The position numbers and the translations under genes are program-made. Source: Pandoraea communis (GTDB lineage: Bacteria > Pseudomonadota > Gammaproteobacteria > Burkholderiales > Burkholderiaceae). Taken from it: a stretch of DNA of 64,000 nucleotides. Shown piece by piece: positions 1-64,000 of this stretch. The stretch lies in contig NZ_CABPSJ010000002.1 in the NCBI RefSeq assembly GCF_902459745.1, positions 372,001-436,000 of the forward strand, given 5' to 3'. Under the pieces are notes generated by a model. It was not told where the DNA came from. It saw nothing but the letters and a program-made list of their open reading frames with translations, and made no database searches. The first letter of the stretch is position 1; every line of letters begins with the position of its first letter.

Positions 1-1046
1 CGGTAAGCTAGATCCCTACCATACTCAGCACCGCCGCCGCTCAAAATCTGCGTCATATCAGTCTTGATGATGTTCTGCGAGAATTTGTCGACCAGATCAG
101 CGGCAGCCACACGAGCCGTATCGAACTTGTCGACATAATCGATCATCATCTGGGCGAGCGGGATGCCGAAGAAGTTGTAGGCAGGCTTCAGCAGCACAGG
201 GGGGATGTTGTCAGCGAAGTGAAGCAGCCGCGTCGAATGCGTCTCCCGCCCCATCACATACCACGACTCGGGACGGTAAAAATTGTCCTTGAGCGGGTTG
301 TCCGCATTGTATGGAGCCGGATAGACATTGATCGGCTCAATCAGCTTAAGAGCTTTGATGCGAGGCTTGCCGTCCTTCTGGAGCTTAGCCTTGTCCATGA
401 CAAGAGGCGTTTTCAGTTCCGCCTCATCGTCGGGGTCGTTCCCCATGTCAATATAGAGCATGCAGCCGCCGGCATAGCCAGTCTTGGCCTCAGCATCACG
501 GAATCGCTTCTTGACGTGCAGGCGATCCATTTCCTCTTGAATCTGACGAATGCGATCCTTGATTTCGTCCTTTCGATCAGGATCGTCCTCAAGCGCTTCC
601 TGCTCCGTAGAGAACAATTCCACGAACTCTCTAGCCATTTCGTCAGCGCGGGCTTCGATTGGCGCCCGGATAAGCGGATGCTGCTCAAGCAGCGCAAGTA
701 CCCCATAGCCAACGAACTCAGAACCGTTGACGGTCTGCGAATTTCGGAAATTCCCGAGGACATGGGCCATACCATTGCATACGCCGTCCATCGCAATCTG
801 CGCCTGTCCACCCTTCCGGTTGGGGTGGCGATCCATTACACCCTGGGGCACTACACCGGGAGCAGGCTGATACGGCTCAAATTTGGCTCTTGCTGAATCT
901 TCAGGCGTAGTGATCGACCCATCCGCCGACATGTGCATCTTCGCCAACGCAAGCAGATTCTGTGCAGCGTCGGGGCGGATGTTAAGCCCCTTCTTTTTTT
1001 CAGGGGTAGTCGGCACGGCCGCTACTTTATTGGTTGTCGTGACCAT
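1..1046 (-). CDS. Phage portal protein, DUF1073-type (partial, C-terminus outside window)
   Basis: About 348 residues are visible on the minus strand from an ATG at 1046, preceded by an AAGGGATG ribosome-binding sequence. The protein begins MVTTTNKVAAVPTTPEKKKG and includes FFGIPLAQMMIDYVDKFDTA, typical of the DUF1073 family of portal proteins, which form the dodecameric DNA entry ring of the capsid. A charged, probably helical segment lies around residues 145-180. It follows the large terminase and one small gene, the usual packaging order. The stop codon is beyond the left edge. Some DUF1073 proteins are annotated as Acb1-like, but the gene order favours portal. Confidence 0.82.
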   Translation of the reverse strand, partial: MVTTTNKVAAVPTTPEKKKGLNIRPDAAQNLLALAKMHMSADGSITTPEDSARAKFEPYQPAPGVVPQGVMDRHPNRKGGQAQIAMDGVCNGMAHVLGNFRNSQTVNGSEFVGYGVLALLEQHPLIRAPIEARADEMAREFVELFSTEQEALEDDPDRKDEIKDRIRQIQEEMDRLHVKKRFRDAEAKTGYAGGCMLYIDMGNDPDDEAELKTPLVMDKAKLQKDGKPRIKALKLIEPINVYPAPYNADNPLKDNFYRPESWYVMGRETHSTRLLHFADNIPPVLLKPAYNFFGIPLAQMMIDYVDKFDTARVAAADLVDKFSQNIIKTDMTQILSGGGAEYGRDLAY

Positions 1047-1058
1047 GCCTATCATCCC

Positions 1059-1388
1059 TTACGAAAGATCCGATGCCTTGTAATCACCCGTCGATTCAGC
1101 CTTGGCGGAAGCCTTCGAGTGCAGACCGAGCAAATCACCGATTGCGTTCAAATCTTCCCGCAGGCGATCCACGGCCGCAGCCTCAATGCCTTCGACCTTA
1201 GCGATGAAGGCATGCAGCCCAGCGAAGCGCTCGACCGCGCCCGCATGCGAATCAGCGGTAATGATCACGGAATCGCCAATCGCAGCCTGAATTGCCGCCT
1301 GAGCTTCGCTCGCATCAATCTTCACAGACACCGCTAGTTTTTCATCCGTTGCGTCCGCGTTCTGATCGATCGAATCTGCCTTTGCCAT
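1059..1388 (-). CDS. Phage protein of unknown function between terminase and portal
   Basis: A 109-residue acidic, mostly helical protein starting MAKADSIDQNADATDEKLAV. I chose the ATG at 1388 because a GGAG sits 7 bases upstream; a start 4 codons earlier has no such signal. There is no membrane segment and no motif I recognise. The position between terminase and portal suggests a packaging or head role, but nothing in the protein proves it. Confidence 0.6.
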   Translation of the reverse strand: MAKADSIDQNADATDEKLAVSVKIDASEAQAAIQAAIGDSVIITADSHAGAVERFAGLHAFIAKVEGIEAAAVDRLREDLNAIGDLLGLHSKASAKAESTGDYKASDLS

Positions 1389-1402
1389 GATGAACTCCAA
1401 AT

Positions 1403-2911
1403 TTAGCTATGCGCCATAGAAGCGCGGGCTGCGGCCATAGCCGCGTCAGGGTTGATTTTCAATCCAGTACGGCCTCGGATGAACCCATCCATGCTGTAAC
1501 GGATACCATCGATGTGGTGATTCCACTTGTCCACGATCACCGGCAGGATCTCACCAGTAATTTTGTCGACCTTGTATGAGTAGTTCTCAAATTCCTTGAT
1601 GGTGTTCACGCAACGGGTATGGATAACGATCTCATCAAAGCCACGCAAAAACGTTATGCCGTCCTCGACCGACCCTCCCCACTTCTCAGCCGCCGAGATG
1701 TTGAACCCCTGCTTCTTGACTAGGCTGATCGTCTCTGGACGAGCGCAGTCAGCCTTTATGGGCCACACGCGAGCGCCTGGGATGCCTGGAAACTTCAAGT
1801 CGTCAGACGGTTTCCACTGCAAGGATTGCGTTCCTCTCATCCGATCCTTACCGGCAAACAGTTTCCAAATCTCATCTAGGTCAACGCCGGCGCCCTTGTT
1901 CTGAGCATGGCTGTTAGCTTCGTAGTCGATATACAGAGTGTTGCCCTGCACGAAGGCACGATTAAGCGTCGTCGGGTCCTGTGCAAAGCCCCAGTCGGCG
2001 CCGAAGAAGAAGCGAGCATTAGCCGGCGTCTCGAAAGCTGCAAAACGGAACTTGCCAGAGAATATGAGTTCGTCGCTCTTACGGTTAAACTTGCCTTCCC
2101 AAATCCAGTTGTACCGGTCCAGATCCCGCGCCCGCATCTGGTCGCGCTGAATCGCCAATTCCTTCGGCAGCCACGGATTGTGGTTGTGGTTGCAAATTAT
2201 GATGAGCACGCCATCAGGGTCGCCAGAGTCGTACACGCCGTCATTGGCAGCCAACTGGTCCTCGTAAGGCGCGACAAGATCCGCATAAACCGGGTCATGC
2301 TCCTTGTTCGGGTTGAACGATATGACGACTTCGGATCCCGGCTCGCGGATCGTCGGCATCAAATAGTCCAACGAAGCGCGCGAAATGTTCTCAGCCTCAT
2401 CAATCCACGCGGTCGTTACCCCCGAAATACCCTTAATCGCTTGAATGTTTCGATACATGCCCCGGAACATGAACCTGCTGCGCGTGCCTGGAACAATGAT
2501 CGAATTCTTTCGAGTAAGGAACGTCTTTCCAAGGCTGCGCCGCTCGATTTCATCGTCTAACTCAGCCTTGCTAGAATCCTCGATAGAGTTCTGAATCTCA
2601 CGCAGACAAAGAACCCGTTCCCGCTGAACCTTCGCCTTTCCAACGAGAATCGACACGATAGTTCGTGTCTTCATCGATCCCCGACCACCAACAACAATCT
2701 TCAGACGTCGCTTGTATAGCAACGGCTCTAGGCGTTCACCGATGAGGACGGTTGGCGCCGCATCAGTCAATTCCCCTCGCACGTCGCGACAACGCAGGAC
2801 GTTGCGATCCATGTCGCAAATCCCGAAGACCGGCGGTGCGTCATCCTGTTTCATGCTCTCGGACACACGCTCAAGCCGCTCAATGCGCGCCAGCGTTACG
2901 CGAGCGGCCAT
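1403..2911 (-). CDS. terL: Phage terminase large subunit (Terminase_3/PBSX-like)
   Basis: This 502-residue protein is the ATP-driven DNA-packaging motor and end-cutting nuclease. The Walker A motif GGRGSMKT is at residues 75-82 and Walker B TTAWIDEAE at about 166-174. The RNase H-like nuclease domain starts near residue 301 with FFFGADWGFAQDPTT, whose Asp306 is the likely first metal ligand. Length fits the family apart from an N-terminal extension of about 60 residues before the ATPase core. It starts 2 bases after the preceding small gene, which is probably the small terminase subunit. Confidence 0.93.
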   Translation of the reverse strand: MAARVTLARIERLERVSESMKQDDAPPVFGICDMDRNVLRCRDVRGELTDAAPTVLIGERLEPLLYKRRLKIVVGGRGSMKTRTIVSILVGKAKVQRERVLCLREIQNSIEDSSKAELDDEIERRSLGKTFLTRKNSIIVPGTRSRFMFRGMYRNIQAIKGISGVTTAWIDEAENISRASLDYLMPTIREPGSEVVISFNPNKEHDPVYADLVAPYEDQLAANDGVYDSGDPDGVLIIICNHNHNPWLPKELAIQRDQMRARDLDRYNWIWEGKFNRKSDELIFSGKFRFAAFETPANARFFFGADWGFAQDPTTLNRAFVQGNTLYIDYEANSHAQNKGAGVDLDEIWKLFAGKDRMRGTQSLQWKPSDDLKFPGIPGARVWPIKADCARPETISLVKKQGFNISAAEKWGGSVEDGITFLRGFDEIVIHTRCVNTIKEFENYSYKVDKITGEILPVIVDKWNHHIDGIRYSMDGFIRGRTGLKINPDAAMAAARASMAHS

Positions 2912-2913
2912 GC

Positions 2914-3348
2914 CTATTGCCCCAACTCCCCTAGCCGCTCTTCGATCCGCCGCACCTTCTCAGCCAACTCCGTCACGTTGTAGATATCGAGCATGTTCTT
3001 AATCATCCCGATCATCATGTCGCCAACATCGGGCGGGCATTTCCCGTCCGCTACCGCGTCGATGATAGCCACCACTTTATCTACCGGGGCAGTCCCTCTC
3101 GGTATTTCAAACTGAACGTCCGGTAATGTTGCTTTGTGAATGGGCTGTAGTCGTGCAAGGATCTCCCGCGTCAGCATCGGATCTTCGCCAGTGATAGCGC
3201 GTCGCACGATAAGCTCATAGAAAGCCGCCTCATCAATCCCGGCCTCGTTCTTGAGCGCCTCAAGAAGCAGCGTCTTCGGAGTCTTACCGCGACGCTTGGC
3301 CGGCTGGTTATCCGAAGTAAATCGGGTAGCGACATTGGTATCTGCCAC
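2914..3348 (-). CDS. Probable terminase small subunit
   Basis: A 144-residue protein placed immediately before the large terminase. It has a basic N-terminus (RFTSDNQPAKRRGKTPKTLL), a helical middle and a C-terminal predicted coiled coil (VTELAEKVRRIEERLGELG), a layout common in small terminases that bind pac or cos DNA and oligomerise. Sequence similarity to a named family is not obvious to me, so the assignment rests mainly on position and architecture. Confidence 0.55.
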   Translation of the reverse strand: MADTNVATRFTSDNQPAKRRGKTPKTLLLEALKNEAGIDEAAFYELIVRRAITGEDPMLTREILARLQPIHKATLPDVQFEIPRGTAPVDKVVAIIDAVADGKCPPDVGDMMIGMIKNMLDIYNVTELAEKVRRIEERLGELGQ

Positions 3349-3394
3349 AGGCTTCGTTTCCTAAAAGTTTCCGTATATCAACCGTGCTTACGGC

Positions 3395-3742
3395 CTATCT
3401 CCGCACCATCATGCACAGTTCTTGGCGCCGCTTTATCTCAATGTCGTACCCGGATATCTCCCCTTTCAGGTTGATAATGACTCTCGGGGTGGCGACACTG
3501 GTATCCCCTCGATGTTTTGGCATCTTCACAGTCAGATCGGGACGCCGATAGCGCGGGGTTGTATGGGTGGGACGCTCTTCTATGCGGCCTTGAGCCACGA
3601 GAGCATTCAGGATCGGCAGGATCGCGGCGTTGCGAACCTTCATCTTGTCGGCAACCTTGTATGACGTATAGAACCGCCCAGGTGCCATGCGTGAGAAGAC
3701 GTTTTCGGGTGACAACGTGTAATCTGCCGGTGGCCGTCCCAT
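3395..3742 (-). CDS. Phage winged-helix-like DNA-binding protein
   Basis: A 115-residue protein starting MGRPPADYTLSPENVFSRM. The ATG at 3742 has a strong AGGGAGGG signal just upstream, better than the longer reading from 3787. Residues 20-60 (YTSYKVADKMKVRNAAILPI) read like a winged-helix fold in which a recognition helix chooses between short DNA or RNA targets. The C-terminus is basic. It lies between membrane proteins and the terminase, so a late-gene regulatory role is possible but unproven. Confidence 0.5.
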   Translation of the reverse strand: MGRPPADYTLSPENVFSRMAPGRFYTSYKVADKMKVRNAAILPILNALVAQGRIEERPTHTTPRYRRPDLTVKMPKHRGDTSVATPRVIINLKGEISGYDIEIKRRQELCMMVRR

Positions 3743-3753
3743 ACACCCTCCCT

Positions 3754-3837
3754 TCAGGGAATCATCCGCAGTGCGGTTGTGACGCACAGAACCACGAGGG
3801 CCAGTGCGCCTATTACGAAGACCTTGATAGGGTTCAT
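3754..3837 (-). CDS. Tiny membrane peptide, 27 residues
   Basis: A short reading frame, MNPIKVFVIGALALVVLCVT followed by TALRMIP, whose ATG overlaps the stop of the upstream membrane-protein gene by ATGA, the same coupling used throughout this operon. It would form a single transmembrane helix with a short tail. Such peptides near holin-like genes can be lysis accessories, which is inference. It is too short for ordinary gene callers. Confidence 0.4.
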   Translation of the reverse strand: MNPIKVFVIGALALVVLCVTTALRMIP

Positions 3838-4202
3838 CTCGCCCCCTTGACCTCTGCCGATTCGTTACCCTTCTTCCTGCCGCGCTCCACGTAACTCCAT
3901 GCGCAAAGCTGTCCGAAGACGTAAATCGCAGCGGTCACAAAGTGACCAAACCACGCGAGCGAACCGGCCAATGCGAGTATGGAAATAGCTGCCAAGACTG
4001 CTCGAACACTGGAATATGCTTTGGGAGGCAACGGATCGACAACGATGGACGCCAGCGTGACAAGGATCGACATGAACCAGATCCAGAACATGAGGACATT
4101 CCCTGCGGCCTGAATATCGAACCCTTTCCAAGCCACGAAAAATGCCGCTTCGAGTCCCGTCGGCACGGCAAATGAAATCCAAGCTTTGATTTGTGCGTTC
4201 AT
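3834..4202 (-). CDS. Phage multi-pass membrane protein
   Basis: A 122-residue protein, MNAQIKAWISFAVPTGLEAA onward, with about three or four hydrophobic segments (near residues 8-25, 32-55, 65-80 and 84-104) and a charged C-terminal tail. The ATG at 4202 overlaps the TGA of the upstream HTH gene. The topology is compatible with a holin or a superinfection-exclusion protein. Neither can be decided from sequence alone, and no endolysin is visible beside it. Confidence 0.5.
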   Translation of the reverse strand: MNAQIKAWISFAVPTGLEAAFFVAWKGFDIQAAGNVLMFWIWFMSILVTLASIVVDPLPPKAYSSVRAVLAAISILALAGSLAWFGHFVTAAIYVFGQLCAWSYVERGRKKGNESAEVKGAR

Positions 4203-4711
4203 CACATCCCTCCAAACCAAGCCGCCATGATTTCGTGACGAGGTGGAATTGGCATCGACCCGGCGCGATGCTTGATCCGGTTGACTCGTGGAGCACCGTC
4301 ACCGCGCAATCCACCCGAGATGCAATCCTCATCACTGACAAGGGAGTACTCTCTGGCGTCTACGGTGCTCGTGTGGCCACGGCCAGCGCTCACCTTACGA
4401 GTGCCGACAACCTGGGCTTCCTCGTTCTCGGTCAAGCGCGCAATAGCTCGATCAACAGCGTTATGCGAAAGGCCTGTAGCTTTCTCGATGTCGCGGAGCG
4501 TGGCCCGCTTTAGCTTCTCAAGCGACTTGCGCACCATGTCTGTCGGGCTTTCTCCACCACGCGGCCCGAGCTTCATACACCGAGCACGTCGGCAAATAGC
4601 GCTCATTTTTATTCCGAAATGTTCAGTAAGTTCCTTCGTGGATGCCTTGCGCTTCCACATGTCCCGCAGCGCGTCCTTCTGCTCTTGGTTCCATGAATGG
4701 CGTATTGTCAT
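4202..4711 (-). CDS. Phage helix-turn-helix regulator
   Basis: A 169-residue protein with two DNA-binding regions. Residues 1-48 (WNQEQKDALRDMWKRKASTK onward to RRARCMKLGPR) resemble a GcrA- or Myb-like helical module. Residues 58-95 (SLEKLKRATLRDIEKATGLS, then VDRAIARLTENEEAQVVG) form a winged HTH. It sits at the boundary between replication genes and the packaging block, where lambdoid phages place their late activator, so a late-transcription role is a reasonable inference. Confidence 0.55.
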   Translation of the reverse strand: MTIRHSWNQEQKDALRDMWKRKASTKELTEHFGIKMSAICRRARCMKLGPRGGESPTDMVRKSLEKLKRATLRDIEKATGLSHNAVDRAIARLTENEEAQVVGTRKVSAGRGHTSTVDAREYSLVSDEDCISGGLRGDGAPRVNRIKHRAGSMPIPPRHEIMAAWFGGM

Positions 4712-4720
4712 TTCACCCTC

Positions 4721-5092
4721 TCAACAGGTAATCGACGGCTCAATGACCGTCAAACTAACGACCGACATCCCACCTTTCACAATTTGACCTCGGTCAACGA
4801 TCAGCACATCAACTTGCGAGTCGTCGTCCATGACTCCCGCATGTGTCAATGCATCCAAACAAGCCTTCACTCGGTTATCGATGTCCTGCCGCGCCCGAGT
4901 AGCTGGGTGCAAACGGATATGGACTTCTAGGCGCCTATCTCCGAAAGTAGGGGCGCCGGCAGCCACTACGGCAAGACTGACGGCTCTGATAAAGCGCATG
5001 TATTCCGCCGACCGATAGTTGCGACCACTTCCATTCCGCCAGATTCGGTTTGTGCTAGGCGGCATCGGAAGTTCAAGAGAAAGGTTTTTCAT
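4721..5092 (-). CDS. rusA: RusA-family Holliday junction resolvase
   Basis: This 123-residue protein matches RusA, a dimeric endonuclease that resolves four-way DNA junctions. The N-terminal LPMPPSTNRIWRN and the catalytic stretch RQDIDNRVKACLDAL (Asp70 and Asp72) followed by GVMDDDSQVD (acidic cluster at 89-91) are the family hallmarks. It overlaps the upstream replication gene by 4 bases. Phages use it to debranch replicating DNA before packaging, consistent with its place between replication and terminase genes. Confidence 0.9.
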   Translation of the reverse strand: MKNLSLELPMPPSTNRIWRNGSGRNYRSAEYMRFIRAVSLAVVAAGAPTFGDRRLEVHIRLHPATRARQDIDNRVKACLDALTHAGVMDDDSQVDVLIVDRGQIVKGGMSVVSLTVIEPSITC

Positions 5093-5832
5093 TGCTTAGC
5101 GCCTTCATAGGAAGCGACTGCTTCAGCAAACTGAGCCTTACGGGATTCCTCGGCTTCTCTGCGAACCCTCTCTGCCTCTTCTCGTTCTTTACGCTTGCGC
5201 TCAAGCGGAGAAACCAACGTTGCAGCGAACGCCTTAACCTGAGCGAGCCCTTCAAGCTGCTTTTCCGACGGTGGAGTTTCATCAAGCGGGGGCGGAAGCA
5301 AAGCAGCCACTGCCGGTGCAGGAAGTCTCCCAATACGCTGCGCCTCCCGCAAAACGACTTCTGCTGACTCCTTATCCCACCCAAGTGATGCAGACCATTG
5401 CACCCGTGCTCCTTGCGCTCTAGCTTGCGAAAGAAGCCGCGTGTAAGCGTCCTTAAATGCCATCCGCGCGCCAATCTTGTCCCCGGCGTTGAGTACTGGA
5501 CGAGCGATTTCGAACGCTTGTTGCATTTCAGACGTCCAGACCACGGTGTCTTGTTCGCTCAACGCGGCCAGCGACATCGACCACGCTTCGTCAGCCTCCG
5601 GACGACCGTCGTTGCCAGAAATCTGCGCGATGATGTCGGCAGGCTTCGGGGCAAAGCGACCATGCACCGGGTCTTTGATCGCTGCATCAATGCCCTGGCG
5701 CACAACGGCCAACGGGTATTGCATCAAGGCACGGAAGAACATCGCCTTTGCAGTCGGTGCAAGTGACTTCCCATGAAGCGAATATGCGGCGTCAAGCAGT
5801 TCCGCGAACGCATCGAAATCGTCTTCAGACAT
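5089..5832 (-). CDS. Phage replication protein, possible helicase loader
   Basis: A 247-residue protein with a globular N-terminal half (MSEDDFDAFAELLDAAYSLH, then AMFFRALMQYPLAVVRQGID) and a highly charged C-terminal helix rich in Glu, Arg and Lys near residues 205-235. It overlaps the upstream DnaT-like/O-like gene by 8 bases. In lambdoid-type modules the second gene loads the host DnaB helicase, and the segment PKPADIIAQISG resembles that class. The exact role is inferred from position. Confidence 0.55.
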   Translation of the reverse strand: MSEDDFDAFAELLDAAYSLHGKSLAPTAKAMFFRALMQYPLAVVRQGIDAAIKDPVHGRFAPKPADIIAQISGNDGRPEADEAWSMSLAALSEQDTVVWTSEMQQAFEIARPVLNAGDKIGARMAFKDAYTRLLSQARAQGARVQWSASLGWDKESAEVVLREAQRIGRLPAPAVAALLPPPLDETPPSEKQLEGLAQVKAFAATLVSPLERKRKEREEAERVRREAEESRKAQFAEAVASYEGAKQ

Positions 5833-6592
5833 CGATCACCTCGTGTTGTGGCTTATGGCCGAATAGCAACGCCTTGGCCGCCGCGTTGTCTGCATCGCGC
5901 TGGGCAGGCATGGGAACACCGTTGAACCGACCACGTGCCTCTGCGGCTCTCACGGTAGGCGCCGCATCCTGCGCACGGCAAAGCCAGTTCGTCAGAAAGC
6001 GGGCGTAGTTCGATTTTTTGTTTTTCGGGTTGGCAATGACCCAAGCGGCAGCTTTCGAAAGCTCCGCGTCCAGGCTGAGGGCTGGATAGGCTTCAGACCA
6101 TGTGGAACGCTGCACATCGGAAATGCCGGTCCACTTGCCATGAGCGTCGAGCGCAATCGCGTTCGGCGCTGAAGAAGCGTTAGCTTCTTCTTTCTTCTGT
6201 TCTGTATCTGTTCTGTTCTGTTCTAGTGCGTTACTGGAACGTTTCGGTAACGTTTCATTCGTTTCAGCCTGTTGTTTCTGCTTCTCTCGATACCTGCGGA
6301 CGCGCTCTGTGCTTGAGTCCGACTCATATTGGCGCTTGCTCCAGTTGAGCAAATTCCAGTCGGAATCGATGAAGCCGCGGCGCATGAAAACGTCCTTTGT
6401 TTCAGCAAGTTCCTGCTCAGAAACACGCATCGCAAACGCAATCGATGTTTCACGCTCCGTTACATGAAACGTTTCAATGCCGTTACTGCATTGCAGGCAA
6501 AAGAGCATGACGAGACGACGCTGCATGGCCTCACTCATCATCTGTACCTTCGGATCAGAAGCAAACTCCGAGTACATCCGGAACCAGTCCAT
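5825..6592 (-). CDS. Phage replication initiator, O/DnaT-like
   Basis: A 255-residue protein. The N-terminus (MDWFRMYSEFASDPKVQMMS) reads like the winged-helix origin-binding domain found in phage replication proteins. A basic linker RRYREKQKQQAE follows, then a low-complexity Asn/Ser/Glu stretch. The C-terminal domain from about residue 160 (WSEAYPALSLDAELSKAAAW to FLTNWLCRAQ) resembles the DnaT-like DNA-binding domain. With the next gene it forms a two-protein module for origin recognition and helicase loading. Confidence 0.65.
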   Translation of the reverse strand: MDWFRMYSEFASDPKVQMMSEAMQRRLVMLFCLQCSNGIETFHVTERETSIAFAMRVSEQELAETKDVFMRRGFIDSDWNLLNWSKRQYESDSSTERVRRYREKQKQQAETNETLPKRSSNALEQNRTDTEQKKEEANASSAPNAIALDAHGKWTGISDVQRSTWSEAYPALSLDAELSKAAAWVIANPKNKKSNYARFLTNWLCRAQDAAPTVRAAEARGRFNGVPMPAQRDADNAAAKALLFGHKPQHEVIDV

Positions 6593-6951
6593 TACGTGCT
6601 CCCGATCATCCCCGCAGCGATCAACGCGCCGTCAGGGACTTCCATGTCTCGTTGCTGTAGCCACTCGATGCACCAGCGCAGCAGATCCATCTGCGCGCCA
6701 TAGCGCTTCTCGAAGCGGGCCTTGTAGGGGTGGACAGCGATGCGCCCAGGCGCTCCCGTGCCGTCTTGATGGTTGCCGGCCGACAGCGGAAGGACGAGCC
6801 AATGCGCGTTGGGCTTCGTTCGGCCGTCAATGTGATGGATAGAGCAGACCGGGTCGTAGAAGCCATCCATGCGAGATGCGACGCAACCGATCTCTCGCGC
6901 GAGGAGATCCCAGAAAGCCTTCTGGGCTTTGGTAGGGGCGCGGCCCTTCAT
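6592..6951 (-). CDS. Ref-family RecA-dependent nuclease
   Basis: A 119-residue protein beginning MKGRAPTKAQKAFWDLLARE. A longer upstream reading exists, but the ATG at 6951 overlaps the stop of the upstream HNH gene in the usual ATGA way. The core CSIHHIDGRTKPNAHWLVLP, then AGNHQDG and AVHPYKARFEKRYG, matches the HNH-like active site of phage P1 Ref. P1 Ref cuts DNA at RecA-bound displacement loops and stimulates recombination. It belongs with NinB, RusA and ERF in this phage. Confidence 0.8.
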   Translation of the reverse strand: MKGRAPTKAQKAFWDLLAREIGCVASRMDGFYDPVCSIHHIDGRTKPNAHWLVLPLSAGNHQDGTGAPGRIAVHPYKARFEKRYGAQMDLLRWCIEWLQQRDMEVPDGALIAAGMIGST

Positions 6952-7487
6952 ACGTGACTCCACGTCAAGCGGCGAACGATCGCACTTACGTTCGACTTCG
7001 ATATACCGAATCGCTCCGCAATGTCCTTCTGCGCATGCCCGGTCGAGGCGAGTCGCCGGATGGATCGAACATCCGCATCGGAAAGTCGGCTCGCACCGGA
7101 CTCCACGCCTTTGCCGCAGCGCAAATTCTGTGCGAACGTGCGCCCGAGGGAGTTGATGGCGTGGTGCGTGTTCTGACGGTGCGTGCACCACTCAAGATTC
7201 GCCACTCTAGGATCTAGGTAGTCGCCGTTCAGATGATTCACACAAGGAAGATCATCGGGGTTGGGAAGGAAAGCTTCGGCGACAAGGCGATGGACATTGC
7301 GGCAGACGGTCTTGCCATCCACCCACGCGTAGACGCACAAATACCCATCTCGGTTATTCACGCACGCCTTCATAAACTGCTGCGACGAGGTGTTGCGAAC
7401 GCGCCCGAGGGAAGAAACCTCGTACTTGCCGCCCCAGATCGAGACTGGCTTCCATACTTCAGAGGTTCCAATCGATGCCGAAGTCAT
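6948..7487 (-). CDS. HNH endonuclease with NUMOD4 and HTH modules (homing-type)
   Basis: A 179-residue protein from an ATG at 7487. The N-terminal VWKPVSIWGGKYEVSSLGRV is a NUMOD4 motif. The HNH core NVHRLVAEAFLPNP to CVNHLNGDYLDPRVANLEWC follows, with QNTHHAI. The C-terminus (ASTGHAQKDIAERFGISKSN) is a helix-turn-helix used for target recognition. It lies between ninB and ref, overlapping the first by 29 and the second by 4 bases, as expected for a free-standing homing endonuclease. Confidence 0.82.
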   Translation of the reverse strand: MTSASIGTSEVWKPVSIWGGKYEVSSLGRVRNTSSQQFMKACVNNRDGYLCVYAWVDGKTVCRNVHRLVAEAFLPNPDDLPCVNHLNGDYLDPRVANLEWCTHRQNTHHAINSLGRTFAQNLRCGKGVESGASRLSDADVRSIRRLASTGHAQKDIAERFGISKSNVSAIVRRLTWSHV

Positions 7488-7869
7488 GGGCAGCCTCCAT
7501 TTGAATGCGCTCGATGAGTTCGCCGAAATGACCAACCGACAGATCAGCAGTCGACCAATAGACATGAATGATTCCGCCGTCGTCGAGCTGGTATTCGTCC
7601 TTCAAAAGGAAACGGCGGCGATAGTATTCCTTCCAGAACTCCATCGGGTACTGACGACCGTTCCACCACGCGTTGTCGGCAATTTCCTGCAACATGGCAT
7701 GCAATTTCTTGTTCTGTTGCACGTTTCGCTTCTTCTCGTCCGTCGTCACGATCAGGCGGATGGGCTCACCTCGCTCGAAGCAGGCAAGCGCATTCGCCTT
7801 CACGAAAGCGATCAGATTTGGAAGGACACCACGGCGATCAAGACGGAATTCTCGGTAGAGGGCAGCCAC
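7459..7869 (-). CDS. ninB: NinB-family recombination protein
   Basis: A 136-residue protein similar to lambda NinB (Orf), a recombination mediator that can substitute for RecFOR. The signature RLIVTTDEKKRNVQQNKKLH, then MLQEIADNAWWNGRQYPMEFW and STADLSVGHFGELIERIQ, follows the family closely. The ATG at 7869 lies 3 bases after the stop of a tiny upstream membrane peptide. The 3' end overlaps the HNH gene. Confidence 0.88.
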   Translation of the reverse strand: MAALYREFRLDRRGVLPNLIAFVKANALACFERGEPIRLIVTTDEKKRNVQQNKKLHAMLQEIADNAWWNGRQYPMEFWKEYYRRRFLLKDEYQLDDGGIIHVYWSTADLSVGHFGELIERIQMEAAHDFGIDWNL

Positions 7870-7872
7870 ACT

Positions 7873-7953
7873 TCACCTCCAGAACATCAGGTAGGTTGGG
7901 ATGGCGATAGCCAGAAGCGGAGTGCAGTAGACGATGAGTTCGAGCATGGTCAT
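7873..7953 (-). CDS. Tiny membrane peptide, 26 residues
   Basis: The frame reads MTMLELIVYCTPLLAIAIPT then YLMFWR, a single hydrophobic helix. Its ATG overlaps the stop of the preceding gene (ATGA) and has a GAGG signal a few bases upstream, so it fits the operon's coupling pattern exactly. No function can be named. Confidence 0.4.
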   Translation of the reverse strand: MTMLELIVYCTPLLAIAIPTYLMFWR

Positions 7954-8156
7954 TCCTCGTCATTCGGGACACTTTGTCCCTGCTTAGGACGCAGCAAGTG
8001 CGGCACTACCTTCGGGTGAAGGACGCCGTATGCGCTTTTCAGGATGTGCATGCCGAAATATTCATCAGCGGGGATACCCTCAGCCGCTGCTCGCGTGGCT
8101 AAGTCCGCCGCTTCGGGGATCGGCAGCTTCGCAGAGACGATTTGGTCATCGCTCAT
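7950..8156 (-). CDS. Small phage protein of unknown function
   Basis: A 68-residue protein, MSDDQIVSAKLPIPEAADLA onward. The N-terminal half resembles a short strand followed by helices, as in small ribbon-helix-helix-like proteins. It overlaps both neighbours by 4 bases in the early leftward operon. I do not recognise a family. Confidence 0.55.
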   Translation of the reverse strand: MSDDQIVSAKLPIPEAADLATRAAAEGIPADEYFGMHILKSAYGVLHPKVVPHLLRPKQGQSVPNDEE

Positions 8157-8380
8157 ACAGCCACCCGGCGTGGGACACTTCGGCCCGAATCGTCACTGAC
8201 CCCAATCAGATCGGCTGGCAAAGTACCTACAGCACCGAGCAAGAACTGCTCAGTAATGCGGGCCATCGCGGTGGAGTCGCTCTCTATGCCCTGCACAACC
8301 TTGAAATGCTGGAGGGCTTCATATGCACGATCACGCAGACGTGTCTTTACTTCGTTGCGAAATTCGGCTCGCTTTTTCAT
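8153..8380 (-). CDS. Small phage protein of unknown function
   Basis: A 75-residue basic protein. I take the ATG at 8380 (MKKRAEFRNEVKTRLRDRAY), which overlaps the stop of the Cro-like gene. The longer reading would start inside that gene. It is probably helical and possibly DNA-binding given its Lys/Arg-rich N-terminus. It is second in the leftward early operon. Confidence 0.55.
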   Translation of the reverse strand: MKKRAEFRNEVKTRLRDRAYEALQHFKVVQGIESDSTAMARITEQFLLGAVGTLPADLIGVSDDSGRSVPRRVAV

Positions 8381-8640
8381 GCGGTCACCTGGAAGGAAGA
8401 AGCACTCGCAAGTTCGGGCCAAATTGCAATCCAATCTGCGGGATGAAGCATTTGACGAGTGACGGCACCACCTGTATCGACTTCGATTCGGTAGCAGAGC
8501 TTTGCGTCGAGGTTCAGATCGCCCTTATTCCAGCTCGCGATCCAGTTGGAAATGGTCTGTTGCTTCACGCCGAGACGATCAGCCATCGCGGTCTGCGAGC
8601 CGAAGATTCCAACGGCAATCTCAATAGGGTTGGTTGTCAT
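8377..8640 (-). CDS. Cro-like/YdaS-type repressor
   Basis: An 87-residue helix-turn-helix protein. MTTNPIEIAVGIFGSQTAMA then DRLGVKQQTISNWIASWNKG is a clear HTH with the QQTISNW recognition helix. The C-terminus (RIEVDTGGAVTRQMLHPADW) matches the YdaS/Cro-like family. It is the first gene of the leftward operon, divergent from the CI repressor across shared operators, so it most likely acts as Cro. An ATG 12 bases upstream (8652) is an alternative start. Confidence 0.85.
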   Translation of the reverse strand: MTTNPIEIAVGIFGSQTAMADRLGVKQQTISNWIASWNKGDLNLDAKLCYRIEVDTGGAVTRQMLHPADWIAIWPELASASSFQVTA

Positions 8641-8658
8641 GGCTATGCCCATGTTGTC

Positions 8659-8721
8659 TACAAATATATTTGTAGCACTCTACAGACAAATTTGCAAGCC
8701 GATCCTACAAAATCGTTTGTA
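8659..8721. promoter_or_regulatory. CI/Cro operator region between the divergent repressors
   Basis: Two copies of TACAAA-N4-TTTGTA are visible. One is a perfect 16-base palindrome at 8659-8674 and the other, at 8706-8721, has its last base on the A of the cI start codon. A weaker half-site (GACAAATTTGC) lies between them near 8685-8695. The same pattern occurs twice more upstream of the rightward operon, which supports it as the repressor site. Confidence 0.8.
8669..8697 (-). promoter_or_regulatory. Leftward early promoter
   Basis: On the minus strand TTGCAA (8697-8692) and TACAAA (8674-8669) are separated by 17 bases. The -10 element lies inside the perfect operator palindrome, so repressor binding would block it. 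Transcription would begin a few bases before the Cro-like gene. Confidence 0.6.
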
Positions 8722-9404
8722 TGAAATTCCTTTATGAGCGCCTAGCATTGGCGATGACAGCCGCTGAATTTGATGTGGCGAGGGATCAAAGCCGTCTGGC
8801 ACGGCTCGTCCCTTGTTCACCTCAGAACATCCAGCACCTGCTTGATCCAAACAAGAATGCAAAAAGCAGCAAGTTCCTACCCCGGATAGCCGAGGTTCTC
8901 GGATGCGACGTCAATTGGCTTGCATACGGAACAGGAAGTCCGCCCAGGAACAAAAATGAGCCGCTGCAAGAAGTGGAGCCGGCGCCAGACCTAAAAATGG
9001 GGCGACTAGTCCCAGTTGTCGGAGAGGTAATGGGAGGCAAGGAAGGAGCACTCGAAGAGTTTGCGTATCCAGTTGGATTCGGGGACGGTTACGTCGAATA
9101 CCCTTCATCCGATCCGCATGTATATGCGCTTCGCGTTCGCGGGGATTCAATGCATCCGAGGTATCGCGCTGGGGAGTTCGTTGTAATCGAACCCAGCATT
9201 GAGCCCCAGGATGGCGACGACGTAGTTGTTATCTGCGTCGACGGAAGAAAACTGCTGAAGCAGTTGAATTGGCTAAGAGACGATGAGCTTCAGTTGCTTT
9301 CGATTAACAACGGCTATGCCCCCCTCACGCTAAAACGCAGCGACGTTCATAGCCTGCAACTAGTGGCGGGCCGAGCGCGAAGAAGCGCCTTTATGAAGAC
9401 TTAA
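8721..9404 (+). CDS. cI: CI-like phage repressor with S24 peptidase domain
   Basis: A 227-residue lysogeny repressor. Residues 1-70 form an HTH domain (LARLVPCSPQNIQHLLDPNK). Residues 95-215 are the LexA/CI self-cleaving domain, with Ser143 in VRGDSMHPRY and Lys177 in GRKLLKQL as the catalytic pair. RecA-stimulated self-cleavage on DNA damage is the known behaviour of the family. A clear Ala-Gly cleavage site is not obvious in the linker. The start ATG overlaps an operator and lacks a ribosome-binding site, suggesting a leaderless message. Confidence 0.92.
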   Translation: MKFLYERLALAMTAAEFDVARDQSRLARLVPCSPQNIQHLLDPNKNAKSSKFLPRIAEVLGCDVNWLAYGTGSPPRNKNEPLQEVEPAPDLKMGRLVPVVGEVMGGKEGALEEFAYPVGFGDGYVEYPSSDPHVYALRVRGDSMHPRYRAGEFVVIEPSIEPQDGDDVVVICVDGRKLLKQLNWLRDDELQLLSINNGYAPLTLKRSDVHSLQLVAGRARRSAFMKT

Positions 9405-9427
9405 GATGGGCTCTGCGAGGAAATGAC

Positions 9428-9733
9428 ATGAAGAAAATAGCTGTGATGGTCGCGGCAGGTTTTGTCACTCTAGTCTTTACTGCGACTGCCTTCGCGCAGT
9501 CAAAACTTCCATCTGACTGCAATCTCCTTACTCAGACGGTGGCGGCTACCGCTATGTGGCGCGACAATGGAGTACCGCTATCGAAGGCACAGGAAAACGT
9601 CGATAAGGTGCTTAAGCAGATGCCATCTACCTCCGAGGATCGTGCAAATTGGAGAAACGCGGTCTCTGCCATTTACTCAAGCAAGGTTACGTCAAGCCAA
9701 GTGAGCGAAAGCCTCAAGAGAGATTGTCGCTGA
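9428..9733 (+). CDS. Small exported protein of unknown function
   Basis: A 101-residue protein with a typical signal peptide (MKKIAVMVAAGFVTLVFTAT then AFAQ, cleavage likely after residue 23). The mature part is about 78 residues with two cysteines (SDCN near the start and the penultimate residue) that could form a disulfide in the periplasm. It lies just after cI, followed by a terminator, so it may be expressed from the prophage as a lysogenic conversion protein. That role is inferred only from position. Confidence 0.7.
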   Translation: MKKIAVMVAAGFVTLVFTATAFAQSKLPSDCNLLTQTVAATAMWRDNGVPLSKAQENVDKVLKQMPSTSEDRANWRNAVSAIYSSKVTSSQVSESLKRDCR

Positions 9734-9753
9734 CCCGATGAATCTCTCATAAG

Positions 9754-9774
9754 ACCCGCTTCGGCGGGTTTTTT
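9754..9774 (+). terminator. Rho-independent terminator after the cI transcript
   Basis: The stem ACCCGC/GCGGGT closes a UUCG loop and is followed by six T residues. It separates the cI unit from the rightward DGR operon. Confidence 0.85.
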
Positions 9775-9875
9775 GTTGCCTGTCTAAGCCGACATCGGCG
9801 TCTCCCCCTCTCCCCCCCCCTAAATCCCCCCCAAGCCTCCCATGGCGACGCGTAGCCCCTACATCCGCCCGTTGT

Positions 9876-9924
9876 TACAAATTCGTTTGTATTTTTGTCT
9901 TGCCTTTCTACAAATTAATTTGTA
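9876..9924 (+). promoter_or_regulatory. Rightward operator pair and promoter for the DGR operon
   Basis: TACAAATTCGTTTGTA (9876-9891) and the perfect palindrome TACAAATTAATTTGTA (9909-9924) repeat the immunity operators. TTGTAT (9886-9891) and TACAAA (9909-9914) are 17 bases apart, a plausible -35/-10 pair lying inside the two operators, so CI would cover both. This makes the downstream operon a repressor-controlled early operon. Confidence 0.72.
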
Positions 9925-9970
9925 GACTTGTTTTCAAGCTCACCGAACAGCGAGCCGCCCAAGTGGCAAC

Positions 9971-9983
9971 CGCTCTTTAACAA
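9971..9983 (+). promoter_or_regulatory. boxA antitermination element
   Basis: The sequence CGCTCTTTAACAA matches the ribosomal RNA boxA that binds NusB and S10. It lies about 60 bases after the predicted -10 element and about 240 bases before the first gene, where a phage nut-like site would be. Confidence 0.6.
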
Positions 9984-10202
9984 CCGAAGCAAAGCCGGGA
10001 CCGCGTAAGCGGAGCAACCGGTCGGCGCGATCTGCGTCGTGAGTCAGGGTGACGGACCTGATGCAAGACAGCCGTATGTGTGTCCGATGGCGTCGTAATC
10101 GGCACAAAACCGCAGATGACCCCGGAGCCGGTTAGACCGGGTGTAGCCGGGGCACTGCGTGAGATGTATTCGAAGCTGCTTTCTAGGTGAGAGCAGCCCC
10201 GT
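9984..10202 (+). other. Long structured leader of the rightward operon
   Basis: About 220 bases between boxA and the ribosome-binding site of the first DGR target hold no convincing gene. Several GC-rich complementary segments are visible (for example CCGGGACCGCG...CCGGT near 9996-10022 and CCCCGGAG...CCGGGG near 10118-10153), so a folded RNA leader is likely. It could be part of an antitermination signal or a regulatory RNA. Confidence 0.4.
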
Positions 10203-10220
10203 ATACACAAGGAGATATCC

Positions 10221-10580
10221 ATGACTGCACGTGAAAGCATCATTTCTCAGTTGGCCGAAGGCGAGGTCTACATCGGATCAATCACCAATGCTGACGGCGC
10301 TGGCCATCACGTCATTCTTCTGCCCGGCGACGTCGAAAAGACGTGGACTGAGGCGATGAAATGGGCGAAAGAAGCTGGCGGCGATTTGCCAAATCGCGTC
10401 GAGCAAGCGCTGCTTTATGCGAATCACTCGGATCGCTTCAAGAAGGATTGGTACTGGTCGAACCAGAAGGATGAAGACGGCTTCGCCTGGTATCAGTACT
10501 TCCTCAATGGTAGCCAGAGCGGCATCAGCCAGTACTACCGGTTGCGTGCGGTGGCCGTCCGCAGATTGCCCATTCAGTAA
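10221..10580 (+). CDS. DGR target protein 1 (C-type-lectin-like, DUF1566-related)
   Basis: A 119-residue protein with an AAGGAG site before its ATG. The core AKEAGGDLPNRVEQALLYAN then WYWSNQKDEDGFAWYQ resembles the small C-type-lectin fold used by DGR variable proteins. Its last 34 residues are encoded by variable repeat 1, in which ten codons can change and the final LRAVAVRR is fixed. It has no signal peptide or membrane helix. It is the first gene of the CI-controlled rightward operon and lies about 4.3 kb from the template, separated from it by recombination genes. Its binding partner is unknown. Confidence 0.88.
   Translation: MTARESIISQLAEGEVYIGSITNADGAGHHVILLPGDVEKTWTEAMKWAKEAGGDLPNRVEQALLYANHSDRFKKDWYWSNQKDEDGFAWYQYFLNGSQSGISQYYRLRAVAVRRLPIQ
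10477..10567 (+). repeat. DGR variable repeat 1 (VR1)
   Basis: 91 bases aligned without gaps to the template at 14904-14994. The first 20 and last 29 bases are identical. The 42 bases between differ at 11 positions, ten of them template adenines and one a T to G at the TAC codon. Confidence 0.95.
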
Positions 10581-10619
10581 TTCATTAATTTCTCCCAGCG
10601 TCTCGCGGAGGAAATCACC

Positions 10620-10895
10620 ATGAACGCACCTCTTCCCTGCGTGGCAACGCAGGATCTCGGCGAATACCTGCGCCAACAAGACGCGGCAGACCTGCTGGCA
10701 GCCGCGCGAGAACGTGCCGCGGAGTCGGCCGATGCAATCAATGCGTTGCAGCGCCTTCTTGATGAGAACTATGGCGCGTATTGCGAACTGCAAAACGCCC
10801 TGATCAGACAAGACGCCAAGCGTGCCGGAGAAATCATGTCTTCCGCATTCGAAGCAGAGATCAGCGTCTTTATTGAAGAAGAGGTGCGCGAATGA
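10620..10895 (+). CDS. Phage protein of unknown function
   Basis: A 91-residue, probably all-helical acidic protein (MNAPLPCVATQDLGEYLRQQ onward) with a GGAGG ribosome-binding site. It overlaps the next gene by 4 bases and sits between DGR target 1 and the recombination genes. I recognise no family. Confidence 0.55.
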   Translation: MNAPLPCVATQDLGEYLRQQDAADLLAAARERAAESADAINALQRLLDENYGAYCELQNALIRQDAKRAGEIMSSAFEAEISVFIEEEVRE

Positions 10896-11086
10896 TCCAG
10901 GACTACTGCTTTCGCTGTGGCCAAGCCGGACATTGTTCTGAGGACTGCCCTCAATTCAAAGTGTCGCGCGAAATTTCCATCGCCTACGCCGGGTTTCTGA
11001 TTCTCGTTGCCCTTCTTTCTCTGGTTGGTGTCGCTGCTCAGTGTGCTGACGCCTTCGCATATCCGACTTTCGGGAGTTTCAAATGA
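10892..11086 (+). CDS. Zinc-knuckle protein with a membrane helix
   Basis: A 64-residue protein that starts with a retroviral-type CCHC zinc knuckle, CFRCGQAGHCSEDC (residues 6-19, spacing C-X2-C-X4-H-X4-C), followed by one hydrophobic helix (IAYAGFLILVALLSLVGVAA). It would sit at the membrane with a nucleic-acid-binding finger in the cytoplasm. It is coupled by 4-base overlaps on both sides. The combination is unusual and I know no named family for it. Confidence 0.65.
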   Translation: MIQDYCFRCGQAGHCSEDCPQFKVSREISIAYAGFLILVALLSLVGVAAQCADAFAYPTFGSFK

Positions 11087-11283
11087 CCGATCTTTCTATT
11101 CCGAAGAACGTTGACCTGCTGACTTTCGACTGCTCAATGCTGACAGATGCGGAGCGCCAAGAATGCTGGCTCGCAGGGCTGGCTCAGAAGTCGAAGCAAG
11201 CCCTAGGCTCTAACTGGATGCTGCACAAGTCGCACGCGCCGGCCAAGGGCCGCTACAACAACTGCGGCACTCGGATCGCTTGA
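11083..11283 (+). CDS. Small phage protein of unknown function
   Basis: A 66-residue protein, MTDLSIPKNVDLLTFDCSML onward, overlapping the zinc-knuckle gene by 4 bases. It contains three cysteines but no regular metal motif. No family is recognised. Confidence 0.55.
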   Translation: MTDLSIPKNVDLLTFDCSMLTDAERQECWLAGLAQKSKQALGSNWMLHKSHAPAKGRYNNCGTRIA

Positions 11284-11291
11284 GGTGGGTT

Positions 11292-11465
11292 ATGGACCCG
11301 CAATGGTGGGCTGAAGTAGGCGCCCTTGAATATTTGGAATGGTACGAAACCTCCGGAGCACGACATGAAGACGAGCGAGCAGTTGACGAACATATCCGCC
11401 GCATTGGTGAACGCGCAGAAGGCAATCACCTTCGCGACAAAGGATGCGACGAATGCCCATTTTAA
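11292..11465 (+). CDS. Possible small phage protein overlapping the ERF gene
   Basis: A 57-residue frame (MDPQWWAEVGALEYLEWYET onward) with a GAGG just upstream and two tryptophans followed by an acidic, His-rich tail. Its last 100 bases overlap the ERF gene in another frame, which makes it doubtful. I report it because the upstream part leaves an otherwise empty gap in a very compact operon. Confidence 0.3.
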   Translation: MDPQWWAEVGALEYLEWYETSGARHEDERAVDEHIRRIGERAEGNHLRDKGCDECPF

Positions 11466-11982
11466 GAACAAGTATGCAGACCTTGCTTCGGTAGTCGACG
11501 CGGTTAAACCGGCGCTCAACGACGCTGGAATCGCCTTCATCCAAACCCCATCCCCTTCGGACGATGGTCGCCTTCACCTGACCACTCGGCTGATTCATTC
11601 ATCGGGGGAGTGGATTGAAGACACGCTTGTTATGCCCCTTCCGAAGCAAGACCCGCAAGGGTATGGCTCAGCGATCACATACGGCCGGAGATATGCCCTT
11701 GCGTCGATCACCGGTCTCTATCAAGACGATGACGACGGCAATGCGGGGTCGAATGTTGCTGGCGAGGGTTCGTCCGAGCGCAAATCGGATTCTCGTCGCC
11801 AACAAAAGAACAACGCGCCCCAAGATCCGGATGAAATCGCCTCCGATGCGATGAATCGCATGGAGTCAGCCGAAACGGTAGCCGAACTCGTGAAGATCAT
11901 GAACGGACTCACGAAGGAGCAAAAGGCTACTGCCAACGAGACGTTCAACCGTCGAATGTCCGAACTCAAGAAGGCCGCGTAA
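11365..11982 (+). CDS. erf: ERF-family single-strand annealing recombinase
   Basis: A 205-residue protein from the ATG at 11365 ([20 protein letters not shown]). The ERF core [29 protein letters not shown] and [20 protein letters not shown] is clear. It is followed by an acidic DDDDG stretch, a charged linker and a helical tail. ERF proteins anneal complementary strands coated with SSB and circularise phage DNA. SSB, a Gp157-like protein and an exonuclease follow directly, forming a recombination cassette. Confidence 0.9.
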
Positions 11983-12323
11983 TGGCATCCGTGAACAAAG
12001 TTATTTTGGTCGGCAATGTTGGTGCGGCCCCCGAAACCCGATATACCGGCAACGGTGATGCGATTACCAATATCCGTCTGGCTACTAGCGACAAATACAA
12101 GGACAAATCATCGGGAGAGATGAAGGAATCTACCGAATGGCATCGCATCGCGTTCTTCGGACGGCTCGCCGAAGTCGTATCAGAACATGTTCGCAAGGGG
12201 TCATCTCTGTATGTAGAGGGACGCCTTAGGACTCGGAAATGGCAGAACCAGCAAGGCCAAGACCAATACAGCACGGAAATCATCGCTGATCAAATGCAAA
12301 TGCTTGGGAGCAAGGAACGATGA
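11982..12323 (+). CDS. ssb: Phage single-stranded DNA-binding protein
   Basis: A 113-residue OB-fold protein, [20 protein letters not shown], with the SSB landmarks [32 protein letters not shown] and [12 protein letters not shown]. It ends right after the OB fold and lacks the flexible linker and acidic DDDIPF-type tip that host SSB uses to recruit repair proteins, so it would coat DNA without that docking site. It overlaps the neighbouring genes by 1 and 4 bases. Confidence 0.92.
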
Positions 12324-12820
12324 CCCTCAGTCTTTTCACTATCGCGGGCGAGTACCGCGCACAGCTCGACCAGCTTGAACAACTCGGGTTGGACGAAGCA
12401 ACCTTCAACGATACGCTCGAATCGATCAGCGGCGACCTCGAAACCAAGTCCGTCAACGTCGCCATGTTTGCGCGCAACTTGGAATCGAGCGCAGCCGCCA
12501 TTGAAGAGCAAGCGAAGCTGATGATCGAGCGCGCCAAGGGTATCCGTAAGAAGAGTGAGCACGTGAAGGAATACCTGAAGGCGAACATGGAGCACGCAAA
12601 GATCCAGAAGATCGAGTCGCCTTACTTCGTACTCTCGATCCGCAAGAACCCGCAGTCGCTGGTGATCGATGATGAAAAGCAAGTCCCGCCATCGTTCCTG
12701 AAGACACCCGAACCGCCACCTCCCGTTCTCGACAAAGAGAAGCTGAAAGAAGTTCTGAAGGCTGGCGAGGCTGTCCCGGGCGCCCATCTCGAACAGAAAA
12801 CGCGCCTAGAGATCAAGTGA
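12320..12820 (+). CDS. Siphovirus Gp157-like protein
   Basis: A 166-residue helical protein. [40 protein letters not shown] and [20 protein letters not shown] are characteristic of the Gp157 family. Gp157 of a Streptococcus phage has been linked to phage resistance, and homologues usually sit beside recombination genes as here. The tail is proline-rich ([15 protein letters not shown]). The molecular role is not established. Confidence 0.85.
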
Positions 12821-13497
12821 TGTCGGCATATATCTTCGACACCGAAACCACGAGCGCCAACGATCCTCACTTGATCGAGGCGGCCTGGCTGGCAATGAGC
12901 GATGACATTGCCGTGCACGCACCGAGAGACGTCTTCCTTCAGCGATACAGCACTGACCAGGCGATCACCTTCTGCGCAATGGCCGTTCATCATATCTTGC
13001 CGTCTGATCTGGTGGGATCGCCGCCGAACACCGAGTTCCGTTTGCCGAACGACATCGAGTACATGATTGGGCACAACGTCGATTTCGACTGGAAGGTAGC
13101 TGGATCGCTCAACGTCAAGCGAATTTGTACCCTCGCGATGGCACGTTTCCTGTGGCCCGAAGCGGACTCGCACACGCTTGGTTCGTTGAGTTACATGCTG
13201 TCGACCGATCTCGAAGCAGTGCGCCTTGAACTTCGTGATGCGCACAACGCGCTGGCTGACTGCTATCTCTGCGCTCGAGTCCTGTTCGCGATCATCGAAC
13301 ATTGCGGCGAAGACCTGAAGACGTGGGAAGACGTATATCAGTTCTCCGAACGTGCACGCATCCCGACCCGCATGCCCTTCGGAAAACACGCGGGAACGCC
13401 GATCAAGGACATCCCCTACGACTACCGCGCGTGGCTGCTGCGTCAGACGGATGTCGACCCGTATTTGCGTAAGGCGCTGGAAAGCAAGACCGCTTGA
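12820..13497 (+). CDS. DnaQ-like 3'-5' exonuclease with DUF3820 tail
   Basis: A 225-residue protein. The RNase H-like exonuclease motifs are YIFDTETTSA (Exo I, Asp and Glu near residues 7-9), GHNVDFDWKV (Exo II) and LRDAHNALADCYLCA (Exo III, HxAxxD). Residues 180-225 (RMPFGKHAGTPIKDIPYDYR) form a DUF3820 module often fused to exonuclease X-like proteins. The ATG overlaps the preceding stop. It probably provides strand resection for ERF-mediated annealing. Confidence 0.85.
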   Translation: MSAYIFDTETTSANDPHLIEAAWLAMSDDIAVHAPRDVFLQRYSTDQAITFCAMAVHHILPSDLVGSPPNTEFRLPNDIEYMIGHNVDFDWKVAGSLNVKRICTLAMARFLWPEADSHTLGSLSYMLSTDLEAVRLELRDAHNALADCYLCARVLFAIIEHCGEDLKTWEDVYQFSERARIPTRMPFGKHAGTPIKDIPYDYRAWLLRQTDVDPYLRKALESKTA

Positions 13498-13521
13498 TCT
13501 AACCAACCACAGGAGCACTCC

Positions 13522-13875
13522 ATGACTCAGGTCGTAATCCCGCCGCTCAATGAGGGCGAAACCTACCTTTGCGGCTTCGTTGACGCAAACGGTGACGTCG
13601 AACACACCGTGATCGTCGCGATCAACAACGAGCGCGCCGAATGGCAAGAGCAGTTGGACTGGGCAAAGGCCCTTGGCGCTGACTTGATGACGCGGCCTGA
13701 ACAGGCTGTCGCGTACGCAAAGCACAAGGATCTGTTCGAAGCGGCGGCGTACTGGAGCAACGAGGATGCCGGTGACGGCTTCGCCTGGTATCAGTACTTC
13801 GACGGTGGTTACCAGGGCTGCAGCCTCCAGAGCCACCGGTTGCGTGCGGTGGCCGTCCGCAGATTCAAAAATTAA
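13522..13875 (+). CDS. DGR target protein 2 (C-type-lectin-like)
   Basis: A 117-residue paralogue of targets 1 and 3, with an AGGAG site before the ATG. The scaffold (DWAKALGADLMTRPEQAVAY, AAYWSNEDAGDGFAWYQ) matches the others. The C-terminal residues from 85 onward are encoded by variable repeat 2, followed by only FKN after the fixed RR. Thirteen template adenines have changed in this copy, the most of the three. It has no export signal. Confidence 0.88.
   Translation: MTQVVIPPLNEGETYLCGFVDANGDVEHTVIVAINNERAEWQEQLDWAKALGADLMTRPEQAVAYAKHKDLFEAAAYWSNEDAGDGFAWYQYFDGGYQGCSLQSHRLRAVAVRRFKN
13775..13865 (+). repeat. DGR variable repeat 2 (VR2)
   Basis: 91 bases aligned without gaps to the template. 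There are 13 differences, all at template adenines. The flanking 20 and 29 bases are identical to the template, and homology stops at its end. Confidence 0.95.
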
Positions 13876-13905
13876 GTCATTCACCCATTTCAACGGAGCA
13901 TCGCA

Positions 13906-14364
13906 ATGACGATCACGCTTGAGGCCATCGAGGCCAAGCATTCCGAACTCGGTCAGTTGATCGAGCGGTTCAAGGAACAGGCAAAGGGCACCGAGATTCG
14001 CATTCATGACACAGTGATCCCGCTCGCTGCCGGCGAGCGCTTCGCCGGGGTTGTGCTGAACGAAGACGGCACACTTCGCCACTACCTGATCAAACTCGCC
14101 GGCGAGACGGAAGACGTCGATTTCACCGACGCGCGCGAGTGGGCCTTGAGCAAGGGCGGCGAACTGCCGACCCGGCAGGAACAGGCCCTGCTCTACGCCA
14201 ACCTTAAGGGCGAGTTCTCAACCAACTGGTATTGGTCTGGTGAGGAGCATGAAGACGGCTTCGCCTGGTATCAGCACTTCCACAATGGTGGCCAGACCTG
14301 CGACAGCCAGCTCAGCCGGTTGCGTGCGGTGGCCGTCCGCAGATTTATTCCTTCAATCATTTAG
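13906..14364 (+). CDS. DGR target protein 3 (C-type-lectin-like)
   Basis: A 152-residue paralogue with an extra N-terminal helix of about 30 residues (ALEAIEAKHSELGQLIERFK-like segment, residues 3-25) that could mediate oligomerisation. The scaffold WALSKGGELPTRQEQALLYA and NWYWSGEEHEDGFAWYQ is followed by variable repeat 3 from residue 117 and a short tail IPSII. It lies 30 bases after target 2 and 11 bases before avd, so the two nearer targets, avd, template and reverse transcriptase form the compact DGR core. Confidence 0.88.
   Translation: MTITLEAIEAKHSELGQLIERFKEQAKGTEIRIHDTVIPLAAGERFAGVVLNEDGTLRHYLIKLAGETEDVDFTDAREWALSKGGELPTRQEQALLYANLKGEFSTNWYWSGEEHEDGFAWYQHFHNGGQTCDSQLSRLRAVAVRRFIPSII
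14255..14345 (+). repeat. DGR variable repeat 3 (VR3)
   Basis: 91 bases aligned without gaps to the template. There are 11 differences, all at template adenines, within the central 42 bases. Confidence 0.95.
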
Positions 14365-14375
14365 CCATTTGAGCC

Positions 14376-14738
14376 GTGGCCCAGCACACACAACTCCCCA
14401 TCTATCGGGCGGCATACACGCTGCTCGATAGCGTCACCGATATGGTCAAGAACATGCCCCGCGACTTCAAGCGATCGATTGGCGAGAAGATCAGCGTGGA
14501 ATGCATCGAGATCATGGTGCTGGTCTTTCGGGCGAACGTGGCGACGGACAAGTCACCTCACCTGACCGAGTTGCTCGAGCGCCAGCAGGTCATCGAACTG
14601 CTGCTGCGGCTTTGCGTCGACAAGCGGCTGATCTCACGGCCCGCTTACGCAGGCGCGATCGAGCAGACGACCAGCATCGGGAAACAGGCCAACGGCTGGA
14701 AAAGCAGTTCCGCAAAGCGCCCGCTTCGCCAAGGTTAA
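14376..14738 (+). CDS. avd: DGR accessory variability determinant (Avd)
   Basis: A 120-residue, all-helical basic protein from a GTG start (MAQHTQLPIYRAAYTLLDSV). The segments VKNMPRDFKRSIGEKISVEC, IEIMVLVFRANVATDKSPHL and LLERQQVIELLLRLCVDKRL match the four-helix-bundle Avd family, which forms a pentamer and binds the reverse transcriptase and template RNA. It lies in the expected place between the last target and the template, supporting a complete DGR. Confidence 0.88.
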   Translation: MAQHTQLPIYRAAYTLLDSVTDMVKNMPRDFKRSIGEKISVECIEIMVLVFRANVATDKSPHLTELLERQQVIELLLRLCVDKRLISRPAYAGAIEQTTSIGKQANGWKSSSAKRPLRQG

Positions 14739-14903
14739 GGCCTAAGCGACTGAGCGCTCTTTTCAATCTGGTCACGCCGCTGCCTCACGAGGGCACCGAC
14801 AGGCGCACAACGGATACCGACGGCGGTGGCCGTGGCTGGTCCGGCGCAGTTTCCTGGCTGATCGGTATGCCTTCGGCTAGGTGACGTGGATAGCGCGACT
14901 TCT
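14739..14903 (+). ncRNA. DGR RNA upstream part (avd to template spacer)
   Basis: Between avd and the template lie 165 bases with no gene supported. In the Bordetella phage DGR, transcript from avd through the template is copied by the reverse transcriptase, and sequences flanking the template are required. This stretch is therefore the likely 5' part of the template RNA. Its ends are not visible from sequence. Confidence 0.4.
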
Positions 14904-16106
14904 ACGGCTTCGCCTGGTATCAGAACTTCAACAATGGTAACCAGAACTACAACAACCAGAACAACCGGTTGCGTGCGGTGGCCGTCCGCAGATTGGGATT
15001 CAGCAGAGAACGACGGCTTTACGTTCGCCGAGCTGGTCGATGCCTATTTCGACTGCCGGCGAACAAAGCGCAACTCCGGCAACGCACTCGCGTTCGAATT
15101 GAACCTAGAGCGCAATCTACGGGATCTGTACGACGAGCTGATGGACGGTTCGTATCGCCCCGGAAGGTCGATCTGCTTTGTCATTACCAGGCCGAAGCCG
15201 CGCGAGGTATGGGCGGCAGACTTCCGAGACCGGATCGTCCATCACCTGCTCTACAACCGCATCTCGCCGCCCTTCTACGCCTCGTTTGTAGCGGACTCAT
15301 GTGCTTGCATTCCGGGCAGGGGCACGTTGTATGCGGCAAAGCGGCTGGAAAGTCAGGTGCGAAGCTGTACGCAGAACTGGTCGAAACCAGCTTTCTACCT
15401 GAAATGCGATCTCGCCAACTTCTTCGTCAGCATCGACAAGCGGGTGCTACATCGTCAGGTGATGGCAAAGATCCCGTCCAAGTGGTGGCGCCTGCTGACC
15501 AAGCTGGTGCTGTGGCACGACCCGCGCGAGAACGTAGACATGCGCTGCCGCCCGGAACTGCTTGCCAAGGTTCCGAAGCACAAACGTCTGATGGAGCAGC
15601 CAGCACATTTGGGCCTCCCCATCGGCAACCTGTCGAGCCAGTTCTTTGCGAACATCTACCTCGACGCGCTGGATCAGTTCGTGAAGCATCAGATCCGCGC
15701 GCCAAGGTATGTCCGGTACGTGGACGACTTCGTTCTCGTCCACGAGTCACCGCAATGGCTGAACGAGGCACATGCCCGCATCGATGCATTCCTGCCAGAT
15801 CGGCTACACGCTCGCCTAAATCCGACGAAGACGATCATGCAGCCAGTCGATCGAGGAATCGATTTCGTCGGCCACCTCCTCAAGCCGTGGCACCGAACAA
15901 TCCGGCCCCGGACGCGGCGGCAAGCGGCAGCGCGCTTGACCGAGATTCCCGCCGCCGACGTTTATCAGGCCACGAACAGCTATTTCGGCCTACTGCGGCA
16001 ATCGCCGTCGGGCCATCACCATCGATCTGAAATCGCCAACATCGCCCGTCAGCGCGGCCATGCAGTCAGCGCCGCCCTCACCAAAGCCTACAGGAGCAAA
16101 GCATGA
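14886..16106 (+). CDS. DGR reverse transcriptase
   Basis: The frame is 406 residues from a GTG at 14886. The first ~37 codons read through the template repeat, and conserved sequence begins at FTFAELVDAYFDCRRTKRN. Internal starts at 14934 (ATG) and 14973 (GTG) are possible; none has a strong ribosome site except weakly the first. RT motifs are KCDLANFFVSIDK (173-185), GLPIGNLSSQFFAN (243-256, typical of DGR enzymes) and YVRYVDDFVLV (275-285, catalytic YVDD). It makes adenine-mutagenised cDNA from the template for the three targets. The stop overlaps the next ATG. Confidence 0.93.
   Translation: MDSATSTASPGIRTSTMVTRTTTTRTTGCVRWPSADWDSAENDGFTFAELVDAYFDCRRTKRNSGNALAFELNLERNLRDLYDELMDGSYRPGRSICFVITRPKPREVWAADFRDRIVHHLLYNRISPPFYASFVADSCACIPGRGTLYAAKRLESQVRSCTQNWSKPAFYLKCDLANFFVSIDKRVLHRQVMAKIPSKWWRLLTKLVLWHDPRENVDMRCRPELLAKVPKHKRLMEQPAHLGLPIGNLSSQFFANIYLDALDQFVKHQIRAPRYVRYVDDFVLVHESPQWLNEAHARIDAFLPDRLHARLNPTKTIMQPVDRGIDFVGHLLKPWHRTIRPRTRRQAAARLTEIPAADVYQATNSYFGLLRQSPSGHHHRSEIANIARQRGHAVSAALTKAYRSKA
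14904..14994 (+). repeat. DGR template repeat (TR)
   Basis: 91 bases matching all three variable repeats. The central 42 bases hold eight AAC, one AAT and one TAC codon in the target frame, so nearly every variable site is an adenine. The 29-base 3' end (CGGTTGCGTGCGGTGGCCGT then CCGCAGATT) is identical in all copies and is the likely initiation-of-mutagenic-homology segment. Confidence 0.95.
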
Positions 16107-16306
16107 GCCCCTACGACCCCCGCCCCAAAGGGCTGAATACCGATCCTGCGCCGCCTTCTGTGGTGGAGATGCTCAAGCCGTTGCGACGGTGCGCGGCCAG
16201 TCGCGACGGCGAGTGCTGGCACGCCGATTGCCCACAGATCCGCGACAACGAGCCGAAGGCTACCGGTCGCCATTGCCCTCTTGATACTGGAGACGAGAAT
16301 GCCTGA
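16103..16306 (+). CDS. Small Cys-containing phage protein
   Basis: A 67-residue protein, MSPYDPRPKGLNTDPAPPSV onward, whose ATG overlaps the RT stop. It has three cysteines and two histidines (RRCAASRDGECWHADC, then RHC), possibly a small zinc-binding motif. Translational coupling to the reverse transcriptase places it in the same transcript, but a link to DGR function is not shown. Confidence 0.5.
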   Translation: MSPYDPRPKGLNTDPAPPSVVEMLKPLRRCAASRDGECWHADCPQIRDNEPKATGRHCPLDTGDENA

Positions 16307-17789
16307 CCACAAGACCGTGACGTTTGATGCGATCCGCGAAGCCGTGGGCCGAATTACCGAGGTGCAGCGGCGCTCCGGTGGGCCTGCGTGGATGGAAGCA
16401 AAAGGGCTGCTGGCGAATGACCTGACATTCATCGCACAGGGACTGATTGATGCGCTCGCCGCCGCCCCCACGCCAGCCGCACAGAGCGCAGGGCAAGAGG
16501 TGGTGGCGTGGGCAGTTTTCGACAGCGTGCATATGGTTTCTACCGTCGTAGATCCGGCTTCGCGGAAAGCGGCCGAATGCGCGGGCTATACGCTTCGCCC
16601 CCTTGTATTTGGTGACGCCGCGCCCGTGAATGGCAGCAATAACGTCGATGAAATCGCACTGCGCAGCCGCTGGAACTGTATCGCAAACTCGGATGACATG
16701 TTCGAGCAGTTCATGACGGAAGTGCGCGCCCTTCTCGCATGCGCCGCACCCGTGAATGGCGGCGAGCGCGCTGATATTGATCGACTCGTGCGCGAGTTGG
16801 ACGTGCTTTTGAACGGCGATAGTGCTGCCAAACAAGCCAGCCTATGCGACGTTGTTTCTCAAGTACGTTCTGAACAAATCCGGTCAGCGAAATTTTTGCC
16901 GCTCCTCGCAGATCCGCCGCAGGCTATCGGCGATCACGATATCCGCACCAGCACAGGCGGACGTGCATTCGTTGCCGAGTTCTTCGCAAGGCGTCTCAAG
17001 CGCCATGATTTCGGTCGGTACATCAAAGAACGACTCGCTGCTGACTTCGCGTGCGCCTTGGCAAAATATCTATCTGAAATGGACGCCGCAGATGCGCAGC
17101 AGGTGGGCGATAGGAAAGTCCTGCATGCAATCCTCGAACACTTGGACGGCGGGATTTCTGTGTGCGAGCGATGCCGCTATGAGGAATCGACGCGCGATAT
17201 GGACGTCACGGCTGACTTGCGAAGCTACCTGAATGGCGGTGATTCGTGGCTCGCAAAAACTGCCGCCCTCACGTCTCCCGCGAAGGAATCGGAACTCGAA
17301 ATGCATCAGGCCGACTACGCCTCCATAAAAGCGGCAGGATTCCAAGATCCCGGTGAGTTGCTTGATGCATATCTGAGGCTCACGTCTCCCGCGAAGGCCG
17401 ACGATGAATGCCCGCACGGCGTAGACGATGGCGCTTGCAAGGAGTGCTATCACGCGAAGGTGGGCGGGGATGAGCGGGAGGCGTTTGAGCGTTGGTACGA
17501 AGCCGCAGCGATGCCCGCTGAATCGGATTGGTTCAAAAGAGAAACCGACGACCCGAGCGAGTACGCGCATGGCGAAACCCATAGCGCATGGCTCGCATGG
17601 CAAGCCCGCGCCGCGCTGTCGGCGGATGGCGGGGATCTCAAGGATGCGGAGCGGTGGCGAAAATTCCTGCGCATCTATACCTACTACCGGTGGTCACTGT
17701 TCGATAGTCCCGAGGAGGTCATTCGGGAGGTGGATGAGACTGTCGTGGACCCGGCCTCCATTCCCGCCAAGGCGAAGGGGGATGCGTGA
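16299..17789 (+). CDS. Large phage protein of unknown function
   Basis: A 496-residue protein from ATG 16299 (MPDHKTVTFDAIREAVGRIT), overlapping the previous gene by 8 bases. It appears modular, with repeated short segments such as TSPAKESELEMHQADY and TSPAKADDECPHGVDDGACK. The latter contains CPHGVDDGACKECYH, a possible zinc site. The C-terminal part (EAFERWYEAAAMPAESDWFK to HSAWLAWQARAAL) resembles the AWQARA motif of many phage accessory proteins. It looks like several duplicated accessory domains, and no enzymatic motif is visible. Confidence 0.6.
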   Translation: MPDHKTVTFDAIREAVGRITEVQRRSGGPAWMEAKGLLANDLTFIAQGLIDALAAAPTPAAQSAGQEVVAWAVFDSVHMVSTVVDPASRKAAECAGYTLRPLVFGDAAPVNGSNNVDEIALRSRWNCIANSDDMFEQFMTEVRALLACAAPVNGGERADIDRLVRELDVLLNGDSAAKQASLCDVVSQVRSEQIRSAKFLPLLADPPQAIGDHDIRTSTGGRAFVAEFFARRLKRHDFGRYIKERLAADFACALAKYLSEMDAADAQQVGDRKVLHAILEHLDGGISVCERCRYEESTRDMDVTADLRSYLNGGDSWLAKTAALTSPAKESELEMHQADYASIKAAGFQDPGELLDAYLRLTSPAKADDECPHGVDDGACKECYHAKVGGDEREAFERWYEAAAMPAESDWFKRETDDPSEYAHGETHSAWLAWQARAALSADGGDLKDAERWRKFLRIYTYYRWSLFDSPEEVIREVDETVVDPASIPAKAKGDA

Positions 17790-18007
17790 AAAACTTCATC
17801 GAAGATGCAGCGCAAGCCAAGACCAATTTGCATGTGTTACACGCTGTGATATCGATTTTGGAGAGTGGCGCGCTCTGCGGCGGAACGGGGAGCCACACTG
17901 CCGCCAATCGAATCATCAACATCTGCCGAAAGGAGCAGCAGCGGCTTCTCGCTATGTACGACAAGGCAGTAGCCACCTCTCAGGCAGCGGAGGAGCGGAA
18001 ATCGTGA
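17786..18007 (+). CDS. Small phage protein of unknown function
   Basis: A 73-residue helical protein from a GTG that overlaps the preceding TGA (MKNFIEDAAQAKTNLHVLHA). The last residues overlap the next GTG-started gene. The ordered helices and a central CGGTGSH turn do not match a family I know. Confidence 0.5.
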   Translation: MKNFIEDAAQAKTNLHVLHAVISILESGALCGGTGSHTAANRIINICRKEQQRLLAMYDKAVATSQAAEERKS

Positions 18008-18138
18008 ACTTGACGTCATTTCTACTTGGATTCGTCGTTGGATCGTCCATAACGTGCCTATTTATTAGCGTGATTGTCGTGGCCAAAGTCAAACGATTCA
18101 AACGAGCGTGGCAAAAACTCGCAAAGGACCGCTCATGA
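18004..18138 (+). CDS. Small membrane protein, 44 residues
   Basis: A GTG-started frame, MNLTSFLLGFVVGSSITCLF then ISVIVVAKVKRFKRAWQKLA, coupled by 4-base overlaps at both ends. It has one transmembrane helix followed by a basic amphipathic tail. The function is unknown. Confidence 0.5.
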   Translation: MNLTSFLLGFVVGSSITCLFISVIVVAKVKRFKRAWQKLAKDRS

Positions 18139-19184
18139 GACAGAACGAGATCATTCTGGGCGACTGCCGCGACACCATGCGCATGCTGATCGCCGAAGGC
18201 GTGAAGGTGCAATGCATCGTGACGAGTCCGCCGTACTGGGGTCTGCGCGACTATGGCGTCGCTGGCCAGCTTGGCCTCGAGCCGACCTTGGCCGAGTTCC
18301 TGAACAATATGGCCGAGGTGTTCGAACTGTGCCGGCAGTTGCTCGCCGACGACGGCACGCTGTGGCTCAACATGGGCGACAGCTACAACGCCGGAACGTC
18401 GGCCGCAAGTGGCGCAAGCAAGACAGCCGATGTCGGCGGTTGGACGACCCGCAGCGGTGACGCCGCAGGTGCCCGGCGCGTGAACGCAAACGGCCTGAAA
18501 GTAAAAGATCTGGTCGGCCAGCCATGGCGCCTCGCGTTCGCCCTTCAGGACGCCGGCTGGTGGCTGCGACAGGACATCATCTGGCACAAGCCCAACCCGA
18601 TGCCCGAGAGCATCCGCGATCGCTGCACTAAGGCGCACGAATACCTGTTCCTACTGACGAAGAGTGAGCGGTACTTCTACGACTTCGACGCTATGCAAGA
18701 GCCGGTGAGCGGCGGCGCACACGCGCGCGGCGCAGGCGTGAACCCGAAGGCAGCGCCGAGCGGATGGGACACCTCGCCTGGTGGGCATCGGAACTTGACA
18801 GGCCGCTACCCGGGCACGGGCGTCGGTTTCGGGCGCGGGTATGACAAGGTGGCCAAGCCGCGCGTGAAGCAGAACGCGTCGTTCTCGGCGGCAGTGAAGG
18901 ATCTAGTCGACACGCGCAACCGACGAAGTGTCTGGACTATCCCAACGCAGTCATTTGACGGCGCCCACTTCGCCACCTTCCCGGAAGCACTGGTCGAGCC
19001 CTGCGTGCTCGCCGGCAGCCGGCCCGGCGATATCGTCTTCGACCCGTTCATGGGCAGCGGTACCGTCGCGCAGGTTGCCGGCCGCCTCGGACGCCATTAC
19101 CTCGGGTGCGAACTCAACCCCGAGTACTTCGCCCTGCAACGCGATCGCACTCGACAACCGGGCCTGCAACTGGAAACAGCATGA
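18135..19184 (+). CDS. Orphan phage DNA methyltransferase (beta class)
   Basis: A 349-residue protein from the coupled ATG at 18135 (MRQNEIILGDCRDTMRMLIA). The catalytic motif TSPPYWGLRDYG is near residue 32, and the SAM-binding motif VFDPFMGSGTVAQVAG is near the C-terminus, which is beta-class order, so it makes N4-methylcytosine or N6-methyladenine. Between them lies a variable target-recognition region. No restriction gene is nearby, so it probably shields phage DNA from host restriction. Confidence 0.9.
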   Translation: MRQNEIILGDCRDTMRMLIAEGVKVQCIVTSPPYWGLRDYGVAGQLGLEPTLAEFLNNMAEVFELCRQLLADDGTLWLNMGDSYNAGTSAASGASKTADVGGWTTRSGDAAGARRVNANGLKVKDLVGQPWRLAFALQDAGWWLRQDIIWHKPNPMPESIRDRCTKAHEYLFLLTKSERYFYDFDAMQEPVSGGAHARGAGVNPKAAPSGWDTSPGGHRNLTGRYPGTGVGFGRGYDKVAKPRVKQNASFSAAVKDLVDTRNRRSVWTIPTQSFDGAHFATFPEALVEPCVLAGSRPGDIVFDPFMGSGTVAQVAGRLGRHYLGCELNPEYFALQRDRTRQPGLQLETA

Positions 19185-19291
19185 CCACCCACCCGGCCAC
19201 GGCCGAAGCACTGGAAAAGATTCTGCGGGTTACTGCGAAGGAATGGAACCTAGATGAAAACGAGCTACATCCGGTTCTATCAAGCCTATGA
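19181..19291 (+). CDS. Very small phage protein
   Basis: The 36-residue frame MTTHPATAEALEKILRVTAK then EWNLDENELHPVLSSL starts on an ATG overlapping the methyltransferase stop, and ends inside the next gene. One amphipathic helix is predicted. It is supported mainly by coupling. Confidence 0.4.
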   Translation: MTTHPATAEALEKILRVTAKEWNLDENELHPVLSSL

Positions 19292-19466
19292 AGATCCAGT
19301 TTGGGGGATGCAGACGGGAGAAAATTTCCCCAGAACCCCACTTATCAGGGTCACGCGAAATAGATTGAGAAAGGCGGTCTTTGAATGGGTAGGCGGGACA
19401 CCGGTAACTGAGGAGCAACTTACCTATTACCGAAAGCATTACCCTGTCGTAATGCGGGAGTATTGA
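19254..19466 (+). CDS. Small phage protein of unknown function
   Basis: A 70-residue protein (MKTSYIRFYQAYEDPVWGMQ onward) with aromatic residues at regular intervals and a basic middle. Its ATG lies within the end of the previous short gene. No family is recognised. Confidence 0.5.
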   Translation: MKTSYIRFYQAYEDPVWGMQTGENFPRTPLIRVTRNRLRKAVFEWVGGTPVTEEQLTYYRKHYPVVMREY

Positions 19467-19469
19467 ACG

Positions 19470-19592
19470 ATGAGCGAGCATGACGACAACTGGAACGAGC
19501 CAGAAGCCGAATACGATGATGAGCACAACGCATGTCCGCATGGGATCGCGCCGAAATGGGACTGTGATTGGTGTGAGCGGCCGGAAAAGTAA
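19470..19592 (+). CDS. Very small acidic protein with a possible zinc ribbon
   Basis: A 40-residue frame, MSEHDDNWNEPEAEYDDEHN then ACPHGIAPKWDCDWCERPEK. The four-ligand pattern C-P-H ... C-D-W-C could bind zinc. Similar CPHG motifs occur in the large protein at 16299-17789. The acidic N-terminus is notable. It is missed by length cut-offs but lies in a 140-base gap between coupled genes. Confidence 0.45.
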   Translation: MSEHDDNWNEPEAEYDDEHNACPHGIAPKWDCDWCERPEK

Positions 19593-19606
19593 ATTGAGGG
19601 ACTTAC

Positions 19607-19828
19607 ATGGAACCGCTGACCCTTACCGAAAACGAGATAGTTGAGGCGACTGGCTACAAGCAGCACATCAAGCAACTCGCCGCCCTGCAACGAGCCGGCA
19701 TCCCCGCAGATCGGCGTCCCGACGGGAGCGTTCGAGTATGGCGCCACCATATCGTTGGTGCTGGGGCGGCGAAGCAGCCACCGGCGCGCAAAGAACCTAA
19801 ATTGAAATCTGATCGCAAGGCAGCCTAA
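19607..19828 (+). CDS. DUF4224-like excisionase candidate
   Basis: A 73-residue protein. LTLTENEIVEATGYKQHIKQ and LAALQRAGIPADRRPDGSVR match the DUF4224 family, found directly upstream of phage integrases, with a basic tail for DNA binding. It ends 2 bases before the integrase gene. By position it is the likely recombination directionality factor; no experimental excisionase of this exact type can be cited. Confidence 0.7.
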   Translation: MEPLTLTENEIVEATGYKQHIKQLAALQRAGIPADRRPDGSVRVWRHHIVGAGAAKQPPARKEPKLKSDRKAA

Positions 19829-19830
19829 CA

Positions 19831-20931
19831 ATGATCGGACGACGCAAGAACGCCTCCCCTCTCCCGTCACGCGTGTACGAAAAGCACGGTTCCTGGTGGT
19901 TTGTAGACGCGCGCCGTAAATGGCATAAATTGTGCCGCGTTTCGGATGGACTCACGACGCTGTATGGGGAACTGGCGAAGTTCACGCGCGACGCGGATGC
20001 TATACCGGTTGATACGATGCCAGCCCTGATAGACGACTGGCTCCTAAAAAAGCTCGGTAAGTACGCTCTTTCCACACGAGAGGATTACCGGCGCATGGCG
20101 ACGTTCATTCGTAGCGAGTTTGACGACGAGTGGCAAGTGACCGACGTTAAACCTACGCACATCGCCCGCTTTCTCGACAAACATTTCGAGGCTAAACCGA
20201 ATACCAGCAACAAGTACCGCGCACTGTTTTCGTTGTTGTTCGCGCACGCAGTTCGCAAGGGCTTGCGCGATAGCAATCCGGCCAGCGAGGTAGAGGGAGC
20301 AATCGAGCGCAAGCGCGATCGGTATATTACCGATGCCGAGTTCGATGCGATCAAGGCTGCCGTTTTGCTCGGGCGAGACGGACGAGAGACCGACTCAGGT
20401 CAGACGATTGTTTGTCTGATTGATCTTGCATATCAGACTGCACAGCGCATCAGCGATCTCTTGTCACTCAACTGGCAGGACGTGAGCGACGAAGGGATCT
20501 ATTTCAAGCCTGCCAAGACTGTGAATTCGAGCGGTGTGCGCATGCTAGTGGAAATGACATCAGATCTAAGGGCCACCATCGACCGCGCGAAGGGCGGGAA
20601 AGTGAAGGCGATAGGCCCTGTGATATGCACCCAGACCGGGAACAGATTCACATACAGCGGGGCGCAATCGGCATGGAAGCGTGCATGCCAGAGAGCCCGC
20701 GAGACATACGAGAAAGCCTGCATAGAGACTGGCATAGTCCCTGATATGCAGTTCTTAAGGGACACGCACTTCCACGACTTGCGCGCCAAGGCATTGACCG
20801 ACATGAAGCGGCTCGAAGGTGCTGCCGCCGCTCAAGCTCTGGGTGGGCATACGACCGCTGAGATGACAGCGCACTACACCAAATCTCGGCAAGTGGAACG
20901 GGTATCCCCGGTGCCCTTAAAGCATGCTTGA
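19831..20931 (+). CDS. int: Tyrosine integrase
   Basis: A 366-residue phage integrase. The N-terminal region (PLPSRVYEKHGSWWFVDARR) is an arm-binding type domain, residues 60-150 are the core-binding domain, and the catalytic domain carries Arg (QTAQRISDLLSLNW), HDLRAKA (His and Arg), GGHTT (His) and the nucleophile Tyr in TAHYTKS. It recombines phage and chromosomal sites at tRNA-Pro, the 3' piece of which lies 128 bases downstream. It is the last gene of the rightward operon. Confidence 0.95.
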   Translation: MIGRRKNASPLPSRVYEKHGSWWFVDARRKWHKLCRVSDGLTTLYGELAKFTRDADAIPVDTMPALIDDWLLKKLGKYALSTREDYRRMATFIRSEFDDEWQVTDVKPTHIARFLDKHFEAKPNTSNKYRALFSLLFAHAVRKGLRDSNPASEVEGAIERKRDRYITDAEFDAIKAAVLLGRDGRETDSGQTIVCLIDLAYQTAQRISDLLSLNWQDVSDEGIYFKPAKTVNSSGVRMLVEMTSDLRATIDRAKGGKVKAIGPVICTQTGNRFTYSGAQSAWKRACQRARETYEKACIETGIVPDMQFLRDTHFHDLRAKALTDMKRLEGAAAAQALGGHTTAEMTAHYTKSRQVERVSPVPLKHA

Positions 20932-20944
20932 TGAGGCATTTTAC

Positions 20945-21018
20945 TGTCTAACTTGGCATTTTGATGCGTCTCAAACCCGCATGATTGCGTGCACAGAATT
21001 TAATCAGCAAGTTAGACA
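20945..21018. repeat. Inverted repeat between integrase and attachment site
   Basis: TGTCTAACTTG (20945-20955) is exactly inverted as CAAGTTAGACA (21008-21018). The pair flanks about 52 bases just before the att core. It may hold integrase arm sites or an Xis site. Confidence 0.55.
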
Positions 21019-21058
21019 AAATCACGTAACCATATGAATTAATAGGGTTAACGTGCGA

Positions 21059-21104
<46 letters not shown>

Positions 21105-21113
21105 GGAATTGAA

Positions 21114-21144
21114 CCCGCACAGTCTTTGGCTGTGCGGGTTTTTT
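21114..21144 (+). terminator. Terminator of the original tRNA-Pro gene
   Basis: The stem CCCGCACAG/CTGTGCGGG with a seven-base loop is followed by TTTTTT. It lies directly after the tRNA 3' end and presumably ended the tRNA transcript before phage insertion. Confidence 0.85.
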
Positions 21145-21568
21145 CGTGGCGCCGAAATTTTGTGCAAGCCGGTCGGTATATTAGAAACTTTCTAGTATTT
21201 TTGCTGGCGCGTAGGACTACTACGCAGATTTTGGCGCAGTCCTTGCACTCATATGCGAGACATCAGATAACGTCAAAAAACGGCCGAGCCCCATCCATCG
21301 AGCGCAAAGCCAGTCGTCATACCAATCCTTACCGACCTCGTCGCGTCATTCGCCGCGAACCGCCGATGTGGGCGATTATGCCCCACAGATCTGCGCTCCG
21401 CGAAGGAACGGGCCAAGAAAGGCGGCAGATCGAGAGCCATAGCGCTCACTGGCGAACTGCGAACCTCAATCTTTTGAATCAAGGGAGATGCGTCGGCTTT
21501 AGCGCACGTAGCGGCCCTCGCAGGACGCGACAGCATTCGAGACGTTTGAATCCAACGGGGAACCCTGC
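21145..21568. other. Intergenic stretch without recognised features
   Basis: About 420 bases with no convincing gene, repeat or RNA. It begins after the tRNA-Pro terminator and is the first chromosomal DNA outside the prophage. A promoter for the downstream exported protein may lie near its end, but I see no clear one. Confidence 0.4.
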
Positions 21569-22018
21569 ATGAAATCGAAACTCGCGTTGTTGCTGACGCT
21601 GCTTTGCACATCCTTTGGCGCTACCGCAGCCGGTGAATTCACCCTCACTTACTTCGGCGATGGTAAGTCTGCGGATTTAGCGGCGCTGATAAGCGATCTC
21701 ATCACCCCCGAATACTTGAAGCGCTTTCCCGCGAACCAGTACGAGATCGTCCTGATTTACCATTGCACGCCGGTCGCAGCCCGGGGGGATATCGTGTGCA
21801 CAGCCACATCCGGTGTCTCCCCGAAGATCAATGTGTCCAGCCGTGCGGGTGGACTCGTGCCTCTGGAACGCTTCAATACTGCGGCCCTTCAGCCGAAGGG
21901 GGCATCCACGCGCGACATTGACGAAACTCGGGACAAGGTGATCAGAGAGAGTATTCGCGCCATGATGGCGGACCTCCCAGCCGTGCCCAAACCTCGCGCA
22001 GATCGCCCTCGTCTTTAA
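21569..22018 (+). CDS. Exported protein of unknown function
   Basis: A 149-residue protein with a signal peptide (MKSKLALLLTLLCTSFGATA, cleavage near residue 20-21). The mature region starts AGEFTLTYFGDGKSADLAAL and has two cysteines (YHCTP and DIVCTA) that could pair in the periplasm. The C-terminal tail is helical and basic. It stands alone beside the prophage junction and belongs to no family I recognise. Confidence 0.7.
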   Translation: MKSKLALLLTLLCTSFGATAAGEFTLTYFGDGKSADLAALISDLITPEYLKRFPANQYEIVLIYHCTPVAARGDIVCTATSGVSPKINVSSRAGGLVPLERFNTAALQPKGASTRDIDETRDKVIRESIRAMMADLPAVPKPRADRPRL

Positions 22019-22148
22019 ACGAATTCCCGCGAGTCAGTGAATACTGGGTTATTCCCATTTCGTTCGCCCTCGATATCTGCCGAGCGAATGGAGAGTTCAT
22101 GTTCCGGCGCGGGCCGTAGTTCGTTATTGCCCCCTTGCTGCACTGACA

Positions 22149-22856
22149 TCAAACAGTAGTGCCGAACACGGCCCCCACGCCCGCTGTCACCGCCATAGCG
22201 AACGTGCCCCAGAAAGCCACGCGCAGGGCACTTTTGAAGAGGGGGGTTCCGCCAACGGCGGCGGCGGCAACGCCGAGCAGGGCCAGGAAGAGAATCGATG
22301 TCGCCACGATCCAATACAGCAGGCTCTGCTCCGGTGCCAGCAGAACCACAGCCAGCGGCATGGCTGCGCCCACGGCGAAGCTCCCGGCCGACGCCAATGC
22401 CGCTTGCAACGGACGCGCGCTCAACGTCTCCGAGATGCCCAGTTCATCGCGCGCATGCGCACCCAGCGCATCGTGCGCCATCAATTGTGTTGCGACTTGA
22501 TCCGCGAGCTGTTGATCCAGGCCACGCCGCACATAGATGGCCGTCAGTTCCCGATGCTCTGCATCGGGGCTGTTCTTGAGTTCTTCACGTTCACGCGTCA
22601 GATCCGCCTTTTCTGTGTCGGCCTGCGAATAGACCGATACGAACTCGCCGGCAGCCATGGACATCGCGCCTGCCACCAATCCCGCCACGGCCGTGGTCAC
22701 AATACTGGCGTGGCTTGCATGGGCCGCGGCCACACCTGCGACCAGACTGGCCGTGGAAATGATGCCATCGTTGGCCCCAAGGACGGCGGCACGCAGCCAG
22801 CCGATATGTTCGGTGCGGTGACGTTCACGATGGGCGCGACGCTGAAACTTTGTCAT
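22149..22856 (-). CDS. VIT/CCC1-family iron or manganese transporter
   Basis: A 235-residue membrane protein. From the ATG at 22856 the order is a basic N-terminus (MTKFQRRAHRERHRTEHIGW), TM1 with LGANDGIISTASLVAGVAAA, and AVAGLVAGAMSMAAGEFVSV, the hallmark of the family. A cytoplasmic Glu-rich segment (KADLTREREELKNSPDAEHR) that binds metal comes next, then three more TM helices. The family exports or sequesters Fe(II)/Mn(II). A longer N-terminal reading to 23012 lacks family similarity. Confidence 0.9.
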   Translation of the reverse strand: MTKFQRRAHRERHRTEHIGWLRAAVLGANDGIISTASLVAGVAAAHASHASIVTTAVAGLVAGAMSMAAGEFVSVYSQADTEKADLTREREELKNSPDAEHRELTAIYVRRGLDQQLADQVATQLMAHDALGAHARDELGISETLSARPLQAALASAGSFAVGAAMPLAVVLLAPEQSLLYWIVATSILFLALLGVAAAAVGGTPLFKSALRVAFWGTFAMAVTAGVGAVFGTTV

Positions 22857-23229
22857 TTTAGATTCCGATCCATGTAAAGCAGCTTTGGGCAATCCTGTTC
22901 GGGCAGGACGTCCGGGAGGCATGCGAACCTGTGTGTTGTGGCGCGTGACGTAGTGGCGAAGCAGCACCGCGACCGGCGCAACCATCGGCAGTCCCCCGAT
23001 GAGCCTCCGCATACCGCTTCTCCCCGTGTCGTTTGCCCAATTCTATATCTGCAAAAGGACCATCGGCTACCTGCCGCCTGCTGGAGAAGATACGGACTGG
23101 TGGCGGGATAAGCCACGCGACTGAAACTGCGATTTATCTCAGGTGACCGTGAGTTGGAACGTCGCTATTCTGGCCTCAAGTCAAAAGCAACTTTCTTCAA
23201 CAGCACGTCTCCAGATCTGGAGGTACATC
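22857..23229. other. Intergenic stretch upstream of the VIT gene
   Basis: About 370 bases. A Shine-Dalgarno GGAGG precedes the tiny frame at 23230. No other gene, repeat or metal-responsive riboswitch could be recognised by eye. Confidence 0.35.
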
Positions 23230-23352
23230 ATGCCTTTCGCAGCGTTCGCTTATCTGGGCACAAAGTGCGCCGTCGCAACCGGTGCAATAGTCGGAATTGT
23301 CAAAGGCGCAACAGCGCTTCTCCACTATGGCTTGTCGCTCATCGCCGGTTAG
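23230..23352 (+). CDS. Possible 40-residue membrane peptide
   Basis: The frame MPFAAFAYLGTKCAVATGAI then VGIVKGATALLHYGLSLIAG begins on an ATG preceded by a strong GGAGG site 8 bases upstream. It would form one or two hydrophobic, Gly/Ala-rich helices. It is isolated and its expression is unknown, so only moderate-to-low confidence is justified. Confidence 0.4.
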   Translation: MPFAAFAYLGTKCAVATGAIVGIVKGATALLHYGLSLIAG

Positions 23353-23613
23353 TCGCCCCTAGCTAACACTAGCGATCTTGTTCCGATAAGTGCGATCAGC
23401 CGAGAGGGACTGACGTGGTATGGAGCGTGGTCGGAAGGACGGGTGAAATGGTCAGCCGATCGGCCCCCATCTCGCTGACCTGTCTGACTTGGTGCTCGTC
23501 GTGGCAGGCAACGCTAACCAATTGCCTGCACGACAGGCGCGATCCCGCGAGGGAAGGCCCCGGCGGAGCAGACGCGACCGGAAGACACCGGTCGCGGAAC
23601 TATCAGAAGGATC

Positions 23614-24087
23614 TCAGGCGGTCAGGCGTTCGAGCAATGTGCGGGGCCGCGTGGCGCGACCTTGCGCCGCCAGCGCCGCCTCGTGCCAGCGCGACGTCGG
23701 TACGTCCGTAGGCGAGAGCAAGCTGTCGAAGCCGCACGCCCACAACATCGCCAGTTGATCCGGCAGCAACGGGCCGGCCGCCCGAATCCCGCCTTCGAAA
23801 TGCCACTTCTCGCGCAGGAATTTCGCCAGCGTGAAACCCCGTCCATCGCGCGACTTCGGAAACTCGATCACGATGAGTTCGAGTTGTGGCAACAGGGCCG
23901 CAATGCGCGCCGGATCGTCGTGGCCCTGCACACGGATACCGGCCGGTGCCGCGCCCTGTTCGTTCGCGGCAAGCCATGCGTCGAGCGGCAACACGTCCTT
24001 GCTGCGCGTCTGCGTGGTGACCGGCTCGTCCGCGCCGCGATAAGTCCAAACGTCTGCGGCAGGTAGTCCGTTTCGATCAATCAACAT
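23614..24087 (-). CDS. DUF934 protein, sulfite reductase partner
   Basis: A 157-residue protein, MLIDRNGLPAADVWTYRGAD onward, with the DUF934 signature IVIEFPKSRDGRGFTLAKFL and LLPDQLAMLWACGFDSLL. The ATG at 24087 overlaps the end of the sulfite reductase gene. DUF934 proteins are almost always next to siroheme sulfite reductase genes in beta-proteobacteria and are presumed to assist assimilatory sulfate reduction. Their precise reaction is not known. Confidence 0.85.
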   Translation of the reverse strand: MLIDRNGLPAADVWTYRGADEPVTTQTRSKDVLPLDAWLAANEQGAAPAGIRVQGHDDPARIAALLPQLELIVIEFPKSRDGRGFTLAKFLREKWHFEGGIRAAGPLLPDQLAMLWACGFDSLLSPTDVPTSRWHEAALAAQGRATRPRTLLERLTA

Positions 24088-26083
24088 GCAAAGCTCCCTT
24101 GAATTCTTCTGCCCCGACGCGTCCGAGCGTATCGATGAAGCGCTCCCCCTCGTGGCGCAACGAAAGATAACGACCGAGAATGTTCTCAATCACCTGGGGC
24201 ACAGCCTCGTATGTCACGCCCGGACCGAGAATCTTGCCGACCGCAGCGTTCTCATCGGCTGATCCGCCCAGCGTGATCTGATAGTTTTCCTTGCCCGCCT
24301 TGTCGACACCCAGAATGCCGATATGCGCGACGTGGTGATGCGCGCAAGCGTTGATGCAACCGGACACGTTGAGTGTCACCGGACCGATATCGCGCTGCTG
24401 CTCTTCCGTGAATCGCAGCGCGATACGTTGCGCGACCGGCACCGAGCGCGCGTTGGCCAGCGCGCAATAGTCCAGGCCAGGGCACGCGATGGCGTCTGAA
24501 ATCAGCCCGATGTTGGCCGTGGCCAGTCCGCCTGCTTTCAGACGCGTCCACAGCGCATGCAGTTCGTCGCGCTTGACATGTGGCAGCACCAGATTCTGTT
24601 CGTGCGTCACACGTAGCTCGTTGAACGAATAGCGCTCTGCCAGTTCCGCCAGCAACAGCATTTCTGCCGAACTGGCGTCACCCGGGATGCCGCTCGCCGG
24701 CTTGAGCGAGACGACCGCACTGATGTAGCCCGGCACCTTGTGCTCGTGCGTGCAAGTGTCGACCCAGCGACGGAATTCGATGTCGCGCTCGTAGGCTTGT
24801 GCAAACGCGTTCGATGTCTCGGGCAGCGTTTCGAACTCGGGCACGATGAAACGGCCGCGAATCGCTGCGACGACTTCGTCGCTGAGCGGGCGATGCGAGA
24901 GTGCGATGCGTGCGAACTCTTCCTCGATCATCTCGATGAACTTCGCGGGCTGCATCTCCTTGATGAGGATCTTGATGCGAGCCTTGTAGATGTTGTCGCG
25001 ACGCCCCAGCGCGTTGTACACGCGCAGAATGGCCTCGACAAAACGCAGCAGGTCAGCCTCAGGTAACCACTCGCGCACGAGCGTGCCCACGATGGGGGTG
25101 CGTCCCAGGCCACCGCCCGCGTAAATCTGAAAGCCCACTTCGCCGCGTTCGTTCGTCCGCGCGAGAATGCCGATGTCGTGAAAACGCACGGCAGCGCGAT
25201 CGGTCTGACCGCCCGTGATCGCGATCTTGAACTTACGCGGCAGATACGTGAATTCGGGATGGTCCGTCGACCACTGACGCAGGATCTCTGCATACACGCG
25301 CGGGTCGACGACTTCGTCCTTCGCCGCGCCGGCGAATTGATCGGTCGTCACGTTGCGAATGCAGTTGCCGCTCGTCTGAATGGCGTGCAGATCGACGTCG
25401 GCGAGCTTCGACAGGATCTCGGGCGAATCCGTGAGCGTCGGCCAATTGAACTGAAGATTCTGGCGCGTCGTGAAGTGGCCGTACCCCTTGTCGAAACGGT
25501 TCGCCACATAGGCGAGCTGGCGCAACTGGATCGCGCTCAACGTTCCGTACGGAATGGCAACGCGCAGCATGTAGCCATGCAATTGCAGGTACAGGCCGTT
25601 CATCAGGCGATAGACCTTGAATGCGTCTTCGCTAAGTTCACCGCTCAGACGCCGGGCAACCTGCTGGCCGAACGCTTTGGCGCGGTCCTTGAGGAACTCG
25701 CGCTCGGAGGGGTCATAACGATAGATGCCGGCATGTTCCGGCGCCACGGTCAACGCGGGGGCGTGCGCCAGCGCCGCTTGCACCGTGTCTTCCCCCGCCT
25801 GCTTGCCAAGGTCTTCGCGAACCGACGGCCCACGCGAGCGCAGTTGCTCACGAAAATCCACCGGGACGGGGCCGGCCTCGCCCACCTCCGCCGCGCGCGG
25901 CACGGGATCGACGATCAGATTGGCCGCCTGTGCCTCCTGCGCAGCCGCCTGGGCCTGGTCGAGTTCCTGCGCGTCGAACACGTGTGCCTGCGTCAGGTCA
26001 TCCACCCAGTTGTATTGCTTGTCCAGCCACACGACCAAGCCATCGTGCAGCCGGTTTGCCGAAATCAGGTTGCCTGCATTCAT
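24077..26083 (-). CDS. cysI: Sulfite reductase hemoprotein with fused DUF2849 domain
   Basis: A 668-residue protein that reduces sulfite to sulfide using siroheme and a 4Fe-4S cluster. Residues 1-60 (NLISANRLHDGLVVWLDKQY, NWVDDLTQAHVF) are a DUF2849 domain, usually a separate gene beside cysI in alpha-proteobacteria. The hemoprotein core from about residue 120 includes GHFTTRQNLQFNW. The cluster ligands are in CPGLDYCALANARS and VSGCINACAHHHVAHIG. It overlaps the DUF934 gene. Confidence 0.92.
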   Translation of the reverse strand: MNAGNLISANRLHDGLVVWLDKQYNWVDDLTQAHVFDAQELDQAQAAAQEAQAANLIVDPVPRAAEVGEAGPVPVDFREQLRSRGPSVREDLGKQAGEDTVQAALAHAPALTVAPEHAGIYRYDPSEREFLKDRAKAFGQQVARRLSGELSEDAFKVYRLMNGLYLQLHGYMLRVAIPYGTLSAIQLRQLAYVANRFDKGYGHFTTRQNLQFNWPTLTDSPEILSKLADVDLHAIQTSGNCIRNVTTDQFAGAAKDEVVDPRVYAEILRQWSTDHPEFTYLPRKFKIAITGGQTDRAAVRFHDIGILARTNERGEVGFQIYAGGGLGRTPIVGTLVREWLPEADLLRFVEAILRVYNALGRRDNIYKARIKILIKEMQPAKFIEMIEEEFARIALSHRPLSDEVVAAIRGRFIVPEFETLPETSNAFAQAYERDIEFRRWVDTCTHEHKVPGYISAVVSLKPASGIPGDASSAEMLLLAELAERYSFNELRVTHEQNLVLPHVKRDELHALWTRLKAGGLATANIGLISDAIACPGLDYCALANARSVPVAQRIALRFTEEQQRDIGPVTLNVSGCINACAHHHVAHIGILGVDKAGKENYQITLGGSADENAAVGKILGPGVTYEAVPQVIENILGRYLSLRHEGERFIDTLGRVGAEEFKGALHVD

Positions 26084-26368
26084 TCCACGCTCTCAATGCT
26101 TTTAGTTTTGGTCGCAAGTCGCGAGTCGACCGGCAGGCTATCAAGAGGCACGGGAATATACGACCATTTAGTAGTTATTTACTCATTACGTGACGTTGTT
26201 TGGGCTGCACAGCCCCGCCAGACAGCGCCCAGCCGTCGATTCGGCCGATGGGACGGAAGTACCGCGGGCACACCATCCTGGCCGCACGGATTCGCGCGTC
26301 AGCTTCAAGCCATGCCCGTATCGACGCGATAACGCGATTTCATGGCATCCAATTTGCCGCAAAAATAC
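26084..26368. other. Intergenic region between cysI and a LexA-box gene
   Basis: This holds the cysI promoter region on the minus strand, with AT-rich patches such as TTTAGTAGTTATTTACTCATTA near 26165-26190 that may be CysB-type targets. I cannot define the operator with confidence. Confidence 0.35.
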
Positions 26369-26384
26369 CTGTATTTTTATACAG
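26369..26384 (+). promoter_or_regulatory. LexA (SOS) box
   Basis: CTGTATTTTTATACAG fits the LexA consensus CTG-N10-CAG with an AT-rich core and ends 48 bases before the next start codon. A second box of the same type lies at 46927-46942. Confidence 0.72.
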
Positions 26385-26432
26385 TAGTCATGCTACATTT
26401 CCAATCATCACAACTTCATCGCGAGTGACACC

Positions 26433-26678
26433 ATGAGCGACGCCAAATCCATCAAGTTCATCGTCGTGCCCTACCGTAAGAACAAGGATGGCGTACTTCA
26501 GCCCGGCGAGTTGCGCCAGGCGAGCACCGAGTTCGGCGCGGTGCGTATTGCGCAATCGATGGCGTCCGGGTTCGCCGGCATCGCCGCCTACGAAGTGCTG
26601 GTCGATGAAGAAGACGGCACGATGGACGCGCCACGCATCCTGTTTCAGGAAGGCGCCATTCCCGCCATGGCGGAGTAA
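26433..26678 (+). CDS. Small conserved-looking protein, possible SOS gene
   Basis: An 81-residue soluble protein, MSDAKSIKFIVVPYRKNKDG onward, with beta-rich N-terminal sequence and an acidic C-terminus (EVLVDEEDGTMDAPRILFQE). It has no signal peptide or HTH. A LexA-box match directly upstream suggests it is induced by DNA damage. The function is unknown. Confidence 0.7.
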   Translation: MSDAKSIKFIVVPYRKNKDGVLQPGELRQASTEFGAVRIAQSMASGFAGIAAYEVLVDEEDGTMDAPRILFQEGAIPAMAE

Positions 26679-26694
26679 GCGCGTCCCTGCCCGA

Positions 26695-27054
26695 TCACTC
26701 CGGCCGCGACAACGGCGGGAGACTATCGAACGAACGCGTCTGACGCGGATGCTGGAGATTTCGCGTATCGAGCGCACGGGTCGTCGCCTCCAGTTCCTGT
26801 TGGCTCGGGCCAGTGGCCGGACCGTTACGCTCGCTTGCCGTGCGATTGATGGTCGCGCTGGCACTCTGAGCGTCCATCACACTGTCTCTGCGGCCGCCCA
26901 GCGCCGACACTGCCGGACTGACAGCCGGCGTCTGATTCGTCTGCCGTATGCTGCCGAGATCTCCGGCGCCCAGATATGACTGTGCGTTCGCTTCACCAAA
27001 CATCAGGGCCCCCGCCAGACACAGGCAGGCGGCAATGAATTGGCGATGGCGCAT
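26695..27054 (-). CDS. Exported protein of unknown function
   Basis: A 119-residue protein from the ATG at 27054 (MRHRQFIAACLCLAGALMFG, signal cleavage after NAQ near residue 25). The mature part is polar and probably disordered (SYLGAGDLGSIRQTNQTPAV, ASERNGPATGPSQQELEATT). There is no enzyme motif. It is convergent with the LexA-box gene, 16 bases away. Confidence 0.65.
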   Translation of the reverse strand: MRHRQFIAACLCLAGALMFGEANAQSYLGAGDLGSIRQTNQTPAVSPAVSALGGRRDSVMDAQSASATINRTASERNGPATGPSQQELEATTRALDTRNLQHPRQTRSFDSLPPLSRPE

Positions 27055-27293
27055 GGTTACCCCCCGTTTGACGTGTTGGATGTCTTGGATCTGTTCCGGG
27101 ACGCGCCTGCATCGAGGCTTCCCGATCACATTCCGCCTTCCCGATATGGCTGCATTGTCGCAGCGACGAGACACCTTGTCGCCTGCATAAATCACAGTTG
27201 ACGCCCCTCTCAATTTCGACAGCCCATTCTGCTACACTTCGCAAAAATCGAGCCTCAGGCTCGGCAGAAATACCGTGACCACGGGGGAATCTC

Positions 27294-28382
27294 ATGTCGA
27301 ACGACGTCAGTTTTCGGCGGGCATCGGATGCGGTCCGGGCGGTCGGCGCCGGAGGCGCAGACTGGCTCGATGTCGTGCACACTGCACGCGAGTTTCTCGG
27401 CGCGGACGCCGCCACATTCCTGTGTCATGACAAACAAAGCCGCTCGGTTCGCTTCGTCGAACAGTCCGGGCACGAAGCCCGGTTGATCGAGGAATACGCT
27501 CAGCTTTACTACCAATACGACGATTCTACCCGCCGCTTCTGGGACGCCCCGGCCGGCACCTGGTTCGACTCGTCCATCGCGCTCAAACACGAATCACAAA
27601 ACGACCGCGTGTTCTGGAACGAGTTCATGCGGCCAAATCAACTCCAACAGTTGGTCGGCGTCGTGATCTGCAATGACGACGATACCCTCACTGCCCTGAG
27701 CATCCAGCGCACGCATGTCGTCGAGCCGACCTTCGCTAACACTGCGAAGATCGCGGCGTACGAACGCCAGCTTGCCGCGGCCTTCGCGGCCCGGCGGGCG
27801 GCCGCCCGGGCGAGCCTCGACGCACTCAGCCAGATGCTCGATCCCACCCTCGAGGGCTTTCTCATTGCATCGCCCGACGGATGGGTGCTGGAATGTGCAC
27901 CGGGGCTCGACATACTGCTGGGCGGCAATGACAGCCAGCTCATGCTCAAGCAGCGCCGCCTCGTGCATCGCCAGCCCGAATGGCAAAACCGGTTGATGAA
28001 TTCTCTCCGGCAGGTCAGCGTCAGCCGACAACCCGCGTCGCTGGTCCTGCCCGACTCGTGGGGACATGCCTACCGGACGACGTTGCGCCCGCTTGGCCGT
28101 CAGATGAATCACGGATTGCGCGCAGCAGTCGGTGTGCGCATCGAACGGCGCAGCATCTTCAATGTTCCAGGCGAAACCGCTCTGCGCCAGCATTTTTCGC
28201 TGACGCAAGCCGAAGCCCGCCTCTTCCATCATCTTGTCGCGGGATTGACGATCGGCGAATGCAGCGAGGTGCTGGGCCTGGGCACCAGCACGCTGCGCAC
28301 CCAGCTATCGGCCATTCTGCGCAAGACGGGCTGCCATCGTCAGGGGGAACTGCTGCGACTTGCTACCATGCTGGTGCCGTAG
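27294..28382 (+). CDS. LuxR-family transcriptional regulator
   Basis: A 362-residue regulator with a GGGGGA site before its ATG. Residues 10-180 form a sensory domain without a clear PAS or receiver motif. The C-terminal 60 residues are a GerE-type HTH (SLTQAEARLFHHLVAGLTIG, ECSEVLGLGTSTLRTQLSAI). There is no phospho-acceptor aspartate domain, so control is probably by a small ligand. It is convergent with a diguanylate cyclase, which may or may not be a target. Confidence 0.85.
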   Translation: MSNDVSFRRASDAVRAVGAGGADWLDVVHTAREFLGADAATFLCHDKQSRSVRFVEQSGHEARLIEEYAQLYYQYDDSTRRFWDAPAGTWFDSSIALKHESQNDRVFWNEFMRPNQLQQLVGVVICNDDDTLTALSIQRTHVVEPTFANTAKIAAYERQLAAAFAARRAAARASLDALSQMLDPTLEGFLIASPDGWVLECAPGLDILLGGNDSQLMLKQRRLVHRQPEWQNRLMNSLRQVSVSRQPASLVLPDSWGHAYRTTLRPLGRQMNHGLRAAVGVRIERRSIFNVPGETALRQHFSLTQAEARLFHHLVAGLTIGECSEVLGLGTSTLRTQLSAILRKTGCHRQGELLRLATMLVP

Positions 28383-28415
28383 GCACCGGGGCGGTGCACG
28401 CCTCGGCGCACCCCT

Positions 28416-29993
28416 TTACGACACGTCGCCCGCCTTCCCCACCTCGTCACCGGAAAGGTCCGGCTCGCGCAGCACGATGGTGCTGACACGATTGCGGCCG
28501 CTTTGCTTCGCGATGAAAAGCTGCTCGTCGGCCGCCTTCAGCACAGCATCGGCGCTGTCGCATGCGCCCGCGACACCCGTCGCCGCACCAACGCTCACCG
28601 TGATCTGGCCCGCTGCGCTGCCCACATGGGCAATGTGCAGACGCTCCACGTCGCGGCGAACCTGCTCGGCCACAGCAGCCGCGCCTGCGGCATCCGTATC
28701 GGGCAAGACCACCGCGAACTCCTCGCCTCCGTATCGCGCCACCATATCGGCTTCGCGTCGTATGTGGCCGCCGATGTTCTTCGCGACGGCGCGCAATACG
28801 CTGTCGCCAAACGAATGGCCGTACTCGTCGTTCAAGTGCTTGAAATGATCGATGTCCACGAACAGGACGGAGAACGGACTGCCCGAGCGTTTTGCGCGTC
28901 GCCACTCGCGTGCGAGCTTGGCGTCGAGTGCACGCCGGTTGCTCAGCCCCGTCAGGCCATCGGTCACGGACAGGTTCACGAGCCGTGCCGCCGTGCTCGC
29001 GCGCGTGCGAATCGCCGCAACGAGCAACCACGAGCCTGCGATGAGAGTTGCCGCACAGATAGTCGCTATCGAGCCGAATATCAGGGCGTGACGGCGCCAC
29101 TCACGCTCGAGCGCCCGCGTCGACGGTGTCACCACCACATACATCGATGCGCCCGGCACACGTACCGACCGGTAGTCCGTGGCGCGCGCGCCCTCGGGAA
29201 ACGAGAGTGCCGCCGTCAGATTCTGCTCGCGCGTCGCATTTCCCGGCAGATTGACGAGCGTTCCCGGCCTGGCTCGCTCGCACGGGCTGCACGCCAGCAC
29301 GGTGCCCTTCTCCTCCACGACGTCGATGCTCTTCAGGTCGGACGAATCGCTGACGTTCGCCTGCGCGCCCAGCCGATCAAGCCGCAACGCGATGACCGCC
29401 ACACCGGCAAACGAACGATCCTCAGCGGAAATGCGGCGGGTGAGCGCCACCGACAGCACGCCGCCATGCGTTCGCGACGCGTAAGGTTGCGAGATATAGA
29501 GTCCCAGTGACGGATTCGCTTCATGGGAGCGGAAATAATCGCGGTCGGCCACATTCACCGTCTTGTCGTGAACGGGATCGAGCGGCGCAGCAATCCGCCC
29601 TGACTTGTTCACGACATACGCGTCATAGAGAAAGTCGCGGCTCAGCGTCTGCCCGAAACGCACCCGGTCGCGCACCCGCTCGGGAAAAAGCGGCAACTGC
29701 GAATCCTCGGCCTCGCGCACCATGTCCTTGAGCAGCGTGTCGTAGATCGCAATATTTCCGCCCAGACTCACCGCCACGACAGACGCCACACTCTGGGCCC
29801 GCTCGAGCGCGTGGTCGTAGCGGGCTTGCCGGTCGGCGCGCAATAGCATCGCCACCCCGATCAGAATCGCCAGCGCAATGACGGTGCCCACGATGCCGAC
29901 CATCGATGGATAGTCGTCAAATTTGTCGAACAGGGCGCGTCGCCGGCGTCCAACCCACGTCCGCAGACCGGGCACACTCAAGCGTGTAGTCAT
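28416..29993 (-). CDS. Membrane-bound diguanylate cyclase with periplasmic sensor
   Basis: A 525-residue protein with TM1 at about residues 31-52 (GIVGTVIALAILIGVAMLLR), a periplasmic Cache/dCache-like sensor to residue 300, TM2 near 310-330, and a GGDEF domain with FVDIDHFKHLNDEYGH and VARYGGEEFAVVLP (catalytic GGEEF intact). It makes c-di-GMP in response to an external signal. The HTDATGVAGACDS-like insert near the end is not seen in every member. It is one of five such enzymes in this window. Confidence 0.92.
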   Translation of the reverse strand: MTTRLSVPGLRTWVGRRRRALFDKFDDYPSMVGIVGTVIALAILIGVAMLLRADRQARYDHALERAQSVASVVAVSLGGNIAIYDTLLKDMVREAEDSQLPLFPERVRDRVRFGQTLSRDFLYDAYVVNKSGRIAAPLDPVHDKTVNVADRDYFRSHEANPSLGLYISQPYASRTHGGVLSVALTRRISAEDRSFAGVAVIALRLDRLGAQANVSDSSDLKSIDVVEEKGTVLACSPCERARPGTLVNLPGNATREQNLTAALSFPEGARATDYRSVRVPGASMYVVVTPSTRALEREWRRHALIFGSIATICAATLIAGSWLLVAAIRTRASTAARLVNLSVTDGLTGLSNRRALDAKLAREWRRAKRSGSPFSVLFVDIDHFKHLNDEYGHSFGDSVLRAVAKNIGGHIRREADMVARYGGEEFAVVLPDTDAAGAAAVAEQVRRDVERLHIAHVGSAAGQITVSVGAATGVAGACDSADAVLKAADEQLFIAKQSGRNRVSTIVLREPDLSGDEVGKAGDVS

Positions 29994-30026
29994 AGTTATT
30001 GGCCTGATGGAATGCGAGCGCTGAGG

Positions 30027-30779
30027 TCAGTGAGGATGTCGTCGTGCAATGTCGTCGAGCAACGGCACGATGGCCAGCGTAACGAGCACCAATGCAAGCG
30101 GAATGGTCGCCGAGAAACCGAGATACTTGAAGCCGAGCGCGCCTGCCAGCCCGCCCAGGAAGAACATACCCAGCAACGAACAGAGCAAACGCAGCTTCTG
30201 CCGGTCCCCCATCACGCGCGGCAGCTCGCGCGCGACACCGGGCCGGTTCCAGTAGCCCAGCTTACCCAGCTCGATACCGATGTCGGTCACCAGCCCCGTG
30301 ACATGCGTCGTTCGAATCTCGGCCCGGGAAATCTTGGTGATGATGGCGTTTTGCAACCCCATGACATAGCACAGCAAGCTCACGGTGGCCGGCACGTACA
30401 GCACGCGGTGGTGTTCGAGATTGGCGCCCATCGCACCGAACGTCAGCAGCAGCACCGCTTCAAACATCAGCGGTGCGGCGTATTCGCTATGCGTATGGTG
30501 GCGCCGTCCCCAATGAACCAGCACGGTCGAGGTCACGGCACCCAGCAGGAACGACATCAAGGCGCTCAAACCGGAAAGCACGAGCACGAGTTGCCCGAGC
30601 GCGAGATTGTCGGAGAGCGCCGCGACAATGCCCGACATATGCGACGTGTACATCCCGACAGCGAGGAAACCGCCCGCATTCGCCGCGCCGGCCACGAACG
30701 CGAGCGAGCAGCCCAGACGCCGGTTCGCCGCTTCCGTGCGTACTGGCTGGGTGAATCCACGTAGGTAGTTGATCGGCAT
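30027..30779 (-). CDS. DUF1275 (YoaK-like) membrane protein
   Basis: A 250-residue membrane protein with about six TM segments. GCSLAFVAGAANAGGFLAVG, YTSHMSGIVAALSDNLALGQ and RTTHVTGLVTDIGIELGKLG are the DUF1275 hallmarks. A TTG five codons upstream of the ATG at 30779 is a weaker alternative start. Members are conserved in proteobacteria but their substrate is unknown. Confidence 0.88.
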   Translation of the reverse strand: MPINYLRGFTQPVRTEAANRRLGCSLAFVAGAANAGGFLAVGMYTSHMSGIVAALSDNLALGQLVLVLSGLSALMSFLLGAVTSTVLVHWGRRHHTHSEYAAPLMFEAVLLLTFGAMGANLEHHRVLYVPATVSLLCYVMGLQNAIITKISRAEIRTTHVTGLVTDIGIELGKLGYWNRPGVARELPRVMGDRQKLRLLCSLLGMFFLGGLAGALGFKYLGFSATIPLALVLVTLAIVPLLDDIARRHPH

Positions 30780-30931
30780 CGCGCATGAGTTCAAAAGCTG
30801 GGCACAAGCGGTATTCTAATGCGCGTTGACGCTATATCAACGGCTATATCGCGCCCCCGTGCGCGGCCCATGCCCTATGAAGGGAAAGGAAACGGGATCG
30901 AGTGCTATTGCCTGCGTGAGAAATCGGGACG

Positions 30932-30962
30932 AAAAAAAACGCCGGGCCACAGGCCCGGCGTT
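30932..30962 (-). terminator. Terminator of the transporter/dehydrogenase operon
   Basis: On the minus strand AACGCCGGGCC/GGCCCGGCGTT forms a strong hairpin followed by a run of eight T. It lies 51 bases after the substrate-binding protein gene, the last gene of the operon. Confidence 0.88.
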
Positions 30963-31012
30963 CTTCATTGTCGAGGCGACTGACACGCCCGCACGAGGCA
31001 ACCGCGTCGAGA

Positions 31013-32059
31013 TTACTGCTCGATCTGACGGTTCCAGCGCTGATCCCACTGCGCGCGACGCTGATTGATGGCGTCCCAATCCACGGTCTTGAGGTGCTTG
31101 ACCAGATCGTCGATCTTGCCCAGACGCTTCTGCATCGCGGGCGGCACGCTCGCTTGCGTGTTGGTCGGAATGTAGGCACCGGCAGCGGCCGCCAGCGACT
31201 GGCCCTTAGCCGACAGCAGGTACTGCGCGAGCTTCTGCGCCATGGCGTTGTCCGGGCTGTTTTTCACCACGCACAGGTCGACAAGCAACTGCACCGCACC
31301 TTCCTTGGGCGCGACGTACCCCGCCTGAATGCCCTTGTCCTGCAAGTCGCTCACGGCCGTCGGGGTCAGCGGGAAGATGGCCGCTTCGCCGGTCTGGATC
31401 ATCTCCGAGAGCTTGGCCGAGTTCGGGATGTACTCGACAACGTTCGGCCCCACGGTTGTGGCCCACTTGGTGAAACCCGGCTCGACGTTCGTCTCGCTGC
31501 CGCCCCAGATGCGGTTCAGCGCGAGGAAGGCGTGCAGACCGAACGTGCTGCTCGATGCCGACTGGAACACAACCTTGCCCTTGTACTTCGGATCGGCGAA
31601 GTCGCTCCACGACGTCGGCGCGGCCCAGCCCTTGTCCTTGAAGAGCTTGGTGTTGTAGCCGATACCGGTCATGCCCAGTTGCACGCCGGCGCCCATGTCG
31701 TCCTTCACGCGGGCAGACGGCATCAGTTCCTTGAGCACAGGCGAATCGTCGAGCTTCTGGCATACGCCCATGCTGATCGCGCGCGCCATCACGCCGTCGT
31801 CCAGAAACACGACATGCATCTGCGGGCTGTTACGGTTGGCGAGCAGTTTGGCCAGCACGTCGGACGACGTGCCCGGCACGACCACGACCTTCACGTTGTT
31901 GGCCTTCTCGAACGCCGGGAAAACCTGGCTCGTGTAAGCCTTTTCCATCGGGCCGCCATTCATGCCGATGTAGAGCGTTTTGGTCTGCGACCAGGCCGCG
32001 CTGCTCGCGCCCAATGCCAGCGCCGCAGCGCACATGACGACCTTTCGGGATAGCTTCAT
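31013..32059 (-). CDS. ABC transporter substrate-binding protein (PotD/spermidine-type)
   Basis: A 348-residue periplasmic binding protein with a signal peptide (MKLSRKVVMCAAALALGASS, cleavage after AWSQ). The mature domain (TLYIGMNGGPMEKAYTSQVF, then GMTGIGYNTKLFKDKG and FADPKYKGKVVFQS) follows the polyamine-binding family pattern. It is the last gene of a seven-gene operon and should deliver the small molecule oxidised by the dehydrogenase encoded upstream. The substrate may be an amine, amino acid or opine. Confidence 0.88.
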   Translation of the reverse strand: MKLSRKVVMCAAALALGASSAAWSQTKTLYIGMNGGPMEKAYTSQVFPAFEKANNVKVVVVPGTSSDVLAKLLANRNSPQMHVVFLDDGVMARAISMGVCQKLDDSPVLKELMPSARVKDDMGAGVQLGMTGIGYNTKLFKDKGWAAPTSWSDFADPKYKGKVVFQSASSSTFGLHAFLALNRIWGGSETNVEPGFTKWATTVGPNVVEYIPNSAKLSEMIQTGEAAIFPLTPTAVSDLQDKGIQAGYVAPKEGAVQLLVDLCVVKNSPDNAMAQKLAQYLLSAKGQSLAAAAGAYIPTNTQASVPPAMQKRLGKIDDLVKHLKTVDWDAINQRRAQWDQRWNRQIEQ

Positions 32060-32138
32060 CGTGGTTCTCCTTGCGTTTCCAGGGGTAAGGAATGTAGTTT
32101 TTGGGACGGACTCTGAACGTACGGGATTCGTTTGCGTG

Positions 32139-33275
32139 TCATGCCTCGGCCGTGACCGGTGCGAACCGGTCGACGGCAAATGCCTCGATGGGTGTTGCCG
32201 TCTCACCGCTCGCGACCAGATCGGCGAGGACTTCGCCAACGCCGGGGGCCAGCAGGAAACCACCGCCCGAGAAGCCGAAGGCGTGCACGAGACGCGGTGT
32301 CGTGCGGCTCATGCCGATGATTGGGTTGTTGTCGGGCGTCTCGCCCTCCACACCGCTCCATGTGCGAATCAGCAACGCGTTGCGCAGCCCCGGCAGCAAC
32401 GCGCAGGCCTCGCGCATCACCGCGCGCGTGGTGTCGGCCGACGGCTGGGCGTATTCGCCGTCGCCGGTGCCGCGTCCGCCACCGATGATGCAGTTGCCGC
32501 GCTCGACCTGACGCGCGTATACCCCGCCGCCGTACACCCCGAGATTGTGGGCGACGAACTTCGGCAGCGGTTCGGTCACCCACATGTTCGGATAGATGGC
32601 ATGCATCGGCACGTGCTCGCCGAACGTGCCGGCAATATGATTCGCCCAGGCACCGGAAGTGTTGAGCAGCCAGTCGGCGCACACATGCAACGCGTCACCT
32701 TGCGCGGGTTGGGCCGTGAGCTGGAAGCGCACGCCATCGTGAACCACCGACGTGATCGGGGTGCGCTCACGCACGTCGGCGCCCAGCGCACGGGCCGCAC
32801 GCGCAAAGGCCGGCGACACCAGACGCGGATTCGCATGCCCATCGCTCATGCACAGCGAGCCGCCGATCGCACCGTCGCCCAGCCACGGAAAGCGCCGGCG
32901 AAACTCGGCACCCCGCAATACGGTTGTGGCCAGACCGTAACGGCTCGCCATTTCCGACCACGCGTCGAGCGGCGCCAGATCGCTCTCGCGACGGGCAAGA
33001 CGCAGATGGCCCGAACGCACGAATTCGCCGTCGATGCCGATCAGCTCAGGCAGACGATCCCAAATCCGGCGCGCGCGCATCGCGAGCGGCAGTTGTTCTT
33101 CCGGACGCCCCTGACAGCGCACGCCGCCGTAGTTCACGCCGCTGGCCTGCGCGCCGCAATAGCGCCGCTCGAACAGCGCAACGCGCAAACCGCGCTCGGC
33201 CAGCGCTCGCGCGGCCGATGCCCCCACCAACCCGCCACCGGCGACGACGACGTCGTAATGCAAGGTCTCACTCAT
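32139..33275 (-). CDS. FAD-dependent amine/amino-acid dehydrogenase subunit (HcnC/DAO-like)
   Basis: A 378-residue flavoprotein. The FAD-binding GGGLVGASAARALAERGLRV is at residues 12-31 and the C-terminal SGGGFLLAPGVGEVLADLVA closes the FAD site. SGVNYGGVRCQGRPEEQLPL is typical of D-amino-acid oxidase-like subunits. In HcnABC-, opine- and D-hydroxyproline-dehydrogenase complexes this subunit holds the substrate site. It overlaps the FAD/iron-sulfur subunit by 8 bases. Confidence 0.85.
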   Translation of the reverse strand: MSETLHYDVVVAGGGLVGASAARALAERGLRVALFERRYCGAQASGVNYGGVRCQGRPEEQLPLAMRARRIWDRLPELIGIDGEFVRSGHLRLARRESDLAPLDAWSEMASRYGLATTVLRGAEFRRRFPWLGDGAIGGSLCMSDGHANPRLVSPAFARAARALGADVRERTPITSVVHDGVRFQLTAQPAQGDALHVCADWLLNTSGAWANHIAGTFGEHVPMHAIYPNMWVTEPLPKFVAHNLGVYGGGVYARQVERGNCIIGGGRGTGDGEYAQPSADTTRAVMREACALLPGLRNALLIRTWSGVEGETPDNNPIIGMSRTTPRLVHAFGFSGGGFLLAPGVGEVLADLVASGETATPIEAFAVDRFAPVTAEA

Positions 33276-34692
33276 CGCGCGCCTCCTCGGGGATGGCCGC
33301 AACGTTCTCGTCGAACAGCATCCGTGCAATCGGAATCGGTTTGATCGGGGCCTGCGCGCGCAGACGCCCCACTTGTGCAAGCGTCTGCCCGCTCGCCTGC
33401 GCCAGCAGATGGCACGCCGCCTCGCCGCACATACGGCCCTGACAGCGCCCCATGCCCACCCGCGTGAGCGCCTTGAGCCGGTTGATTTCGGTAACGCCGT
33501 CATGGCGCACGCAATCGCGCAACGTGCGTGCATCGACTTCTTCGCAACGGCAAACGAGCATGTCGTCGGGCCAATGCACCGACGGATCTTCCGGCATTGC
33601 GAACGCTTGCTCGATCCCCTCGCGAAAGCGGCGAATACCGGCAAGCTTGCGTTCGATGACGGCTGCATCGGGGGCGTCGGGAGTCACCGGCGACGCGATC
33701 CCGAGATCCTCGAGCAAGGCCAGTGCCGCGCGGCGGCCCGCGAGTTCGGCCGCGTCTGCGCCGGCAATACCCGCGCCATCGCCTGCCAGATAGATGCCCG
33801 GTTGCGAACTGCGGCCAGCCGCGTCACGCTCGGGCAGCCAGCATCGATTGAGTTCGTCGAAAACGAAACGGCAACCGGCCAGATCGGCCAGCTGCGTCTC
33901 GGGGCGCAGGCCAAAGCCCAATCCGACCGCGCTGCATTCGAGCGTGTGTTCGCGGCCGTCGCGCCGCCAGCGAATCGCCCGCACCCCCGCCGTGCCGTCA
34001 ACCCCTTCGAGCGTCACACCCTGTTCGATGCGGATACCGTGCGCACGCAGCCATCCCACGTAATAGAGGCCCTTGGCGAAGGTGGCCGGCTGATTCAGCA
34101 GGCGTGGCGTGGCCTTGACCTGGCTGGCGAACGCGCTAGTGTCGAGCACGGCCACCACGTTCGCACCGGCCCTCGCATATTGGTACGCCGCGAGATACAG
34201 CAGTGGCCCGGTGCCCGCGAACACCACGCGATCGCCAATGGCACAGCCCTGCGCCTTGAGCGCCACTTGCGCGCCGCCCAGCGTGTACACGCCCGGCAAC
34301 GTCCAGCCCGGCAACGGCAGCACGCGATCGGTCGCGCCGCTCGCAACGATCAGATGCGTGAACGGCACCGGCTTTTCGCGGCCGCCGTGCATTGTGTGGA
34401 GTTGCTTCGGATCGCAGGCCCAGACCAGTGTCTCGGGTCGATAGTCGATCTGCGGCAACAGCGCCGCCATTGTGTTGTGGATGGCGTCGGCCTTGGCGGC
34501 CTCGAAGCCGTACAGCGCCTGCTTGGTTCGCGTGAACCCCGCCCCCGCCGGGGGTTGCCGGTAAATCTGCCCGCCCCAGCGAATGTTCTCGTCGAGCACG
34601 ATGGGATGCAGACCGGCCGCCACGAGCGTCTGCGCTGCACGTATGCCGGCAGGGCCTGCGCCCACGATGACGATCTCGGAACGCTCAGTCAT
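33268..34692 (-). CDS. FAD/NAD-binding dehydrogenase subunit with BFD-like 2Fe-2S domain (HcnB-like)
   Basis: A 474-residue protein from the ATG at 34692 (MTERSEIVIVGAGPAGIRAA). Residues 5-20 are the FAD site, GDRVVFAGTGPLLYLAAYQY near 160 a second dinucleotide site, and the C-terminal 90 residues form a BFD-like 2Fe-2S domain with ligands in VCRCEEVDA and MGRCQGRMCGEA. It would pass electrons from the DAO-like subunit to the 2Fe-2S subunit or quinone. It overlaps both partner genes by 8 bases. Confidence 0.88.
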   Translation of the reverse strand: MTERSEIVIVGAGPAGIRAAQTLVAAGLHPIVLDENIRWGGQIYRQPPAGAGFTRTKQALYGFEAAKADAIHNTMAALLPQIDYRPETLVWACDPKQLHTMHGGREKPVPFTHLIVASGATDRVLPLPGWTLPGVYTLGGAQVALKAQGCAIGDRVVFAGTGPLLYLAAYQYARAGANVVAVLDTSAFASQVKATPRLLNQPATFAKGLYYVGWLRAHGIRIEQGVTLEGVDGTAGVRAIRWRRDGREHTLECSAVGLGFGLRPETQLADLAGCRFVFDELNRCWLPERDAAGRSSQPGIYLAGDGAGIAGADAAELAGRRAALALLEDLGIASPVTPDAPDAAVIERKLAGIRRFREGIEQAFAMPEDPSVHWPDDMLVCRCEEVDARTLRDCVRHDGVTEINRLKALTRVGMGRCQGRMCGEAACHLLAQASGQTLAQVGRLRAQAPIKPIPIARMLFDENVAAIPEEARDE

Positions 34693-35071
34693 GCGAGCCT
34701 CCGTGCACCGCATTGGCTTCGGTCGCGCGGGTCAGAATACGCATGCCCTCGTGTACCGGCGTTGTGCAGGCGCGCAGACGCGAAAGCTGCGCGTTGCCCC
34801 CTGCGACAGGCACGGATTCGCAACGCACCCAACAGTCCTGGCACGCGCCGATCAGGCAAAAGCCTGCGCGTGGCGTGCCGCTGAATTCGCTGATGCGCAC
34901 ATGACGCTGATGCGTGAGGATGGCCGTGAGCAGGGTATCGCCCGCAAGCGCCTGCACTGGCTCGCCGTCAAGATAGAACGTGACAGGCGAGCGCGACGTT
35001 TCGGCAAGACGGGTCAGTTGCGAATGACCAGGCGCGCGTGAGTCTGGCGAAGAATGAAAAGAGCGGGTCAT
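34685..35071 (-). CDS. 2Fe-2S ferredoxin-like dehydrogenase subunit (HcnA-like)
   Basis: A 128-residue small subunit. VTFYLDGEPVQALAGDTLLT begins a plant-type ferredoxin fold, and FCLIGACQDCWVRC with the later RACTTPV provides the four cysteines of a 2Fe-2S cluster. It corresponds to HcnA or the gamma subunit of opine and hydroxyproline dehydrogenases. It lies 21 bases after the second permease gene. Confidence 0.85.
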   Translation of the reverse strand: MTRSFHSSPDSRAPGHSQLTRLAETSRSPVTFYLDGEPVQALAGDTLLTAILTHQRHVRISEFSGTPRAGFCLIGACQDCWVRCESVPVAGGNAQLSRLRACTTPVHEGMRILTRATEANAVHGGSHD

Positions 35072-35092
35072 GAGAATCTGCTTAGCGCGCGT

Positions 35093-35887
35093 TCAATGCT
35101 GGCCGATCAGGATGCGGTTCAGGCCGTAGACACGGTCGAGCAGCAGCATCGCGCCCAGTGTCACGGCAATGACCAGCGCCGAGACGGACGCCATCATCGG
35201 ATCGATCGACTCGGTCGCGTACATGTACATGCGCACGGGCAGCGTGACCGTTTGCGGCGCCGTGAGGAAGACGGACATCGTCAGTTCGTCGAAGCTGTTG
35301 ATGAACGCGAGCAGCCAGCCGCCGGTAATGCCCGGCAGAATCATCGGCATGGTCACGCGCCGGAAGGTCGTCCATGCACCTGCGCCCAGCGACGCCGCCG
35401 CGTGTTCGACGCTGCGGTCGAGCCCGCTGATCGACGCCAGCACGAGGCGCATGATGAACGGCGTCACGACGATCATGTGTGCAAAGGTCAGCGACACAAA
35501 CGAGCCGGTCATGCCGAGCATCGCGAAGAAACGCAGCAGTGCGATGCCGAGTACAAGGCCCGGAATCACCAGCGGCGAGAGCAGCAGGCCGTTGAGGAAG
35601 TTACGCCCCGGAAAGCGCGATCGGCCGATGGCCAGTGCCGCAGGCAGCGCGATCACCAGCGAGAGCGTGGCCGAGAGGACCGCCAGCTTCAGGCTGGTGA
35701 AGAACGACGCGATGAAATCGGGATAGTCGAGAATCGCGCGGAACCAGCGCAGCGACACGCCGCGCGTAGGCAGCGAGAGCGTTTGTTCCGGCGTGAACGC
35801 GACCAGCACGACGATGATCATCGGCGCGAGGACGAAGAGGATGACGAGCGTATGGAACGCAAGCGCCAGAGGACTGTTTTTACGCAT
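35093..35887 (-). CDS. ABC transporter permease (PotC-like)
   Basis: A 264-residue protein with six TM helices (first LALAFHTLVILFVLAPMIIV). The ABC permease EAA-type loop AAASLGAGAWTTFRRVTMPM is near residue 175 and contacts the ATPase. Together with the next permease it forms the channel. The intergenic gap to that gene is 42 bases. Confidence 0.88.
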   Translation of the reverse strand: MRKNSPLALAFHTLVILFVLAPMIIVVLVAFTPEQTLSLPTRGVSLRWFRAILDYPDFIASFFTSLKLAVLSATLSLVIALPAALAIGRSRFPGRNFLNGLLLSPLVIPGLVLGIALLRFFAMLGMTGSFVSLTFAHMIVVTPFIMRLVLASISGLDRSVEHAAASLGAGAWTTFRRVTMPMILPGITGGWLLAFINSFDELTMSVFLTAPQTVTLPVRMYMYATESIDPMMASVSALVIAVTLGAMLLLDRVYGLNRILIGQH

Positions 35888-35929
35888 AATGGCGAATAGG
35901 TTCTGTTCTGCGGGAGACGTGCCCTGGCC

Positions 35930-36835
35930 TTAACCCATGCTGCGCGAATAGCGGCGCTCGAGCAGGCGGTAGTACGTCAGCATCACGATCAGGTTCGCCG
36001 CGAGCAGCAGCACGGCGATGGTCGCGCCCAGCGGCCAGTTCAGCGAACTCAGGAACTGGTCGTACACGGCAGTGGCGGCAACCTTGAGGCGGCGTCCGCC
36101 CAGCAGACTCGGGATCGCAAACGCGCTGGCCGACAGACCGAACACCATCAGACTGCCCGACAGAATGCCCGGCACCAGTTGCGGCAGCACGATGCGGCGC
36201 AGGGTGGTCGCAGGCGAGGCCATCAGCGACAGCGCGGCGTTCTCCGTCTGCGGATCGAGGCGTTGCAGCGATGTCCAGACCGGAATGACCATGAACGGCA
36301 GCATCACGTGCACGAGTGCGACGACGATCGCGAAGTTGGTGTACTCCATCTTGTACGGCCCCATACCGAGCAGACCGAACGCCTGATTGATCAGGCCACC
36401 GGAGCTGAGCAGCATGCTCCAGCCAAATGCGCGCACCACGATCGACACGAGTAGCGGCGAGAGGATCACCAGCAAGAAAAGCGAGCGCCACGGGTCTCCC
36501 ATGCGCGAGAGCACATAGGCTTCGAACGTGCCTACCACCGCGCACACCGCGGTGACCGTCAGCGAGATGCCGAACGTGCGCACGAAGATCGTGTGGAAGT
36601 ACGAGTCGAACAGCACTTCCTTGTAGTTCTCGAACTGGAACGCGGCAATCGGGCCGCTCGCCGGATCGAACTGATAGAAGGTGAGCGCAAACGTCATGAG
36701 CAGCGGGATGAGCACCAGCGCCACGAACAACAGCATGGCCGGGGCACTCATGACCCACATGGGCAGAAACGCATGCCAGGGGGCACGCGTGGCGGGCGCG
36801 GCGTCGGCGCGCGGCACTTGCAGCGTCTCAGCCAT
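35930..36835 (-). CDS. ABC transporter permease (PotB-like)
   Basis: A 301-residue protein from the ATG at 36835 (MAETLQVPRADAAPATRAPW), with a longer cytoplasmic N-terminus and six TM helices. The EAA-type loop is NAALSLMASPATTLRRIVLP. It pairs with the PotC-like permease. The first codons overlap the end of the ATPase gene by 8 bases. Confidence 0.88.
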   Translation of the reverse strand: MAETLQVPRADAAPATRAPWHAFLPMWVMSAPAMLLFVALVLIPLLMTFALTFYQFDPASGPIAAFQFENYKEVLFDSYFHTIFVRTFGISLTVTAVCAVVGTFEAYVLSRMGDPWRSLFLLVILSPLLVSIVVRAFGWSMLLSSGGLINQAFGLLGMGPYKMEYTNFAIVVALVHVMLPFMVIPVWTSLQRLDPQTENAALSLMASPATTLRRIVLPQLVPGILSGSLMVFGLSASAFAIPSLLGGRRLKVAATAVYDQFLSSLNWPLGATIAVLLLAANLIVMLTYYRLLERRYSRSMG

Positions 36836-37922
36836 TCGCGCGCGCTCCCGCACAGACGAAGCGAACCGCTTCCGCCTGCCAGTCCAGACCAACCGGCGCA
36901 CCTTCGCCCAGCGGCTCGCCGCCTTCGTTCTGGCAACACACGAGCACTTCGCCCAGCGCGCTGTCTACGCGGTACAACCACTGGCTGCCGAGGAAGAAGC
37001 GGCTCGTGACCGTGGCCGGCAGACGGCCCGCCGATGGCGCGCACAAACGCACCTTTTCCGGGCGCAAGCACATGGTGATGGCGTCGCCCACCGCCATGCC
37101 GCGATCCTGGACCGAGAGATCCGCCAGCGATGCACGCTGCATGAGTTGCGCGCCCAGTTCGATATGCAGATGTTCATCGTCTCGCGCGGTCACACGCCCG
37201 GCCAGCATGTTGGCCTTGCCGATGAATTGCGAGACGAACGGCGTTTCCGGACGCTCGTATGCGCGGTACGGCGTGTCGACCTGCGTGATGCGCCCGGCTT
37301 CCATCACCACCACGCGATCGCTGATCGACAGCGCTTCTGACTGGTCGTGCGTGACCATGATGGTGGTCGTGCCGATCTTGCGCTGGATCGAGCGCAACTC
37401 GAACTGCATGTCTTCGCGCAACTTGGCGTCGAGGTTGGACATCGGCTCGTCGAGCAGTAGTACGGGCGGCGCGATCACGACCGCGCGGGCGATCGCCACG
37501 CGCTGACGCTGACCGCCGGAGAGTTCGCGTGGAAAGCGATGACCGAGGGTGTCCAGGCGCACAAGGGCGAGCGCCTCGCGAACCCGTTCCCGACGCTCGG
37601 CCTTGTCCACACCTCGCATCTCGAGACCGAAGCCGACGTTGTCCGCCACCGTCATGTGCGGAAACAGCGCGTAGCTCTGGAACACGATGCCGAGTCCGCG
37701 CTTGTTAGGGCGCATGTGCGTAATGTCGCGCCCGTCGAGCGTAATGCGCCCGGTCGTGGTTTCGACAAAGCCCGCGATCATCTGCAACGTGGTGGTCTTG
37801 CCGCAGCCCGAAGGGCCGAGCAGCGAGACGAACTCGCCCTTTTCCACCGAGAGATTGACGTTCGAGACAGCGCTCAACTCGCCAAACGTTTTGGATACAT
37901 CCGTCAAGGTCAGGAAAGACAT
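36828..37922 (-). CDS. ABC transporter ATPase (PotA-like)
   Basis: A 364-residue ATPase with Walker A LLGPSGCGKTTTLQ, Q-loop VFQSYALFPHM, signature LSGGQRQRVAIARA, Walker B PVLLLDEPMSNLDAKLR and H-loop IMVTHDQSEA. The C-terminal 120 residues form the TOBE domain of PotA/MalK-type ATPases. The ATG at 37922 has a GGTAG upstream; a GTG six bases earlier is an alternative. It is the first gene of the operon. Confidence 0.93.
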   Translation of the reverse strand: MSFLTLTDVSKTFGELSAVSNVNLSVEKGEFVSLLGPSGCGKTTTLQMIAGFVETTTGRITLDGRDITHMRPNKRGLGIVFQSYALFPHMTVADNVGFGLEMRGVDKAERRERVREALALVRLDTLGHRFPRELSGGQRQRVAIARAVVIAPPVLLLDEPMSNLDAKLREDMQFELRSIQRKIGTTTIMVTHDQSEALSISDRVVVMEAGRITQVDTPYRAYERPETPFVSQFIGKANMLAGRVTARDDEHLHIELGAQLMQRASLADLSVQDRGMAVGDAITMCLRPEKVRLCAPSAGRLPATVTSRFFLGSQWLYRVDSALGEVLVCCQNEGGEPLGEGAPVGLDWQAEAVRFVCAGARANG

Positions 37923-38040
37923 GGTCACTACCTTCGGGCGCGTGCACGCCGCAAGAAATGCAATTGCATCGAACAGTAGCGAGCCAAATTCCCTGTCGCA
38001 AGATAACGATTCCGCGAAATGAGATAAATTTTATGATTAT

Positions 38041-38208
38041 TTCGTTTGGCGGAATACTTAACCGATCGGCACGTGATTTCGTTTCGCATCACCGCCTCGG
38101 GATAATCCCTAACTTACGGCGAATAGTGGGTATTTTTTCGTGTTTCGGTTAGGCAAGCCAGTTTTCAAGCAACGTCGGGTTACGCTAATATTTCGTTTGA
38201 CGGAATAT
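38041..38208. promoter_or_regulatory. Two IclR-type palindromic sites between divergent genes
   Basis: TTCGTTTGGCGGAATA at 38041-38056 and TTCGTTTGACGGAATA at 38192-38207 are near-identical. The second is centred in the palindrome AATATTTCGTTTGACGGAATATTT. They lie about 120 bases from the ATPase start and 12 bases from the iclR start, fitting control of both directions by the IclR protein. Confidence 0.7.
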
Positions 38209-38219
38209 TTGAGACTCTG

Positions 38220-39089
38220 ATGAACACCTCCGATTCGCCCCGTGCGTCGAAGTCGTCGACGCTGGAAATCGCTGGCGCGGGCATTTTGCAACGCACCTTT
38301 GCCGTCATCCGTGCGCTGGGCGACGCCAAGCCCGAGGGTGAGCGCGTTACCCACATCGCCAAAGCCGTGGGCCTCAGTCAAGCGACGGTGCATCGAATTC
38401 TGCACGCGCTCATCGCGGAGCAGGTGGTGGAGCAGGACGAAACGTCCAAGCTCTACCGGCTGAGCATCGACTTCTTCGCGATGGCCGCGCAGGCCGGTAA
38501 CCCGAGCGGCATGCGCACCCTTTGCCGCCCGTCGCTGCTGCGCCTTTGCGCGAGCCTCGGCGACACCATCTTCTTGCTCGTGCGCAGCAGCTTCGACGCC
38601 GTCTGTCTCGACATGTGCGAAGGCCCCTTCCCCATTCGTTCTTTCACCGGCGACATCGGCGGACGCGTGGCGCTGGGCGTCGGTCAGGGGAGTCTGGCAA
38701 TTCTCGCCTTCCTGCCGGAAGCCGAGCGCGAAGAGATCATTCGTTTCAACGTGCCGCGGCTACGTGGCTACGGCGTGCTCGACGAGGTCTATCTGCGCAC
38801 CGAGATCGAACGCGTACGTCAATTGGGCTATGCCGGCAGCAATAGCGGCGTGCTCGATGGCATGGCGGGAGTGGCGGTTCCTGTGTTCGACCGCACCGGG
38901 CATGCCGTCGCCGCACTGAGCGTGGGCACGCTGGCCGCGCGGCTGTCTCAGGATCGTCTGCCGATGGTCGTGGAATTGCTTCGGCGTCAGGCTGAATTGA
39001 TCGGCCCGCAAACCAATCCGTTCGATGTGGCGATGCGCCGCCCGATGCACGGCCTCACACGTGCACTGACGACCGAGCCGCTGGCCTGA
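38220..39089 (+). CDS. IclR-family transcriptional regulator
   Basis: A 289-residue regulator. The winged HTH is VIRALGDAKPEGERVTHIAK and AVGLSQATVHRILHALIAEQ (residues 26-65). The ligand domain contains DIGGRVALGVGQGSLAILAF and GMAGVAVPVFDRTGHAVAAL. IclR proteins sense small carbon metabolites. The gene is divergent from the ABC/dehydrogenase operon and shares two palindromic sites with it, making it the likely regulator. Confidence 0.9.
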   Translation: MNTSDSPRASKSSTLEIAGAGILQRTFAVIRALGDAKPEGERVTHIAKAVGLSQATVHRILHALIAEQVVEQDETSKLYRLSIDFFAMAAQAGNPSGMRTLCRPSLLRLCASLGDTIFLLVRSSFDAVCLDMCEGPFPIRSFTGDIGGRVALGVGQGSLAILAFLPEAEREEIIRFNVPRLRGYGVLDEVYLRTEIERVRQLGYAGSNSGVLDGMAGVAVPVFDRTGHAVAALSVGTLAARLSQDRLPMVVELLRRQAELIGPQTNPFDVAMRRPMHGLTRALTTEPLA

Positions 39090-39287
39090 CGCCGCCGAGA
39101 GTGCGCACACCGGGCAGGTAGCGCCGATCCGGTGAATCGCCGGGCCGGGTCGCATTTATTGATGGCCGAAAATGGCCAGCCGGGATCACGCACAACTGCG
39201 AGAATCGCGGGCGGGGTTCGGCAACACTCTCGCGCCCGGAAATTCCCACAACCTCATTGACTGCCGACCCCTTTGCGGAGACATGAC

Positions 39288-39764
39288 ATGGCATCAGGCG
39301 AACATCAGTACCGGATCGGCGTCGAGTGGACCGGCAATCAGGGCAGCGGTACGTCAGGCTATCGCGAGTACGGGCGCAATCACGAGATTCGCGCCGACGG
39401 CAAGCCGACGATCCCCGGCTCGGCCGATCCCGCCTTTCGCGGCGACGCCGCGCGCTGGAATCCCGAAGACCTGCTGGTGGCGGCCACAAGCGCTTGTCAC
39501 AAGCTCTGGTATCTGCACCTCTGCGCCGAAGCTGGCGTGGTCGTCGAGCGATATGTCGACGATGCGATCGGCACCATGATCGACACGGCGCAGGAAGGCC
39601 GTTTCACGCGCATCCTGTTGCGCCCGCACGTTACGATTCGCGCCGGAGGCAACGCCGCGCTCGCGGCCGAACTGCATCATGAGGCGCACGCCAGGTGTTA
39701 CATCGCCAATTCGGTCAACTTCCCCATCGACTGCGAGCCGCGCATCGACGTTCTGCCGGGCTAA
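39288..39764 (+). CDS. OsmC-family peroxide reductase
   Basis: A 158-residue OsmC/Ohr-like protein, from the ATG at 39288 (MASGEHQYRIGVEWTGNQGS). TSACHKLWYLHLCAEAGVVV carries the first redox cysteine and HHEAHARCYIANSVNFPIDC the second, as in thiol-dependent peroxidases of this family. It probably detoxifies organic peroxides in the cytoplasm. Confidence 0.88.
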   Translation: MASGEHQYRIGVEWTGNQGSGTSGYREYGRNHEIRADGKPTIPGSADPAFRGDAARWNPEDLLVAATSACHKLWYLHLCAEAGVVVERYVDDAIGTMIDTAQEGRFTRILLRPHVTIRAGGNAALAAELHHEAHARCYIANSVNFPIDCEPRIDVLPG

Positions 39765-39784
39765 GTCAGGCGGCGTCGACTCAA

Positions 39785-40423
39785 TTAAGCCGCAAGCTGC
39801 TTGGCCAGCGCCGCATCGCGCTGCTGCGCCCGCGCAAACGACTCGCGGGCGCGAAAGCGTTCCACGTACGCCTTTACGGACGGCGTCTCCGGCACGAGCT
39901 TGAACTGCGTGAGGAAATGCATCGCATTGCCCCACAACGCGTCGGCCGCCGTGAACGACTCGCCCAGCCACCATGGACCGGCGTCCTGCGACAAATGCCG
40001 CTCAAGCGTCCACATAACCGAATCATAGTCGCCATACGGGGAGCGCGAGCGCTCGGCACTTTCGCGCCCGAGCGACTTGTCGACCACCGCCGGCTCGACA
40101 CAAGAGCCGTAGAAGACCATCCAGCGCAGATAAGGCCCGCGACGCGGATCGCCCGGCATCGGCGCCAGCCCCTTCTCCGGATAGAGTTCGGCGAGATACA
40201 TATAGACGGCCGCCTGTTCTGTGACGATCGCATCGCCGTGGCGGATCGCCGGCACCTTCCCCATCGGATTCAGATCGAGGTACTCAGAGCCGCGTTGCTC
40301 GCCGGTCGCGAAGCGCAGCAGTTGAAGATCGTGCTCCGCCTGCAGTTCATCGAGCAGCACGAGCACTCCCGAAGAACGGGTATTGGGAGCGTGAAAGAAC
40401 GTAATGCGCCGGTCCGTCGTCAT
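39785..40423 (-). CDS. Glutathione S-transferase family protein
   Basis: A 212-residue protein from the ATG at 40423 (MTTDRRITFFHAPNTRSSGV) with a GGAG upstream. The thioredoxin-like N-domain ends with NPMGKVPAIRHGDAIVTEQA, the glutathione-binding cis-Pro and TEQA motif (S in most relatives). The helical C-domain includes LGESFTAADALWGNAMHFL. It is convergent with the OsmC gene. Confidence 0.88.
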   Translation of the reverse strand: MTTDRRITFFHAPNTRSSGVLVLLDELQAEHDLQLLRFATGEQRGSEYLDLNPMGKVPAIRHGDAIVTEQAAVYMYLAELYPEKGLAPMPGDPRRGPYLRWMVFYGSCVEPAVVDKSLGRESAERSRSPYGDYDSVMWTLERHLSQDAGPWWLGESFTAADALWGNAMHFLTQFKLVPETPSVKAYVERFRARESFARAQQRDAALAKQLAA

Positions 40424-40737
40424 GTCGTGTCTCCAGTCCATCGTCTCGTGAAGTGCCGGTGGCCCTGGTTCGGCCGGAAACGCCCGGATCGCCGCCGTCA
40501 CGTCATCGAAAATGTTACTTCATCGCCTCGGGCTCGAGCGAATTGTTCCCGGGGGGGGCGGCCGCACCGGCGTCGAGCGTGTCGCTTGTCGGCGCATCGA
40601 CCTGCTTCGCGCCCTGGGTTCGCGATGCACTCAGCGAGTGTCTCCGATGCGATAAATGCCGGTTCAACGTGGCGTGTTCCGCCTCAGTATAGGAGGCGCT
40701 TCCCCGCATAGCATGGGGACTCGACTAGGACGAACAC
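40424..40737. other. Intergenic stretch upstream of the mini-ORF leader
   Basis: About 310 bases. The middle contains a GGGGGGGGC tract (40551-40559), and a possible -35/-10 pair (TTCAAC...AGTATA, 17 bases apart) lies near 40663-40691. A 64-residue minus-strand frame here is not convincing as a gene. Confidence 0.35.
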
Positions 40738-40829
40738 ATGAAATACTGCATTGGCATCTGATCCGGCACGCGCTCCCCGCACCGTGCCGTTTTGTACGGC
40801 CCGCAGTTCACCCTGCGGGCCGCCTTTTT
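40738..40829 (+). promoter_or_regulatory. Candidate attenuator: mini-ORF with tandem hairpins
   Basis: A seven-codon frame (MKYCIGI, 40738-40761) with an AGGA site is followed directly by a 7-base-pair hairpin (CGGCACG/CGTGCCG, then TTTT) and by a second hairpin (GGCCCGCAG/CTGCGGGCC) ending in CCTTTTT at 40829. The layout resembles a translation-coupled attenuator or a short sRNA ending at a terminator. The next gene is a flavin reductase 85 bases further on. Confidence 0.45.
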
Positions 40830-40913
40830 CGAGTGTCGGCCTTCGTCGTGGGCACCATCGGTTTTTCCCGGCCGCGCTATCATGGCCGCCTGATATCACA
40901 CCTCGTCTGCCGA

Positions 40914-41489
40914 ATGCCCGCCATGACCGAACGCTTGCCCGTCGAACTTCCCAAAGCCTATCGCCTGCTCAACCATGGACCGACCGTTCTTGTGGGAAGT
41001 GCTCATGACGGACGCCGCAACGTCATGGCCGCCGCCTGGTCGATGCCGCTGGATTTCTCGCCGCCGAAAGTCGCCGTCGTCATCGACCGCAACACACTCA
41101 CGCGCGAGTTGGTCGAAGCCTCCGGCGAGTTTTCGCTGAACGTGCCCGCGCGCGACATCGCCCGTGAAACACTGGCGGTCGGCTCGATCTCCGGGCGCGA
41201 TACCGACAAGTTCGCCGACGGCACCGGCGTGCAGGCCTTCGATGGCTCACAAATCGCCGCACCGCTCATCGACGGATGCCTCGCGTGGCTCGAATGCCGC
41301 GTGATTCCCGAGCCGCACAATCAGGATCGCTACGATCTGTTTCTCGGCGAGGTCGTGGCGGCCTGGGCCGATCCGCGCGCGTTTCGCGACGGGCACTGGC
41401 AGTTCGAGCCCGGCGTGTCGCGCAGTCTTCATTACGTCGCCGGCGGTAACTTCTTCGCAACCGGCGAAGCATTCGAAGTCAAGCCATGA
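40914..41489 (+). CDS. Flavin reductase family protein (FMN-binding)
   Basis: A 191-residue protein. NHGPTVLVGSAHDGRRNVMA and FSLNVPARDIARETLAVGSI with SGRDTDKFADGT match the flavin reductase-like family that binds FMN in a split barrel. Two starts are close (40914 and 40923). Its stop overlaps the ATG of a diguanylate cyclase gene. Confidence 0.85.
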   Translation: MPAMTERLPVELPKAYRLLNHGPTVLVGSAHDGRRNVMAAAWSMPLDFSPPKVAVVIDRNTLTRELVEASGEFSLNVPARDIARETLAVGSISGRDTDKFADGTGVQAFDGSQIAAPLIDGCLAWLECRVIPEPHNQDRYDLFLGEVVAAWADPRAFRDGHWQFEPGVSRSLHYVAGGNFFATGEAFEVKP

Positions 41490-42904
41490 GCCATTCTCTG
41501 CCCGCCGCAGACAACGCCGACCCCAAACGCGATGGCGCTCACGCCCTCACGCTCGCCGCTCGTGCCCTCTGGCGCACGAACGGTGCAATCGGTTCGATGC
41601 CGTCGCATTTGCCAAGCGCAGACAGGCGCGGCAGAATTGACGCCGCTAGCGACGCTTTCGACACGACCGGTGCCGGCGATGACAGGACCTGGGGAACGCC
41701 ATCGTTCCCCCCCGGATCGCCCGCATCCCCCAAGCCGCCTGCAAAGTCAGCATCCCCATTCGGGCCGTTGCCGAACTCGCGGCCTGAGCCCTCGCCCGCA
41801 GCAATGCTGTCGTCCAACCGCCGGGCCTTGCCCGCTCGCCACGACATGACCGCCTCCGGAATCCATTCGCACGAACCGCTTGTACCCGCGTCCCTCTCAC
41901 GGCTCGCGCCAACTGGCGGAGCAAGTCTCGACGAGGCGGAGCGTCTCGCGGCACTGCGCCGTTATGAGATTCTCGATACGCCGCCCGAGCCGGCGTTCGA
42001 TCGCATCGTGCGGCTGGCCTCTCACCTGCTCGGCACGCCAATCGCACTCATCTCGCTGATCGACGAAACGCGCCAGTGGTTCAAGGCGCGTCAGGGCATC
42101 GATGCTGCGCAGACGCCGCGTTCGATGGCCTTCAGCGCGCACGCGATTCTCGACGACGACGTGCTCGTCGTGCCCGACGCGCGTGCCGACCGGCGCTTCG
42201 CCGACCACCCGCTGGTGACAGGAGAGCCGAACATCCGCTTCTACGCAGGCGCGCCGCTGCGCACGCCGGAAGGGCATCGTCTGGGCACACTGTGCGTGAT
42301 CGACCGCCGGCCCCGCACGCTCGACGACGAGAAACGCGCCCTGCTCGCCGATCTGTCGGCGCTCGTCGTGGACGAACTCGAACTGCGTCGTGTCAACCGG
42401 GTGCTCGGCGACATGGCCATGCGCGACGGCCTGACCGGCGCGCTCAACCGCCGCGCTTTCCTCATGCAGGCCGAACGCCAGTTCGCTGCCGCCCGCGCGC
42501 AGCAACGGCGCCTGTCCGTGCTGATGCTCGACATCGATCATTTCAAGGGGGTCAACGACACCTGGGGGCATGCGATAGGCGACCGCGTCATCGCGGAGTT
42601 GACGCTGGTCTTGCGAGCAACGCTGCGCAAGGGTACTGTGATCGGCCGTCTCGGCGGTGAGGAATTCGCGGTACTGCTGCCCGAGGCCGATGCACAACGC
42701 GCGATGCAGGCGTCCGAGCGTTTGCTCACCGCCATCGGCAATGCCAGCGTGCCCGGGCCTAACGGACCGGTGCGCTTTTCTGCGAGCATCGGCATCAGCA
42801 GCCTCGCCATGGACGACGCCGATTTCGGCACGCTGCTCCAACGGACTGACCGAGCGTTGTATGCCGCCAAGCAGGCCGGCCGCAACCGCGCGGCGGTGCT
42901 GTAA
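41486..42904 (+). CDS. GAF-domain diguanylate cyclase
   Basis: The frame is 472 residues. The first ~130 are Pro/Ser/Ala-rich without a known fold, so an internal ATG at 41846 (MTASGIHSHEP) may be the true start. The ATG at 41486 is coupled to the previous stop. Residues 145-295 form a GAF domain (YEILDTPPEPAFDRIVRLAS). The GGDEF domain has MLDIDHFKGVNDTWGHAIGD and IGRLGGEEFAVLLP (GGEEF intact). It is soluble and produces c-di-GMP. Confidence 0.88.
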   Translation: MSHSLPAADNADPKRDGAHALTLAARALWRTNGAIGSMPSHLPSADRRGRIDAASDAFDTTGAGDDRTWGTPSFPPGSPASPKPPAKSASPFGPLPNSRPEPSPAAMLSSNRRALPARHDMTASGIHSHEPLVPASLSRLAPTGGASLDEAERLAALRRYEILDTPPEPAFDRIVRLASHLLGTPIALISLIDETRQWFKARQGIDAAQTPRSMAFSAHAILDDDVLVVPDARADRRFADHPLVTGEPNIRFYAGAPLRTPEGHRLGTLCVIDRRPRTLDDEKRALLADLSALVVDELELRRVNRVLGDMAMRDGLTGALNRRAFLMQAERQFAAARAQQRRLSVLMLDIDHFKGVNDTWGHAIGDRVIAELTLVLRATLRKGTVIGRLGGEEFAVLLPEADAQRAMQASERLLTAIGNASVPGPNGPVRFSASIGISSLAMDDADFGTLLQRTDRALYAAKQAGRNRAAVL

Positions 42905-42938
42905 TCCCAACCCGCGACTAACGAAAGCGACGAGCACG

Positions 42939-43520
<582 letters not shown>

Positions 43521-43597
43521 GACGGCTGCGCCCCCCTCCGAACGATGCACGGCAACAGTCGACGGGCATCGGGTTTTTACGTAGTATCCGCTTCATC

Positions 43598-43816
43598 ATG
43601 CAAAACGTAACTTTTGAACTCACGGGCGAATTCGTCGCCCTGAACGACTTGCTCAAGCTCACCGGTCTCGTGGATTCGGGCGGCGCGGGCAAAGTCATGG
43701 TCGCCAACGGCGTAGTCAGCGTCGACGGCCAGATCGAGACCCGCAAAACCTGCAAGATCCGCGCCGGCCAGACCGTTTCGGTCGACGGCGTGCGAATCCG
43801 CGTCAAGGCAGCCTGA
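43598..43816 (+). CDS. S4-domain RNA-binding protein (YbcJ-like)
   Basis: A 72-residue protein, MQNVTFELTGEFVALNDLLK onward. LTGLVDSGGAGKVMVANGVV and SVDGQIETRKTCKIRAGQTV form the small S4 fold that binds structured RNA. The ATG is preceded by GCTTCATC rather than a strong SD. The gene stands between the channel gene and a large c-di-GMP protein. Confidence 0.88.
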   Translation: MQNVTFELTGEFVALNDLLKLTGLVDSGGAGKVMVANGVVSVDGQIETRKTCKIRAGQTVSVDGVRIRVKAA

Positions 43817-44014
43817 CGCCGACGCGCCGCTCGCGGCCTCCCGCCCCCACCCGCTGTCGTGTTGCCTGCCCCGGCAAGGCGTCGCCGTCCGACGCTCTCC
43901 CGGTTTCTCCCATGTGAGCCTGCTGTCGCAGGTCGCTATACTTGAAAGCGTTTTGGCGTGTCAGCTCAAGTCACCCCCGACAATGATCGAAGGACGTCCG
44001 AGGAGGCCCTTGCG

Positions 44015-46660
44015 ATGGTCGTGCCCGGTTCACCGTCCGCCACCGGCACCACACCGGCCCCTGGGCGCGAAGCGCTGCTAGCGGCGCTCGACCGCTCGCT
44101 GGGCATGCTCACGCTCACGCCGGACGGCATCATCGTCGACGTCAACGACAAGCTGCTGGGCGTGTTCGGCTACGCGCGCGCCGACCTGATCGGCAAGCCG
44201 CACACCATGCTGTGCGAACCGGGCGACGCCACCTGCGGCGACGCCCTCGCCCAAGTCATCAGCACCCAACGCTCGCACACCGGACAAGTGCGCCGCCGTC
44301 GTCACGACGGCGAAGCCATCTGGCTCGAAGCGACCTACAACCCGGTATTCGACGACACCGGCAAGCTCGCCTTCGTCATCAAGCTCGCAGTGGATGTGAC
44401 CGCCCGCGTGGAGCGTCAGGCGGCCGACGACGCGCGCCTCCATCTGCTGTCGCTCGGCGTCGACGAGACCGACAACGCCGTGCTCATCACCGATGCGCAC
44501 GGCTGCGTGCGCTATATCAACGCAGGCTTCACGCGCATGCTGGGTTACGCCGCGAGCGAGGTGATCGGCCAGTCCGTCCACGTCCCGTCCGGCCAGTTTG
44601 GCACGACACATGTGGGTGAGCGCTCCGATGGCTCATCGGCCATCGACGTCAGGCAGGCGCTTGCAGACTGTCTCGTCGCCGCCAGCGGCGGCCGAAGCTG
44701 TCACTGCGAAGTGCTCGTACGCACGGCGCAACATCATCCGCTGTGGGCCTCGGTCGTGACGAACCCGATTCTCGATGCGAACGGCAAGCTCCTCAACGCC
44801 GTGGTGCTGTTCACCGACATCACGCAATCGAAGATCCAGGAAGTGCTGCAACACAAGGCGCTCGCCGCGATGGTGCGCGATGCGCCGCTCGCAGAAGTGC
44901 TCACGCTCATCTGCCGGGAACTGGAGCAGATCGCCCCCGAGGTTCTGGCCTCAGTCGTGCGGGTCGATGCCGAGGGCCGGTTGCGCCCCCAGGCGGGGCC
45001 AAGCTTGCCCGCGCCGTATCACCAGATCATCGACGGCATCGCCATCGGGCCGAATGTGGGCACCTGCGGCACGGCGGCCTTTCAGGCACGGCCAGTGATC
45101 GTGACCGACATCGCGAACGACCCGCGTTGGGCCAACTTCCGTAGCATGGCTGCCGAATTCGGGCTGGCCGCGTCGTGGTCCATGCCGATCATCGCGAACG
45201 ACGGACGTGTGCTCGGCGTACTCGCGTTCTATTACCGTACGGTGCGCGGCCCGGACGCCCTGCATGAACGGCTCGTCGACGTGTGCGTACATCTGTGCAA
45301 GCTGGCCTTCGAGCGGGATGAATCGCGCACGCGCATCCGTCAACTGGCTTTCTCGGACAGCCTCACCGGTCTGCCCAATCGAAGCATGCTCGGCGTGCTC
45401 GCCGCCCAGGCCATCGCCAGCGCAGACGAGCTGAACACGCGCATGGCCGTCATCTTCATCGATCTGGATCGCTTCAAGCAGATCAACGACTCGCTGGGCC
45501 ATCAGGCGGGTGACGTGCTGCTGCGCACGATCGCCCAGCGCCTGCGACGCTCGCTACGCGGCGCGGATATCGTCGCGCGCTTGTCGGGCGATGAGTTCGT
45601 GGCTGTGCTCACGGAGTGCGACCCCGAACGGCTCGATATCGCCATCGAACGCATGCGCAGCGCGCTGACCGCACCGTGCCAGATCGATGGCGTGACGCTC
45701 GTGCCTTCGGGCAGCTTCGGCATCAGCCTGTATCCGAATCACGGCAAGGCGTTCGACCTGTTGCTGCAACGCGCCGACATGGCGATGTATCAGGCGAAGA
45801 TGACCAGCCCGGGCAGCGCGCGCTTCTATAACGAAGACATGAACATCCACGCGCAGGAGCGGCTCGAGCTGGAGACCGCCATGCGCGACGCCCTGCGGCG
45901 CGGGAAACTCCAGCTCTTCTACCAGCCGCAAATCAATCTGCTCGACGAATCGGTGTACGGTGCCGAGGCGCTGACCCGCTGGACGCATCCACTGCACGGC
46001 GAGGTATCGCCGTCGCGCTTCATTGCGTTGGCTGAAGAATGCGGGCTGATCGGCGAACTGGGTATGTGGACGTTGCGCGAGTCATGCCGTCAACTGGCGG
46101 ATTGGCGGCGGCGCGGCGTGGGCATTCCAAATGTGTCGGTCAATCTCTCACCGACCAACTTCCACGATCACGACCTGCCGCGCATGATTGCCGAGACACT
46201 CGCCGATCATGGATTGCCCCCCTCCTGCCTGGCCATCGAGATCACGGAAAGCGTACTGATGGACCACAATCCGAGCACGCTGCGCATCATCGACGAGGTC
46301 CACAGCATCGGCGTGCGTCTGTCGCTGGACGACTTCGGCACGGGTTACTCGAGCCTGAGCTACCTGCGCCGGCTGCCGGTCTCGGAACTGAAACTCGACC
46401 GCAGTTTCGTGCACGACATCACGCGCGACGAGACGGTGCGTGCCCTGACCAGCGCGATCATCAGCATCGGGCGCAATCTGCATCTCACGGTGGTGGCGGA
46501 AGGCGTGGAAGACGAAGCCCAGCGGGATCTGCTCGTCGCTCAGGGCTATCGCGTGGCACAGGGGTATCTGTTCTCCCCCGCGCTGTCGGCGGGCGACCTC
46601 GAACATTGGCTCGAACGGTGGTCGGCACGACAACGCGCCCCGAATCCCGTAGCCTCCTGA
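44015..46660 (+). CDS. PAS-PAS-GAF-GGDEF-EAL c-di-GMP enzyme
   Basis: About 881 residues from an ATG at 44015 with GAGGAGG upstream; a GTG at 43958 is a weaker alternative. Two PAS domains (LDRSLGMLTLTPDGIIVDVN; GVDETDNAVLITDAHGCVRY) are followed by a GAF domain (PNVGTCGTAAFQARPVIVTD), GGDEF with RLSGDEFVAVL (SGDEF variant) and EAL with VYGAEALTRWTHPL, SLDDFGTGYSSLSYL, KLDRSFV and VVAEGVED. All EAL catalytic residues are present, so phosphodiesterase activity is likely. Confidence 0.9.
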   Translation: MVVPGSPSATGTTPAPGREALLAALDRSLGMLTLTPDGIIVDVNDKLLGVFGYARADLIGKPHTMLCEPGDATCGDALAQVISTQRSHTGQVRRRRHDGEAIWLEATYNPVFDDTGKLAFVIKLAVDVTARVERQAADDARLHLLSLGVDETDNAVLITDAHGCVRYINAGFTRMLGYAASEVIGQSVHVPSGQFGTTHVGERSDGSSAIDVRQALADCLVAASGGRSCHCEVLVRTAQHHPLWASVVTNPILDANGKLLNAVVLFTDITQSKIQEVLQHKALAAMVRDAPLAEVLTLICRELEQIAPEVLASVVRVDAEGRLRPQAGPSLPAPYHQIIDGIAIGPNVGTCGTAAFQARPVIVTDIANDPRWANFRSMAAEFGLAASWSMPIIANDGRVLGVLAFYYRTVRGPDALHERLVDVCVHLCKLAFERDESRTRIRQLAFSDSLTGLPNRSMLGVLAAQAIASADELNTRMAVIFIDLDRFKQINDSLGHQAGDVLLRTIAQRLRRSLRGADIVARLSGDEFVAVLTECDPERLDIAIERMRSALTAPCQIDGVTLVPSGSFGISLYPNHGKAFDLLLQRADMAMYQAKMTSPGSARFYNEDMNIHAQERLELETAMRDALRRGKLQLFYQPQINLLDESVYGAEALTRWTHPLHGEVSPSRFIALAEECGLIGELGMWTLRESCRQLADWRRRGVGIPNVSVNLSPTNFHDHDLPRMIAETLADHGLPPSCLAIEITESVLMDHNPSTLRIIDEVHSIGVRLSLDDFGTGYSSLSYLRRLPVSELKLDRSFVHDITRDETVRALTSAIISIGRNLHLTVVAEGVEDEAQRDLLVAQGYRVAQGYLFSPALSAGDLEHWLERWSARQRAPNPVAS

Positions 46661-46661
46661 A

Positions 46662-46895
46662 TCACGGCGCGAGGCCCAGCTCCATCTGGTGCAGCGCCGT
46701 CTCGATGGCCTGACTCTGTTCGGCGTTGAGCAAGTCGGCCGCAATACTTGTCTGGCGGCGATAGATCATCTCGCCATAGACGTCTGCCAGCGCGCGCGCC
46801 GACTGACACAGCGACCAATGACTATCGGCGGCCTGATGGCCCGTCCAGTAGTTGATCGCCTGCTCGATTTCGGCGATGGAATAATTGGCTTTCAT
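46662..46895 (-). CDS. DUF3717 protein, possible SOS gene
   Basis: A 77-residue protein, MKANYSIAEIEQAINYWTGH onward, with the DUF3717 motif IAEIEQAINYWTGHQAADSH at the N-terminus, then helical sequence (ALADVYGEMIYRRQTSIAAD). The family is common in Burkholderiaceae and uncharacterised. A LexA-box match 32 bases upstream suggests induction by DNA damage. It is convergent with the EAL protein. Confidence 0.75.
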   Translation of the reverse strand: MKANYSIAEIEQAINYWTGHQAADSHWSLCQSARALADVYGEMIYRRQTSIAADLLNAEQSQAIETALHQMELGLAP

Positions 46896-46926
46896 GAGAG
46901 GTTCTGTCTCGCCGTGGAGTTGAATA

Positions 46927-46942
46927 CTGTAATTATATACAG
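46927..46942 (-). promoter_or_regulatory. LexA (SOS) box
   Basis: CTGTATATAATTACAG on the minus strand closely matches the LexA consensus. Flanking bases (GCTGTATATAATTACAGTAT) extend the palindrome. It lies 32 bases before the DUF3717 start codon. Confidence 0.75.
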
Positions 46943-47173
46943 CATCTGGGAACGCTGAAAATCGCATTGCGTTGCACTCTGCACATGGCCCGATTCTCAG
47001 GCGCGCGTTTCGGAACTGCAACACTTGATGCGGAGCAAACTGGACACGCGTTCCGCAAGACATAAAAAAATCAATAAAAATCATAAGTTTACGAATTCCG
47101 GCACGATATTGGCTTGAGGGTCCGGGAAACGCCGTGCAGCGGTTTGCGATGCTCGCGCTGCACAGGTATCCCC

Positions 47174-47635
47174 ATGATCGCCCCGACGGAGCCAGCCATG
47201 CCGCCGAGACACGCCACACCCCAGATGCTGCCCGCTCTGCACGTTGCCGCGCCGCTACGGTACGGTCTCATTGCGTTCTGTCTACTCATCGCACCCGGCT
47301 TCGCTCGCGTCCGCGCGCAATCGATGCCGCCAACCGTCACTGCCCCCACCGATCCGTTTCATCAACCGTGTGTTGCCATCCATGCCACACCGGATGCGCA
47401 CGGCAGACCTCGCCTCTTCACGCTGCCGGGCGTCGTCGCACCGATGGCAGCGGCAAACGCCATCGTCCGCAAGCAATACATCGACCTCGACGACCGCTGC
47501 GCGATGCCCCCTGCCTTCGCGCCGACGCGTGACACCGACTCGACGAACGTCTGGTATGTGGGCGCCCCCGCCGATGACAGGCACGCCACCTCACGGCACT
47601 CCGGTACAAGCGCCTTGCACGGCCTCATGTCCTGA
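47174..47635 (+). CDS. Exported protein of unknown function
   Basis: About 153 residues. I chose the ATG at 47174; 47198 is also possible. A hydrophobic helix (PLRYGLIAFCLLIAPGFARV, about residues 28-47) ending near RAQS looks like a signal peptide. The mature part is short with two cysteines (PCVAIHA, DRCAMPP). No family is recognised. Confidence 0.55.
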   Translation: MIAPTEPAMPPRHATPQMLPALHVAAPLRYGLIAFCLLIAPGFARVRAQSMPPTVTAPTDPFHQPCVAIHATPDAHGRPRLFTLPGVVAPMAAANAIVRKQYIDLDDRCAMPPAFAPTRDTDSTNVWYVGAPADDRHATSRHSGTSALHGLMS

Positions 47636-47722
47636 GCGGCGGCGGACGACGTTTGTTATGCTGCGTCTTTCGCGTGCATCTCTGACTTAACGCCTCGCAC
47701 GCCCAGATTTTCCGGAATCTCA

Positions 47723-48043
47723 ATGCCCGCCAATACGCCTGATACCCCCACCCCGTCCGACAAGTCGCGTCACGCCAAACCGGCACCGGCCAACGTCACA
47801 CCGCCGCCGCCCGGCGCCGTGCCACTCGCCTGGGTCGGATTGCTAGCCGCCGCCGCGTGGGTGCTCAAAAGCCCGCATCCTACGTGGGGCGTCGGTGTCC
47901 TGTGCCTTTGCGCCGGGCTGATTTCGTCGTTCGGCGCGCGCCGCCGGGGTCGCATGCCGTGGCCCGCATTCTTCACGGGGCTGTTGCCCGTGGGTGTCGC
48001 GCTCTTCTTTGCGCTGCTCATGCTGCGTCCGCTATTCCGGTGA
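47723..48043 (+). CDS. Small membrane protein of unknown function
   Basis: A 106-residue protein with a Pro-rich polar N-terminus (MPANTPDTPTPSDKSRHAKP) and three hydrophobic segments (PLAWVGLLAAAAWVL, TWGVGVLCLCAGLIS, FFTGLLPVGVALFFALLML). It resembles short membrane proteins common in this family of bacteria. The function is unknown. Confidence 0.6.
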   Translation: MPANTPDTPTPSDKSRHAKPAPANVTPPPPGAVPLAWVGLLAAAAWVLKSPHPTWGVGVLCLCAGLISSFGARRRGRMPWPAFFTGLLPVGVALFFALLMLRPLFR

Positions 48044-48102
48044 CAGTTCACGGGCGAGTCACAGGGCTGACACCGTCAGGCGACAAAGCGTGCATCGATG
48101 AG

Positions 48103-48137
48103 TTACCCACAGCTTCTGTGGATAACCCACTGGATAA
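48103..48137. promoter_or_regulatory. Cluster of DnaA-box-like sequences
   Basis: TGTGGATAA (48117-48125) is a perfect reverse DnaA box. TTACCCACA (48103-48111) differs by one base, and the two face each other around CAGCTTCTG. A weaker copy (ACTGGATAA) follows at 48129-48137. Confidence 0.5.
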
Positions 48138-48472
48138 CCCGGCGAGACCCCTCCGAAACGCCCGCTACCACAGGCTGTCAAGAGGATTGCCCGTTTCGTC
48201 ATCAGCCTTGGATAAATTTTTTACACTTGACGTTTTGCCCCGCTTCTGTGCGGAGATGTCATGGCTTTGACATGGCGCAATCCGGCGGGAAATGACCCGC
48301 CGGATTGCCCGAAAACATGAGGTTTCTCGCCAAGGGCAGGGTTCGCAGTGCAAGCGAATCGGCCTATGATGGAGTCACGCGATACCTCGCCATGCATGAC
48401 TTGAGACCCCTCGCAGGGTCTGCGGCTCAGCGGCCGTCTCGCTTTTCAGTGACTTCGGGAGAACCGTCTCGT

Positions 48473-48781
48473 ATGACCCAATCCGACAAACCGTCCGTTA
48501 CTTCATCCTCGCCTGCCGACGCCCCGCTTACCGAGGCCGAGCGCGTCCATCTGGACGATCTGCTCGCGCATCACTCGGTCACCGAAACCGTTGATCGCGC
48601 CTCCGTCATCGACCTGATCAAAGCGCTGCGCTCGCCCGAGGTGAAAACGCCGGAAGACCGCGAGCGTGTGGTCAAGGAAAGCCGGCTGTGGCGGGAGGTG
48701 TCGCATCGCGATACCGCCATGTCGCTGCTCAATTCGCTTGCACAGATGGCGCCGATCTTCCTCAACCAGATTCACTGGTAA
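48473..48781 (+). CDS. Small protein of unknown function
   Basis: A 102-residue soluble protein. The N-terminus is disordered (MTQSDKPSVTSSSPADAPLT) and the rest is helical (RASVIDLIKALRSPEVKTPE, HRDTAMSLLNSLAQMAPIFL). The ATG has a GGGAGAA site upstream. No motif was identified. Confidence 0.6.
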   Translation: MTQSDKPSVTSSSPADAPLTEAERVHLDDLLAHHSVTETVDRASVIDLIKALRSPEVKTPEDRERVVKESRLWREVSHRDTAMSLLNSLAQMAPIFLNQIHW

Positions 48782-48972
48782 AAGCTGTCGCGCCGGTCTC
48801 CGCCGGCGCGCGCCCTCCTTTTTTTCTTCCGCGGCGCCCTTCCGCGCCACAAAGCTTCCCGTCAATTGATCTGGATTAACTTTGCGTGCGAACCATCGCC
48901 CGCGAGCAGGACGCTGTCCGATACGTGCCTTACAATGCGGGTCGCCCAAGTTTTCCCTGTTGATCCGACACC

Positions 48973-49167
48973 ATGACCACCACGCTGGACACCCCGATCG
49001 AATTCAAGAGCTGGATCTGCCTGATCTGCGGCTGGATCTACAACGAAGCCGAAGGCGCACCGAATGACGGCCTCGCCCCCGGCACCCGATGGGTCGACGT
49101 GCCCGCTGACTGGCGCTGCCCAGAGTGCGACGTTTCGAAGGAAGATTTCGTGCTGTCGGAGTTCTGA
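48973..49167 (+). CDS. Rubredoxin
   Basis: A 64-residue iron protein for one-electron transfer. The two knuckles WICLICGWIYNEAEG and WRCPECDVSKEDF supply the four cysteines, and APNDGLAPGTRWVDVPADWR between them is the standard rubredoxin core. It carries a short N-terminal extension. It stands alone, as in many relatives of Burkholderia. Confidence 0.95.
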   Translation: MTTTLDTPIEFKSWICLICGWIYNEAEGAPNDGLAPGTRWVDVPADWRCPECDVSKEDFVLSEF

Positions 49168-49184
49168 GTCTGACAGCCGCGATA

Positions 49185-49228
49185 GGTTTGATGCCGGTTT
49201 GATGCCGGTTTCATGCTGGTTTGGCGCT
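49185..49228 (+). repeat. Four 11-base tandem repeats
   Basis: GGTTTGATGCC occurs twice in a row, followed by GGTTTCATGCT and GGTTTGGCGCT. They lie in the gap between rubredoxin and a convergent lipoprotein gene. Confidence 0.7.
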
Positions 49229-49258
49229 CGTGCTGCGGGCAAAGCCGCCGGCACGGCA

Positions 49259-49501
49259 TCAGTGATGCCAGCCCCATCCCCGACCTCGGCCGCGCCAGCC
49301 ACGGTCGTAGCCGCCCGACACACCGAAGGTGACCACCGGCGCGGGCACGACATAGCCGGGCGCGTATCCCGCATCGTAGCCCGGCGCATAGCCATAATTG
49401 TCGTAGTAGCCGTACGCCGGTGAGCCGTACGGCACGGCAACACAACCGGCCATCATCACGACGACAGCCGTGCCGCCGGCCAGCATAAGTAAGCGTTTCA
49501 C
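49259..49501 (-). CDS. Small Gly/Tyr-rich lipoprotein
   Basis: An 80-residue protein from a GTG at 49501 with a perfect GGAGG 7 bases upstream (a further ATG upstream has no such site). KRLLMLAGGTAVVVMMAGC is a type II signal with the lipobox MAGC. The mature part is repetitive (YGYYDNYGYAPGYDAGYAPG) and ends in Trp and His residues (RGRGWGWHH). It is probably an outer-membrane lipoprotein of unknown role. Confidence 0.75.
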   Translation of the reverse strand: MKRLLMLAGGTAVVVMMAGCVAVPYGSPAYGYYDNYGYAPGYDAGYAPGYVVPAPVVTFGVSGGYDRGWRGRGRGWGWHH

Positions 49502-49730
49502 GATAAAACCTCCCGCATGAGTCATTCGAGTCTCGCGCGGAGAGATTGACGCCGGATCTTCGGCATGTCATCGATCATCACCGCGCCTGCCTGACTCGTT
49601 AGACAAGCGAGTTTCCATGAAATGCGCGGTGAAGTGGCCCTTCTTTGGTTACCAAACGTGACATTGGTAACGTCGATGGAATATCGCGCGCTGGCAGCTC
49701 TTGGCCGGCACCGGGGCCTCACCTCTCGAA

Positions 49731-51314
49731 TCAGAACACCCAGCAGCGGTCGCGACCGGCACGCTTGGCGCGATACAACGCCATGTCGGCCCGCTCGATC
49801 ATGTTCATCGGCGAATCGCCTTCCTGCCACTCGGTAATGCCGAAACTCGCCGAGAAGCGCAGCGGCGGTTCGCTGCCCTCAAGCGATTCGCGCTTACAGC
49901 GCTCGCGGATGCGGTCCGCCACGCGTAGCGCATCGCGCTCGCTGGCTCCCGGAAGCAGAATCGCAAATTCCTCACCACCGATGCGACCGATCAGATCGTC
50001 ACCCCGCAGCGTCGACGAACACACGAGCACAAAACGGCACAGCACCTGATCGCCAATGGCATGCCCGTAGGTGTCGTTGATCGACTTGAAGTGATCCAGA
50101 TCGGCCACGATGAGGCTCATCGGGTCATGCTTGCGTTGCACCCCTTCCAGTAACTGATCGAAGCGATGGAAAAAGTAACGGCGCGTGAGGCTTCCGGTCA
50201 ATTCGTCGTAACTGGCTTCGAACGCCAGTTGGTTGTTCACCGCGCGCAGCTCCTCGTTCGACAGGCGCGTCTCGCGATGCTTCACACGCTCGCGCCAGTA
50301 GGTCCATCCGGCGAGCGCCACGATAACGACCCCCCCCAGATAGAGCAGGAAACACAACGCGAGGTCTTTGGCGTGCTGCCGGGTAAGCGCTTCCCAGGCG
50401 TCGACCTGTTCCACGGCGTAGACGATCAGATCGTTGCTCGAGCTTGGGCGCGACGTGATGACAAAGGGCTTGCGGAACTCGTCGAACTCCGACATCCGGT
50501 CGAGCAAGTCCTGCGGCACCCAGGCATTCGAGCGGCCAGGCGCTCGCTTGAACTGCGAGATCGGCATGCGCGCGAAGTCGTTGCGCTGGTACAGCGCCAG
50601 ACGCTCGGCATCGGACAGCGACCCGACCTTGCCGTCCAGCATGAAGCGATTCTCGAAGCGCGGGTCGTTCGCCATGATGACCACGCCGTTGCCGTCGGTA
50701 ACGAACGACTCGCCGCTGCCCACCCAATGACGCAGGCGCGTGAGTCCGATCTTGGTCATCACCACACCGATCAGAACACCATCGCGATACACGGGAGCGC
50801 TGAAATACAGGCCGGGCGCCTGAGGCTCCCAGCCTGCGGCGTAGCTCTCGAAACGCGCGCCCAATAGCGCATTGGTGACGTACGGCATATCGGCCACCGA
50901 CTGGCCGATGGGCGACGGCGTATCACGGAAATTACTCGCAGCCGCGCATACGCCGCGCGTGTCGATCACCCAAACCCGATCGACGCCAAAGTATCCCTGA
51001 GCTCCCCTCAGAAATTCGTTGGCACGGGCCACGACCTCGGCGTCTGCGACGCCGCCGCGCGCCGGGCGCAGGACATCACGCAGCAGATCCACCTCGGCCA
51101 ATGTTGAGGGAATGGCCCGCACCATCGCCAGATCCGTATTGATCGCGTGAATCATGCCGTCGGCGACCCGGTCGGCCACCGTTTGAGCGGCGTCGACACT
51201 CTGTGCGAGCTTGTCGCCGACCAACGACGTGGCAGTCCTGTCCGCCGCAACCCAGCAGGCGACCAGCACGCCGACCGAGACGCAGACGGCATAAAGCCAA
51301 TGCTTTATCCTCAT
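49731..51314 (-). CDS. Membrane-bound diguanylate cyclase with Cache sensor
   Basis: A 527-residue protein. TM1 is MRIKHWLYAVCVSVGVLVAC, the periplasmic domain (residues 40-320, with IGVVMTKIGLTRLRHWV) looks like a double Cache, and TM2 is LALCFLLYLGGVVIVALAGW. The GGDEF domain has IVADLDHFKSINDTYGHAIG and IGRIGGEEFAILLP, so it should be active. It is separate from the GGDEF-EAL gene upstream, with a 460-base gap between. Confidence 0.92.
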   Translation of the reverse strand: MRIKHWLYAVCVSVGVLVACWVAADRTATSLVGDKLAQSVDAAQTVADRVADGMIHAINTDLAMVRAIPSTLAEVDLLRDVLRPARGGVADAEVVARANEFLRGAQGYFGVDRVWVIDTRGVCAAASNFRDTPSPIGQSVADMPYVTNALLGARFESYAAGWEPQAPGLYFSAPVYRDGVLIGVVMTKIGLTRLRHWVGSGESFVTDGNGVVIMANDPRFENRFMLDGKVGSLSDAERLALYQRNDFARMPISQFKRAPGRSNAWVPQDLLDRMSEFDEFRKPFVITSRPSSSNDLIVYAVEQVDAWEALTRQHAKDLALCFLLYLGGVVIVALAGWTYWRERVKHRETRLSNEELRAVNNQLAFEASYDELTGSLTRRYFFHRFDQLLEGVQRKHDPMSLIVADLDHFKSINDTYGHAIGDQVLCRFVLVCSSTLRGDDLIGRIGGEEFAILLPGASERDALRVADRIRERCKRESLEGSEPPLRFSASFGITEWQEGDSPMNMIERADMALYRAKRAGRDRCWVF

Positions 51315-51777
51315 CCGAAAATCAAACGCTCGTTCTAATATTTTTATACTTCTTACGTTGGCAAAGCATCCACCTCTTTCGAGTCGCGTCTCTGTCTATT
51401 CCCCGGACAGAAGCTCTGGTCGCGACTGGCATCTCTAGTGCCGGCAAATTCCCGCCAATTCTGATTTGCGCGTCGAACTCTTTTCCTCGTTCCGGATCCC
51501 TGGCTTGTCGCGCCCCGAGCCCTCGGATCCTGGCTACCTCGCATTGTCCACCCCGACAATTGCAAGCTGTTGACAACCTGCCGCCCTCACCTCTGAGCGT
51601 TGCTGGCTACGGCGCGCAGCCATGCGCACGCACCGTTGGACATCATCGCGAAGACCGGATAATTCTATAGCACTCCGACGATGAATCCGCAGGAAAAACC
51701 GACAGACGGTCGATTTATTGCGAGCGCCTATTTAATCTATTAATTAGCTGAATACATTCTTTTCGTTTACGACCGTT
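51315..51777. other. Intergenic stretch without recognised features
   Basis: About 460 bases between two c-di-GMP genes on the same strand. I see AT-rich stretches (for example ATTTAATCTATTAATTAGCTG near 51726-51752) that may be promoters, but no gene, repeat or RNA can be supported. Confidence 0.4.
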
Positions 51778-54048
51778 TCATTGGCAAATACCGAAACGGG
51801 AGACTACCGAATCGAGCAGTTCGATTTCCACCGGCCGGGAAAACAAATAGCCCTGCGCGCACAGTGGCACGAAATGGCGCAGCCAATCCAGTTGCCGCTC
51901 GTTTTCCACACCTTCGACGATCAATTCGATGCCCAACGAGCGCGCAATGTTGACGATGTTCGAAATCATGAGACATGATCGTGACGAATCGGGAATCGAC
52001 TCCACGAAAGAACGATCGACCTTGAGCGTATCGACAGGAAAGCGCGTCAGATAGGACAACGACGAATAGCCGGTACCAAAGTCGTCCAGCGCGATACGCA
52101 CGCCCGCTCGTTTGAATTGCTCGATCTTCATTTCCACGAGCGCCGGATTCTTGATCATCACCGACTCGGTGATTTCCAGTTCAAGGCGATTCGGCTCAAT
52201 CTCATATTCCTTCATGAGGCGCTCGACAAGCTCACCAATGTCGCCGCGCCAGAACTGCACCGACGAGACATTCACGGCAAGCCGCAGCGACGCCATCGGC
52301 GTGCCGCGCCATGCTTTCAGTTGACGGCACGCCTGCGTCAGCGCGAACTCGCCGATCGCTACGATCTGCCCGGTCGTCTCGGCCAACGGGATGAACTCGC
52401 CCGCGCTCAGCACGCCGCGCTCCGGGTGACGCCAGCGAATCAATGCCTCCGCGCCGCGCACGCAGTCGGCCTCAAGCGCCACGACGGGCTGATAGGCGAG
52501 GAAGAACTCGCCGTTGGCCAGCGCCTGCTCCATCTGGCGCTCCCACACGACAAGCTGATGGGCCTGGTATGTCATCTGCTGTGTATAGACACGCACCACG
52601 CTCTTGCCGGCTTCCTTCGCCGAGTACATGGCGAGATCCGCCTTCTTGATGAGATCCTCCTCAGTCTCGTCGGCCTTGGACCAGAACGTCACACCGATAC
52701 TCGCGTGCAGCGCAAACGACGTGCCGTCGGCCACCATGGGCGCCTTGAGGGCGGCAAGCAGCATCTCGCCGAGGGGTTCGGCTTGCACCGCTGCATCGTC
52801 ATCTTCGAGCAACACCATGAACTCATCGCCAGCAAAACGGGACAGCATGGCGCCCGGCGGCATGCGTGGCGCGAAGCGCTCGGCCACCTGGCGGATGATC
52901 TCATCGCCCTGCGCGTGGCCCAACGTATCGTTCACGCTCTTGAAGTTGTCGAGATCGATGTGAAGCAACGCAACCTTGCCGACCCGATCGGGATCGGCCA
53001 ATGCGCGTCGTAGCGACTGCATCAACGCATAGCGGTTGGGAAGTCCGGTAAGCGCGTCGTACGAAATCAGACGCGTGAGTTGCTGGTCGCGGCCGATGAG
53101 TCGCTGCATTAGGTAAGCAATGAGCGCGAAGAACACAACGAGCGCGACCGACACGAAAGTCGCCATCGTCAGATACACGCGCTCCACGTGCCGGTACTCG
53201 GCCAGTCCCTCGTCCACCGACAAGCCGACTTGCACCGCCAGCGGATAGTCGCGCAGATGATGGTACGCCACGATGCGCTCGATGCCGTCGATGGGATCTC
53301 GCTGGACGCCGGAGTTACGTTGCTCAGTCGCGAAAGGCGGCAACTCCCCCATGCCGGTAATCGCCACGCTCGCACCGGTGCTGCGCGCGAGCAGCGCACC
53401 GTCATCGGCGATCACGGCGATCTGTCCGAATTGGCCGAGCACGGCATTCGTGTAGAAATCGGCGGTGAAGTAACTCGGCTCCTGCGACACGACGACCACC
53501 CCTGCGAAGCTGCCGTCGGGGTTGTTCAGTCGCCGACTGAACTGGAGAACCCACTTGTGCGAGACGCGACCGAAGACCGGATGGCTGATGTATAGGCCGT
53601 CGCTCGCGGTATCCAGATGCACCCGGAAATGCTCCCGGTCGGCAATGTTCACTCCGGTGCTACCGGGCATCGTTGCCGCGATGACGTCGCCCTTGGCATC
53701 GGCCACACTGACCAGCACCATGAAACGATCCGTGACGATCCCTTCGGTCAGCGTGCGTGTCAGATCGAAGCCGCCACGACGTCGCTCGTACTCGTACTTC
53801 ACGAACCGGGTGATCTGATCGACTTGACGGATAGCACGCAGCGTCTGCTGCTCCAGCGCAGTGGCCACGGTCGATGCCGAGGCGGCCGTATCGCGCAGAA
53901 CGGCATTGTGCTCGATCGAGATGCGCCAAAGCACAGCGGTCCAGACGAGGACCAGAATCAGGAAACCGAAAATCAGAATCGCGCCAATTGCGCGATAGGA
54001 CGTAGCCCAACGCCAACGCCGTGCCCCCGTCGTGCTCGGTTCCGCCAT
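51778..54048 (-). CDS. Membrane-bound GGDEF-EAL protein with Cache sensor
   Basis: A 756-residue protein from the ATG at 54048 (MAEPSTTGARRWRWATSYRA). TM1 is AIGAILIFGFLILVLVWTAV, the periplasmic dCache domain extends to residue ~270, and TM2 is LTMATFVSVALVVFFALIAY. GGDEF is RFAGDEFMVLL (AGDEF variant). EAL has RGAEALIRWRHPE, NVSSVQF, ESVMIKN, ALDDFGTGYSSLSYL, KVDRSFV and IVEGVEN, complete. It probably degrades c-di-GMP, with GGDEF regulatory or bifunctional. Confidence 0.92.
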   Translation of the reverse strand: MAEPSTTGARRWRWATSYRAIGAILIFGFLILVLVWTAVLWRISIEHNAVLRDTAASASTVATALEQQTLRAIRQVDQITRFVKYEYERRRGGFDLTRTLTEGIVTDRFMVLVSVADAKGDVIAATMPGSTGVNIADREHFRVHLDTASDGLYISHPVFGRVSHKWVLQFSRRLNNPDGSFAGVVVVSQEPSYFTADFYTNAVLGQFGQIAVIADDGALLARSTGASVAITGMGELPPFATEQRNSGVQRDPIDGIERIVAYHHLRDYPLAVQVGLSVDEGLAEYRHVERVYLTMATFVSVALVVFFALIAYLMQRLIGRDQQLTRLISYDALTGLPNRYALMQSLRRALADPDRVGKVALLHIDLDNFKSVNDTLGHAQGDEIIRQVAERFAPRMPPGAMLSRFAGDEFMVLLEDDDAAVQAEPLGEMLLAALKAPMVADGTSFALHASIGVTFWSKADETEEDLIKKADLAMYSAKEAGKSVVRVYTQQMTYQAHQLVVWERQMEQALANGEFFLAYQPVVALEADCVRGAEALIRWRHPERGVLSAGEFIPLAETTGQIVAIGEFALTQACRQLKAWRGTPMASLRLAVNVSSVQFWRGDIGELVERLMKEYEIEPNRLELEITESVMIKNPALVEMKIEQFKRAGVRIALDDFGTGYSSLSYLTRFPVDTLKVDRSFVESIPDSSRSCLMISNIVNIARSLGIELIVEGVENERQLDWLRHFVPLCAQGYLFSRPVEIELLDSVVSRFGICQ

Positions 54049-54431
54049 AGATCGAGATCCTTTCAGCCTTCGCGCCCCCGCGCAGAAGGTCGATGTTGGC
54101 CCGGTTATCAATAGGATCCAGCGGGCGTCACTGACGGACGCCATCGTTTTCGGCAAGTGTAAGGCAAGCGCAGCGCCCCCGGAAGTCGTTCGACATCCCC
54201 TCAACCGGGGGATGTATCGCGCTCATCATGCCAGACGAACACGGCCCTGCCCATCCAACGGGGCCATATCTCGGATTACGGACAATTCGCCCCCCACTGC
54301 ATTAGGAGAATCCCGAGGTACGAGGCCGGCCTGCCAAATGGCCCGACAGGCCGCGGCGCCTTGCGGAGTGACAAATGGCTCGGGAAACGCTGAAAAAGAA
54401 GAGACGCGTCAGTCTTCGACGTGCCACGTGC
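54049..54431. other. Intergenic stretch between GGDEF-EAL gene and merR
   Basis: About 380 bases. In related genomes a tRNA-Pro often follows merR, but none is here. A CGGCCTGC/CAGGCCG hairpin lies near 54328-54353 without a T tract. No gene could be supported. Confidence 0.4.
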
Positions 54432-54824
54432 TCATGACTTGAGCAGATCAAGGAGGGATTCAAGTCTACGGCGTAAGTCGGCAACGTCAAGCACAGCGTG
54501 GACTTCGTCCGCCGTTGGCGCGCCGCCTTCTGCGGCAGCACCGCCCGACGCACGAGCGCCACGCGGCGAGTCGGCTTCGAGGCGGTTACGGGCACCATTG
54601 ATGGTAAAGCCCTGCTCATAGAGCAACTCCCGGATACGCCGGATCAGCAGGACTTCATGGTGTTGGTAGTAACGGCGGTTACCGCGCCGCTTGACCGGGC
54701 GCAGTTGCGTGAACTCCTGCTCCCAATAGCGCAGTACGTGCGGCTTGACACCACACAGCTCGCTCACCTCACCAATGGTGAAGTAACGCTTGGCGGGAAT
54801 CGGCGGCAAGGCAACGTGATCCAT
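54432..54824 (-). CDS. MerR-family regulator linked to ihfA
   Basis: A 130-residue protein with the MerR HTH FTIGEVSELCGVKPHVLRYW and EQEFTQLRPVKRRGNRRYYQ at residues 15-54. It lacks the usual metal-binding C-terminal cysteines and has a short helical dimerisation part. This version follows ihfA in most beta-proteobacteria, and its signal is unknown. Confidence 0.9.
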   Translation of the reverse strand: MDHVALPPIPAKRYFTIGEVSELCGVKPHVLRYWEQEFTQLRPVKRRGNRRYYQHHEVLLIRRIRELLYEQGFTINGARNRLEADSPRGARASGGAAAEGGAPTADEVHAVLDVADLRRRLESLLDLLKS

Positions 54825-54865
54825 CGCGGCGTTGGCGGAATCGGACGACGGTTAGACTGCGGACG

Positions 54866-54898
54866 AAAAAACCAACGGCCGCCACAGAAGCGGCGGCC
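54866..54898 (-). terminator. Terminator after ihfA
   Basis: On the minus strand GGCCGCC/GGCGGCC pairs over an eight-base loop and is followed by GTTGG and six T. It lies between ihfA and merR, so merR expression would need read-through or its own promoter. Confidence 0.65.
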
Positions 54899-54903
54899 GG
54901 GAT

Positions 54904-55296
54904 TTACTTGCTCACCGCGCCAGATTCGACGATCGACTTGAACTTCTGGCTGGCGTGGAAGGTGACGACGCGACGTGCGGCAATCGGAATGGCCTCGCCG
55001 GTTTTCGGATTCCGACCTGGCCGTTGCGGCTTGTCGCGCAACTGGAAGTTACCGAAGCCGGACAGTTTGACGCTGTCACCCGACTCAAGCGCGTCGCGGA
55101 TCGATTCGAAAAACGCCTCGACCATATCCTTCGCTTCACGCTTGTTCAGACCAACGTGCTCGAAGAGCAACTCGGCCAGTTCGGCCTTGGTCAGCGTCGG
55201 CGCCTCGGTCGAGACCTCGTTCACTTCGCCGCGCCCCAGCGCGATGCGCTGCGCCGCGAGCATGGCTTCAAATTCACCAGGATTCATTTCGTTCAT
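54904..55296 (-). CDS. ihfA: Integration host factor subunit alpha
   Basis: A 130-residue protein from the ATG at 55296 ([20 protein letters not shown]). The core [60 protein letters not shown] is a typical IHF/HU fold with the DNA-intercalating Pro in GRNPKTG. It has an N-terminal extension of about 35 residues, seen in Burkholderiales. It follows pheT by 64 bases, as in the standard operon. Confidence 0.95.
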
Positions 55297-55360
55297 ACGT
55301 CCCACGCGATGGCGATGACAGTGCGATGGTCTACTCGCAACCGGATCTTTTACTGAGTTT

Positions 55361-57799
55361 TCAGGCGCGCAAACGTGCGCCAAACCCTTCTACCCGTTGT
55401 ACCAGTGCGTTAATGGCGCCCTGGACCGTCTCGTCCTGCAACGTACCCGAGGGGTCTTGCAGAGTAACACGAAATGCCACGCTTTTGTCCTGCGCACCAA
55501 GCGAGCCCGACGCGGCGCCAGCCTTCGGCCGGAACTCGTCGAACAACCGTACCGATTGCACCACGCTGCATGCCGGATCGTCGTCACGCGCGGCCAGCAT
55601 GGCGTCAAGCAGCCCTTGCACCGGCTGCGCCTGATCGACCACGAGTGCGATATCGCGCGTGACCGGCGGGAACTTCGAGATGTCTTCGTAGCTCGCGACA
55701 TCACGCACGAAAAGTGCCTCTGCCTCGATCTCGAATAGCACCGGCGCCTGCGGCAAATCGTACTTCTGCTGCCAACGCGGGTGCAACTCGCCAATGAATC
55801 CGACGCGCTTGCCGCCGACCTCGATCGCCGCACTGCGTCCCGGGTGCAACGCCGGGTGCTCAGCCTTCACAAAGCGCGCCGTACGCGGCGACAACAGCGC
55901 CTCGAGATCGCCCTTCACGTCGAAGAAGTCGACCTGACGCGTTGCAGCACCCCATTGCTCTTCGAGCACCGGACCGTACGCCAGCGCCGCCACCGTGACC
56001 GGCTGACGGTAACCGCCAACGCTCAGTTCACCCGAGGCCACCGTGCTGTCACGATGGTACGTGCGGCCGATTTCAAACACACGAACGCGCGATGCCTTGC
56101 GATTCAGGTTGTAGCGGGTAGTCGCGATCAGGCTGCCGATGAGCGTCGAGCGCATCACCGCGAGGTGACTGGCGATCGGATTGAGCAGCTTGATGGGGTT
56201 GTCGTTACCGGCGAAGTCCGCTTCCCACTCGACATCGACAAAGCTGAAGCCGACCGTCTCGTGGTAATCGCGCGCGGCCACGGCATGGCGCACGGCATGT
56301 TGCGAACGACGGCCTTCCTGCGTCGGACGCATGGCGCTCGCAGCAACCGGCGGATTGGCCGGAATACGATCAAAACCGTAAATGCGCGCAATTTCTTCGA
56401 TCAGATCTTCTTCGATCTCGATGTCGAAGCGATACGACGGCGGCGTGACGTCGAACACACCGTCTTGCAAGGTGAACGGCAGACCGAGACGCGTGAAAAT
56501 GGCGCTCATCTCCTGCTCGGAGACCGGCACGCCCAGAATCTTGATGGCACGCGCGACACGCATCTTCACCGGCTGGCGCTCGGGCAACTTCGCGACCTGA
56601 TCTTCAAGCGGCCCCGCCTGGCCACCGCAGATCTCGAGCACCAGTTGCGTGGCGCGCTCAAGCGCACGCACGTTGCCTGCGAAGTCGACGCCACGCTCGA
56701 AACGATGCGACGCGTCGCTGGTGAAGTTGTACTTGCGCGCACGGCCCTGAATCGCCTGCGGGAAGAAAAACGCACCTTCGAGGAAGATATTCTGCGTTTC
56801 CAGACCCGCCTTGGTCGAGTCGCCGCCCATGATGCCGGCAAGGCCGATCGGGCCGCTGGCGTCGGTAATGGCGAGCACGCTCTCGTCGAGCGTCACGGTC
56901 TGTTCATTGAGCAACTTGAGCGTCTCGCCCGCACGGCCGAAGCGCACGTCGATCCCGCCTTGCAGACGGTTCAGATCGTAGACGTGCAGCGGTTGACCCA
57001 GTTCGAGCATCACGTAGTTGGTGATATCGACCAACGCGGAAATGCTGCGCTGGCCGGCGCGCTCGAGGCGCTCCACCATCCAGCGCGGCGACGCAGCGGC
57101 AGCGTTCACGTGACGAATGATGCGGCCACCGAAACGTCCGCAGCCTTCCGGCGAACTGATACGTACCGGCAACGTATCGGCGATCGTTGCCACCTGCGCG
57201 CCCTGCCCCGGCAGATCCTTGAGCGGTGCGCCGGTGATCGCGGCGACTTCACGGGCGATACCGAGCAACGACAGACAATCCGCCTTGTTCGGCGTGAGCT
57301 TGACGACAAATACCGTGTCGTCCAGATCGAGATACTCGCGGATGTTCATGCCGACCGGCGCATCTTCCGGCAGAATCATCAGGCCGGCGTGGTCTTCCGA
57401 GAGCTTCAGCTCACGTGCCGAGCACAGCATGCCGAAACTCTGCACACCGCGCAACTTGCCGATCTTGATCTGGAACGGCGCACCGCCGGCTTCGGCCGGG
57501 GGCAACGCAGCGCCAACGGTCGCACACGGTACCTTGATGCCAGGTGCCACGTTCGGTGCGCCGCACACGATGGTGAGCGTCTCGCCAGTGCCGGCGTCGA
57601 CCTGACAAACATTCAGACGATCAGCATCCGGATGACGGGCGACTTCGAGCACCTTAGCCACCACCACACCTGTAAAAGGCGGGGCGACCGGGTCGGTTTC
57701 CTCGACTTCGAGCCCGGACATCGTCAGGGCATGCGCCAACGCGTCCGTCGACAAATCCGGGTCGACCAGGGTACGCAGCCACGATTCAGAGAATTGCAT
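55361..57799 (-). CDS. pheT: Phenylalanyl-tRNA synthetase beta subunit
   Basis: An 812-residue subunit of the alpha2beta2 enzyme that charges tRNA-Phe. Domains in order: tRNA-binding EMAP-like domain at 40-150 ([20 protein letters not shown]), B3/B4 editing domain near 210-380 ([20 protein letters not shown]), B5 and C-terminal anticodon-binding FDX-ACB domain ([20 protein letters not shown]). The length is normal. It begins 86 bases after pheS. Confidence 0.96.
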
Positions 57800-57885
57800 G
57801 GATCAGTTCGCTCGCAGTTAAGTCTTCACTTCCGAAAGCCCGGTGGCAGCGGCTTCGCGCGCCAGCCCGGGGCCATCGGCATCGA

Positions 57886-58899
57886 TTACATGAATTGGCG
57901 CAGGAAGCGCAGGTCGTTCTCGTAGAACAGGCGCAGATCCTGAACGCCGTAGCGCAGCATCGTCAGACGCTCAAGCCCCGAGCCGAAAGCAAAGCCGATG
58001 TAACGCTCCGGGTCGAGCCCCATATTGCGCACCACTGTCGGATGCACCTGCCCCGAGCCCGAGATTTCCAGCCACTTGCCGGCGTTCTTGCCGGTTTCGA
58101 ACTGCATGTCGATTTCGGCCGACGGCTCCGTGAACGGGAAGTACGACGGACGGAAACGCACCTGAATGTCGTCGCGTTCGAAGAACTTGCGCAGGAAATC
58201 GGTGTACACGCCCTTCAGGTCGGCGAAGCTGATGTCTTCGGCAATCCACAAACCCTCGACCTGATGGAACATCGGCGAGTGCGTAGCATCGGAGTCGACG
58301 CGATACGTGCGCCCCGGCGCGATCACCTTGATGGGCGGCTTGTTCATGCGCGCGTAGCGCACCTGCATCGGGCTCGTGTGCGTGCGCAGCAGCAGCGGCT
58401 TGCCGGCATCGTCGTTACCATCGACGTAGAAGGTGTCCTGCATCGAGCGCGCCGGATGGTTCTCCGGGCTGTTCAATGCAGTGAAGTTGAACCAATCGGT
58501 TTCGATTTCGGGGCCGTCGGCCACGTCGAAACCAATGGAACGGAAAATTTGCTCAACGCGCTCCCAGGTATTGAGCACGGGATGCAGGCTGCCAGCACCC
58601 AGGCCTCGGCCGGGCAACGTGACGTCGATGGCCTCGGCGGACAGGCGCGCGTCGAGCAGCGCATCGGCCATGGCCTGGCGGCGCGCCTGCAGGGCGCCTT
58701 CGATCTGTTGCTTGGCCGCATTGATCCGTGCGCCTTCGCTCTTGCGCGCTTCGGGATCGAGCTTGCCGAGGCCTTTGAGCAACTCGGTCAGTTGGCCGGT
58801 CTTGCCGAGAAAGCGGGCTTTCTCGTTTTCCAGCGCGGCGGCGTCGGGAGCGGCGGCGAACGCACGCTGCGCTTCGCTGACGATAAGTTCCAGATCCAT
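57886..58899 (-). CDS. pheS: Phenylalanyl-tRNA synthetase alpha subunit
   Basis: A 337-residue catalytic subunit. The N-terminal coiled coil ([20 protein letters not shown]) is followed by class II motifs 1 to 3: [40 protein letters not shown] with [20 protein letters not shown], and [20 protein letters not shown]. The Phe-binding and ATP residues are intact. A transcription terminator-like hairpin lies just upstream of the gene. Confidence 0.96.
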
Positions 58900-58947
58900 A
58901 TGCTACAGACTCAAGTTAGGCGGTCGGGATGGCCGCATGGACAAGCG

Positions 58948-58979
58948 AAAAACAAAAGGGGGCTCCGATGAGAGCCCCC
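58948..58979 (-). terminator. Terminator or attenuator between rplT and pheS
   Basis: GGGGGCTC/GAGCCCCC on the minus strand is followed by TTTTGTTTTT. It may end the ribosomal transcript or act as an attenuator for pheST. No phenylalanine-rich leader peptide is visible before it. Confidence 0.75.
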
Positions 58980-59027
58980 CTCCTGGCGAATGGCGCGCGG
59001 TAAAACGCGCTATACGCTATTTACAGC

Positions 59028-59387
59028 TTAGGCTGCGACGGCGGCTTTCACCTGAGCGACAATCGCGGCAAACGCCGGCTTGTCGTTGATGGCCATGTCG
59101 GACAGCACCTTGCGGTCGAGTTCGATCGAGGCCTTCTTCAGACCAGCGATGAACACGCTGTAAGTCATACCGTGCTGACGCACACCTGCATTGATACGCG
59201 CAATCCACAAAGCGCGGAACACGCGCTTCTTGTTGCGGCGATCGCGATAGGCGTATTGCCCAGCGCGCATGACCGCTTGCTTGGCGATGCGGAAGACGTT
59301 ATTGCGGCGGCCGCGGAAACCCTTGGCTGCAGCGATGACTTTCTTATGGCGGGCCCGTGCGGTGACCCCACGTTTGACTCGAGGCAT
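59028..59387 (-). CDS. rplT: Ribosomal protein L20
   Basis: A 119-residue protein, [20 protein letters not shown], with the conserved helical core [21 protein letters not shown]20 is an early assembly protein of the 50S subunit and in many bacteria represses rpmI-rplT translation. It follows rpmI by 25 bases. Confidence 0.98.
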
Positions 59388-59412
59388 GTTTCTCTCCTAT
59401 CTAAGTCGGGGT

Positions 59413-59610
59413 TTAAGCGAAGGGCAGCATTGCGCGTACGGAGTTCAGATCAGACTCATGAACGCCGACGGCACCGCGCAGGTGACGCTTATTCTTGGTG
59501 GTCTTCTTCGTCAGAATGTGACGCTTGAAGGCCTGACCACGCTTGACGGTACCGCCAGGACGCACGCGAAAGCGCTTCTTGGCACCGCTCTTGGTTTTCA
59601 TCTTAGGCAT
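59413..59610 (-). CDS. rpmI: Ribosomal protein L35
   Basis: A 65-residue, Lys/Arg-rich protein, [20 protein letters not shown], with the usual [20 protein letters not shown] segment. It lies between infC and rplT in the conserved order. Confidence 0.98.
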
Positions 59611-59758
59611 GAAAAACTCCGAGTTTTTAACATGATCACAGGTGTGACGCCAAAATCGCGCCCCTTGTAGAACCCGGGATCACTTGTGTTCAGGGCCTAA
59701 CTGCACCCTGCATCGCTGTCACGCCCTTACGGGCGATGACGGCAATTCCTTACCACCC

Positions 59759-59780
59759 GGCGGTGTCGCTCGACACCGCC
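59759..59780 (-). promoter_or_regulatory. Hairpin between infC and rpmI
   Basis: A perfect nine-base-pair stem (GGCGGTGTC/GACACCGCC, four-base loop) lies 6 bases after the infC stop with no T tract. Its place matches the region where L20 acts on rpmI in E. coli, but binding here is inferred only. Confidence 0.45.
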
Positions 59781-59786
59781 ACGGCA

Positions 59787-60305
59787 TTACTTCTTCTTCG
59801 GCGCGATGACCATGATCATCTGACGGCCTTCCATCTTCGGCATCTGTTCCGGCTGACCAACCTCTTCGAGATCGGACTTCAGACGTTCCAGCATACGAGC
59901 GCCGATTTCCTGGTGGGCCATCTCACGACCGCGGAAACGCAGCGTGATCTTGGTCTTGTCACCGTCTTCGAGGAACCGCTTCAGATTGCGCAACTTGACG
60001 TTGTAGTCGCCGTCGTCGGTGCCAGGCCGGAATTTGACTTCCTTGATCTGAACAACCTTCTGCTTCAGCTTGTTCTCGTGCGCTTTCTTCTGTTCCGAGT
60101 ACTTGAATTTGCCGTAATCCATCAGACGGCAAACCGGCGGATTCGCGGTCGGCGCAATTTCCACCAGATCGACATCAGCCTCTTCGGACAGACGGAAAGC
60201 CTCTGCCAGTTTCACAATGCCAAGTGGCTCATTGTCGACGCCATTTAGACGCACTTCAGGCGCTGTAATTTCGCCGTTAATGCGATGCGACTTATCGGTA
60301 GCGAT
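59787..60305 (-). CDS. infC: Translation initiation factor IF-3, ATC start
   Basis: A 172-residue protein. Extending upstream from the GTG at 60254, conserved IF-3 sequence ([20 protein letters not shown]) continues in frame to an ATC at 60305, preceded by AGGATATGCAAC. Rare AUU/AUC starts are known for infC and allow IF-3 to autoregulate. The N- and C-domains ([40 protein letters not shown]) are intact. It lies 52 bases after thrS. Confidence 0.95.
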
Positions 60306-60357
60306 GTTGCATATCCTCGAAAAAAGTCAAAAATTTAGCCGCGCTGTCCGACAGGCG

Positions 60358-62265
60358 TTATTGGAACGTCGCGCAATCCTGCGCAAGGCGTTCGATGAGC
60401 GCGTCAACGGGCATCACACCCAGATCCACGCCGCCACGGGCACGCACGGCTACCGTATTCGCCTCCTGCTCCTTGTCCCCCACTACGACGAGATAGGGAA
60501 CTTTCTGCATGGAGTGCTCGCGTATTTTATAGCTAATTTTCTCGTTGCGCAAATCGCTACGAGCCCTAAGCCCTTGTTCTTGCAACTTTTTCGTCACTTC
60601 TTGAGCGTAATCGGCCGTTTTTTCGGACACATTCATCACAATCACCTGCTCCGGCGCGAGCCAGACCGGCATTGCACCAGCATGGTGCTCGATCAGAATA
60701 CCGATAAAACGCTCGAGCGAACCCAGGATCGCGCGGTGAAGCATGACCGGGCGGCGGCGGCTGTTATCTTCGGCCACATACTCGGCGTCCAGGCGCTCGG
60801 GCATCGAGAAATCGACCTGCATCGTGCCGCACTGCCATTGGCGGCCGAGCGCGTCCTTGAGCGTGTATTCAATCTTCGGGCCGTAAAACGCCCCGTCGCC
60901 CTCGGCGATGACGAATTCGCAGTTCGAACGGCGCAGCGATTCCATCAGCGCAAATTCGGCCTTATCCCAATTCTCATCCGACCCGACACGATGTTCAGGA
61001 CGCGTAGCGACCTTGTAAATCATGTCCGTGAAACCGAAGTCCTTGTACACAGCGTGCAGCAGCGCCGTGTAGTTCACGCACTCGTCGAGAATCTGGTCTT
61101 CCGTACAGAAAATATGACCGTCGTCCTGCGTGAAGCCACGCACGCGCATCAGGCCGTGCAAACCACCCGACGGCTCGTTGCGGTGGCATTGACCGAACTC
61201 GCCGTAGCGAAGCGGCAGATCGCGGTAGCTGTGCAGCGCCGAGTTGAAAATCAGCACATGCCCCGGACAGTTCATCGGCTTGAGCGCGTAGGCGCGGCTC
61301 TCCGATTCCGTCGTGAACATGTTGTCCTTGTAGTTATCCCAGTGCCCCGACTTCTCCCAGAGCGTGCGGTCGAGAATCTGGGGGGCCTTCACTTCCTGAT
61401 AGCCGTTGCTGCGATAGACGCGGCGCATGTACTGCTCGACTTGCTGCCAGAGCGTCCAGCCCTTCGGGTGCCAGAAGACGAGCCCCGGCGCCTCTTCCTG
61501 CATGTGGAAGAAGTCCAGCGCACGGCCGAGCTTGCGGTGATCGCGCTTCTCCGCCTCTTCAAGCATGTGCAGATACGCGTCCTGATCTTCCTTCTTCGTC
61601 CAGGCCGTGCCGTAGATGCGCTGAAGCTGCTCGTTCTTGGCGTCGCCGCGCCAGTACGCGCCGGCGACCTTCATCAGCTTGAAAACCTTGAGCTTGCCCG
61701 TCGACGGCACGTGCGGACCACGGCAGAGGTCAACGAACTTACCTTCGCGGTAGAGACCGATTTCGTCCGTTGCCGGAATCGACTCGATGATTTCGGCCTT
61801 GTACTTCTCGCCCATCGACATGAACAGGCGCACGGCGTCGTCGCGCGAAAGCACTTCGCGCGTTACCGGCTCGTCCTTCTTGGCCAGTTCGTGCATCTTC
61901 TTCTCGATGGCATCGAGGTCTTCCGGCGTGAAGGCGCGGTGGAACGAGAAGTCGTAGTAAAAGCCATTCTCGATCACCGGACCGATCGTGACCTGCGCCT
62001 CGGGGAACAGCTCCTTGACGGCGTACGCCAGCAAGTGGGCGGTCGAGTGGCGGATGATGTCCAGGCCATCGCCGTCCTTGTCCGTCACGATGGCGAGACT
62101 CACGTCGCGATCGATCAGATAAGACGTATCGACGAGCTTGCCGTCAACACGCCCCGCCAGGGCCGCCTTGGCCAGACCCGTGCCGATCGAACCCGCGACT
62201 TGTGCCACCGTCAGAGGGGCTTCGTACTGGCGTTGCGAACCGTCAGGCAAACGTACCGAAATCAT
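60358..62265 (-). CDS. thrS: Threonyl-tRNA synthetase
   Basis: A 635-residue class II synthetase. TGS domain ([20 protein letters not shown]), editing domain with the [20 protein letters not shown] motif and later [14 protein letters not shown], and catalytic core with [20 protein letters not shown]. The Zn ligands are in [20 protein letters not shown], and the anticodon-binding domain is at the end. The length is normal. Confidence 0.97.
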
Positions 62266-62322
62266 GTCGCACTCCCATGCGCAAAAACGTCACGCGCGGC
62301 AAACGCCACGCGGCAAACCACG

Positions 62323-62355
62323 AAAAAAAACGGCCTCGACTATCGTCGAGGCCGT
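62323..62355 (-). terminator. Terminator/attenuator upstream of thrS
   Basis: ACGGCCTCGAC/GTCGAGGCCGT with a four-base loop is followed on the minus strand by a run of T. It lies between tRNA-Val and thrS and would either end the tRNA transcript or control thrS. Confidence 0.75.
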
Positions 62356-62394
62356 CTCTTCATTCCTTACATCCAGACGAAAAACACCCTCGAC

Positions 62395-62442
62395 TTAACG
62401 TCGCACCTTCACCACTGTGAAAGTTCGGGCGATCATGAACAT
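62395..62442 (-). CDS. Possible thrS leader peptide, 15 residues
   Basis: The frame MFMIARTFTVVKVRR starts at an ATG with a GGA upstream and ends about 40 bases before the terminator. Two of its codons are threonine. It is too short to be sure and could be chance. Confidence 0.25.
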   Translation of the reverse strand: MFMIARTFTVVKVRR

Positions 62443-62502
62443 GAGTGTTTTTCCAGCGTCTGTGTCTGCGGGGTCTCGCGGACTGTCATGCATCAAATTC
62501 GT

Positions 62503-62579
62503 TGGTAGGCTCGATTGGACTCGAACCAACGACCCCCACCATGTCAAGGTGGTGCTCTAACCAGCTGAGCTACGAGCCT
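62503..62579 (-). tRNA. tRNA-Val (GAC)
   Basis: On the minus strand a 77-base cloverleaf starts AGGCTCGTAGCTCAGCTGGT, with anticodon arm CCACCTTGACATGGTGG (anticodon GAC), T arm GTTGGTTCGAGTCCAAT and an encoded CCA end. All four arms pair. Confidence 0.96.
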
Positions 62580-62767
62580 ACTGCAAGAGAACGAGATTCT
62601 AGCAAGGTTTCCGCAGACCGCCAAGCGATTATTGTGCCTGCCGAAGAAAAAACGCATCAGGCAAGGCGTTTGCGCGTATTCCCTCGCACAATCCCCTTCC
62701 CTCGCCCACTCGTTTTCTCGCCTGACCGACCAGACATCGGCCCGCCGTCAATCCCGCCAAAATCCGT

Positions 62768-64000
62768 TTACCGTCGACGCGACGACACCACGCCTGCCAC
62801 CCCGGCGAGTTGCGCAAGCGCCCGCTGCAACTGTCCGCCATCGCGCACTTCCACGGTGAACTGCATGAACGCCTGAGCCCCTCGCGACTGCGTGCTGACG
62901 CCCGTGACGTTGAGTTTCTCGCGTGAGAACACTTCCGAAATATCACGCAGCAGCCCTTGACGGTCCGATGCCTCGATCTGAATGTCCACCGGATACGCCG
63001 CCACGCCGCGCCCTTCGAGCACATCGGCCGACCAGGCAGTCTGGATCACTCGTTCGGGCGCGCGCGCCTTCATGGACTGAAAACTCGCGCAATCCTGACG
63101 GTGGATCGACACGCCCTTGCCCCGTGTGACGAACCCCACGATCGGGTCGGGCGGTGCCGGCCGGCAGCACTTGGCCAATTGCGTAAGCAATGCGCCGACG
63201 CCGACCACCAGCACCCCGCTCTTGGCCCCCTGAGTCACGCTCGTATCGAGACTCTTCTTCGCGACGAGCGTGTCCTCGTCACGAGGCTCCGGCCCCGGCA
63301 GATTGCCCGAAAGCGCCTGCTCGACGTGCCTCAGGCTGAATTCATCCTTGGCGATGGACGCATAGAGATCGTCCGGCGTTCGGAATCCCAGGCGGGTCGC
63401 CAGCTCCTCCAGATTGACCGACGTCTTGCCTTCGCGCTGCAACGTCTTGTCGATGAGCGCCCGCCCCTGAGCAATCGTCTCCTCAAGGTCGATGGTATTG
63501 AACCACTGGCGCACCTTCTGACGTGCCCGATGGCTCTGCAAATACCCCAACTGCGCGTTGAGCCAGTCGCGCGACGGACCGCCTTGTTTGACCGTCACGA
63601 TCTCGACCGTCTGTCCGTTGTGCAGCGGCGTATTGAGCGGCACCATGGCACCGTCGACACGCGCGCCACGACAGCGATGCCCCAGTTCCGAGTGCAGGTG
63701 ATAGGCGAAATCGATCGGCGTCGAACCTTGCGGCAGCGAGATCACGCGTGCCTGCGGCGTCAGCACATAGATGTGGTCGTCGATCGTCGCACGCTTGAGT
63801 TGCTCCCAAGGCTGTACGGCACCTTCCGCGCCGACCGTATCGGCCACGTCGTCCTTCCACGCCAGCAGCTGACGCAGCCACGCGATCTTCTCGTCGTAGG
63901 CCTCGTTCGCCGAGAACGCGCCGCCGTAACCTCGCTGCCCGGCCTCCTTGTAACGCCAATGGGCTGCAATGCCGTACTCGGCAAAGTGGTGCATTTCGTG
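62768..64000 (-). CDS. relA: RelA/SpoT-family (p)ppGpp synthetase, C-terminal part
   Basis: The last ~410 residues are visible; the start is beyond the right edge. The N-terminal visible part (FAEYGIAAHWRYKEAG) is the end of the synthetase domain. A TGS domain (YVLTPQARVISLPQGSTPID FAYH region), a helical/zinc-finger region (KCCRPAPPDPIVGFVTRGKG) and the C-terminal ACT domain (GLLRDISEVFSREKLNVTGV) follow. Whether synthesis, hydrolysis or both are active cannot be judged. The position next to tRNA-Val and thrS favours relA. Confidence 0.9.
   Translation of the reverse strand, partial: HEMHHFAEYGIAAHWRYKEAGQRGYGGAFSANEAYDEKIAWLRQLLAWKDDVADTVGAEGAVQPWEQLKRATIDDHIYVLTPQARVISLPQGSTPIDFAYHLHSELGHRCRGARVDGAMVPLNTPLHNGQTVEIVTVKQGGPSRDWLNAQLGYLQSHRARQKVRQWFNTIDLEETIAQGRALIDKTLQREGKTSVNLEELATRLGFRTPDDLYASIAKDEFSLRHVEQALSGNLPGPEPRDEDTLVAKKSLDTSVTQGAKSGVLVVGVGALLTQLAKCCRPAPPDPIVGFVTRGKGVSIHRQDCASFQSMKARAPERVIQTAWSADVLEGRGVAAYPVDIQIEASDRQGLLRDISEVFSREKLNVTGVSTQSRGAQAFMQFTVEVRDGGQLQRALAQLAGVAGVVSSRRR

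Follow-up and report, generated by a model that had tools for sequence, protein, structure and literature searches.

The diversity-generating retroelement (DGR) of Bordetella phage BPP-1 acts on a single target, the tail-fibre receptor Mtd, and has a hairpin just downstream of its variable repeat (VR). In print, phage DGRs are mainly read as receptor-changing tools. The viral targets of three DGR clades were assigned mostly to tails (Roux 2021; PMC8144416). For the Bacuni phages of Bacteroides, the available portion of the report proposes that the DGR switches tropism, with a role in host adhesion (PMC8143477).

DGRs with several targets, some of them distant, have been described since 2012, also from Burkholderia and Ralstonia (PMC3521204). 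The available portions of this paper (Schillinger 2012) describe elements with two to four VRs, paralogous targets and remote targets more than 5 kb away, in hosts that include Burkholderia, Ralstonia and Collimonas. The elements are treated there as host gene families, and a test for prophage association was reported unsuccessful. In GenBank, two genes of Burkholderia phage Magia (NC_070954) are labeled 'lectin fold domain protein' and flagged as a potential or possible DGR target. The third Magia target, gp46, is annotated as hypothetical. A literature search on the Magia DGR found no paper.

Here we analyze a DGR in a 64,000-nucleotide stretch of Pandoraea communis DNA, referred to as the window. 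Like the BPP-1 element, it combines a reverse transcriptase (RT), Avd, a template repeat (TR), the pattern of adenine mutagenesis and VRs at the C-terminal ends of targets. Unlike BPP-1, it has three targets located in an early operon and a structured RNA upstream of the TR. The layout of several paralogous targets, one of them remote, is not new, since it is in print (PMC3521204) and homologous targets are flagged in the Magia record. What stands out is the clade, in which early-operon, multi-repeat DGRs are found across many prophages.

Results

The TR (14904-14994, + strand) aligns without gaps to three 91-nt repeats on the same strand, VR1 (10477-10567), VR2 (13775-13865) and VR3 (14255-14345). 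They differ from the TR at 11, 13 and 11 positions, of which 10, 13 and 11, respectively, are template adenines. In total, 34 of the 35 mismatches are located at the 26 adenines of the template (hypergeometric p = 7e-6, 5e-9 and 2e-7 for VR1, VR2 and VR3). A BLAST search with the TR (E <= 0.01) found only these four TR/VR copies in the whole 5.7-Mb genome. VR1 is located 4427 nt upstream of the TR. A sequence-only reading of the window had proposed a complete DGR in a prophage early operon, with three paralogous targets that end in such repeats and one target remote from the template. All of its coordinates proved right and our alignments support these proposals; the TR, the three VRs, Avd, the RT and the operon were all found.

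Each VR is located at the 3' end of its target gene, and the median distance from the VR end to the stop codon is 14 nt in relatives. Read in the frame of the targets, the TR consists of AAY codons, so that mutation can produce many different residues. At the ten codons observed to change it creates no stop, and these codons allow about 10^11 sequences. No clear hairpin was found just downstream of the VRs, and a 7-bp pair is located inside VR2. A promoter scan found none, compared to 3.5 expected in shuffles.

The Avd gene (14376-14738, +) matches Pfam bAvd (PF22296, 8.7e-12, above the cut-off) and phrog_3206 (7.4e-30), annotated as 'Avd protein of DGR'. Its score with the NCBIfam Avd model is 47 bits, below the 80-bit cut-off of that model, and a PDB search gave no match at E 0.01. 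The RT open reading frame (14886-16106, +) matches RVT_1 (3.2e-14) and the reverse transcriptase family phrog_1423 (1.8e-113), and its translation contains GLPIGNLSSQ and YVDD. The family matches and motifs bear out the earlier placement of Avd before the template and the RT after it, with the addition that the RT frame overlaps the TR. The true RT start is uncertain, since the reading frame passes through the TR; the part alignable to annotated homologues starts near 15018. We considered a group II intron RT, for which the NCBIfam maturase match is far below the cut-off, and a defence RT, for which matches are below cut-offs. Both were rejected because the TR, VRs and Avd fit a DGR. In PADLOC, the RT matches many RT models, and the targets and Avd are without match. 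The element is a DGR, ordinary in both its parts and its mechanism.

A structured RNA absent from the earlier reading, RT-15 (Rfam RF03018), was found at 14715-14905 (+), where it abuts the TR. The covariance model score is 160.3 bits (E 1.8e-39), above the 82-bit gathering threshold. RT-15 was also found in 19 of 20 relatives' loci tried, in Magia, in Shewanella phage vB_Sb_QDWS and in one further locus (L180). It is directly against the DGR template in every case where both were located, and we regard it as the upstream part of a putative template RNA. Rfam lists RT-15 as a separate RNA.

The three target genes are on the + strand. T1 (10221-10580, 119 residues) ends in VR1 and is distal in the early operon, T2 (13522-13875, 117 residues) ends in VR2, and T3 (13906-14364, 152 residues) ends in VR3. 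T3 has a helix-like N-terminal extension that is conserved in the alignment of its homologues. T1 has a weak match to Lcl_C (E 0.032) and matches phrog_4245 (4e-7). Lcl_C was found in 52 of 60 target homologues, and matches in T1-T3 themselves are below the Pfam cut-off. A target profile matched Lcl-CTD in the PDB (8q4e, E 8e-4); other PDB matches (E 0.04 and weaker) were taken as chance. Lcl-CTD is described as C-type-lectin-like in the available part of PMC11162425. The putative lectin fold proposed earlier for the targets is supported at the level of homology. No signal-like N-terminus was seen by eye in T1-T3. A crude hydropathy value above 1.6 was found in 26 of 346 target homologues, and those shown are core-like and not charged-then-hydrophobic. 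A target tree of 47 rows carries a long-branch warning for T2 and T3 of the window.

The DGR is located on the integrase side of a prophage of about 42.8 kb inserted in tRNA-Pro. The attR core (21059-21108, +) repeats, over 50 nt and without differences, the end of tRNA-Pro found at the left boundary of the prophage (L008:18281-18330), and adjoins an integrase-like gene (19831-20931, +) labeled by eye. A repressor-like gene (8721-9404, +) was labeled by eye from its translation. Between T1 and T2, the early operon encodes an Erf-like ssDNA annealing protein (11326-11982, +; phrog_2324, 9.9e-49), a single-strand DNA binding protein (11982-12323, +; blastn to phage SSB genes), a Mu Gam-like end-protection protein (12320-12820, +; phrog_253, 1.5e-44) and an exonuclease of the DNA polymerase exonuclease subunit family (12817-13497, +; phrog_192, 9.8e-52). 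The late genes are on the strand opposite to the target operon, with the terminase large subunit at 1403-2911 (-; phrog_3717, 4.8e-48; phrog_2, 5.7e-45). None of the four TR/VR copies is located in the predicted tail fibre of the prophage. An O-acetyltransferase-like gene is also part of this prophage.

The arrangement is conserved in relatives. We compared 160 of them, the 80 best of 187 from genomes and the 80 best of 525 from viral contigs; they are non-independent, with many pairs identical across these collections, and one (L090) is the window itself. Among these 160, adenine-biased repeats were found in 155 and two or more in 138, and no repeat was found in five. A control scan of the same relatives with C, G or T as the mutable base gave 0 of 160 each, which rules out chance repeats. 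In relatives and window together, mismatches to the template occur at 4532 of 10715 adenines and at 28 of 23829 other positions, in a search that tolerated up to three non-A mismatches per 60 positions and after trimming of the outer ends. A lysogeny gene is near the DGR in 135 of 161 loci. Integrase is downstream of the RT in 105 loci and upstream in two, with neighbor clusters labeled from one representative each and the third integrase cluster by eye. Seven phage records searched whole contain 17 VRs, none in late genes. Among 45 records searched, terminase was found in 15 and is on the strand opposite to the RT in 14; the exception, L141, has it on the RT strand and contains a Mu-type transposase. 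A near-match search of plasmids gave no match. Within the genus, the cassette is present in three of 32 genomes, its own included, none near enough for isolate comparison.

Magia resembles the window in its RT, which is about 66% identical where the two align, and in having Avd, RT-15, a TR and three VRs, one distal and all in the integrase-side operon. Its TR and VR sequences differ, and RecT and exonuclease replace Erf, SSB and Gam. Phage QDWS and Pseudomonas phages Cruim01, Haboob, SC_8_H2H8_2017, phPA-G and LPPA56 belong to the same RT clade (60-68%) and have two or three VRs in small upstream open reading frames. Four of these six have two VRs compared to three in the window, and the Pseudomonas phage targets are longer, about 160-220 residues. 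The Bacuni phages, in the available part of their report (PMC8143477), also have two DUF1566-type targets, one distal, but their RT is only about 30% identical to that of the window.

The DGRs of relatives have diversified their targets. Two loci, L105 and L106, have 15 differences in their first 2593 positions; 14 are in a VR, all at template adenines. Between Haboob and phPA-G, the VR differences are at template adenines in 12 of 12 and 13 of 13 cases. In pairs with at least 98% identity and identical TR, 66 of 66 differences are at adenines (46 comparisons, most with zero). Some pairs have many non-A differences (15 of 32 at adenines in L124/L129, 21 of 66 in L131/L153), and these were taken for truncated, misregistered or different templates. 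Phages Aurca01 and Medea1 are without an RT yet keep diversified, orphan targets. In the second target of Cruim01, Aurca01 and Medea1, 20 of 22, 18 of 21 and 15 of 16 VR differences are at adenines, so that 6 of 59 are not. For the window's prophage, whose activity we infer, no variation was observed; L090 matches it without difference across 17055 nt and probably represents the same genome.

Discussion

The observed anatomy, adenine bias and conserved layout suggest that a temperate-phage DGR diversifies three early-operon lectin-like proteins, probably intracellular binders. The RT, together with Avd, would copy an RNA transcribed from the avd-TR-RT stretch, of which RT-15 would form the folded 5' part. 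Copying at adenines would be random, and the cDNA would replace the 3' ends of the three paralogous genes. Their small Lcl_C/C-type-lectin-like products would be expressed early, with the integrase-side recombination genes and not the late genes. They would most likely be cytoplasmic, acting as diversified binders inside the host cell or lysogen, and their ligands may be, for example, host defence proteins or rival phages.

The targets could instead be virion parts, small lectin-domain tail tips through which the DGR alters adsorption as in BPP-1, with their early position left over from a transfer of the cassette. Published viral DGRs target mainly tail proteins (PMC8144416), the Bacuni phages combine a distal DUF1566 target with a proposed tropism change (available part of PMC8143477), and the target domain family includes the adhesin domain of Lcl. 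However, no VR was found in the late genes of the seven phage records, terminase is opposite to the RT in all but one of the 15 records that have it, and the prophage has its own predicted tail fibre without a TR-like repeat. We consider this explanation unlikely. The same observations, with the operon position, strengthen the earlier proposal that the products are not virion receptors. The context gives good support, short of proof, to T1-T3 being early, non-virion binders.

Lysogenic conversion, in which exported or surface-displayed targets shield the lysogen or attach to other cells in the manner of cellular DGR adhesins, would fit the mostly membrane-bound targets of cellular DGRs and the O-acetyltransferase-like gene. 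Lcl_C is also known chiefly from Lcl, a surface adhesin of Legionella (available part of PMC11162425). This explanation is very unlikely given the N-termini of T1-T3 as judged by eye and the rare hydrophobic segments of their homologues, core-like in those shown. The DGR could also be genuine but inactive or in decay in this lysogen, with its VRs now frozen. The lack of variation in the window's prophage and the existence of sister phages that lost the cassette are consistent with this. In contrast, all reading frames are open, the RT motifs and RT-15 are intact, and only one of 35 mismatches across the VRs is not at an adenine, making silence quite unlikely.

Beyond early, non-virion binding as such, we tentatively raise the possibility that this DGR lineage evolves, instead of the virion, an intracellular set of early paralogous lectin-fold binders, adapted through adenine mutagenesis to variable proteins of host defence or rival phages and retained as fixed effectors after retroelement loss. 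Since related phages share the arrangement, what the target proteins bind is a testable question. If the targets are non-virion, the long-standing question of a phage DGR role besides tropism can be tested in the isolated phages Magia, Haboob and Cruim01. Aurca01 and Medea1 are natural versions without the retroelement.

Anatomy of the element

Diversity-generating retroelements (DGRs) generally act by adenine-mutagenic retrohoming, in which a template repeat (TR) is copied into a variable repeat (VR). The sequence-only reading had described three repeats matching one template without gaps, and this was confirmed. The TR (14904-14994) aligns over 91 nt with VR1 (10477-10567), VR2 (13775-13865) and VR3 (14255-14345), all on the plus strand. 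VR1 has 11 mismatches to the TR, 10 of them at template A. All 13 in VR2 and all 11 in VR3 are at template A. No further TR or VR copies are found in the genome (E ≤ 0.01). Avd and the reverse transcriptase (RT), also recognized earlier, are both backed by Pfam and PHROGs matches. Adenine-mutagenic retrohoming from the TR into the 3' ends of the three targets, T1 (10221..10580), T2 (13522..13875) and T3 (13906..14364), is the best reading of this arrangement. There are nine AAY codons in the TR; change has been observed in ten codons, which together can encode about 10^11 variants, with no stops. At 14886-15017 the RT reading frame passes through the TR, which may serve as template and as RT N-terminus codons at once.

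A structured RNA, RT-15 (Rfam RF03018), was overlooked in the first reading. It scores 160.3 bits, against an Rfam threshold of 82, and spans 14715-14905, reaching from the avd end into the first TR bases. Short loci from relatives, 20 in all, were also tried: 19 of them reach the threshold, as do the phages Magia and QDWS and another related stretch, L180; in the single locus without RT-15, L119, the RT sits at a contig end. The RT-15 end coincides with the TR start in every relative where both could be placed. RT-15 probably forms the folded 5' portion of the template RNA. No relevant paper tying RT-15 to DGRs was found.

Adenine bias among relatives

Relatives were picked with an RT alignment: from 187 loci in genomes and 525 in viral contigs, the best 80 of each kind were analyzed. 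The loci are not independent of one another. In these 160 loci, a TR and at least one A-biased VR are found in 155, and at least two such VRs in 138. With the window counted in, this best-matching set contains 350 VRs, of which the T3 position accounts for 155, the T2 position for 122 and places farther upstream for 73; 346 are inside ORFs matching a target profile, and these ORFs have a median length of about 156 aa, with start codons estimated. Mismatches in the same set affect 4532/10715 template A's versus 28/23829 other bases, the latter partly by construction, as the repeat search tolerated no more than 3 non-A mismatches per 60, with repeat ends trimmed. A control in which the mutable base was set to C, G or T is not by construction, and yields a TR/VR pair in 0/160 of these loci.

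Closely related elements differ mainly at template adenines, a sign of activity in relatives. Two relatives' stretches, L105 and L106, have 15 differences in their first 2593 shared positions, 14 of them in a VR and all 14 at template A. The VR differences between phages Haboob and phPA-G are at template A in 12/12 and 13/13 cases, and those between relatives at least 98% identical with the same TR in 66/66; all these comparisons are from relatives, the window's prophage not being among them.

Targets and their fold

A Lcl_C domain (Pfam, Legionella adhesin Lcl) is matched in 52 of 60 target homologues (best 2.2e-8), and the target profile matches the C-terminal domain structure of Lcl, 8q4e (E 8e-4), termed C-type-lectin-like in its authors' text (PMC11162425). 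In a midpoint-rooted target tree, with long branches for the window's T2 and T3, the T3 proteins fall into a single clade (19 rows, support 98/97) separate from T2. Distal targets have more than one origin, and the window's T1 groups with an orphan from another genome of the genus (G002). This orphan (L179:10218-10676), a T1 homologue with a VR-like end, is located in a prophage remnant, next to a tRNA and an integrase-like ORF; the G002 genome yields no match to Avd or to the cassette.

Targets also persist in phages lacking the cassette. Cruim01 carries avd, RT-15, TR and RT. Its sisters Aurca01 and Medea1 have most of its early operon in common and retain the targets, and are absent from the 23 records with this RT (E ≤ 1e-40). 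The 1714 nt with the Cruim01 cassette are replaced in them by 537 nt with an ORF that by eye is HNH-like. For the first target, comparison of Cruim01, Aurca01 and Medea1 gives 14, 16 and 4 differing sites in the 510-nt bodies, mostly synonymous (Cruim01/Aurca01, 10/125 versus 4/385), versus 11, 16 and 15 in the VRs, all at template A. The second target is noisier, with 53/59 VR differences at template A. The targets were therefore diversified and persisted without the cassette. The small HNH-like ORF (L185:12909-13400 and L184:8299-8793), at the exact avd-TR-RT site, bears the annotation RecB in Aurca01, and the two replacement stretches are identical over 530 nt.

Viral contigs contributed 77 target loci. 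An RT is present in the surrounding stretch for 65 and absent from the record for 12, several of these 12 being short or cut fragments. Two viral contigs, L206 and L234, contain targets and a (partial) Avd match and no RT in the whole record, and are possible decayed cassettes.

Prophage location and proposed role

The prophage is bounded by two identical 50-nt cores, in tRNA-Pro (L008:18281-18330) and at 21059-21108, about 42.8 kb apart. Late genes (terminase, head protease, major head, sheath, tape measure, baseplate and tail fibre) occupy the minus strand on the left side. The plus strand contains T1, Erf, SSB, Gam-like, exonuclease, T2, T3, avd, TR, RT and an integrase-like ORF, in this order; repressor and integrase labels on the window's own ORFs were assigned by eye. 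An O-acetyltransferase-like gene (L009:173-1285; phrog_3333, O-antigen acetylase family) adjoins the tail fibre genes, and a contribution to lysogenic conversion is possible.

In the clade, neighboring ORF clusters, labeled from one representative each, include repressors, integrases, DNA methyltransferases, RecE/exonuclease, Erf, SSB, ParB-like, CII and transposase proteins; tail families are the leading match in 0 of 20 representatives searched. A lysogeny gene is present in 135 of 161 loci (the window plus the 160 best-matching loci above), 70 of these being among the 80 genome loci. In the same 161, the integrase is downstream of the RT in 105 cases and upstream in 2, and the repressor upstream in 73 and downstream in 1. 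Searched in full, the records of Magia, QDWS, Cruim01, Haboob, SC_8_H2H8_2017, phPA-G and LPPA56 yield 17 VRs. All are upstream of the RT, with the junction of the circular record lying in between in QDWS, and none is in late genes where annotated, SC_8_H2H8_2017 and LPPA56 being sparsely annotated. A search of 45 viral records at least about 34 kb long located a terminase in 15, and in 14 of these the terminase and the RT are on opposite strands. The sole exception, L141, is a Mu-type transposase phage of the same DGR clade with two VRs. Because of this gene position and the survival of orphan targets, the targets probably have an early, non-virion role, in which they would bind a variable partner.

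Passages in print already describe multi-VR and remote-VR DGRs, with Burkholderia, Ralstonia and Collimonas among the hosts (PMC3521204), six VRs in Stenotrophomonas, five in DUF1566 proteins (PMC6642488), and two-target phages, a distal target and an RT whose reading extends through the TR (PMC10743442, PMC8143477, PMC10612066). Viral DGR targets in clades 1, 4 and 6 are described as tail for the most part (PMC8144416). An open-access library yielded no publication on phage DGR targets in early operons, which is not proof of absence. The main text of the Cruim01 description (PMC11256456) contains none of the DGR terms looked for. No publication was found on Burkholderia phage Magia, two targets of which carry DGR-target flags in GenBank. 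The records of 'Hujiaoplasma phage zrk29-1' (OP650936.1) and Shewanella phage QDWS (OK094664.1) are both 47902 long with mirrored matches, and differ in stated host (Tenericutes bacterium versus Shewanella); they are possibly one phage under two names.
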